Made by a program: the position numbers and the translations under genes. Positions 1-33,092 of a DNA stretch of 33,092 nucleotides are shown here, piece by piece. The stretch is from Aquabacterium sp. GTDB lineage: Bacteria > Pseudomonadota > Gammaproteobacteria > Burkholderiales > Burkholderiaceae_C. The notes beneath the pieces were generated by a model, which was not told where the DNA came from, ran no database searches, and saw nothing but the letters and a program-made list of their open reading frames with translations. Positions within the stretch are counted from its first letter, which is position 1. Each line of letters starts with the position of its first letter. The DNA lies in contig JAGOKC010000019.1 in the NCBI GenBank assembly GCA_017994835.1, forward strand, positions 1-33,092, written 5' to 3'.

Positions 1-413
1 TCAGCCTGTTCGCCAAGATGGGCGCGGTGTGCGATGTGTACGACGCCATCACCTCCAACCGACCTTACAAGACGGGTTGGGATCCGGCCGAGTCGCTCAT
101 GAAAATGGCCACCTGGACCAAGGAAGGGCATTTTGACGAACGCGTGTTCCAGGCCTTCGTCAAGAGCATGGGCATCTATCCGACGGGCTCACTGGTGAAG
201 CTGCAGTCTGGTCGCCTGGCTGTGGTGGTGGAGCAGGGCAAGGGGTCCTTGCTCTCGCCCATCGTGCGGGTGTTCTTTTCCACCAAGTCCAACCAGCCCA
301 TTCCGGTCGAGCTGATTGACCTGAGCAAGTCGGTGGACCAGATCGTGGCGCGCGAATCCAAGAGCCAGTGGGGTTTCCAGAACCTCGATCAGCTCTGGCA
401 GCAGGTCGGTTGA
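1..413 (+). CDS. HD-GYP domain cyclic-di-GMP phosphodiesterase, 3' end only
   Basis: The reading frame is open from the left edge of the window (frame of base 3), so the start lies outside. The visible 136 or so residues begin in the last helices of an HD-GYP domain: the stretch VCDVYDAITSNRPYK is the classic end of that domain, which hydrolyses cyclic-di-GMP in the cytoplasm. About 90 residues follow with no obvious second domain, as is common at the C terminus of stand-alone HD-GYP proteins. The HD and GYP motifs themselves are not in the window, so activity cannot be judged. A second c-di-GMP protein lies at 3601-6942 on the other strand. The family call is firm; the exact role is unknown. 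Confidence 0.85.
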   Translation, partial: SLFAKMGAVCDVYDAITSNRPYKTGWDPAESLMKMATWTKEGHFDERVFQAFVKSMGIYPTGSLVKLQSGRLAVVVEQGKGSLLSPIVRVFFSTKSNQPIPVELIDLSKSVDQIVARESKSQWGFQNLDQLWQQVG

Positions 414-486
414 TCGCAGGCCGAGTGCATCCTATGGCATCCTGAGATCACTGCCATCGTTGTGGCAGGTGGTCGGAGGTGCCCTG

Positions 487-1869
487 TTGAAGCCCGTACT
501 TTTGTTTTTCATCGGTTTGACCGTCAGCAGCGCGGCTATCGCGGCACGTCTGGACGACTTGTTTCTGCAAGCCGATCGCGGCACATTTTTTGTGGAAGCC
601 CACGCTGCTGCAGCCTTGGGGGACGCCGACGCCCTTTTTCTGTTGGGTAAGGCCTATCACTTGGGCAAGGGTGTGGCCGCCGATGAAGACCAAGCGCGTG
701 ATTACTACGAGCAGGCGCGGACCAAAGGGTCGGCGCGAGCCAGCCACAACCTGGGTCTGATCGAGTTGGACCACGGCAATCGGGAGGCGGCCATCGTTTT
801 GTTGAACGAGGCGCTGGAACGCGGGCTGACCATGCCCACGTTGTACAACTTGGGGCGTGCCCACAGTCCTCCTGATCAGGCCTATGCCTTCCATCTTCGC
901 GAGCCCATAGACAGCGCGGTTCGTTCAGGTGACTACTTCACCCGCGCTCACGCCGCTCAGCCGAACATGGATTACATCTTTCAGGCATCGCGCGAGTATT
1001 TGCGTGCTTATCAATTCGCTCAGCACGCATCTTCGGCAGACATGGATGGGCTCGACTTGTCATCCATGAGGGCGCGGGCCGCCGAGTGGCTGCAAAAGGG
1101 GATTGAGCAGGATCACGGACCGTCCTGGACCAACTATGGTGCGCTGCTTCTGATGGACGGCGATGACGCTGGTGCGTATGCGGCTTTCGAGAAGGGCGCG
1201 GCTCACCAAATTGCCGTGGCACACCACCACCTGGCGAAGATGGTTGAACGTGGTCAGGGGCCAGCCCTCCAGGAGGGGGTCAATGCGCGCGAGAAAGCCT
1301 TGTTTCATCACGAGCAAGCAGTCCTGCTCGGGGTGGAGGCGTCACGCTCGTCTGTGAGAACATTGCTGGTTGAGCAACTGATGAGTGAAACCGATCTCAA
1401 GGCGTTGGAACGTGGCATTGAGCGGCTTGACGCCCTTCGAGGTGAAGAAGCGGACTTTGCCGAATCGGTGACCTCACCACGTGCGCGCCTGGCGTGGGGC
1501 CGATTTCTGGAGCGCAATCGGCAGCAAGCTCAACGCCTGCCCAAGCGTACGGCGGTCGTGCGAACATGCGGGTTCGGGTGGAATGAGCCACATGGCTCAG
1601 CGTACAACGTCCACTACAACACGTCGTGGCGGCTGGTGGCCTACTCATCGCTCGATGATTCGGAGCCGATGGGCATCGAGGGGAGGGTCAGCAAAAGTGG
1701 CTGCATTGCCACCCGAGCGCTGCCCGCGCGTGTTCTCAAGTTGTTGGATGAAGGGGCTGTGTTGGCCTTGCGTTTTCCAAACTACACCCTGCCCCTGCGT
1801 TGGTTTGACACGAGCAAGGGTATTGAGTTGAGGGTGTCGCCCGTGGAAACACCGATCCCCTCCTTTTGA
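487..1869 (+). CDS. Secreted Sel1/TPR-repeat protein with an unrecognised C-terminal domain
   Basis: I chose the TTG at 487 because GGAGGT at 475-480 sits six bases before it and because the product then begins with a clean signal peptide (MKPVLLFFIGLTVSSAAIAA). A TTG at 460 in the same frame would place the ribosome site inside the gene. The product is 460 residues. After the signal, residues of the type GDADALFLLGKAYHLGKGV and ASHNLGLIELDHGN are Sel1-like (TPR-type) helical repeats, a protein-interaction fold; more divergent repeats run to about residue 330. The last 110 residues contain two cysteines (in TCGFGW and SGCIATRAL) and look like a separate beta-rich domain that I do not recognise. 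Likely periplasmic. It follows the HD-GYP gene on the same strand after 73 bases. Function unknown. Confidence 0.75.
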   Translation: MKPVLLFFIGLTVSSAAIAARLDDLFLQADRGTFFVEAHAAAALGDADALFLLGKAYHLGKGVAADEDQARDYYEQARTKGSARASHNLGLIELDHGNREAAIVLLNEALERGLTMPTLYNLGRAHSPPDQAYAFHLREPIDSAVRSGDYFTRAHAAQPNMDYIFQASREYLRAYQFAQHASSADMDGLDLSSMRARAAEWLQKGIEQDHGPSWTNYGALLLMDGDDAGAYAAFEKGAAHQIAVAHHHLAKMVERGQGPALQEGVNAREKALFHHEQAVLLGVEASRSSVRTLLVEQLMSETDLKALERGIERLDALRGEEADFAESVTSPRARLAWGRFLERNRQQAQRLPKRTAVVRTCGFGWNEPHGSAYNVHYNTSWRLVAYSSLDDSEPMGIEGRVSKSGCIATRALPARVLKLLDEGAVLALRFPNYTLPLRWFDTSKGIELRVSPVETPIPSF

Positions 1870-1916
1870 GCGCGGCGGGCTTGAAGCCTTTGAACTGGTG
1901 ACTCTCGCGCTCTTTG

Positions 1917-3542
1917 TCACTGGTTCGACAGGCTCAGGCCCGCGTGCTCACGCAGCGGATGGAAATGCACCTGCGGATGACGCTCGGACGTCAGGCGCAG
2001 GTCATAGGCCGAGGTCATCATGTAGGCCAGGGTGTCGGCCGCGTCCAGCGCCAGTTTCGAGGCGTTTTCGTCGCAGAACTTCTTCATGGCCTCAGGCGTA
2101 TCGGCCGTGATCCAGCGTGCGCCCACAAACCGGCAGGGCATCAGGCGGATATCCACGCTGTACTCGGCCTTCAGGCGGTGCTGCACCACTTCGAACTGCA
2201 ACTGACCGACCGCGCCCAGCAGCATGGAGCCACCCACCTCGGGCCGGAACACCTGAATCGCGCCTTCTTCGCCCAATTGCATCAAACCTGCCTGCAACTG
2301 TTTCGATTTCATCGGATTGGCCAGCTCCACCGTCTGGAACAGCTCGGGCGCAAAGAAGGGCAGGCCGGTGTACTGCAGGGTGATGCCATCGGTGATGGTG
2401 TCGCCCAACTGCACGCCGCCGTGCGTGGTGAAGCCGATGATGTCGCCGGCAAAGGCCTCGTCCACCGCCTCGCGACGCTGCGACAGGAACGTCACCACCG
2501 AGGTCGGACGCAGCTCCTTGCCCGAGCGCTGCACCTTCAGCTTCATGCCCGGCGTGTACTTGCCCGAGCACACGCGCACAAACGCGATGCGGTCGCGGTG
2601 CGACGGGTCCATGTTGGCCTGCACCTTGAACACCACGCCGGAGAAGTTCGCCATGTCCGGGGCGATCTCCTTGTGCGAGCCGTCTTTTTCGGTGCTGAAA
2701 CGCGGGCGTGGCGCGGGGGCCAGGTCCACCAGCGCGTCAAGCACCTCTTGCACCCCAAAGTTGTTCACGGCCGAGCCGAAGAACACCGGGGTTTGCTTGG
2801 CCGCCAGGAACAGTTCCAGGTCGAAGGCCGGGGCGGCCTCGGCCATCAGCGCCATGTTGGCCTCGGCCAGCTCCCACTCGTGACCGAAGCGGGCGTGCAG
2901 CTTGTCGCGCTCGTTCAATGACACGGTCTCGTCTTCACCGCCACGCTTGTCGGCTCCGGCATCGAACAGGCGCATCGACTGCGTGCGCAGGTTGACGATG
3001 CCGCCAAACTGCTTGCCCTGGCCTACCGGCCACGTCATCGGCACGCAGGGCATGCCCAGCTCCTGCTCGACTTCGTCCAGCAATTCGAGGGGGTCGCGGC
3101 CTTCGCGGTCCATCTTGTTCACAAAGGTGATGATGGGCGTGTCGCGCTGGCGGCAGACCTCGATCAGGCGCTTGGTCTGCGCTTCCACGCCGTTGGCCGC
3201 GTCGATCACCATCAGCGCCGAGTCCACCGCCGTCAGCACGCGGTAGGTGTCTTCCGAGAAGTCCTTGTGGCCGGGGGTGTCGAGCAGGTTGACCACGTGT
3301 TCGCGGTAGAGCATCTGCATCACCGACGATGCCACCGAGATGCCGCGCTGCTTTTCGATCTCCATCCAGTCGGACGTGGCATGGCGCGAGGCCTTGCGAC
3401 CCTTGACGGCACCGGCAATGTGAATCGCGCCCGAAAACAGCAGCAGCTTTTCCGTCAGCGTGGTTTTACCCGCATCAGGGTGGGAAATGATCGCAAAAGT
3501 GCGACGGCGGCGGGTTTCAGGGGCAAAAACTGAGGTGGTCAC
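1917..3542 (-). CDS. prfC: Peptide chain release factor 3
   Basis: A translational GTPase that removes RF1/RF2 from the ribosome after termination. The 541 residues match RF3 end to end, slightly longer than the roughly 530 usual. Visible motifs are G1 SHPDAGKTT (about residues 20-28), KQRGISVASSVMQ (switch I), DTPGHKDFSEDTYR (G3) and NKMDREG (G4). Family landmarks further on include VFKVQANMDPSHRDR and EEGAIQVFRP. The start is GTG at 3542, with GGAG about ten bases upstream. It lies downstream of the GGDEF-EAL gene on the same strand with 58 bases between them, and converges with the Sel1 gene across 47 bases in which I see no clear terminator. Confidence 0.97.
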   Translation of the reverse strand: MTTSVFAPETRRRRTFAIISHPDAGKTTLTEKLLLFSGAIHIAGAVKGRKASRHATSDWMEIEKQRGISVASSVMQMLYREHVVNLLDTPGHKDFSEDTYRVLTAVDSALMVIDAANGVEAQTKRLIEVCRQRDTPIITFVNKMDREGRDPLELLDEVEQELGMPCVPMTWPVGQGKQFGGIVNLRTQSMRLFDAGADKRGGEDETVSLNERDKLHARFGHEWELAEANMALMAEAAPAFDLELFLAAKQTPVFFGSAVNNFGVQEVLDALVDLAPAPRPRFSTEKDGSHKEIAPDMANFSGVVFKVQANMDPSHRDRIAFVRVCSGKYTPGMKLKVQRSGKELRPTSVVTFLSQRREAVDEAFAGDIIGFTTHGGVQLGDTITDGITLQYTGLPFFAPELFQTVELANPMKSKQLQAGLMQLGEEGAIQVFRPEVGGSMLLGAVGQLQFEVVQHRLKAEYSVDIRLMPCRFVGARWITADTPEAMKKFCDENASKLALDAADTLAYMMTSAYDLRLTSERHPQVHFHPLREHAGLSLSNQ

Positions 3543-3600
3543 AGCAGGCAGACTCCGGCGAAGCCCGACATGCTAGCCGATTCGCCTCCGCAGGTCACCC

Positions 3601-6600
3601 TCACTCGGTCAGGCCAAGCAGCCGCCCCAACGGTTCCGGGCGGTGAATGAGATAGCCCTGGGCAAAGTCCACACCCAGTCCCAGCAGCTCCTGCAAGATG
3701 GGATCGTCTTCGACAAACTCGCCCACCGTCTTGAGCCCCATCACCCGGGCCACGTCGCAGAAGCAGCGCACGGCGGCGCGGTCGAGCGGGTCGTTCACCA
3801 CGTCCTTGATGAACTGACCGTCGATCTTCAGGTAATCCACCTGCAGCGCCTTGAGGTAGCCGAACGACGACGAGCCCGCGCCAAAATCGTCAAGCGCCAG
3901 GCGCATGCCCAGGCGTCGCATGTCCTGCACAAAAGTGCCCGTTTCAGCCAGTTTGGTGATGGCGGCGGTCTCGGTGATCTCGAAACACAGCTTGCTCAGG
4001 TCCACTGGCTGATTTTCGATCAGGTCGAGCAGATAGCGCTGAAAAGCCGGGTCCGAGATGGACTGCCCCGACAGGTTCACCGCCAGGGTGTGCACCGCAT
4101 CGAGCGCCGGATGGCGCGAGGCCAGCAGGTCGAACACATGGCGCACCACCCAGCGGTCAATGCGCGAGGCGAGCTGAAAACGCTCGGCGGCCGGCAAAAA
4201 CGCCCCCGGCGGGATGATGCTGCCGTCGTGATCCTGCAGGCGGATCAACACCTCGCAGCGCAGCCCCTCGCCATTGGGTTGAATCGGGACAATGCGCTGG
4301 CCGTAGAGCACGAAACGGTCTTCGTCGAGCGCCTGCTCCAGACGGGTGGCCCACTGCATCTCGCCCTTGCGGGTGTGCATGCTCTGGTCGGTGTCAAACC
4401 ACACGTGCACGCGGTTGCGACCGGCCTCCTTGGCGGCATAGCACGAGGTGTCGGCAGCCTGCATGACGGCATCGTGGTGGCTCCAGCGCTTGTCCACCGG
4501 CACCAGACCGATGCTGGTGCCGATGCGAAAACGTCGCCCTTCGTGGATGAAGCGGAACTCCTCCATCTGGTCGCAGATCTTTTGCGCCACGCGCTCGGCC
4601 TGGGCCACGCTGCAATGCTCCAGGATCACGCCAAACTCATCGCCACCCAGGCGCGCCAGCGTGTCGCGCGAGCGCACGCAACTCAGCAGCATTTCCGTGA
4701 CCTGGCGCAGCAACAGATCGCCCACCGCATGGCCGCAGGCGTCGTTGACCAGCTTGAACTGGTCCAGGTCGATGTACATCAGCGCGTGCTCGCTGTCGCG
4801 TTGCAGGCTGTCGCTCAGGGCGCGCTGCAATCGCGACTCGAACTCGCTGCGGTTGGCCAGACCGGTCAGCTCGTCGTGGGTGGCCCGGAAGCTCATCTCG
4901 TGACCCATGCGACGCTGCTCCGTCACGTCGCGGAACACCAGCACCACGCCCAGCACCTGGCCCTGTGCATCGCGAATCGGGGCCACCGAATCCTCGATGC
5001 CGTAAGGCGTGCCGTTGCGTGAGATCAACTGGGTGAGCTTGGCCGGGTCGTCGATCAGGTCATCGCAGAGGCAGCGACTGACCGGACACATCTCGGGCTG
5101 GCCGGTGGCCTCGTCCACGATGCGGAACACCTCGCTCAAGGGTTCGCCGCAGGCCTCGGCATTGCCCCAGCCGGTCATGCGTTCGGCCACCGGGTTGAGC
5201 CACTGCACGCGGCCGCGTGCATCGGTGGTGATGACGGCATCGCCAATCGAGTGCAGCGTCACCCGCAGCAACTCGTGCTTCTCGGCCAGCTCGCGCTCCA
5301 TGCGCTTGCGGTCGGTCACATCGTAGCTGGTGCCCAGCATGCGCAGCGGTCGGCCTGCATCGTCATAGAAAACGGTTGCGCTGGCGTTCACATCGTGGAT
5401 GCGGCCATCGCCGTGCGCGATGCGGAAATCAAAATTCATGGGCCGACCCGTGGTGACGGCCTGCTTCATTTCGCGCTCGCACAGGGCCACGTCGTCGGGG
5501 TGCACGCAGCGGCGCAGGTCTTCGATGTGACCCTCGAAGGTCTCGGGGCACACGCCGAAGATCTGGAACATCATCTCGTTCCAGTTCAGCTTCTGCGTGA
5601 GCAGGTCCAGCTCCCAGATGCCGATGCCGTTGACCTGTGTCGCCAGAGCCAGGCGCTCCTGGTTGTCCTGCAGGGCGGCCTCCACAGCGTGCTTTTCGGT
5701 GACGTCCTCCAGTACGGCGAGGGATCGCAGCGGGTGCCCTTGCTCGTCGCGCTCCATGGTGGCGGACAGCAGCACGTCGATCAGGGTGCCGTCCTTGCGC
5801 ACCATCTGGTATTCGATGAGGTCGCAGCGCCCTTCGTGCAGGTATTTGGGCAGCACCACATTGCGTGCGTAGGCGTGCGAATCGGGCGTGAGGAACTCGG
5901 CCGAATTGCGCCCGATCACTTCACTGCGCGCATAACCCATCTTGGCCAGCCACGTGTCGCTGACGCTGAGCAGACGGCCTTGCGCGTCGATGGAGTGCAG
6001 CATCGCTGGCGTCGATTCGTACAGCGAGCGCAACCGCGTCTGACTCTCCTTCAACGAGCGTTCGGTGAGCTTGCGCTCGGTGACATCGCGCCCCACCGAG
6101 TGCACCGCCCACACCCGGCCTTGCTCGTCGCACAAGGGGTGGTGGGTCCAACTGGTCCAGTGCGCATGACCATCGTGCCCCTGGTGGCGCACTTCGCTGC
6201 CCAGCACCAGACGGTGGGCGCACACCGCCGACACCTGTGAGGCCACGGCCTCGCGATCGGCCTCAGGCAGGTGTTCGTACAGGCTGGTGCCCAGCAGGGC
6301 CTCGGCTGGGCGTCCGGTGCGTGCGGCGAAAGCCCGGTTCACGAAAGTCAGGCACCCTTCCGGGGTGGCCAGGCTGATCTGGTCGGTCTGGCTCTCGACA
6401 ATGGCGCGGTAGCTGACAAGCTCGCTCGGGGCCAGGTCGGCCGACGCTGATTCGGGCGGATGGCTGTGCGCCAACGCCAGTCCCACGGAATGGGCGAGCG
6501 CGCTGAACTGGGCCTGGGTGGCGGCATCGAGTTCGCGTGGCTGGGTGTCCATCACGCACAAGGTGCCGACGGGTTGCCCGTCCGGGCGGTGCAAGGTGAT

Positions 6601-6942
6601 GCCTGCATAAAAACGGATGCCTGCCGGGCCGCTGGCCAGCAGATCGTCGCGCCAATGCGGGGTGTGGGCCACGTCTGACACCCGCAGCAGGCCGACGTGA
6701 TTCAGGGTCTCGATGGTCCAGGCCAGATGCGGCAGGGCCGCGCCTGATTCGCCCAGCCCCACTTGGGCCACCAGCTGCTGACGCAGGGGGGTGACCAGGC
6801 TGATGAGGGCCATCGGGGTCTGGCACAGGGTGGCAGCCAGGGCCGCCAAAGCGGTGAAGACTGCCTCGGGCGCAGCCGATGGCCCCACGGCCATCGCTGG
6901 CGTGTGAACCTGATCCGGAAGCTGATTCGCATGCGTGTCCAT
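3601..6942 (-). CDS. GAF-PAS-GGDEF-EAL cyclic-di-GMP signalling protein
   Basis: A cytoplasmic multi-sensor protein of 1113 residues with no membrane segment. Approximate domain order: GAF (25-160), four PAS/PAC units (170-290, 295-415, 420-545, 550-680), GGDEF (690-855) and EAL (865-1105). The GGDEF motif is intact (LARLGGDEFGVIL), and an RSRD inhibitory I-site stands five residues before it, so cyclase activity with product feedback is plausible. The EAL domain has EVLIRL in place of EAL-type ExLxR, and keeps NLSG, EITET, DDFGAG, YLKIDG and QGYL, so the phosphodiesterase residues look usable. Which activity dominates cannot be read from sequence. The start is uncertain by one codon: ATG at 6942 is preferred, with GTG at 6945 directly before it and no strong ribosome site for either. 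Divergent from ahcY. Confidence 0.95.
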   Translation of the reverse strand: MDTHANQLPDQVHTPAMAVGPSAAPEAVFTALAALAATLCQTPMALISLVTPLRQQLVAQVGLGESGAALPHLAWTIETLNHVGLLRVSDVAHTPHWRDDLLASGPAGIRFYAGITLHRPDGQPVGTLCVMDTQPRELDAATQAQFSALAHSVGLALAHSHPPESASADLAPSELVSYRAIVESQTDQISLATPEGCLTFVNRAFAARTGRPAEALLGTSLYEHLPEADREAVASQVSAVCAHRLVLGSEVRHQGHDGHAHWTSWTHHPLCDEQGRVWAVHSVGRDVTERKLTERSLKESQTRLRSLYESTPAMLHSIDAQGRLLSVSDTWLAKMGYARSEVIGRNSAEFLTPDSHAYARNVVLPKYLHEGRCDLIEYQMVRKDGTLIDVLLSATMERDEQGHPLRSLAVLEDVTEKHAVEAALQDNQERLALATQVNGIGIWELDLLTQKLNWNEMMFQIFGVCPETFEGHIEDLRRCVHPDDVALCEREMKQAVTTGRPMNFDFRIAHGDGRIHDVNASATVFYDDAGRPLRMLGTSYDVTDRKRMERELAEKHELLRVTLHSIGDAVITTDARGRVQWLNPVAERMTGWGNAEACGEPLSEVFRIVDEATGQPEMCPVSRCLCDDLIDDPAKLTQLISRNGTPYGIEDSVAPIRDAQGQVLGVVLVFRDVTEQRRMGHEMSFRATHDELTGLANRSEFESRLQRALSDSLQRDSEHALMYIDLDQFKLVNDACGHAVGDLLLRQVTEMLLSCVRSRDTLARLGGDEFGVILEHCSVAQAERVAQKICDQMEEFRFIHEGRRFRIGTSIGLVPVDKRWSHHDAVMQAADTSCYAAKEAGRNRVHVWFDTDQSMHTRKGEMQWATRLEQALDEDRFVLYGQRIVPIQPNGEGLRCEVLIRLQDHDGSIIPPGAFLPAAERFQLASRIDRWVVRHVFDLLASRHPALDAVHTLAVNLSGQSISDPAFQRYLLDLIENQPVDLSKLCFEITETAAITKLAETGTFVQDMRRLGMRLALDDFGAGSSSFGYLKALQVDYLKIDGQFIKDVVNDPLDRAAVRCFCDVARVMGLKTVGEFVEDDPILQELLGLGVDFAQGYLIHRPEPLGRLLGLTE

Positions 6943-7034
6943 CACATGCCATGTTAGTCGCGTCGTGGCATGTTCCCGTTGGTGTCTGCCCGAAGTGAAT
7001 CCGGAAAATCGCTGTCACACGGGGTCAACCGGAT

Positions 7035-7061
7035 GCAAAACCGCTGCAAAGGCGGTTTTGC
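7035..7061. promoter_or_regulatory. Perfect 10-bp inverted repeat in the divergent GGDEF-EAL / ahcY promoter region
   Basis: GCAAAACCGC at 7035-7044 and its exact complement GCGGTTTTGC at 7052-7061 flank a 7-base spacer. The repeat lies about 35 bases before the likely -10 box of ahcY and 90 bases before the start of the minus-strand gene. It could be a regulator-binding site or a hairpin in the leader of the minus-strand transcript. No true T-tract follows on either strand, so a terminator is less likely. Confidence 0.5.
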
Positions 7062-7074
7062 CACCAAAAAACCA

Positions 7075-7103
7075 CCGCGTCACCGGCGCGCTCGCTTTAT
7101 ACT
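7075..7103 (+). promoter_or_regulatory. Candidate ahcY promoter
   Basis: TATACT at 7098-7103 is a good sigma-70 -10 box. The corresponding -35 position (about 7075-7080, CCGCGT) is poor. It places the start of transcription near 7110, just before the first helix of the SAH riboswitch at 7113, which is where the promoter should be. Confidence 0.5.
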
Positions 7104-7112
7104 GATTGCCGC

Positions 7113-7210
7113 TTTCGAGGAGCGTTGCAAGGTCCGCCACGGATCCCAGGCTCGAAAGACACGACTTTTGCAACGGCGCTCACCCGCATGTGTCCCGCTG
7201 GGTGAGTGCC
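7113..7210 (+). ncRNA. S-adenosylhomocysteine (SAH) riboswitch with expression platform
   Basis: The aptamer (7113-7185) carries the conserved SAH riboswitch core: CGAGGAGCGTTGCAA at 7116-7130, CCAGGCTCG at 7146-7154 and GCAACGGCGCTCACCC at 7170-7185. TTCGAG at 7114-7119 pairs with CTCGAA at 7151-7156, and AGCG/TTGC at 7121-7128 pair with CGCT/GCAA near 7170-7180. This RNA class is known to sense SAH and raise ahcY expression. A second pairing is visible: GGCGCTCACCC (7175-7185) can form eleven pairs, one of them G-U, with GGGTGAGTGCC (7200-7210). That would break the aptamer, and a T5 tract follows at 7215-7219. I infer an OFF hairpin without SAH and ON with SAH. Confidence 0.92.
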
Positions 7211-7273
7211 ATCTCGTTTTTCTGCCTGCCCGGCGGCGCACAGCGGCTTCTGCCTGTTGAAGGAGCTCTGTCC

Positions 7274-8716
7274 ATGTCTGCCGCCCACCTCATCACTGAA
7301 CACCAAGGCGTGCCCTGCGCCATCGCCGATCTGTCCCTGGCTGCTTGGGGCCGCAAGGAACTGAAAATCGCCGAAAGCGAGATGCCCGCCCTGATGGCCA
7401 TCCGCGAGGAATACGCCCCCAAGCAGATCCTCAAGGGTGCGCGCATCACCGGCTCGCTGCACATGACCATCCAGACCGGCGTGCTGGTCGAGACCCTGCA
7501 AGCCCTGGGTGCCGAAGTGCGCTGGGCCTCGTGCAACATCTTCTCGACGCAAGACCACGCCGCCGCTGCCCTGGTTGAAGCTGGCACCCCGGTGTTTGCC
7601 TACAAGGGCGAGTCGCTGGAAGACTACTGGGACTACACCCACCGCATCTTCGACTTCGGGCCCAAGGGTTCGGAAGGCGAAGGCCCCAACATGATCCTGG
7701 ACGACGGCGGCGATGCCACGCTGCTGATGCACCTGGGCAAGCGCGCCGAGAAGGATCTTGGCGTCCTGGCCCATCCCACCAGCGAAGAAGAGCGCATTCT
7801 CTATGCCTCGATCAAGGCCAAGCTGCTGGAGGACAGTACCTGGTACACCCGCAAGGCCGCCCAGATCATCGGCGTGACCGAAGAAACCACCACCGGCGTG
7901 CACCGCCTGAACGAAATGAGCGCCAAGGGCACCTTGCTGTTCCGCGCCATCAACGTGAACGACTCGGTGACCAAGTCCAAGTTCGACAACCTGTACGGTT
8001 GCCGTGAATCGCTGGTCGATGGCATCAAGCGCGCCACCGACGTGATGATCGCTGGCAAGGTCGCCGTGGTTGCCGGTTACGGTGACGTCGGCAAGGGCTC
8101 GGCCCAGGCCCTGCGTGCCCTGAGCGCCCAGGTCTGGGTGACCGAGATCGACCCCATCAACGCCCTGCAGGCCGCGATGGAAGGCTACCGCGTGGTGACG
8201 ATGGACTGGGCTGCCGACAAGGCCGACATCTTCGTGACCACGACCGGCAACCGCGACGTGATCACCTTCGAGCACATGGCGGCGATGAAGAACAATGCCA
8301 TCGTCTGCAACATCGGTCACTTCGACAACGAAATCCAGGTCGCCAAGCTGGAAGAGAAGTGCCAGTGGGAAGAGATCAAGCCCCAGGTCGATCACGTCAT
8401 CTTCCCCGATGGCAAGCGCATCATCCTGCTGGCCAAGGGCCGTCTGGTGAACCTGGGCTGCGGCACGGGTCACCCCAGCTATGTGATGTCGTCGAGCTTT
8501 GCCAACCAGACCATCGCCCAGATCGAGCTGTTCGCCCACCAGGACGCCTACGACATCGGCAAGGTCTATGTGCTGCCCAAGCACCTGGACGAGAAAGTGG
8601 CCCGCCTGCAGCTGACCACACTCAACGCCCAGCTCACCGAGCTGAGCGACGAGCAGGCCGCTTACATTGGCGTGCCGAAGCAGGGCCCTTACAAGCCTGA
8701 CACATACCGTTATTGA
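7274..8716 (+). CDS. ahcY: Adenosylhomocysteinase (S-adenosyl-L-homocysteine hydrolase)
   Basis: Splits SAH, the by-product of methyltransferases, into homocysteine and adenosine in the cytoplasm, with a bound NAD. The 480 residues are the usual bacterial length. Visible motifs are the NAD loop GYGDVGKG (268-275), [13 protein letters not shown] (substrate and catalytic lysine region), [21 protein letters not shown] and the invariant C terminus KPDTYRY. ATG at 7274 is chosen because AGGAG stands eight bases upstream and the protein then starts as the family does; the frame is open further upstream but runs through the riboswitch. The gene is controlled by the SAH riboswitch, and is followed by tlyA and metF in the same direction, a methyl-cycle context. 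Confidence 0.98.
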
Positions 8717-8719
8717 TCT

Positions 8720-8783
8720 CCCCCCTACCGCCTTCGGCGGCCCCCCTCTCCGGGGGGCACCGCCAGCGGCCCGGCGAAGCCGG
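8720..8783 (+). repeat. Hairpin-rich intergenic element after ahcY, probably a dispersed palindromic repeat
   Basis: Three perfect hairpins follow each other closely: CCGCC/GGCGG (8728-8740, loop TTC), CCCCCC/GGGGGG (8741-8757, loop TCTCC) and CCGGC/GCCGG (8771-8783, loop GAA). Similar chains of small GC hairpins are, as far as I recall, common dispersed elements in Comamonadaceae genomes. Only one copy is in this window, so repetition is not shown here. It could also protect the ahcY mRNA 3' end. Confidence 0.5.
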
Positions 8784-8800
8784 TTCCGCAGCGGTTGCTG

Positions 8801-8825
8801 GGTCTCGGGTAACCGAGGCCGTTTT
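8801..8825 (+). terminator. Terminator-like hairpin between ahcY and tlyA
   Basis: GGTCTCGG (8801-8808) pairs with CCGAGGCC (8813-8820), with one G-U pair, across the GNRA-type tetraloop GTAA, and is followed by GTTTT. The short T run suggests partial termination. It ends thirteen bases before the tlyA ATG, so it would also lie in the tlyA leader. Confidence 0.5.
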
Positions 8826-8837
8826 ACTGGAATCACC

Positions 8838-9602
8838 ATGCCACGCGCAGACCAACTCATCGTTCAACAAGGGCACGCGCCCACCCGCTCGGCCGCTCAT
8901 CGTTTGATCGACGCCCGCGCGGCGCAATGGCTCAGCCCACAAGGCTGGGTCACGCTGCGCAAGGCCGGTGAAGACCTGCCGGAGGACGCGCAGTTCCGCG
9001 TCACCAATGACGAGGAGCTGCGCTGGGTTTCGCGCGCCGGGCTCAAGCTCGAAGGCGCTTTGAAGCAGATCGACCTCGACGTGTCGGGCCTGACCTGCCT
9101 GGACGTGGGTCAAAGCACCGGTGGTTTCACCGACGTGCTGCTGTCTCAGGGTGCCAGCCGCGTGGTCGGCGTGGAAGTGGGCCATGGCCAGATCCACGAG
9201 AAGCTCAAGACCGACGAGCGTGTGGTGGTGCTGGAGAACGTCAACGCCCGCGAGCTGGACGAGAGCCCGCTGCGCGAGCACGCGCCGGCCGAGGGGTTCG
9301 ATCTGATCGTGGCCGACCTGTCCTTCATCGCGCTGTCCAAGATCGTGCCGCACCTGGCGCCCTGGCTCAAGCCGGGCGGGCAGGTGCTGATGCTGATCAA
9401 GCCGCAGTTCGAAGTGGGCAAGGACCACGTCGGCAAGGGTGGCGTCGTGAAAGACCCGGCCCAGCATGCCCGTGCCCGTGACATGGTGCGGCGCGCCTGT
9501 ACCGACCTGGGCTGGACCGTCCACAAGGGCTTTGCCAGTTCGATCGCCGGTGGCGACGGCAACCTCGAATTCTTCATCTGGGCGCAGTCGCCGCAGGCCT
9601 GA
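8838..9602 (+). CDS. tlyA: TlyA-family RNA 2'-O-methyltransferase (S4 plus FtsJ domains)
   Basis: The 254-residue protein has the two-domain TlyA plan: an S4 RNA-binding domain (about residues 1-65, beginning RADQLIVQQGHAPTRSAA) and an FtsJ-like Rossmann methyltransferase domain (about 70-250). VSRAGLKLEGAL and the SAM-binding CLDVGQSTGGFTDVLL are diagnostic. The K-D-K-E set of 2'-O-methyltransferases can be placed as the K of AGLKL, the D of VADLSF, the K of LIKPQFE and the E of GNLEFF. The actinobacterial relative methylates rRNA cytidines; the RNA target in betaproteobacteria is not known to me. ATG 8838 is chosen over an upstream open frame because the S4 domain starts there, although its ribosome site is weak. 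It uses SAM and yields SAH, fitting its place between ahcY and metF. Confidence 0.9.
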   Translation: MPRADQLIVQQGHAPTRSAAHRLIDARAAQWLSPQGWVTLRKAGEDLPEDAQFRVTNDEELRWVSRAGLKLEGALKQIDLDVSGLTCLDVGQSTGGFTDVLLSQGASRVVGVEVGHGQIHEKLKTDERVVVLENVNARELDESPLREHAPAEGFDLIVADLSFIALSKIVPHLAPWLKPGGQVLMLIKPQFEVGKDHVGKGGVVKDPAQHARARDMVRRACTDLGWTVHKGFASSIAGGDGNLEFFIWAQSPQA

Positions 9603-9657
9603 TCATCCTCGTGACCGGCCCCGGCGGGCTGAAACGCCCACCTTGAAAGTCAGACAT

Positions 9658-10512
9658 ATGACGCAGTCATCCCCGAACTCCCTGCCGGTGAGCGTGGAGT
9701 TCTTCCCGCCCAAGACCCCGGAAGGGGTCGAGAAGCTGGCCGCTGTGCGCCAGCAGCTGTATGCGATCCGCCCCGAGTACTGCTCCGTCACCTACGGGGC
9801 GGGCGGCAGCACGCAAGAAGGCACGCTGCAGGCCGTGCGCGCCATCCTGAGCGAAGGCTGCGATGCCGCACCGCACTTCTCGTGCATCGGTGCGAGCAAG
9901 GCGTCGGTGCGTGCCGAGCTGGCCCAGTTCCGCGCCGAGGGCATCCAGCGCATCGTCGCATTGCGCGGCGACCTGCCCAGCGGCTACGGCGGCTTGGGCG
10001 AGTTCCGCTACGCCAGCGATCTGGTGGCCTTCATCCGCGAGGAAACGGGCGATCACTTCCAGATCGAGGTGGCCGCCTACCCCGAGATGCACCCCCAGGC
10101 GCGCAATCCGCAGGCCGATCTGCAGGCCTATGTCACCAAGGTCAAGGCCGGCGCCGATGTGGCCCTGACGCAGTATTTCTTCAACAGCGACGCCTACTTC
10201 CGCTTTGTGGACGAGGCCGAGGCGCTGGGGGCCACCATCCCGGTCGTGCCGGGCATCATGCCCATCACCAACAGCAGCCAGTTGCTGCGCTTCTCGGACG
10301 CTTGCGGTGCCGAGGTGCCGCGCTGGATCCGCACGCGCCTGGAAGGCTTTGGCGACGACAAGGCCTCCATCCAGGCTTTCGGGCTGGACGTGGTCACCGA
10401 GCTGTGCGAACAGCTGCGCAGCGTGGGCGTGCCGGGTCTGCACTTCTACACGATGAACCAGGCCGCGCCGGTGCTGGCCATCTGTGCGCGCCTGGGTCTG
10501 ACACCGGCCTGA
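9658..10512 (+). CDS. metF: 5,10-methylenetetrahydrofolate reductase
   Basis: A flavoprotein that reduces methylene-THF to methyl-THF, the methyl donor for remaking methionine from the homocysteine that AhcY releases. The 284 residues fit the family's usual 280-300. Visible landmarks are VEFFPPKTPEG at the N terminus (catalytic glutamate of the EFFPP motif), TYGAGGS, RIVALRGDLP, EVAAYPEMHP, ALTQYFFN and PGIMPI. ATG 9658 is chosen because the product then starts just before the EFFPP strand; the longer open frame upstream overlaps tlyA and adds unrelated residues. The ribosome site is weak. It lies 55 bases after tlyA and is followed by a hairpin at 10558. Confidence 0.97.
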   Translation: MTQSSPNSLPVSVEFFPPKTPEGVEKLAAVRQQLYAIRPEYCSVTYGAGGSTQEGTLQAVRAILSEGCDAAPHFSCIGASKASVRAELAQFRAEGIQRIVALRGDLPSGYGGLGEFRYASDLVAFIREETGDHFQIEVAAYPEMHPQARNPQADLQAYVTKVKAGADVALTQYFFNSDAYFRFVDEAEALGATIPVVPGIMPITNSSQLLRFSDACGAEVPRWIRTRLEGFGDDKASIQAFGLDVVTELCEQLRSVGVPGLHFYTMNQAAPVLAICARLGLTPA

Positions 10513-10557
10513 GGGCTGATTTCGGCAGCAAATGCCCCCGCGCCTGCGGGATTGAGT

Positions 10558-10578
10558 CCCCCCGCATGGGGGGTGTTT
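10558..10578 (+). terminator. Terminator-like hairpin after metF
   Basis: CCCCCC (10558-10563) and GGGGGG (10568-10573) form a six-pair stem with loop GCAT, followed by TGTTT. The T tract is short but the position, 46 bases after the metF stop and before a new promoter region, supports termination. Confidence 0.65.
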
Positions 10579-10601
10579 AAGGGTCTTCGCTAAAGGGAAG
10601 T

Positions 10602-10617
10602 TGGACACACGCTTGCA
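10602..10617 (+). promoter_or_regulatory. Candidate sigma-54 (-24/-12) promoter of the PEP-CTERM gene
   Basis: TGGACACACGCTTGCA has the invariant GG (10603-10604) and GC (10615-10616) of sigma-54 promoters with exactly ten bases between, and the full TTGCA at -12. The CAC after the -24 GG is not conserved. PEP-CTERM genes are often paired with the sigma-54-dependent regulator PrsR, so the position fits. Predicted start of transcription is near 10628. A GGTTTG/CAAACC stem (10623-10643) follows directly. Confidence 0.5.
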
Positions 10618-10678
10618 ACATTGGTTTGTCCACGGTGCAAACCGCACCTTTCACAACTCAACATCCTTGGGGTCTCGT

Positions 10679-11365
10679 ATGCAAGCACGCTCTGCAACAC
10701 TGAAGTCCACCGTTCTGGCCGCTTTGCTTGCGACCAGCCTCTCGGCCGCTCAAGCTGCCAGTTTTGATGCGCCCACGTCGGCCGTGCTCACCCTGAGCTC
10801 GGACGTGACGAGTCTGTTGTCAACGGCCACCTTCTCCAGCCTGGGTGACGCCACCTACAACACCACCACCCGCACCCTGACCGAAGCCTTCACCTCGGTG
10901 AACATGAGCAGCGGTTCGGCCTCCGATCTGATTGGTCTGACCAGCGCTGGTTCGGGCATCCGTCTGTCCGCTTCGGGCTCGACCCTCGACATCACGGGCC
11001 TGAGCTACGACAACGCCGCCAAGTCCTTGAGCGCCGTCCTGTCGGTCAATGGCACCCAACAGTACACCGGCGTGTTCCTGACCTCGACCAGCTCGAGCGT
11101 CAGCGAAACCTTCAACGCCGCTGCTGGCACCGGTCTGTTGACCACCGGCACCCTGAACCTCACCAGCGGTGCCGCTTCGACCCTGGTGTCGGCTTTCGGT
11201 CTGCCTTCGTTCTACGCCGGTCTCGCCACAAGCCTGAACTTCGGTAATTTGCAGGTGGATGTGCTCTCGCCTGCGGTCGCAGCCGTGCCTGAACCCTCCA
11301 CCTACGCCCTGATGGGTCTGGGCCTGGTCGGTATCGGCTTCGCAGCCCGCCGTCGTCGCGGCTGA
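10679..11365 (+). CDS. PEP-CTERM sorting domain protein (exosortase substrate)
   Basis: A secreted protein of 228 residues. Residues 1-25 form a signal peptide ending in AQAA. The mature part is rich in serine, threonine, glycine and leucine with no cysteine, typical of surface or matrix proteins. The last 26 residues are a textbook PEP-CTERM signal: VPEPSTYALMG, a hydrophobic helix, then AARRRR. Exosortase (EpsH/XrtA type) is known to cut such tails in bacteria that make an exopolysaccharide matrix; no exosortase gene is in this window. ATG 10679 is preferred because the signal peptide starts there. The gene stands alone between two terminators with its own candidate sigma-54 promoter. The central domain is not recognised. 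Confidence 0.93.
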   Translation: MQARSATLKSTVLAALLATSLSAAQAASFDAPTSAVLTLSSDVTSLLSTATFSSLGDATYNTTTRTLTEAFTSVNMSSGSASDLIGLTSAGSGIRLSASGSTLDITGLSYDNAAKSLSAVLSVNGTQQYTGVFLTSTSSSVSETFNAAAGTGLLTTGTLNLTSGAASTLVSAFGLPSFYAGLATSLNFGNLQVDVLSPAVAAVPEPSTYALMGLGLVGIGFAARRRRG

Positions 11366-11424
11366 TCTGCTAGTGTTCTCTGCATGACAGGCCGGCCACT
11401 TGTGGGTCGGTCTGGGGGTTTGAC

Positions 11425-11451
11425 GGGGTGCCTGAGGCACCCCTTTTTTTT
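11425..11451 (+). terminator. Strong intrinsic terminator after the PEP-CTERM gene
   Basis: GGGGTGCC (11425-11432) pairs perfectly with GGCACCCC (11436-11443) across loop TGA, followed by eight T (11444-11451). Confidence 0.95.
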
Positions 11452-11539
11452 GCATTCCTGCTGCCCCCGTGGTCGTCGCAACCGGCCAGAGTAGACTGCG
11501 AGCCTGCATCCCGCATGTGTTTTTTTCGGAGTCGTTTCG

Positions 11540-13153
11540 ATGTCCACCGCGCGTACCGCCGCCTCGCCCGCCCCTCGCCGCACCGCCCCTGCTTCGGCCA
11601 GGCCCGCGATCAAGGCCAAGACCGGACCGCTGACGATTCAGGACTATCTCCAGAAGATCCTCACCAGCCGCGTCTATGACGTCGCCATCGAGACCCCGCT
11701 TGACGCGGCTCGCAACCTCTCGGCGCGACTTGGGCACCACGTCTTTCTCAAGCGGGAAGACCAGCAGCCCGTGTTCAGCTTCAAGCTGCGTGGTGCCTAC
11801 AACAAGATGGCCAAGCTCAGCCCTGCCGCCCGCGACAAGGGGGTGATCTGTGCTTCGGCAGGCAACCATGCGCAAGGGGTGGCCCTGAGTGCGCGCCGTC
11901 TGGGCTGCCAGGCCACCATCGTCATGCCGTTCACGACCCCGCAGGTCAAGATCGACGCCGTGCGTCGTTTCGGTGGCGACAACGTTCGCATCGTCCTGCA
12001 CGGCGAAAGCTACTCCGATGCAGCCCAGCATGCCAAGGTGCTGGAAAAATCCGAGGCCCTGACCTTCGTCCATCCCTTTGACGACCCCGAGGTCATCGCC
12101 GGCCAGGGCACCGTCGCCATGGAGATCCTGCGCCAGCATGCTGGTCCGATCGACGCGATCTTTGTCGCCATCGGCGGCGGTGGTCTGATCAGCGGCGTGG
12201 CGGCCTACATCAAGGCTGTGCGCCCCGAGATCAAGGTGATCGGCGTGCAGATGAGCGACTCCGATGACATGGTGCGCTCGGTGCAGGCCGGCAAGCGCGT
12301 CACCTTGCACGACGTGGGCCTGTTCTCGGACGGCACCGCCGTCAAGCTGGTGGGTGAGGAAACCTTCCGCCTCAGCCGCGAGCTGGTCGATGGCTATGAG
12401 ATCGTCAACACCGACGCGGTGTGCGCCGCCATCAAGGACATCTACGAAGACACCCGCTCCATCGTCGAGCCTGCGGGTGCCATGGGCGTGGCCGCTCTCA
12501 AGCAATACGCCGCACAGCAAGGTGGCGAGGGCCGCACCTACATCGCCATCAACTGCGGTGCCAACATGAACTTCGACCGCCTGCGCTTTGTTGCCGAGCG
12601 TGCCGAGGTGGGTGAAGAGCGCGAGGCCTTGATGGCCGTGACCATCCCGGAAGAGCGCGGCTCGTTCAAGCGCTTTTGCGAGCTGATCGGTCCGCGCAGC
12701 GTCACCGAGTTCAACTACCGCATCTCGGACGCCAACGTCGCCCATGTGTTCGTCGGCCTGAGCACCAAGCTCAAGGGCGAGTCGGCGCAGATTGCGGCGC
12801 AGTTCGAGTCCCAGGGCTTTCGCACCGTGGACCTGTCAGGCGACGAGCTGGCCAAGACCCATATCCGCCACATGGTGGGCGGGCGCTCGGCGCTGGCCGA
12901 AGGCGAGCGGCTCTACAGCTTCATCTTCCCCGAGCGTCCAGGTGCCTTGATGACCTTCCTGACCAGCTTGCCGCCGGGCTGGAACATCAGCCTGTTCCAC
13001 TATCGCAACCAGGGGGCCGACTATGGCCGCATCCTGGTGGGGCTGCAGGTGCCCAAGGGCGAAGCCAAGGCCATCAAGCCCTTCCTCGCGGGTTTGGGCT
13101 ACGTCTATGTGGACGAGACCCACAACCCCGTCTATCGGCTGTTCCTGCGCTGA
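11540..13153 (+). CDS. ilvA: Threonine ammonia-lyase, biosynthetic
   Basis: A PLP enzyme turning threonine into 2-oxobutanoate, the first step towards isoleucine. The 537 residues contain an Ala/Pro/Arg-rich N-terminal extension of about 30, the catalytic fold-type II domain with the PLP lysine at K82 in SFKLRGAYNKM, ASAGNHAQGVALSA, the phosphate-binding loop IGGGGLISG, and two C-terminal ACT-like regulatory domains (about 345-537, including RPGALMTFLTSLPPGWNISL). These regulatory domains are those that bind isoleucine and valine in the long biosynthetic form. ATG 11540 has CGGAG about eight bases upstream. It stands alone after the PEP-CTERM terminator and converges with gspC across nine bases. 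Confidence 0.97.
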   Translation: MSTARTAASPAPRRTAPASARPAIKAKTGPLTIQDYLQKILTSRVYDVAIETPLDAARNLSARLGHHVFLKREDQQPVFSFKLRGAYNKMAKLSPAARDKGVICASAGNHAQGVALSARRLGCQATIVMPFTTPQVKIDAVRRFGGDNVRIVLHGESYSDAAQHAKVLEKSEALTFVHPFDDPEVIAGQGTVAMEILRQHAGPIDAIFVAIGGGGLISGVAAYIKAVRPEIKVIGVQMSDSDDMVRSVQAGKRVTLHDVGLFSDGTAVKLVGEETFRLSRELVDGYEIVNTDAVCAAIKDIYEDTRSIVEPAGAMGVAALKQYAAQQGGEGRTYIAINCGANMNFDRLRFVAERAEVGEEREALMAVTIPEERGSFKRFCELIGPRSVTEFNYRISDANVAHVFVGLSTKLKGESAQIAAQFESQGFRTVDLSGDELAKTHIRHMVGGRSALAEGERLYSFIFPERPGALMTFLTSLPPGWNISLFHYRNQGADYGRILVGLQVPKGEAKAIKPFLAGLGYVYVDETHNPVYRLFLR

Positions 13154-13162
13154 AGCAGGGGG

Positions 13163-13711
13163 TCAGTCTTTGACCCGACCGCTGTCCTCGTCCTGAGGCG
13201 GCTGGTACATCGGCGTGGCCGCGCCAGGTGCCGGGCTCACGCCGGTGGCGGGTGGCAGGGTGCCGGTGTTGGGCGAGGGCAGGGTGGGCAGGGCCAGCGT
13301 CAGCACGGCATCGCCATCGACCGGGCCGATGCGGGCTCCGCCGGCGTCCACGCCTTGCAACACCATGTCGCCATCGACGGTTTGTCCCACGCGCACGGCG
13401 CGGGCGGGTTGCCCATCGACCGACAGCAGCGCGACCCCCGTGTCCTCGCTGCCTGCATTGGCGGCGAAGGCACCTTGCAGCTGAATGCGCCCCGCCAGGG
13501 CAGACTGGGCCACGGGGTTCACCCCGGAGGGCTCCACCACAGCGGGTCCGCTCAGCAGGCGTCGCAAGTCACCCTGGCTGCCACTGTCCATCGATACGGA
13601 CACGGCATTGGCTGGGACGGCGATGGGTTGTGCGAGCCAGCGCAGCCCCCAATACGCCAGGCTGGCCGCAACAGCGGCCCAGATGAGGAGGGCGGACAGA
13701 CGTGATGACAT
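13163..13711 (-). CDS. gspC: Type II secretion system protein GspC, short form without PDZ domain
   Basis: An inner-membrane protein that links the type II secretion platform to the outer-membrane secretin. The 182 residues show a short cytoplasmic N terminus, one membrane helix (about 6-28), and a periplasmic homology-region domain (about 75-145; RIQLQGAFAANAGSEDTGVALLSVDGQPARAVRVG is split by its usual GxF and GxA turns). The tail is Pro/Ala-rich and there is no PDZ domain, as in other short GspC proteins. It reads away from gspG and shares a 168-base promoter region with it. That region holds a GCATGC/GCATGC inverted repeat near 13806-13822, and no clear ribosome site precedes the gspC ATG. 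The position next to gspG supports the call, since sequence alone is only moderately diagnostic. Confidence 0.85.
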   Translation of the reverse strand: MSSRLSALLIWAAVAASLAYWGLRWLAQPIAVPANAVSVSMDSGSQGDLRRLLSGPAVVEPSGVNPVAQSALAGRIQLQGAFAANAGSEDTGVALLSVDGQPARAVRVGQTVDGDMVLQGVDAGGARIGPVDGDAVLTLALPTLPSPNTGTLPPATGVSPAPGAATPMYQPPQDEDSGRVKD

Positions 13712-13879
13712 AGTTGACCATTATGATAGGTGTCCCAACCCCCTGTGTGACGGGGCAAACCTGCAAACCTGGGGTTGATACCACCCTGTGCGGGCTCAGG
13801 TGCCGTGCATGCTCAGCGCATGCGGCGCGCTTGCCGCACAGTGGGCGCAAGCCCTTCTCTGACTGATTCGGAATCTGAC

Positions 13880-14338
13880 ATGAAGATGTGTGCGCGTATC
13901 CCCTTGGGGGTCCGGTCGCTGGCACGAGGTGTGCAGCGCGGTTTTACCTTGATTGAACTGATGGTGGTGCTGGTGATCATCGGCTTGCTGGCCGCCCTGA
14001 TCGTGCCCAACGTGATGGACCGCGCCGACGACGCCCGCGTGACGGCCGCCCAGACCGACGTCAGCAATCTGATGCAGGCGCTCAAGCTTTATCGCCTCGA
14101 CAACCAGCGTTACCCCACCAACGAGCAAGGGCTGCAAGCTCTGGTGGCCAAGCCCACAGCTGGCCCCATTCCGCCCAACTGGAAGCCCTACCTTGAAAAG
14201 CTGCCCAACGACCCTTGGGGTGCGCAGTACCAGTACGTGAACCCTGGCGTCAAGGGCCCGGTCGATGTCTTCAGTTTCGGTGCCGATGGGCAAAGCGGCG
14301 GTGAAGGCCGTGATGCGGACGTCGGTTCCTGGCAGTAA
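13880..14338 (+). CDS. gspG: Type II secretion major pseudopilin GspG
   Basis: The main subunit of the periplasmic pseudopilus. The 152-residue precursor has a basic leader ending in RG, with cleavage expected before F22 (RG/FTLIELMVV), then the conserved hydrophobic helix and a globular domain. Family hallmarks are TDVSNLMQALKLYRLDNQRYPTNEQGL interrupted only by normal variation, NDPWGAQYQY, and a calcium-loop region with aspartates near the C terminus (GEGRDADVGSW). ATG 13880 is chosen because the leader then has normal length; the frame is open further upstream without a ribosome site. It opens the rightward gsp operon and overlaps gspH. Confidence 0.98.
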   Translation: MKMCARIPLGVRSLARGVQRGFTLIELMVVLVIIGLLAALIVPNVMDRADDARVTAAQTDVSNLMQALKLYRLDNQRYPTNEQGLQALVAKPTAGPIPPNWKPYLEKLPNDPWGAQYQYVNPGVKGPVDVFSFGADGQSGGEGRDADVGSWQ

Positions 14339-14828
14339 ATCCCGCCTCGCCCGGGGCTTCACCTTGCTGGAGCTCATGGTGGTGGTGGCCATGATCGGCG
14401 TGGCGTCGGCGGTGGTGTCGTTCGCGCTGCCCGATCCATCGAGCACGCGACTCGAACGCGAGGCTGCGCGGCTGATCGCCTTGCTGGAGTCTGCCCGCAC
14501 GCACGCGCGTGCCGGAGCCATGACCGTGCTGTGGGTGCCGCAGGCCAAGGGCCCCGATGCCGACTTCCAGTTCCTGGGTTTGCCACCGGCTCTGGTGCCA
14601 CCTCTGCAGTGGCTCACTCCCGAAGTGCAGGCCGAGGTGGTCGATGGCCGCAGCATTGTGCTGGGTCCGGAGCCCGTCATTGGCGCGCAGAAGGTGGTGC
14701 TGCGCCTGGGCGAGCGTCAACTGGTGGTGGGCACGCAGGGACTGGGCCCCTTTCAGGTGATGACCGGCGAGCCCACACTCGACGAAGTGCCTCTGCTGGA
14801 AGGAGCTGGCCATGCCAACCCGCCTTGA
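14313..14828 (+). CDS. gspH: Type II secretion minor pseudopilin GspH
   Basis: A minor pseudopilin of 171 residues. The prepilin site is clear: a basic leader, then RG/FTLLELMVVVAMIG. Three in-frame ATG codons lie inside the 3' end of gspG (14265, 14286, 14313). The last is preferred: GAAGG stands five bases upstream and the leader is then about fifteen residues. This gives a 26-base overlap with gspG, pointing to translational coupling. The globular part is divergent, as usual for GspH, with LESARTHARAGAMTV after the helix. Confidence 0.9.
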   Translation: MRTSVPGSKSRLARGFTLLELMVVVAMIGVASAVVSFALPDPSSTRLEREAARLIALLESARTHARAGAMTVLWVPQAKGPDADFQFLGLPPALVPPLQWLTPEVQAEVVDGRSIVLGPEPVIGAQKVVLRLGERQLVVGTQGLGPFQVMTGEPTLDEVPLLEGAGHANPP

Positions 14829-15189
14829 ACATCGCGTTCGGGGCATGACCCTGATCGAAGTGCTGGTGGCGCTGGCCATCGTCGCCGTCACGCTGTCGTC
14901 GGGCATCAAGGCGGCGGGTGGCCTGACACTCAACGCCCAGCGCATGAGCGACCTGGTGCTGGCGCAGTGGTGCGCTGAAAACAAGATCACGGGTTTGAAG
15001 CTCGGACAAACCTTTCCGGCCGTGGGCGACAGTGACTTCGGCTGCGAGCAGCTCGGGCGGAAACTGTCTGGTCGCATGACCGTGCGCCCCACGCCCAACC
15101 CCAATTTCCGTCGTGTCGATGCGCAGATGTTCGACGAAGGCAGGCAGCCCATCGTCAAGCTGTCCACCGTTTTGCCGCGCGTCCGATGA
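14812..15189 (+). CDS. gspI: Type II secretion minor pseudopilin GspI
   Basis: A minor pseudopilin of 125 residues, the usual GspI length. The leader is short (MPTRLEHRVRG) and is followed by MTLIEVLVALAIVAV, with the glutamate at position 5 of the mature chain. The motif LAQWCAENKI is typical of GspI. AAGGAG stands seven bases before the ATG. It overlaps gspH by 17 bases and gspJ by 4. GspI, J and K are known to form the tip complex of the pseudopilus. Confidence 0.95.
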   Translation: MPTRLEHRVRGMTLIEVLVALAIVAVTLSSGIKAAGGLTLNAQRMSDLVLAQWCAENKITGLKLGQTFPAVGDSDFGCEQLGRKLSGRMTVRPTPNPNFRRVDAQMFDEGRQPIVKLSTVLPRVR

Positions 15190-15827
15190 TGTCCCCGTCT
15201 GTCCGCACCCTGTCTGGCCCTCGCGCGGCGCGTGGGTTCACGCTCATCGAGGTGCTGGTGTCGATGCTGATCCTGTCGGTGTTGGCGGCCTCGGCCTGGA
15301 AGGGGCTTGATGCCATCAGCACGGCGCGCCAGGTGGCCGAAGACAATTTGCAGCAGACGCTGCGCCTGCAGGCCGTGATGACCCAGTTCGAGACCGATCT
15401 GGCCCAGGTGCTCGACACCCAGACCGTGCAGGGGTTCCAGTTCGATGGCGCAGCCCTGCGCATGACCCGCCGCAGCCCGGCCGGCGTGCAGGTGGTGGTG
15501 TGGTCGCTGCGCGAAGGGCGCTGGCAGCGCTGGGTCAGTGCCGATGCCACCGAGGTTGGGGGTCTGCAGCGTGCCTGGCAGCAGTCCCAGCAGCTGCTGG
15601 GACGTGAGCGCGGCACGCTGGTGGCCTTGCGTGGCGTGGCGCAGTGGCAGGTCTATTGTTTTCGTGGCGGTGTGATGGGCAATTGCCAATCGTCTGGCGA
15701 CCTGAGCGGCTTGCGTGAACAGTTGCCGCAGGCCGTGCGCCTGCAACTGGTGATGGGTGAGGGCAGTGGTTTTCAGGGCCTGCTCAGCCGCGACCTGATG
15801 CTGGCCCCGCAGCCTCAGCAAGATTGA
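15186..15827 (+). CDS. gspJ: Type II secretion minor pseudopilin GspJ
   Basis: A minor pseudopilin of 213 residues. The prepilin site is ARG/FTLIEVLVSMLILSV after a 17-residue leader. The globular domain has the family pattern DLAQVLDTQTVQGFQFDG, RRSPAGVQVVVWSLREGRW and two cysteines (YCFRGG, GNCQSS). It starts with two adjacent ATG codons and overlaps the end of gspI by ATGA, a coupling arrangement. Confidence 0.95.
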   Translation: MMSPSVRTLSGPRAARGFTLIEVLVSMLILSVLAASAWKGLDAISTARQVAEDNLQQTLRLQAVMTQFETDLAQVLDTQTVQGFQFDGAALRMTRRSPAGVQVVVWSLREGRWQRWVSADATEVGGLQRAWQQSQQLLGRERGTLVALRGVAQWQVYCFRGGVMGNCQSSGDLSGLREQLPQAVRLQLVMGEGSGFQGLLSRDLMLAPQPQQD

Positions 15828-15838
15828 GGGCGAGCAAG

Positions 15839-16900
15839 ATGACGATGCGAACGGTGCTGTCAGTTTCCCGTGCTTCCCGTCCTGCGGGTGGGCCGGGTGC
15901 GCGACAGCGCCAACAGGGTGCCGCTTTGCTGATGGCAATGGTCATCGTCACGCTGGTGGCCACCTTGTCGGCCACGATGGTCTGGCAGCAGTGGCGCGCC
16001 GTGCAGATCGAAAGCGCCGAGCGGGTGCGCACACAGGCCACCTGGGTGCTCAGCGGGGCGCTGGACTGGGCCATCCTGATCCTCCGTGAAGACCAGCGCA
16101 GCGGCGGGCCTGATCACCTGGGTGAACCCTGGGCCCTGCCGCTGGCCGAGGCGCGCCTGTCCACCTTCCTGGCTTCTGACACTGCCAACAATGCCGCCGA
16201 CGAGGGCGGCACCCCTGAGGCCTTCCTCTCGGGGCAGGTCGAAGACGCCACCACCCGCTACAACCTGCGCAATGTGCTGTCGGCAGAAGGCGCACTGGTG
16301 CCCGAAGAGGTCGAGGTGCTGAGGCGTTTGTGCCAGAACGCAGGCTTGTCGCCCGCCCTCGCCGAAGGCCTGGCATCAGCGTGGCGACGTGCCACCCTGG
16401 CCACCCTGGCCGATGACCCGACCATGCTCGACACCCTGGGCGGAGAAGAGGCCCGCAAGCAGGCCCCGCTGCAGCCTCAGCGCATCGACGAGTTCACCTG
16501 GCTGGGCATGGATGCGGCCACCGTCGAGCGCCTGCGCCCGGTGCTGACGGTGCTGCCGCTGCGCACCCAGGTCAATGTCAACACGGCGTCACGCGAGGTG
16601 CTGGCCGCCGTGGTGGATGGCCTGGATCTTGGGCGTGCGGCGCGGCTCGTGCAGGTGCGTCAGCGCAGCCCCTTCAAAAACCTCGATGAGTTGCGCAATG
16701 TGTTGGGTGCGGGCAACTGGAAATTCGACCGTTTGGCGGTGAGTTCCGATTTTTTTGAAGTGCGCGGACGTTTGCGTCTTGACGACAACGTGATCGAGCA
16801 GCGCCATCTGGTGCAGCGCGTGGGTGATGATGTCAAGGTTCGCAGTCAATCGCGCTTTTCCGGGCTTGACCTCATGTCGGCGTCGGGGAATACCCCATGA
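15839..16900 (+). CDS. gspK: Type II secretion minor pseudopilin GspK
   Basis: The large pseudopilin at the pseudopilus tip, here 353 residues. The N terminus is basic and long; the mature chain begins near QQG/AALLMAMVIVTLVA and lacks the usual glutamate at position 5, which is normal for GspK. The rest shows the alpha-helical insert and the helix-hairpin-helix-like segment VNVNTASREVLAAVV and RSPFKNLDELRNVLG. ATG 15839 has GAGGG eight bases upstream. A TTG at 15824 in frame, overlapping gspJ, would add five residues and cannot be excluded. Confidence 0.95.
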   Translation: MTMRTVLSVSRASRPAGGPGARQRQQGAALLMAMVIVTLVATLSATMVWQQWRAVQIESAERVRTQATWVLSGALDWAILILREDQRSGGPDHLGEPWALPLAEARLSTFLASDTANNAADEGGTPEAFLSGQVEDATTRYNLRNVLSAEGALVPEEVEVLRRLCQNAGLSPALAEGLASAWRRATLATLADDPTMLDTLGGEEARKQAPLQPQRIDEFTWLGMDAATVERLRPVLTVLPLRTQVNVNTASREVLAAVVDGLDLGRAARLVQVRQRSPFKNLDELRNVLGAGNWKFDRLAVSSDFFEVRGRLRLDDNVIEQRHLVQRVGDDVKVRSQSRFSGLDLMSASGNTP

Positions 16901-16948
16901 TTCAAGCGCGACGACGTGTTTGGTGCAGGTATCAATCCTTAAGGGATG

Positions 16949-16986
16949 AGCCGGGTCACCCTCCTACAATCACTGAGCACCCGGCT
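16949..16986 (+). promoter_or_regulatory. Inverted repeat in the longest gap of the gsp cluster, before gspL
   Basis: AGCCGGGT (16949-16956) and ACCCGGCT (16979-16986) are exact complements separated by 22 bases. The spacer contains TACAAT (16965-16970), which resembles a -10 box but has no good -35. The gap between gspK and gspL is 124 bases, while the other gaps in the cluster are short or overlapping. Possible roles are an internal promoter with an operator or an mRNA hairpin that tunes gspL. Confidence 0.35.
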
Positions 16987-17024
16987 GGGGTGTTGCAGGG
17001 AACACTGACATCTGAAGTCCGGGC

Positions 17025-18281
17025 ATGAGCATCCTCATCATTCAACTGCCGGCGCGCCAGCGTCTGAGCGAGCCCTCGCCCGACGCGGCCACCGCCACGC
17101 AGGGGACGACGTCCTACGCCTACGTGCTCAGCGCCGATGGCGAGGCACTGAGCCGCCAGGGGCGCTGCGAGCTTGCCCAGATGCCATCGGCCGACAGCGT
17201 CGTGGCGGTGCTCGCGCCCACCGATGTGAGCTGGCATCGTCTCACCCTGCCCAAAGCGCCGCAGTCCCGCTTGCGTGCGGCGCTGGCCAGTCTGCTTGAA
17301 GACGCCTTGCTCGAAGAGCCCGAGCAGCTTCACCTTGCGGTGGCCCCACAGGCCAAGACAGGGCAACCGACCTGGGTGGCAGTGTGTGACCACACCTGGT
17401 TGACTGCGCAGCTGATGGCCTTTGAAAAGGCCAAGCTGCACATCGAGCGGATGGTGCCCGGTATGGCCCCCGATGAGCCGGCCACGGCCTTGTTTCATGA
17501 GGCGCTGGAGGCCGGTCAGCAAAGTGCCGAGTCGGGCCATGAGGTGCTGATGACCTGGTCGAGCGCCGATGGCGTGTCCACCTGGCCCTTGAGCGGCGGC
17601 TTGTCGCGCGGCCTGCTGCCCGACCCGCTGCCGCCGCAAGCGCGGTTTTTTGCCACCCCGCCGGTGGCCTCGCCGGCCGAACGCTGGCTAGGTCGAGCGG
17701 TGACGGTGCAGACCCCGTCGGAGCACATGCTGCTGGCCTCGCACTCGCTGTGGAACCTGCTGCAGTTCGAGTTGGCCCCGCGCAGCAAGGGCGCGCACGT
17801 GCTGTCAGACCAGTGGCGACACTTCATGTCACCCAACTGGCGTCCGGTGCGCGCCGGTCTGGTCGCATTGGTCGCGGTGCAGGTGCTGGGGCTCAACGTG
17901 TGGGCCTGGCATCAGCAGCACACCCTCAAGCAGCGCCAGGCGCAGCGTGTGCAATTGCTGCAAGAAGCGCACCCGCAGGTGCGCGTGGTGCTCGACGCGC
18001 CGGTGCAGATGCAGCGTGAAACCGATGCCCTGCGGGCGCAGGCCGGCGAGCCGGGGGCGCAGGATCTGGAGTCACTGATGGCCGTCGTGGCCACCGCATG
18101 GCCTCAGGACACCCCCACCACCTCGTTGCGCTACGACGGACAGGCGCTGACCGTGGCACCGCCCTCAGGGTGGGGTCCGGGTGAGCTGGAGCAGTTCCGT
18201 GTGCAATTGGGTGCGGCCGGTGTCCAGGTGGACACCGAGGCCGACGGCACCCTGACCGTGCGCCGCGCCCCGCGCAGCTGA
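17025..18281 (+). CDS. gspL: Type II secretion inner-membrane platform protein GspL
   Basis: A bitopic protein that ties the GspE ATPase to the inner-membrane platform. The 418 residues have a cytoplasmic actin-like domain (about 1-255; LSADGEALSRQG and VAVLAPTDVSWHRLTLPKAP fit the family), one membrane helix (about 270-290, VRAGLVALVAVQVLGLNVWAW), a coiled stretch (HQQHTLKQRQAQRVQLLQEA) and a small periplasmic ferredoxin-like domain (about 350-418). The ribosome site before ATG 17025 is weak. gspM follows after 20 bases. Confidence 0.95.
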   Translation: MSILIIQLPARQRLSEPSPDAATATQGTTSYAYVLSADGEALSRQGRCELAQMPSADSVVAVLAPTDVSWHRLTLPKAPQSRLRAALASLLEDALLEEPEQLHLAVAPQAKTGQPTWVAVCDHTWLTAQLMAFEKAKLHIERMVPGMAPDEPATALFHEALEAGQQSAESGHEVLMTWSSADGVSTWPLSGGLSRGLLPDPLPPQARFFATPPVASPAERWLGRAVTVQTPSEHMLLASHSLWNLLQFELAPRSKGAHVLSDQWRHFMSPNWRPVRAGLVALVAVQVLGLNVWAWHQQHTLKQRQAQRVQLLQEAHPQVRVVLDAPVQMQRETDALRAQAGEPGAQDLESLMAVVATAWPQDTPTTSLRYDGQALTVAPPSGWGPGELEQFRVQLGAAGVQVDTEADGTLTVRRAPRS

Positions 18282-18301
18282 AGCCCTTGAAAGCCATCTG
18301 A

Positions 18302-18814
18302 ATGAGTCCACTTTCCGAGCGTGTTCAACCCTTGCGCCAGGCCTGGCAGACCCAGTGGGCTGGCATGTCGGTCGGCGAGCGCCGTTTGCTCACCGCTGCC
18401 GCCTGGCTGGCCGCACTGACCTTGCTGGTGATGTTGGGCGTGCGTCCGGCATGGCGCACGCTGCAGAGCGTGCCCACGCAGATGCAGGCGGTCGAGACCG
18501 AACTGGCCTTCATGCGCCAGCAAGCCGATGAGGCGCAGAAACTGCGCCAGCACCCGCCTGTGCCCCCGGTGCAGGCCGAAGCCAGTTTGCAAGCCGCCAC
18601 GGCCCGCCTGGGTGCCAGCGCCAACCTCAGTCGCCAGGGTGATCGGATCGTGCTGAATTTCCAGGGCGTGTCCGGCGAGGCGCTGGCCACCTGGCTTGAA
18701 GAAGTCCGTGTGGGTGCGCGCGCTCGTCCGCTCGAAGCGGCGTGGCAACTCGGGGCCGAAGGTGCCTACCAGGGCACGGTCACCCTGTCTCTGGGTGTGG
18801 GAGGTGCACAGTGA
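18302..18814 (+). CDS. gspM: Type II secretion protein GspM
   Basis: A partner of GspL in the inner-membrane platform. The 170 residues show a cytoplasmic N terminus, one membrane helix (about 28-48, LTAAAWLAALTLLVMLGV), then PAWRTLQSVPTQM and a periplasmic ferredoxin-like domain ending LEAAWQLGAEGAYQGTVTLSL. This layout and the position after gspL are decisive, since GspM sequences are poorly conserved. The stop overlaps the gspN GTG as GTGA. Confidence 0.93.
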   Translation: MSPLSERVQPLRQAWQTQWAGMSVGERRLLTAAAWLAALTLLVMLGVRPAWRTLQSVPTQMQAVETELAFMRQQADEAQKLRQHPPVPPVQAEASLQAATARLGASANLSRQGDRIVLNFQGVSGEALATWLEEVRVGARARPLEAAWQLGAEGAYQGTVTLSLGVGGAQ

Positions 18815-19758
18815 CGACGTTCCAGACCACTGCGCAAATGTGGCGTCTGCGTTGGGCGCGGCGTCCCCGTTGGTTGCTGGGCCCGGAGGCCTATGTGACG
18901 CGCAGTTTCGAATCCACCCTTGAGGAGATGCGTTGGGAGACCGTGCGCAAGGCGAGCCGACGCTCGGCCTGGATCGGTGCGGTCATCGGTGGGGTGATCG
19001 GTGTGGTCGCGTTTGCGCCAGCCAGTTGGCTGGCCAATGGCGTCTCGCGCATGACCGGGCATCGCCTGTTGCTGGCCGATGCCCAAGGCACGATCTGGCA
19101 AGGTCAGGCCGTGGCGGTGCTGACGGGTGGACCGGGCAGCCGCGATGCACGGGCGCTGCCCGGACGTTTGAACTGGACCTTGCGCTGGCAGGATCGCGGC
19201 GTGCGTGTGGTGCTGCAGCATGACTGTTGCCTGCCTCAGCCCGTGGCGGTGCAGGTGCGACCCGGCTGGCGGCGTGCCCGCGTGGACGTCGGACTGGTAC
19301 CGGCGGGGCAGGCCGGGGGCTGGCAATCGGCTGGCACCCTTGGTCACTGGCCAGCGGCCTGGCTCAGCGGGCTGGGCACGCCGTGGAACACCCTGCAACT
19401 GGGTGGTGTGATGCGCGTGTCAGCCAACACCCTGGCCATCGAGTGGGTGAGTGGGCGCGTGCGGGTCAGCGGTCAGGCCGATGTCTGGCTGGACAATGTG
19501 TCATCGAGCCTCACCACCCTGGATCGCCTCGGCTCCTATCACCTCGGTTTGCAAGCTGACGAGCAGGGGCTGGTGCAAATGTCGCTGCGCACCGTCGATG
19601 GTGCGTTGCAGTTGTCGGGCCAGGGCACGATCAGTGCCGGGGGCACGTCTTTCCAGGGCGAGGCTCAGGCTGCCGAGGCCGAGCGTGGGGCCCTGGACAA
19701 TTTGTTGAACATCATCGGCCGCCGCTCGGGCGACCGGTCTGTCATTTCGATCGGATAA
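18811..19758 (+). CDS. gspN: Type II secretion protein GspN
   Basis: An inner-membrane-anchored periplasmic protein found in only some type II systems. The GTG at 18811 is chosen because GGGAGG lies just upstream and GTGA overlaps the gspM stop. This gives 315 residues, longer than the 250 or so usual, with about 50 extra basic, tryptophan-rich residues before the membrane helix (about 51-73, AWIGAVIGGVIGVVAFAPASW). An internal ATG at 18928 would remove most of the extension, but GAGGAG touches it too closely. The body keeps the GspN pattern ADAQGTIWQGQA, LPGRLNWTLRW and GTISAGGTSFQGEAQA. gspD follows after three bases. Confidence 0.92.
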   Translation: MTTFQTTAQMWRLRWARRPRWLLGPEAYVTRSFESTLEEMRWETVRKASRRSAWIGAVIGGVIGVVAFAPASWLANGVSRMTGHRLLLADAQGTIWQGQAVAVLTGGPGSRDARALPGRLNWTLRWQDRGVRVVLQHDCCLPQPVAVQVRPGWRRARVDVGLVPAGQAGGWQSAGTLGHWPAAWLSGLGTPWNTLQLGGVMRVSANTLAIEWVSGRVRVSGQADVWLDNVSSSLTTLDRLGSYHLGLQADEQGLVQMSLRTVDGALQLSGQGTISAGGTSFQGEAQAAEAERGALDNLLNIIGRRSGDRSVISIG

Positions 19759-19761
19759 GGC

Positions 19762-22014
19762 ATGAAGATCCATCCCCTCCTGACTCGTCCCCGCGCCACC
19801 GCGCTGGTCATGGCGCTTGCCCTGGGCTGGGGGCCTGGCGGCTTTCTGAGTGTGGGGCAGGCCTTGGCCGCACCACAGACGGGCAGCCGGGACGCGATGG
19901 TGACGCTGAACTTCGTCAACGCCGAGATTGAAGGCGTGGCGCGCGCCATGGCCGCCATTCTGAATCGCCAGATCCTGGTCGATCCGCGCGTCAAGGGCAC
20001 GATCACGCTCTACAGTGATCAGCCCATGAGCACCCGTGCGGCCTATCAGAACTTCCTGGCGGCCTTGCGCGGCCAGGGCTTCAGCATGGTGGACGTGGCC
20101 GGCCTGCTCAAGATCGTGCCCGAGGCCGAGGCCAAGTTGCAGACCGGCACCGTCGATGTGGGCACGGTGCGGCGCTCGGGCGACCAGGTGCTCACGCAAA
20201 TCTTCCGCCTGCAAAATGAGAACGCCAACAACCTGGTGTCGGTGCTGCGTCCGCTGATCAGCCCGAACAACACGATCAACGCCAACCCGGCGAGCAACAC
20301 CCTGGTCATCACCGACTATGCCGACAACCTGCAGCGCATCGGGCAGATGATCGCGGCGCTCGACGTGCCCACATCCACAGACCTGGAAGCCATTCCGCTG
20401 CAGCACGCTGTGGCGGTGGACCTGGCACCTGTGGTGCAGCGCCTCGCCGATGGCGGCGGGGCGGCTCCGGCCCAGGGTGCGGCCGCCGCCGGGGCCACCC
20501 TGGTGATGGCCGATGCCCGCACCAACACCCTGATGGTGCGCGCCGCATCGCCAGCGCGCTTGAGCATGGTTCGCAGCCTTGTGCAGCGCCTCGACCGTCC
20601 CGGGCAGGCCGGTGTGGGGGGCAGTGGCATCCATGTGGTGTACCTCAAGAACGCCGACGCGGTGAAAATGGCCCAGGTGCTGCGCGCCGCCTACCCCGGA
20701 GCGGGTGGCTCGGGCGGGGGCGGCACCGCATCCTCCTCCACGGGTGCGGGCGCAGGCGGACGTGCGGGCGGCAATGCCATGGGTGGGGCCAACACGGGTG
20801 GAAGTGGGAGCGGTTCGTCCCAGACCACATCGCCGGTGGCCGCTTCAGCCGAACCTTCAACGGGTGGCTTCATCCAGGCGGACCCCAGCACCAACTCCCT
20901 GATCATCACGGCCTCCGAGGCGCAGTACCGTCAACTGCGCGCGGTCATCGACCAGCTCGACGGGCGTCGTGCCCAGATCTACATCGAGGCCATGATTGTC
21001 AAGGTCGATGCTGAAAAAGCCGCCAGCCTGGGTGTGCAATGGGCCGGTGGCGCGGGTGACAAGACCCTGGTGGGTGCGGGAGCCAACTTCACCGGCTTTG
21101 GCAAGATTCCGGCACTGACCGATGTGCTCGCCAGCGCGGCCGACAGTGCGGTGCCTGCGCTCAACGGTTTCAACGTCGCTCTGGCCCGACGGCTCAGCGA
21201 TGGCACCATCAGCCTGGGCGCGCTGGCCACCTTCTTGCAGACCGAGGCGGGTGGCAATATCCTGTCCACACCCAACCTGGTCACCCTTGACAACGAAGAG
21301 GCCAAGATCGTGGTGGGCGAGAACGTGCCCTTCGTGACCGGCTCTTTCACCAACACGGGCTCCAACAATGGCTCGGTCAATCCGTTCCAGACGGTCGAGC
21401 GCAAGGACGTGGGCCTGACGCTGCGGGTGCGCCCGCAGGTGGGCGAAGGCGGTGCCGTGCGCATGACCATCTTCCAGGAAGATGCCCGCGTGTCCAACGC
21501 GACGGCCAATGCCGCAAACGGGCCCACCACCTCCAAGAGTTCCATCGAAACCACGGTGGTGGTGGACGATGGCGAGGTGCTGGTACTGGGTGGCCTGATG
21601 AAGGACGAGTACGGCGATGGCCAGTCGAAGGTGCCCTTGCTGGGCGACATCCCCTACCTGGGCAACCTGTTCAAGAGCCAGGAGCGCAGTCGCAAGAAGA
21701 CCAGTCTGATGGTGTTCCTGCGGCCCATCGTGATGCGCAACCAGGACTCGGCCAATGCCTTGACGCTCGACCGCTACGACTACATGCGTCAGCGCCAGAT
21801 GGAGAGTCAGCCCAAGGAAAGCGTCTTGTTGCCCATCAACGACGCACCTTTGCTCGACCCGCTCAAGATCAGCAGCCGACTGACCATGCCTTCGCCCAGC
21901 CAACCTCTGGACGATCCGGATGCCCCCGTCACCCATGTGCTGATGCCGGGCGGGACAGGTTACGAAGGCAAGCTCGCCCCGGTACGCGCCACAGCGCCCA
22001 CCCCGGCACCGTGA
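19762..22014 (+). CDS. gspD: Type II secretion outer-membrane secretin GspD
   Basis: Forms the outer-membrane gate of the type II system. The 750 residues start with a signal peptide (cleavage near residue 35, ALAA). The N0 domain follows ([19 protein letters not shown]), then N1, N2 and N3, and the secretin domain with [16 protein letters not shown] and the family signature [21 protein letters not shown] split across its usual positions. A Gly/Ser-rich linker of about 50 residues (around 315-370) interrupts N3. No lipobox is visible, so pilotin-type sorting is not shown. The S-domain-like tail is Pro-rich. It follows gspN by three bases and gspE starts 19 bases later. Confidence 0.98.
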
Positions 22015-22033
22015 GGCAGGGAGCACGCACACC

Positions 22034-23458
22034 ATGGGCGCACGCCACCCCCTTCCCTACGCCTTTGCCAAGGCCCACAACCTGCTGCTCGAGCAAGACG
22101 GCGAGCGCGCCACGCTGTGGGCCAGCCTGAATGTCTCGCACGCCGCACTCTCCGAGGTGCTGCGCCTGTACGCCGTCAACCGCATCGAGCACGACCCGCC
22201 AGATACCCTGGCGCAGCGCATCGCGGCGGCTTATTCGGGGGGTGAGGGCAGTGCGGCCGCTGTGGTCGGCGAGGTCGAAAACGCAGTCGATCTGTCGCGC
22301 ATGCTGCAAGAGTTGCCCGCCGTCGAAGACCTGCTCGAATCCAGCAACGACGCGCCCATCATCCGCATGCTCAATGCGCTGCTGACGCAGGCGACCAAGG
22401 ACGGCGCGTCCGACATCCACATCGAGCCCTACGAGCGTTCGTCGGCCGTGCGCTTTCGGGTGGACGGCACGCTGCGCGAGGTGGTGCAGCCCAACAAGGC
22501 CCTGCACGCCGCGCTGATCTCGCGCCTGAAGATCATGGCCGAGCTGGACATCTCCGAAAAGCGCCTGCCGCAAGACGGCCGCATCAGCCTGCGCATCGGT
22601 GGCCGCGCGGTGGACGTGCGGGTCTCGACCTTGCCGTCGGCGCATGGCGAGCGCGCCGTGCTGCGGATCCTGGACAAGGGCGACGCCAACAAGTTCACCC
22701 TCGAAGCACTGGGCATGAGCGGCGAGTCGCTCGACAAGTTCAAGCGCCTGCTGCGTCAGCCCCACGGCATCGTGCTGGTCACCGGCCCCACCGGCTCGGG
22801 CAAGACCACCACGCTGTACGCGGGCCTGAGCACGGTCGATGCCTCCACCACCAATGTGCTGACCGTGGAAGACCCGGTCGAGTACGAGCTGGCGGGCATC
22901 GGTCAGACCCAGGTCAACGCCAAGATCGACCTGACCTTTGCCAAGGCCCTGCGCGCCATCCTGCGCCAGGACCCGGACGTCATCATGATCGGTGAAATCC
23001 GCGACTTCGAAACCGCGCAGATCGCCGTGCAGGCCTCGCTGACGGGTCACCTGGTGTTGGCCACGCTGCACACCAACGACGCACCCAGCGCCGTCACCCG
23101 CCTGACCGACATGGGCATCGAGCCTTTCCTGCTGTCCTCCTCTCTGTTGGGTGTGTTGGGCCAGCGCCTGGTGCGCAAGCTGTGTGTGCATTGCAAGCGC
23201 GTGGACGAGGCAGGCCGCTGGCACCCGGTGGGTTGCCCCGAATGCGGCATGAGCGGCTACAAGGGCCGCACCGGCGTGTACGAGCTGATGGTGGCCGACG
23301 ACGAGATCCGGGGTCTGATTCATGCCAAGGCCGCCGAGGCCCAGCTTTTCGAGGTGGCCCAGAAGGCGGGCATGCAGACCATGCGCGACGACGGCGACCG
23401 GCTGGTGGCCGAGGGCGTGACCTCGCTCGAAGAGGTCTTGCGGGTCACCCGCGAGTGA
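22034..23458 (+). CDS. gspE: Type II secretion ATPase GspE
   Basis: The cytoplasmic hexameric ATPase that powers pseudopilus assembly. The 474 residues contain a short N-terminal domain (about 1-100) and the catalytic core: [21 protein letters not shown], Walker [10 protein letters not shown] (251-259, K257), the Asp box [10 protein letters not shown], Walker [13 protein letters not shown] and the His box [10 protein letters not shown]. The zinc module has cysteines C384, C387, C401 and C404, with only 13 residues between the pairs; the better known GspE proteins have nearly 30. The N-terminal domain is also compact. GGGAG precedes the ATG. Confidence 0.97.
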
Positions 23459-23505
23459 TGGGTCGCAGGATGAACCGCGTGATGGACCAAGAATAAAGGC
23501 GCCCG

Positions 23506-24726
23506 ATGCCGGCTTACCGTTTCGAAGCGCTCAATGCCGCAGGCAAGACCGTCAATGGTCTGGTCGAGGCCGACACGCCCAAGGCCGCCCGCACCCAGCT
23601 GCGCGGCCAGCAACTGGTGCCCCTCAAGGTGGACCCGGTCACCCACAGCGAAGGCGAGGCTTCACGCGCGGGCCAGATGTTCACGCGCCGCGTGTTCAAT
23701 GCCACGGCACTGACCATCTGGACACGGCAGCTTTCCGGGCTGGTGGTGGCGGGTTTGCCGCTGGAGCGGGCGCTCACAGCCTTGTCGGATGAAGCCGAAG
23801 ACCCGCGTCAACGCGAGCTGGTGTCGCACCTGCGTGCCGAGGTGAACGCTGGCTCGACCTTCGCACGCGCCCTGGGCAGTGCCCCGCGTGAGTTCGATGA
23901 GGTGTACCGAGGCGTGGTGGCGGCCGGTGAGCAAAGCGGCCAGCTTGGCAGCGTGCTCGACAAGCTCGCCAACGACCTGGAAGAGCAACAGGCGTTGACC
24001 TCCAAGCTCATTGGGGCCACGCTCTACCCGGCCATCGTGTCCGTGTTTGCGGTCGTCATCGTGGTGGCCCTGCTGGTGTTCGTGGTGCCGCAGGTGGCCC
24101 AGGTGTTCTCCAGCAGCAAGCGCGCCTTGCCCATGCTCACCCAGTTCATGCTGGGCTTGAGTGCTTTCATGCGGCAATGGGGCTGGTTGCTGGGCCTGGC
24201 ACTGATCGGGGGCAGCGCAGGCCTGGTGTGGGCGCGTCGTTTGCCGGACTTCCGGCTGCGTTTTGACGCCTTCTGGCTGACCCTGCCCGTCATCGGTCGC
24301 CTGGCCAAGGGCTACAACGCCGCGCGCTTTGCCGGCACCCTGGCCATGCTGGCGGGCTCGGGCGTGCCCATCCTCAAGGCCTTGCAGGCCGCCGCCGAAA
24401 CCCTCTCGAACCGCGCCATGCGCGCCGACGCCATGGATTGCCTCGACCAGGTGCGCGAAGGCGCGCCGCTGGCCTCGGCGCTGGCCGCCAAGAAACGCTT
24501 TCCCGGCCTGCTGGCGATGTTCGCTCGCCTGGGCGAGCAGACCGGTCAGCTGCCCGTGATGCTGCAGCGCGCTGCCAACCAGCTCAGCGCCGAGGTCACG
24601 CGCAAGGCGCTGGCCATCGCCACCATCCTCGAGCCCTTGCTGATCGTGGCGATGGGCCTGGTGGTCATGCTCATCGTCATGTCGGTGATGCTGCCCATCA
24701 TGCAGATGAACACCTGGGTCAAGTGA
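23506..24726 (+). CDS. gspF: Type II secretion inner-membrane protein GspF
   Basis: The polytopic core of the assembly platform. The 406 residues have the family's two related cytoplasmic helical domains (about 65-190 and 270-390, with LSGLVVAGLPLERAL and AMLAGSGVPILKAL at matching places) and three membrane helices (near 165-195, 215-235 and 370-400). The N terminus MPAYRFEALNAAGK is typical. AAAGG precedes the ATG, 47 bases after gspE. It closes the gsp gene set. GspC is on the other strand and no prepilin peptidase (GspO) is in the window. Confidence 0.97.
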   Translation: MPAYRFEALNAAGKTVNGLVEADTPKAARTQLRGQQLVPLKVDPVTHSEGEASRAGQMFTRRVFNATALTIWTRQLSGLVVAGLPLERALTALSDEAEDPRQRELVSHLRAEVNAGSTFARALGSAPREFDEVYRGVVAAGEQSGQLGSVLDKLANDLEEQQALTSKLIGATLYPAIVSVFAVVIVVALLVFVVPQVAQVFSSSKRALPMLTQFMLGLSAFMRQWGWLLGLALIGGSAGLVWARRLPDFRLRFDAFWLTLPVIGRLAKGYNAARFAGTLAMLAGSGVPILKALQAAAETLSNRAMRADAMDCLDQVREGAPLASALAAKKRFPGLLAMFARLGEQTGQLPVMLQRAANQLSAEVTRKALAIATILEPLLIVAMGLVVMLIVMSVMLPIMQMNTWVK

Positions 24727-24730
24727 ACAC

Positions 24731-25639
24731 ATGGCAGCCAGCTTGAGCGGCAAACTGGTGGTCGCGATCTCCTCGCGCGCCTTGTTCGACTTTGAAGATG
24801 AGAACCGCCTGTTTGAAGGTGCTGACGACCGCGCCTACATGGCGTTGCAGCTCGACAAGGTCGATGAGCCTGCGCGGCCCGGCGTGGCCTTCTCGCTGGT
24901 GCGCAAGCTGCTGGCCTTCAACACGCCCGACGAGGCGCGGGTCGAGGTCGTGATCCTCTCGCGCAACGACCCTGTTTCCGGCATGCGCGTGTTCCGCTCG
25001 GCACGCCACTATGGCCTGCCCATCGAGCGCGGCGTGTTCACGCGTGGCGAAAGTCCCTGGCGTTACCTGCGGCCCTTGCAGGCCCACCTGTTCCTGTCTG
25101 CCAACGAGGCCGATGTGCGCTCGGCCCTGGCCGCCGGCGTGCCGGCCGCGCGCGTGCTGCCCCATGCCGCCCGCGCCGGAGAGGCCCATCCCCACGAGGT
25201 CCGCATCGCGTTTGACGGTGACGCCGTGCTGTTCTCGGACGAAGCCGAGCAGGTCTTTCAGCGCGGTGGGCTGGACGCCTTCCAGGCCCACGAGGTTGCG
25301 CTGGCGCAGCAGCCCTTGTCTGACGGACCTTTCAAACCTCTGCTTCAGGCGCTGCACACCTTGCAGCAGCATGCGATCAACGGGGGGGCCAACGGCATGC
25401 GCATCCGCACTGCACTGGTCACTGCGCGAGGGGCTCCGGCGCATGAGCGCGCCATCCGCACCCTCATGAACTGGGGCATTGACGTGCATGAAGCGCTGTT
25501 CCTGGGCGGTCTGCCCAAGGGCGAATTTTTGCGCGAGTTCGAGCCCGATTTTTTCTTTGACGACCAGACCGGCCACGTCAACAACGCCGCGCCCCACGTG
25601 CCCTCCGGGCATGTGGCGTCGGGGGTCACCAACGCCTGA
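24731..25639 (+). CDS. Cytosolic 5'-nucleotidase (PF06189-type)
   Basis: A 302-residue protein of the bacterial branch of the cytosolic 5'-nucleotidase I family, which removes phosphate from nucleoside monophosphates. The N terminus VVAISSRALFDFEDENRLFE, then VVILSRNDPVSGMRVFRSA, LFLSANEADVRSAL, the aspartate-rich IAFDGDAVLFSDEAE (catalytic region) and the end pattern HEALFLGGLPKGEFL are family landmarks. No signal peptide, so cytoplasmic. It starts four bases after the gspF stop and is presumably transcribed with the secretion genes, though no functional link is evident. Its stop codon directly abuts the stop of the convergent MOSC gene. Substrate cannot be told. Confidence 0.9.
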   Translation: MAASLSGKLVVAISSRALFDFEDENRLFEGADDRAYMALQLDKVDEPARPGVAFSLVRKLLAFNTPDEARVEVVILSRNDPVSGMRVFRSARHYGLPIERGVFTRGESPWRYLRPLQAHLFLSANEADVRSALAAGVPAARVLPHAARAGEAHPHEVRIAFDGDAVLFSDEAEQVFQRGGLDAFQAHEVALAQQPLSDGPFKPLLQALHTLQQHAINGGANGMRIRTALVTARGAPAHERAIRTLMNWGIDVHEALFLGGLPKGEFLREFEPDFFFDDQTGHVNNAAPHVPSGHVASGVTNA

Positions 25640-26251
25640 TTAATCCAGGTGGCGGCGGTTCATCTTGGCCCTGAACAGCGCCTGGATGCTCACTTCGCGC
25701 GCCCCCGCGATCAATTCGTAGGACTCTCCGGCGGCGATGTGGCCGGGCTGGATCACCGACAGGTAAAAACCGCAATACCCTGACTGCGCCATCATCTTGG
25801 TGGCCTGTTTGAAGCCCATGATGGCGTCGAACTTGAAGCACGGCTTGCGCGGTTCGCTGATGGCCAGCACGCAGTCGGCAAAGCGCAATCGGTCACCGAC
25901 GCAGGCATCGGCCTCCAGCAGGCCGGTCAGGGTCAGGTTTTCGCCCAGCATGCCGTGCGGCATGGCTTCGCCCCAGGGCTGCAGACCCGCCTGGGCGCGC
26001 ACGGTCTGCCAGAAAGCATAGTGTTCGTGCGGGTAGGCGTACACCGCCTTGTTCAGGCCGCCATGCACCGTCAGGTCGGCCTGCTCGTCGCCGTCCAGTC
26101 CCAGTTGCTGCACCTTGATGCGCTGTGGATCGGCCAGGGTGCTCACCGCCCGTTTGCCGATGCCACTGAGGATGCGACGCCCGTCGATGTCGATGGGCGC
26201 GGCGGTCGCGGTGTTGACGGACAGGATCTGACGCGACAAAAGGCTGGACAT
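25640..26251 (-). CDS. MOSC domain protein, YiiM-like
   Basis: A 203-residue soluble protein with a MOSC domain, the fold that holds molybdenum cofactor in sulfur-carrier and N-oxide-reducing proteins. The pattern GLDGDEQADLTVHGGLNKAVYAY, GENLTLTGLLE, VGDRLRF and SEPRKPCFKFD is that of YiiM-type proteins, with the cysteine of RKPCFKF at the usual cofactor-ligand position. YiiM of E. coli is known to act on N-hydroxylated bases such as 6-hydroxylaminopurine. ATG 26251 is chosen; a TTG at 26293 would add 14 residues. It lies 81 bases downstream of the ModC-like gene on the same strand, so the three minus-strand genes may be one transcript with a molybdenum theme. Confidence 0.88.
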   Translation of the reverse strand: MSSLLSRQILSVNTATAAPIDIDGRRILSGIGKRAVSTLADPQRIKVQQLGLDGDEQADLTVHGGLNKAVYAYPHEHYAFWQTVRAQAGLQPWGEAMPHGMLGENLTLTGLLEADACVGDRLRFADCVLAISEPRKPCFKFDAIMGFKQATKMMAQSGYCGFYLSVIQPGHIAAGESYELIAGAREVSIQALFRAKMNRRHLD

Positions 26252-26332
26252 GGCAGAGGGCACAACAAACAAGGGGGCGGTCGCTCGGGGCAACGCAGCG
26301 TGGACTCGCAGTATGCCCTCAGGGCAACTGCG

Positions 26333-27739
26333 TCAGTGCCACGCGGTCACCGTGGTCGCCATGGCCTTGAAGCTCACCACACAGGCCTTGCCAGGCGCCC
26401 AGTCCATCTGCTGAATCGCCTTGCGTGTCAGCAAGGCCCACACCGTGGGCGCACCTTGATCAACGTTCCCTTGTAGGCCGAGTGCCTGGTCCAGCTCGAT
26501 CCCGATGGCCCCATAGGTGCCGTGTTCACCGGCCAGCATCACCTGGGTGATGCGTCCGTTCAGATGGTTGAGGCTGCTCGTGTCGGCGGGTGGCTTCTTG
26601 TGCAGGCTCAGGTCACGTGCGCGCAGCTTCAGGCGCACCTTGCTGCCCACCGGATGCAGCATGGCGGGCACGGTGATGCGCTGGCCGCCCACATCCACCT
26701 CGCTGAGCAGCCAGCTCAGGTCATGACGCCGCACCACGGCTTCGAGCACGCTGCCGGCATCGGTGCCCTCCAGAAAGGTGGCCAGGGACACGTCGGACAG
26801 AACCTGGGCAACCGGTCCGGCGCTGGCGGTGCGGCCTTCGTGCAGCACCAGCACATCGTCGGCCAGGCGCACCACTTCGCTCATGCGCGGGCTCACCAGC
26901 ACCATCGGCAAACGCCAACGCCGGGGGATCTCGGCCAGCAAATCCAGCAGTTCGTCGTGTTCGTGGTGGGGCACCTCGCCCAGCGGGTTGTCCAGCAACA
27001 GAGCTTGTGGGCGAGACAGCAAGGCCCGGCCCAGGCCGACGCGCATCCGCTGCGTGGCGGTGAGCTGTGCGGGACGGCGGGGCAGCAAGGTGGACAGCTC
27101 CAGCCAGGACACGATTTCGTTGAAATCGGGGGCGTCGTCACTGACCGGGCCACGTGGCAGGGCGTAGCGCAGGTTGCCGCGCACGCTCAGGTGGGCAAAC
27201 AGGTGGGCATGCGCGTCCAGCCAGGCCAGATGTCGCAGGTGCGCGGGCTGGTTGATGCGCGCGGCGCTGTCATACAGGGTGTCCTGCCCCAGGGTGATGC
27301 GGCCGCCGCGCGCGGGGGTCATGCCCGCGATGGCCTGCAACAGCGCGCTCTGGGTGCTGGGCTCACGGCCCACCAGCGCGCAGACCCGGCCCGGTGCCAC
27401 ACGAAACTGGGCGCGGATGTCGAGTCCGGGATGCTGCAGGCGCAACTCCACACTCAGCGCACGGGCCGAGGTGGGCGCCGGTGCGGGCCGGGTTGGTGCC
27501 AGAGGTGGAGCCGGCAGCTGCAGGGCCAGTGTCCACCAACTGCGCCAGCGCGAGGCACCCAGGGTGTGGGCCAGGGGGCGGCTCATGGGGGTCAGCGCCT
27601 CGCTGCGCTGCGCCATCCACATCAGCAGGGCCAGCACGGCCATCAGGCCCGCAGCGACCACATTGCCCAGCAGCGGCAGATTGAGCTGACCATCGGACAG
27701 GGTCGGCAACCAGGGCCAGGCTTGCAGCAGGGCGTCCAT
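26333..27739 (-). CDS. Degenerate ModC-like ABC protein fused to a ModB permease fragment
   Basis: A 468-residue protein in three parts. Residues 20-43 form one membrane helix, followed at 54-80 by a permease coupling loop (AHTLGASRWRSWWTLAL, the EAA-loop pattern of ModB). A proline-rich linker leads to an ABC ATPase domain (about 94-320), and a TOBE/Mop domain ends the protein (about 355-465). The ABC domain aligns with ModC through LFAHLSVRGNLRY and GRALLSRPQALLLD, but all catalytic motifs are altered: Walker A reads GREPSTQS (lysine replaced by Q130), the Q-loop Gln is A176, the signature is LTATQ, the catalytic Glu after Walker B is N251, and the H-loop His is P284. ATP hydrolysis is not expected. 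The frame is intact. ATG 27739 has AAAGG six bases upstream; ATG 27745 would overlap the upstream stop as ATGA. Confidence 0.82.
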   Translation of the reverse strand: MDALLQAWPWLPTLSDGQLNLPLLGNVVAAGLMAVLALLMWMAQRSEALTPMSRPLAHTLGASRWRSWWTLALQLPAPPLAPTRPAPAPTSARALSVELRLQHPGLDIRAQFRVAPGRVCALVGREPSTQSALLQAIAGMTPARGGRITLGQDTLYDSAARINQPAHLRHLAWLDAHAHLFAHLSVRGNLRYALPRGPVSDDAPDFNEIVSWLELSTLLPRRPAQLTATQRMRVGLGRALLSRPQALLLDNPLGEVPHHEHDELLDLLAEIPRRWRLPMVLVSPRMSEVVRLADDVLVLHEGRTASAGPVAQVLSDVSLATFLEGTDAGSVLEAVVRRHDLSWLLSEVDVGGQRITVPAMLHPVGSKVRLKLRARDLSLHKKPPADTSSLNHLNGRITQVMLAGEHGTYGAIGIELDQALGLQGNVDQGAPTVWALLTRKAIQQMDWAPGKACVVSFKAMATTVTAWH

Positions 27740-27741
27740 CG

Positions 27742-28545
27742 TCATCCTTTCGGGCTTTGCCAGCCGGGGCGACTGGCTTTGACGGCGCTTTGGGCCAGTG
27801 GCCATTGCAACCAGTTCACCAGCAGCTTGGCACCTGGGTGCCGCGAATGGAAGGCGCACGCGATCTGGGCCTCCAGCACCATTTTCGGGCCACCGGCCAT
27901 CCAGATCTTGCGGGATTCGCCCTGCGGTGGGCTGGCCTGCCATTGCGCCCGCGTCATGAGGCGATAGCTGGGCAGCCGCGCACCGGTCTGCACACTGGCG
28001 GCCATGCTCAACAGGGCGCGCAACTGGCCGCCACTGAGCTGATGGGCCAGGGCTTCCAGGGCCGAGTCGGCTTCGAGTGGATGCCAGCTCGCCGCACCAG
28101 CACGGCAGGCCGCCAGCACTTGCAGCAGGGCGCGTCCCGCATCGGTCTGCCCACGGATGCCTGCCACATCTTCAGCGGGCCCGAGCAGCAGCACGTCGGT
28201 GCGTGCCACCGTTTTGCGGTCGAAGATCAGGCCCTGCTGAACCAGCGCATCGGCGCGCGGGTGCGACAGAAACATGCCAGCGTCGATGCCGCCCTGCTCC
28301 AGCGCGTTGAGCACCTGACGCGTGCCCATGGCCTCGAAGCGCGCGGTCCACCCCAGGTCTCGGCGCATGGCCGACTGCCAGCGCCCCGTCAGGCCGGTGC
28401 TGATCAACAACGGATCGGCCCCGATGCGGGGGCTGTCGGCGCGCGCCGGCACCTTGCCCTGGGCGTGGCTGGCCAGTGGGCAAGCCAGCAGGCTCAGACC
28501 GGGAAAGGTCGTGGTCAGGAAAGTGCGACGGTTGGCAGCGGACAT
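27742..28545 (-). CDS. TupA-like periplasmic binding protein with altered ligand residues
   Basis: A 267-residue exported protein. The N terminus has a twin-arginine-like signal (NRRTFLT at 5-11, hydrophobic stretch, then SHAQ). The rest follows the register of tungstate-binding TupA proteins: FEAMGTRQVLNALEQGGID, LSHPRADALVQQGLIFDRKTV, DVLLLGPAEDVAGIRG, and HPGAKLLVNWLQWPLAQ near the end. The segments that hold the oxyanion in TupA are not conserved: the N-terminal TTT-S type loop reads ISTGLTGRW, the RGDDSGT segment reads SWHPLEADSA, and the GMG segment reads SVQTGAR. A normal tungstate or molybdate site is therefore doubtful. It ends directly at the start of the ModC-like gene. The family placement is my judgement from pattern, without a search. 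Confidence 0.72.
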   Translation of the reverse strand: MSAANRRTFLTTTFPGLSLLACPLASHAQGKVPARADSPRIGADPLLISTGLTGRWQSAMRRDLGWTARFEAMGTRQVLNALEQGGIDAGMFLSHPRADALVQQGLIFDRKTVARTDVLLLGPAEDVAGIRGQTDAGRALLQVLAACRAGAASWHPLEADSALEALAHQLSGGQLRALLSMAASVQTGARLPSYRLMTRAQWQASPPQGESRKIWMAGGPKMVLEAQIACAFHSRHPGAKLLVNWLQWPLAQSAVKASRPGWQSPKG

Positions 28546-28661
28546 GGTGGGAAGACGGAAAACGGCCCCGAACAGGGGCGCGCAAGCGTGTCAGGATACA
28601 AAAAAGCAGAACCGATGGGCACGCTTTTCTGGGGGGGTAAGGGTCTGTCCTTGGCTGGGAT

Positions 28662-28687
28662 CAAAAACGGGGCTGTCCAAAAACGGG
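28662..28687 (+). promoter_or_regulatory. Two direct repeats CAAAAACGGG at the pckG promoter
   Basis: CAAAAACGGG occurs at 28662-28671 and again at 28678-28687, sixteen bases apart. They overlap the position of the -35 box of the candidate promoter, so a regulator bound here would act directly on RNA polymerase. Confidence 0.45.
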
Positions 28688-28702
28688 TGAGTTGATTAAA
28701 AT
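28674..28702 (+). promoter_or_regulatory. Candidate pckG promoter
   Basis: TAAAAT (28697-28702) serves as -10, with TGTCCA (28674-28679) at 17-base spacing as a weak -35. It would start transcription near 28709 and give a leader of about 139 bases containing the hairpin at 28777. Confidence 0.4.
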
Positions 28703-28776
28703 GGAGGGTTCCTGCTGAGTCTTTAGCGTGTCTGGTGCATGGGAGCCAGATGGAGCCCCAAGTGGCCGTGCGAAGG

Positions 28777-28837
28777 CAGGGTGTCGAGAGTGTTGTGGCA
28801 ACCGCAACGTTCTCGAGACCCTGTTTTTTTATTTTTT
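28777..28837 (+). terminator. Intrinsic-terminator-like hairpin in the pckG leader
   Basis: CAGGGT-G-TCGAGAGTGTTG (28777-28795) pairs with CAACGTTCTCGA-G-ACCCTG (28805-28823): eighteen pairs, two of them G-U, with one G/G mismatch and a nine-base loop. Seven T follow (28824-28830), then A and six more T. The ribosome site GGAGTGAG begins at 28838 and the pckG ATG is at 28848. No gene reads into this region from the left, so the hairpin can act only on the pckG leader transcript. Confidence 0.8.
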
Positions 28838-28847
28838 GGAGTGAGTC

Positions 28848-30704
28848 ATGACTGCTGTTGCACAGGTGAACGCACCTGCTTATGTCAAAAATGCCAAGCT
28901 GATTGCCTGGGTGGCCGAAATCGCCGCCCTGACCCAGCCCAAGGACATCGTCTGGTGCGACGGTTCCACCGAAGAATACGACCGCCTGTGCGCCCAGCTC
29001 GTGGTCTCTGGTGCGTTCAAGAAGCTCAACCCCGAGCTGCGCCCCAACTCCTACCTGGCCTGGACTCACCCGTCCGACGTGGCCCGCGTCGAAGACCGCA
29101 CCTTCATCTGCGCCGAGCGCAAGGAAGACGCCGGCCCCACCAACAACTGGTGTGAGCCCGCCGAAATGCGCGCCAAGCTGCAAACAGGCGAAAGCGCCCT
29201 GTTCAAGGGCTGCATGAAGGGCCGCACGATGTACGTGATCCCCTTCTCGATGGGCCCACTGGGCTCCGACATCGCCCACATCGGCGTCGAGCTGTCCGAC
29301 TCGGCCTATGTCGCCGTCAACATGAAGCTCATGACCCGCATGGGCAAGGGCGTGATCGACGTGCTGGGCACCGATGGCGAGTTCGTGCCCTGCGTGCACA
29401 CTGTGGGTGCCCCGCTGGAAGCCGGTCAGCAAGATGTGGCCTGGCCTTGCAACCCCGATACCAAGTACATCGTCCACTACCCCACGACCCGCGAAATCTG
29501 GTCCTACGGTTCGGGCTACGGCGGCAACGCGCTGCTGGGCAAGAAGTGCTTCGCGCTGCGCATCGCCTCCACCATGGGCCGCGACCAGGGCTGGCTGGCC
29601 GAGCACATGCTGCTCTTGGGCGTGACCAACCCCGAAGGCCAGAAGTACCACGTGGCCGCCGCTTTCCCCTCGGCCTGTGGCAAGACCAACTTCTCCATGC
29701 TGATCCCGCCCGAGGGCTACAACGGCTGGAAGGTCACCACCATCGGTGACGACATCGCCTGGATCAAGCCCGGTGCCGACGGCAAGCTGTACGCCATCAA
29801 CCCCGAAGCCGGTTACTTCGGCGTGGCCCCTGGCACCAACACGCTGACCAACTTCAACTGCATGAAGTCGCTCGACCGTGACGTGATCTTCACGAACGTG
29901 GCCCTGACCGACGACGGCGACGTGTGGTGGGAGTCGATGACCGACGAGCTGCCCGCTCACCTGGTTGACTGGCAGGGCAACGACTGGACCCCGGCGATTG
30001 CCAAGGAAAAGGGCACCAAGGCCGCCCACCCCAACGCTCGCTTCACCGTGGCTGCCACCAACAACCCGGCCCTCGACCCCGAGTGGGACAACCCCGCTGG
30101 CGTGCCGATCGACGCCTTCATCTTCGGTGGCCGTCGCTCCACGACCGTGCCGCTGGTGACCGAGGCCCGTGACTGGACCGAAGGCGTTTACATGGCCGCC
30201 ACCATGGGCTCCGAAACCACCGCCGCCGCGTTTGGCGCGCAAGGTGTCGTGCGCCGCGATCCGTTCGCCATGCTGCCCTTCATGGGCTACAACATGAGCG
30301 ACTACTTCCAGCACTGGCTGAACCTGGGCAACAAGCTGGCCGCTTCCGGTGCCCAGTTGCCCAAGATCTACTGCGTGAACTGGTTCCGCAAGGGTGCCGA
30401 CGGCAAGTTCGTGTGGCCTGGCTACAGCGAGAACATGCGCGTGCTGGAGTGGATGCTGGGTCGCCTGCAAGGCAAGGCCCACGGCGTGGAAAACGCCTTT
30501 GGCGTCAGCCCCACCTACGAAGACATCAACTGGAACGGTCTGAACTTCACCAAGGACCAGTTCCAGTCCGTCATCGGCATCGACGCTGCAGCCTGGACGC
30601 AAGAGCTCAAGCTGCACGACGAGCTGTTCACCCAGTTGTCGTACAACCTGCCGGCCGAAATGCCCGCCACCAAGGCCAAGCTGGCCCAGCGTCTGGCTGC
30701 CTGA
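28848..30704 (+). CDS. pckG: Phosphoenolpyruvate carboxykinase (GTP)
   Basis: Converts oxaloacetate and GTP to phosphoenolpyruvate, CO2 and GDP, the entry step of gluconeogenesis in the cytoplasm. The 618 residues are full length for the GTP-dependent class. Visible motifs are the substrate-binding [31 protein letters not shown] (metal and substrate region), the kinase-1 loop [22 protein letters not shown], and guanine-pocket aromatic stretches in [24 protein letters not shown] precedes the ATG. Codon use is strongly biased to C/G endings as in highly expressed genes of this window. Expression is likely controlled at its leader hairpin and perhaps through the direct repeats upstream. A strong terminator follows. 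Confidence 0.98.
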
Positions 30705-30730
30705 TCGCGGTCTGACACGCAACCCTGAGA

Positions 30731-30751
30731 CCCCGCTTCGGCGGGGTTTTT
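30731..30751 (+). terminator. Intrinsic terminator after pckG
   Basis: CCCCGC (30731-30736) and GCGGGG (30741-30746) form a perfect stem with the stable loop TTCG, followed by five T (30747-30751). It lies between the convergent pckG and tetR-type gene. Confidence 0.95.
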
Positions 30752-30764
30752 CATTGCCAGTCGC

Positions 30765-31445
30765 TCAGCGCGCAGTGTCGCGCAGGGTCACCACCTCGCG
30801 GGTGATCATGGCGGCGTAGCGCTGCACGACCGCGTGGGCGTCCAGATCGGGCTCATCGGTCAGCATTTCCTGGACGGCGTAGCCCATCTCCACGGCCAGA
30901 CGCGCGAAGGTCTGGATCTGCTTCGGATCGACCGTCGGGTAGGCGCTGACAAATGCCTGCTCGATGAGTTGAGAGACATGCCGATGGGATGTCACCCGTA
31001 CCTCGTAGAGAGCCGGTACGGCGCGCAAGGCCCGCATGATCCAGGCACCACCTGCAAACGCGTCGGTCACAGCGACGGTGTCACTGAACAAGCCCATCAG
31101 ACGGTGATGAAACTCTGCCGCCGGTGCAGACAGTGCTGCCGGGGTGGCCCACTCGGCCAGCAGCGCGTTTTGCGCCCCCATCAGGCGCTCGCCCAGGGTG
31201 TGCAGCACTGCGTACTTGTTGGGAAAGTAGCGGTACAGCGCGGGTGGCGTGAGCCCGGCGCGTTCGCAGATGAGGTTGGTGGACAGGCGCTCGATGCCAA
31301 CCTCGGCAAGCAGTTCGGCCGTGATCGACAAGATGCGCTCAAAGGTTTCTTGCGCGCGGCCCTGACGGGGCAAGGTCTTGGTGTCCAGGTCCGGTGGGTG
31401 CAGCAGGTTGGAGGCGAGGGTGTTTGGCATGTTTTGACCCGGCAT
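30765..31445 (-). CDS. TetR-family transcriptional regulator
   Basis: A 226-residue DNA-binding protein. The helix-turn-helix is at about residues 33-80: RILSITAELLAEVGIERLS followed by LICERAGLTPPALYRYFPNKYAVL, the TetR signature. The C-terminal ligand and dimer domain (about 90-220) is divergent, so the effector cannot be predicted. ATG 31445 is used; a second ATG at 31430 is possible and neither has a strong ribosome site. It is divergent from the ceramidase-like gene, whose start of transcription is covered by a palindrome, so repression of that gene (and perhaps of itself) by this protein is the simplest reading. A fatty-acid or sphingoid ligand would fit, but this is inference. Confidence 0.92.
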   Translation of the reverse strand: MPGQNMPNTLASNLLHPPDLDTKTLPRQGRAQETFERILSITAELLAEVGIERLSTNLICERAGLTPPALYRYFPNKYAVLHTLGERLMGAQNALLAEWATPAALSAPAAEFHHRLMGLFSDTVAVTDAFAGGAWIMRALRAVPALYEVRVTSHRHVSQLIEQAFVSAYPTVDPKQIQTFARLAVEMGYAVQEMLTDEPDLDAHAVVQRYAAMITREVVTLRDTAR

Positions 31446-31505
31446 CGGTCCGAAAAACTGGGGTGAGACCCACAGGGCATCGGATGTTCGGGGTATTTCC
31501 TGATG

Positions 31506-31534
31506 TTTAGATAGTGATAACTATTGAATATAGC
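31506..31534 (+). promoter_or_regulatory. Candidate promoter of the ceramidase-like gene
   Basis: TTTAGA (31506-31511) and TATAGC (31529-31534) are four-of-six matches to the sigma-70 boxes with 17-base spacing. Between them lies a second, smaller palindrome, ATAGT-GATA-ACTAT (31511-31524). The predicted start of transcription is about 31541. Confidence 0.5.
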
Positions 31535-31549
31535 GTGAACTGTTCACGC
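31533..31549. promoter_or_regulatory. Perfect palindrome over the start of transcription, likely TetR operator
   Basis: GCGTGAAC-T-GTTCACGC is a perfect 8+1+8 palindrome, a size common for TetR operators. It begins at the end of the -10 box and covers the predicted +1, between the divergent tetR-type gene and the ceramidase-like gene. Confidence 0.65.
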
Positions 31550-31564
31550 ACTGGAGCTCTTGTC

Positions 31565-33092
31565 ATGCAGATTCTCGCTTCTCTTGCTCGCCGTCTGCGC
31601 GGCCCTGTGTCGGCGTGGGGCGTGGCCCTGCTGGGACTGGCGGTCACCCCGGCCTGGGCGGGTGAGTTCCTGGTCGGCACGGGGGTGTACGACATCACCG
31701 GTCCGGCGGCCGAAACCGGCATGTTCGGCTATGCCGCGCAGCAGGAGGTCAACGGCCTGCACCAGCGCCTGCGGGCACGGGCCTTCATCATGCAGGGTGC
31801 CCAAGGTGGCCCGCGTGCGGTGTTCGTGAACGTCGATCTGGGGGCCGCCCACGAGTCGCTGAAGCTGGCGGTGATCAAACGCCTGCAGGCCCGTTATGGC
31901 TCGTTGTACGGTCACGAGAACGTGATGATCTCGGCCACCCACACCCACGTGGGCAGTGGCGGGCACGCACACCACACGCTCTACATCATCGCTGCGGCCG
32001 ACAAGAGCGGGATCGGCTTCGACGCCCAGAGCTTCGAGGCGGCGGTGACGGGCATCGTGGCCGCCATTGACCGTGCGCATCGCAACCTGGCACCGGGGCG
32101 CATCGAGTTGGCCGAGGGCACGCTGCTGGGGGCCACGCGCAACCGCTCGCTGCCGGCGTTCCGTGCCAATCCGGATGCAGCCGCTTTGGCGCATGACACG
32201 AACAAGACCATGACGGTGCTGAAATTCCGCAAGGACAACGGGCGCGAGGTTGGCATGCTGAACTGGTATGCGATCCACCCGACCAGTTTCAGCCTGAATT
32301 TCACCCACATCAGCGGCGACAACAAGGGCTATGCCGCCCAGTTCTTCGAGCGACGCAAGGGTGCGAACTACGCCGCCCCCGAAACCTTTGTGGCGGCCTT
32401 TGCCAACGCCGATGAGGGCGATGTGGTCCCCACCGATGGCAATGCGTTCTCGGCCCCCGGCTACGAGGGGTCGAGCAATGAATACGCCAATGCCGAAGCG
32501 GCGGGCCAGCGTCAGCTCAACAAGGCGCTGGAGCTGTACGCCGCCCCTGGCCGCATCCTGCCCGGTGTGGTGGACGTGCGCCACCAGTGGGTGACAATGC
32601 CTGGCTTTGCCGTGGCCCCGGCCTACAGCCAGCCCGGTGGCGCGTTGCTGTGCACGGCCGCACGTGGCGTCGCCTTTGCAGCGGGTGGCGAGAATGGACC
32701 GTCGAACATTCCGGGCATCACCGAGGGCATGACCACGGCCAACAGCTCGGTGGGGACAGCTTTGCAGTCGTTTGCGTCCTCACCTCTGGGTGGGCTGGTG
32801 CAGACGGTCTTCAGCGGCATCGCGGCGGTGGCCAGTGATCCGTGCCAGGCACCCAAGCCGACCTTGCTGCCCAGCGGTGCCCTGGACTGGGTGCCGTCGG
32901 TGCTGCCGTTCCAGGTGATCCAGGTGGGCTCGCTGGCCATCGTTGGCTTGCCCTTCGAGCCGACCACGATGGTGGGACAGCGATTGCGCGCCCAGGTGCG
33001 CCAGCAACTGGCGGCCAAGGGTGTGGACACGGTGGTGGTGGCAGGCTTGTCAAACAGCTATGCCGGTTACCTGACCACCCGCGAAGAGTTCG
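31565..33092 (+). CDS. Neutral/alkaline ceramidase-like protein, 3' end cut by the window
   Basis: 509 codons are visible and the frame is open at the right edge. GGAG (31553-31556) stands eight bases before ATG 31565. Residues 1-36 are a signal peptide (hydrophobic core, then TPAWA), so the protein is exported. The fold follows neutral ceramidase (PF04734), which splits ceramide into fatty acid and sphingosine: GTGVYDITGPAAE near the N terminus, the zinc ligands of SATHTHVGSGG (H126, H128), H238 in LNWYAIHPTS, E465 in LPFEPTTM and Y499 in SNSYAGY. The catalytic serine motif GDVSPN of the family reads GDVVPT, with V288 (32426-32428) in the serine's place, so normal ceramidase chemistry is in doubt. 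Probably controlled by the divergent TetR protein. Confidence 0.88.
   Translation, partial: MQILASLARRLRGPVSAWGVALLGLAVTPAWAGEFLVGTGVYDITGPAAETGMFGYAAQQEVNGLHQRLRARAFIMQGAQGGPRAVFVNVDLGAAHESLKLAVIKRLQARYGSLYGHENVMISATHTHVGSGGHAHHTLYIIAAADKSGIGFDAQSFEAAVTGIVAAIDRAHRNLAPGRIELAEGTLLGATRNRSLPAFRANPDAAALAHDTNKTMTVLKFRKDNGREVGMLNWYAIHPTSFSLNFTHISGDNKGYAAQFFERRKGANYAAPETFVAAFANADEGDVVPTDGNAFSAPGYEGSSNEYANAEAAGQRQLNKALELYAAPGRILPGVVDVRHQWVTMPGFAVAPAYSQPGGALLCTAARGVAFAAGGENGPSNIPGITEGMTTANSSVGTALQSFASSPLGGLVQTVFSGIAAVASDPCQAPKPTLLPSGALDWVPSVLPFQVIQVGSLAIVGLPFEPTTMVGQRLRAQVRQQLAAKGVDTVVVAGLSNSYAGYLTTREEF

Follow-up and report, generated by a model that had tools for sequence, protein, structure and literature searches.

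A degenerate copy of the molybdate-importer ATPase ModC, fused to a remnant of the permease ModB, was found in the window (the whole 33,092-nucleotide stretch of Aquabacterium sp. DNA that was analysed). Its catalytic residues are lost, its frame is open and its dN/dS lies well below 1, as in an ABC pseudo-ATPase maintained by selection. Comparison with orthologs across the genus indicates that the protein is very probably a retained pseudoenzyme under selection, with loss of ATPase activity predicted. The gene and its degenerate motifs are located as follows.

26333..27739, minus strand: pseudo-ATPase of 468 aa (P0001), a ModB remnant fused to a degenerate ModC
27512..27676, minus strand: ModB remnant with a hydrophobic helix (residues 22-40) and an EAA-loop-like LAHTLGASRWRSWWTLALQLP (residues 56-76), placed by alignment to a full ModB of the same genus
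27347..27370, minus strand: degenerate Walker A GREPSTQS, Lys to Gln (residues 124-131)
27191..27223, minus strand: degenerate Q-loop WLDAHAHLFAH (residues 173-183)
27050..27064, minus strand: degenerate ABC signature LTATQ (residues 226-230)
26969..27001, minus strand: degenerate Walker B and D-loop, LLLDNP LGEVP (residues 247-252 and 253-257)
26882..26896, minus strand: degenerate H-loop VSPRM, His to Pro (residues 282-286)

The gene starts at an ATG (27739) two bases past the stop of the upstream binding-protein gene, with a ribosome-binding-like AAAGGA directly 5' of it, and the stop codon occupies 26335-26333. With no internal stop and with the motif residues located, the original prediction of a ModC-like gene that has lost its motifs within an intact frame was confirmed. 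The nearest family was TIGR02142 (NCBIfam, ModC; E 1.7e-73), with a score of 247.9 bits, under the cut-off of 285.05; none of the 36 orthologs described below passed this cut-off, the top score being 269.1 bits. Among solved structures, the best matches by sequence were 3D31 and 2ONK (ModC / ModBC importers). The genome of the window also encodes, at another locus (L002 / G000:C56), a canonical modABC whose ModC has its motifs intact. A gene on the opposite strand was set aside, as homology and codon-position G+C favour the minus strand; the antisense frame was stop-free in 16 of the 36 orthologs and held 1-7 stops in the remaining 20, and its openness was not decisive. An assembly (MAG) error was also set aside, the fused architecture recurring in four assemblies.

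ABC ATPase domains are highly conserved enzymes. The window protein lacks the Walker A Lys, the Q-loop Gln, LSGGQ, the Walker B Glu, and the H-loop His, and its D-loop Asp is also gone, a loss beyond those first named. None of the 36 orthologs retained the Q-loop Gln or the signature GG. In place of the Walker B Glu, 30 have Asp, five Asn, and one Gln; the D-loop Asp and the H-loop His are likewise lost from all, with Pro in 33 of the D-loops and in 35 of the H-loops (Asp in the remaining H-loop). These Pro substitutions are uniform replacements, not scatter. The Walker A Lys was kept in 28 orthologs and was replaced by Gln in eight, which form the window clade (G000, the genome of the window, with G307, G319, and G326) and a second clade (G241, G305, G311, and G321), both with the same Lys-to-Gln change. 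Chance or sequencing error does not account for the motif losses, since all of them except that of the Lys are seen in 36/36 orthologs and that of the Lys in 8/36. The claim that five independent catalytic sites had changed is correct in that all five are absent, but four of the losses are genus-wide and older than the window copy. With the Lys kept in 28/36, ATP binding may persist in most orthologs.

The Walker B Asp was kept in 32/36 orthologs; it was changed at the three loci without a binding-protein (SBP) gene (L077, L078, and L079), to Arg in G300 and G306 and to Phe in G302. Members of the second Lys-less clade (L074, L075, L076, and L080) read GRVENGQR or GRLENGQR at Walker A and retained a full ModB.

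The genus was taken as GTDB Aquabacterium (42 genomes), and an ortholog was found at a common locus in 36 of these (best E below 1e-120). The search tally for the genus was 39/42, a count that includes G310, G317, and G334, in which a weaker, canonical-type match alone was obtained; these three together with G323, G325, and G331 are the six genomes without pseudo-ModC. With the window protein as query (E 1e-60), the only hits beyond the genus among 299 family genomes were in three sister genomes of two genera, all with ModC motifs intact. A profile search of 399 order genomes (E 1e-75) yielded the window protein at 672.6 bits and two others at about 260 bits (L115 and L116), both of which were intact ModCs, and no relative was found among viral contigs. 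In the ModC tree, all 36 orthologs formed one clade (100/100), joined to the three sisters by a long branch of 2.08 changes per site (100/100), a join at which the tool warned of long branches meeting. The window clade and the second Lys-less clade were each recovered at 100/100. The nearest relative of the second clade, G314, keeps the Lys (100/99), and the window clade sits amid Lys-keeping groups whose mutual order the tree does not settle. The Walker A Lys was lost twice, in separate clades.

The ModC frame was open in 36/36 orthologs, with the alignment beginning within the first ten residues; a TGA found in two longer matches (G299 and G324), which start at window residues 58-59, lies ahead of ModC. 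The dN/dS, determined by Nei-Gojobori, was 0.112-0.174 in the window clade (six pairs; NBD 0.105-0.187, ModB remnant 0.14-0.25, C-terminal part 0.065-0.182) and 0.045-0.125 in eight other genus pairs, and the intact sister pair gave 0.127. Ten species pairs were picked as close and carrying both copies, some sharing a genome so that not all are independent; with orthology of the canonical ModC pairs assumed and the NBD/C-terminus split set at 60% of the alignment, the pseudo copy had a lower dN/dS than the intact ModC paralogue in nine of them. The exception was the window's own pair, G000/G307 (pseudo 0.159 vs canonical 0.096). Among the 27 genomes with both copies, mean pairwise identity was 0.616 in the NBD and 0.676 in the TOBE region of the pseudo copy, compared to 0.702 and 0.558 in the canonical copy, indicating a shift in constraint, with the C-terminal TOBE and no longer the ATPase as the more conserved part.

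A recent pseudogene was set aside on the open frames and the dN/dS values, and retention of a pseudo-ATPase, as opposed to fresh decay of a gene, is strongly supported by 36 open frames at one syntenic locus and dN/dS of 0.045-0.174. The losses recur in 36/36 orthologs (Lys in 8/36), a check that the original prediction had asked for. Intact Walker motifs in close relatives and relaxed selection had been named there as signs of simple decay. The first is found in part, since the Walker A Lys survives in 28/36 relatives and the other motifs in none; as for the second, selection is not relaxed relative to the paralogue in 9/10 pairs, with weaker constraint in the window's pair.

Slow decay, in which a molybdate importer made redundant by the canonical ModABC that most genomes encode elsewhere erodes piecewise and the copies are remnants awaiting loss, would accommodate the lineage-specific losses (the SBP in three genomes, modB-modC in G323 and G325, most of ModB in the window clade, and the Lys in two clades), the ModC over the family cut-off elsewhere in 33/42 genomes, and the weaker constraint on the window pair than on its canonical ModC. 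Neutral decay does not give the pattern of open frames, dN/dS below that of the canonical ModC in 9/10 pairs, uniform replacement residues, and a conserved TOBE loop missing from the sisters, and this explanation is considered improbable.

The pseudo-ATPase gene lies between two further genes of the locus.

27742..28545, minus strand: TupA-like periplasmic binding protein, with a Tat-like start read by eye and TTTS absent
25640..26251, minus strand: MOSC-domain protein, with the ATG start assigned by eye; its ORF begins at TTG 26293

Synteny was compared at 42 loci plus the window, and the common order was pckA (divergent), SBP, modB, modC, and MOSC. Of the 36 loci with pseudo-ModC, 29 have all four genes, four (the window clade) have the ModB remnant fused, and three (G300, G302, and G306) lack the SBP gene, with modB directly after the pckA region and pseudo-ModC and MOSC kept. 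The original prediction had asked whether the same two neighbours recur, which holds for MOSC, beside pseudo-ModC in 36/36, but not for the binding protein, absent in 3/36; two other genomes without modB-modC, G323 and G325, keep the binding protein and MOSC in place (L121, 3552-4343 and 2896-3501; L122). In the MOSC tree, which did not recover the genus as one group, these two genomes fell amid pseudo-ModC carriers (82/87, in a group also holding the window clade), and by this placement their lack of modB-modC is probably a secondary loss. G317, which has no pseudo-ModC, carries MOSC and a TupA-like gene; MOSC alone was found on the G310 contig, and no MOSC match was obtained in G331 and G334 (82% and 53% complete).

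In the sister G108, the order was pckA, a TupA-like gene, a canonical-type ModA, ModB, intact ModC, and MOSC, from which it is probable that the canonical ModA disappeared in the genus while the TupA-like protein stayed; at the pseudo-ModC loci, SBP and modB lie too close together by their coordinates for a canonical ModA gene to fit. The SBP profile matched the TupA structures 5MY5, 3MUQ, and 3LR1 (E 1.4e-14, 8.4e-13, and 2e-10). TTTS, the tungstate motif of TupA according to PMC4139814, was found in none of 36 aligned SBP rows (G108, G317, and G323 included) and was missing in 33/33 pseudo-ModC loci having an SBP. The SRGD..SGTH segment was replaced in 35/35 genus rows, with partial likeness in G317 and G108. 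The binding protein at 27742-28545 has a Tat-like NRRTFL start and a possible lipobox LLAC, which reads LLAA in G307, G319, and G326.

MOSC proteins act with the molybdenum cofactor. The pseudo-ModC might serve the co-encoded MOSC protein as a scaffold or regulator without itself being an anion sensor, and MOSC does adjoin pseudo-ModC at 36/36 loci, as it adjoins the intact ModC of the three sisters. However, MOSC persists without pseudo-ModC in G310, G317, G323, and G325 and so does not need it, which leaves this role unlikely. A link to Moco biosynthesis through co-occurrence with moaC could not be discriminated, as moaC was present in 42/42 genomes.

Residues 1 to about 80 of the window protein are a ModB permease remnant, a feature beyond the original prediction. 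The ModB stretch aligned to this remnant contains the EAA loop and a single membrane helix, and hydropathy indicated a single helix at residues 22-40 (peak 2.13). The same remnant was found in G307, G319, and G326, with only 72-81 ModB residues aligned in the four window-clade genomes, while the other 32 orthologs adjoin a near-full-length ModB. The structure model, weak outside the NBD (mean pLDDT 62.9) and no basis for a docking claim, placed helices at residues 21-48, 53-59, and 62-73 with low confidence. The modelled NBD (about residues 91-310, block pLDDT 70-92) keeps the ABC fold, and its structure matches were led by GlcV and CysA, with 3D31 and 2ONK among the best 50. The EAA loop is the docking site of the permease on the ATPase. 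From the helix and EAA loop kept in cis, we infer that a docked, membrane-attached ABC domain may still matter, whereas the pore would not.

Transport is unlikely in the window clade: of ModB only a membrane helix and the EAA loop are left, which make no pore, a motor is missing, and the binding protein is altered. In species with a full ModB, the locus could still encode a transporter, its SBP/ModB channel gated without hydrolysis or by a borrowed NBD and the pseudo-ModC acting as a plug. SBP, ModB, and pseudo-ModC occur together at 29/36 loci, the molybdate permease model PRK09421 matches the ModB of L051 (E 5.5e-53, below cut-off), and ModB dN/dS was 0.055-0.35 in eight genus pairs. Set against these are the reduction of ModB to a single hydrophobic helix in the window clade, the absence of TTTS from every SBP of the pseudo-ModC loci, and the lack of space for a canonical ModA, and the chance that transport continues is judged to be rather small.

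A mixed complex with the canonical ModC/ModB, in which the pseudo-ModC tunes or inhibits the active importer, was also considered. Precedents exist in the well-known asymmetric ABC dimers, in which one site is degenerate (PMC7756269), and the EAA remnant could compete for docking. However, pseudo-ModC is present without any ModC over the cut-off in G309, G318, and G326 (94-98% complete), and the two copies in the window's genome share only 33% identity. These three fairly complete genomes speak against an obligate partner of canonical ModC and make a partner role unlikely in general; such a complex has only a slight probability.

The C-terminal part of the protein carries two features.

26336..26767, minus strand: TOBE/Mop-type region (about residues 325-468), the most conserved part
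26504-26539, minus strand: genus-specific loop MLAGEHGTYGAI in the TOBE region, absent from the three sisters

A recognisable TOBE/Mop domain had been described for the window protein. The C-terminal region is TOBE-like, with a sub-threshold PF03459 (TOBE) score (18.5 bits, cut-off 22.3); of two proteins from the same genus, L046 scored below (20.1) and L051 above (30.8) the cut-off. The loop MLAG..G.YGA in this region is conserved in the genus. Tungstate in Tub is held by the side chains of Ser4, Ser40, and Lys60 together with backbone atoms (PMC11980592). At the corresponding type-2 pocket positions, the 36 pseudo-ModCs have Ser in 32, Ser in 19 (Ala in 15, Thr in 2), and Lys in 30, compared to 30, 28, and 30 in 30 canonical ModCs, so that the pseudo copies show some erosion of the pocket. 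The window protein kept the pocket-like Ser (DTSSLN) and Lys (SFKAM), and the Ser40-like position is Ala throughout the window clade. Anion binding by this pocket is plausible, and sensing of molybdate or tungstate via TOBE is compatible with the constraint shift and the mostly kept Ser and Lys. A TOBE-based role as a molybdate/tungstate sensor or buffer is tentatively put forward at somewhat under even chances.

The explanation we favour, also held with less than even confidence, is that a pseudo-ATPase derived from the ModC of a molybdate-type importer has been maintained genus-wide and may now be a membrane-tethered, non-hydrolytic scaffold whose TOBE region senses or buffers molybdate/tungstate. 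Its loss and selection steps are drawn from sequence comparison, and its functional steps by inference. At or near the base of the genus, an importer adjoining pckA would have lost its canonical ModA, and its ModC the Q-loop Gln, the signature, the Walker B Glu, the D-loop, and the H-loop. Purifying selection then acted on the altered ModC, most strongly on its C-terminal TOBE. Later, the Walker A Lys was lost twice, and in the window clade the permease was cut to one membrane helix and the EAA coupling loop and fused to the pseudo-ATPase. Such a protein would no longer hydrolyse ATP or drive transport; its ABC domain would be a dimerising scaffold docked at the membrane via the EAA loop of ModB (provided in trans by most species and in cis here), and its TOBE pair would bind molybdate/tungstate or a similar anion and act as its cytosolic reporter or buffer, perhaps on behalf of the MOSC protein encoded alongside.

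Several data count against this explanation. The pocket Lys is replaced in 6/36 orthologs, the Ser40-like Ser is present in only 19/36, and the window TOBE falls below the Pfam threshold. The locus is dispensable, as G323 and G325 have no modB-modC and three other genomes have no SBP gene, and dN/dS in the window pair exceeds that of its canonical ModC. An extended form of the favoured explanation, that a complete ABC importer became, inside a single genus, a non-transporting membrane receptor with intermediate stages preserved, is possible but doubtful. The binding protein, without its known anion motif, and the permease, as a helix and EAA loop holding the ATPase, would be parts of this receptor, and the ATPase domain would be a rigid holder for an oxyanion-sensing TOBE pair.

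Compared to known systems, the protein resembles ModC / ModBC importers (3D31 and 2ONK) in its ABC domain, TOBE region, and best profile (TIGR02142), and differs in its lost ATPase-cycle motifs, the lack of a full permease in the window clade, and the sub-cut-off score. ABC exporters with a degenerate site likewise have lost catalytic residues in a retained NBD, but one of their two sites is active, whereas here all NBD copies of a presumed homodimer are degenerate and importer-derived; degenerate ABC cases usually keep one working site per transporter (PMC7756269). The type-2 pocket Ser and Lys are mostly kept as in the TOBE/molbindin binders Mop, ModG, ModE, and Tub, from which the window TOBE differs in being attached to a dead ABC domain and a membrane helix (PMC11980592). 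The co-encoded SBP matches TupA by profile (E 1.4e-14 at best), but without TTTS and with the SRGD..SGTH segment replaced in the genus. In open-access literature at the level of titles and abstract starts, with subscription papers mostly uncovered, neither an importer NBD with all motifs lost nor an Aquabacterium ModC variant was found.

A presumed homodimeric importer ATPase has thus lost nearly its whole motif set, yet is under purifying selection across a genus, and the stages are preserved as intact sisters, lost catalysis, lost Walker A, and lost permease. The data suggest that a broken pump has turned into something else, perhaps a membrane-bound sensor, and they make the use of an ABC domain without ATP hydrolysis a testable question. 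Labelling such genes automatically as molybdate importers would be misleading.

No ModE-type palindrome was found in the window and no Rfam elements in 25500-29000, and these searches gave no support for a link of the locus to Mo regulation. Positions 22034-25639 of the window hold type IV pilus-like genes (pilB-, pilC-like, named by eye) and a further gene, at 24731-25639, which adjoins the locus in most genus members. In the sister genus g60 (L082, 2-1770 and 1647-2636), an intact modABC-MOSC follows formate dehydrogenase-like and fdhD-like genes, as read by eye, a molybdo/tungstoenzyme context.
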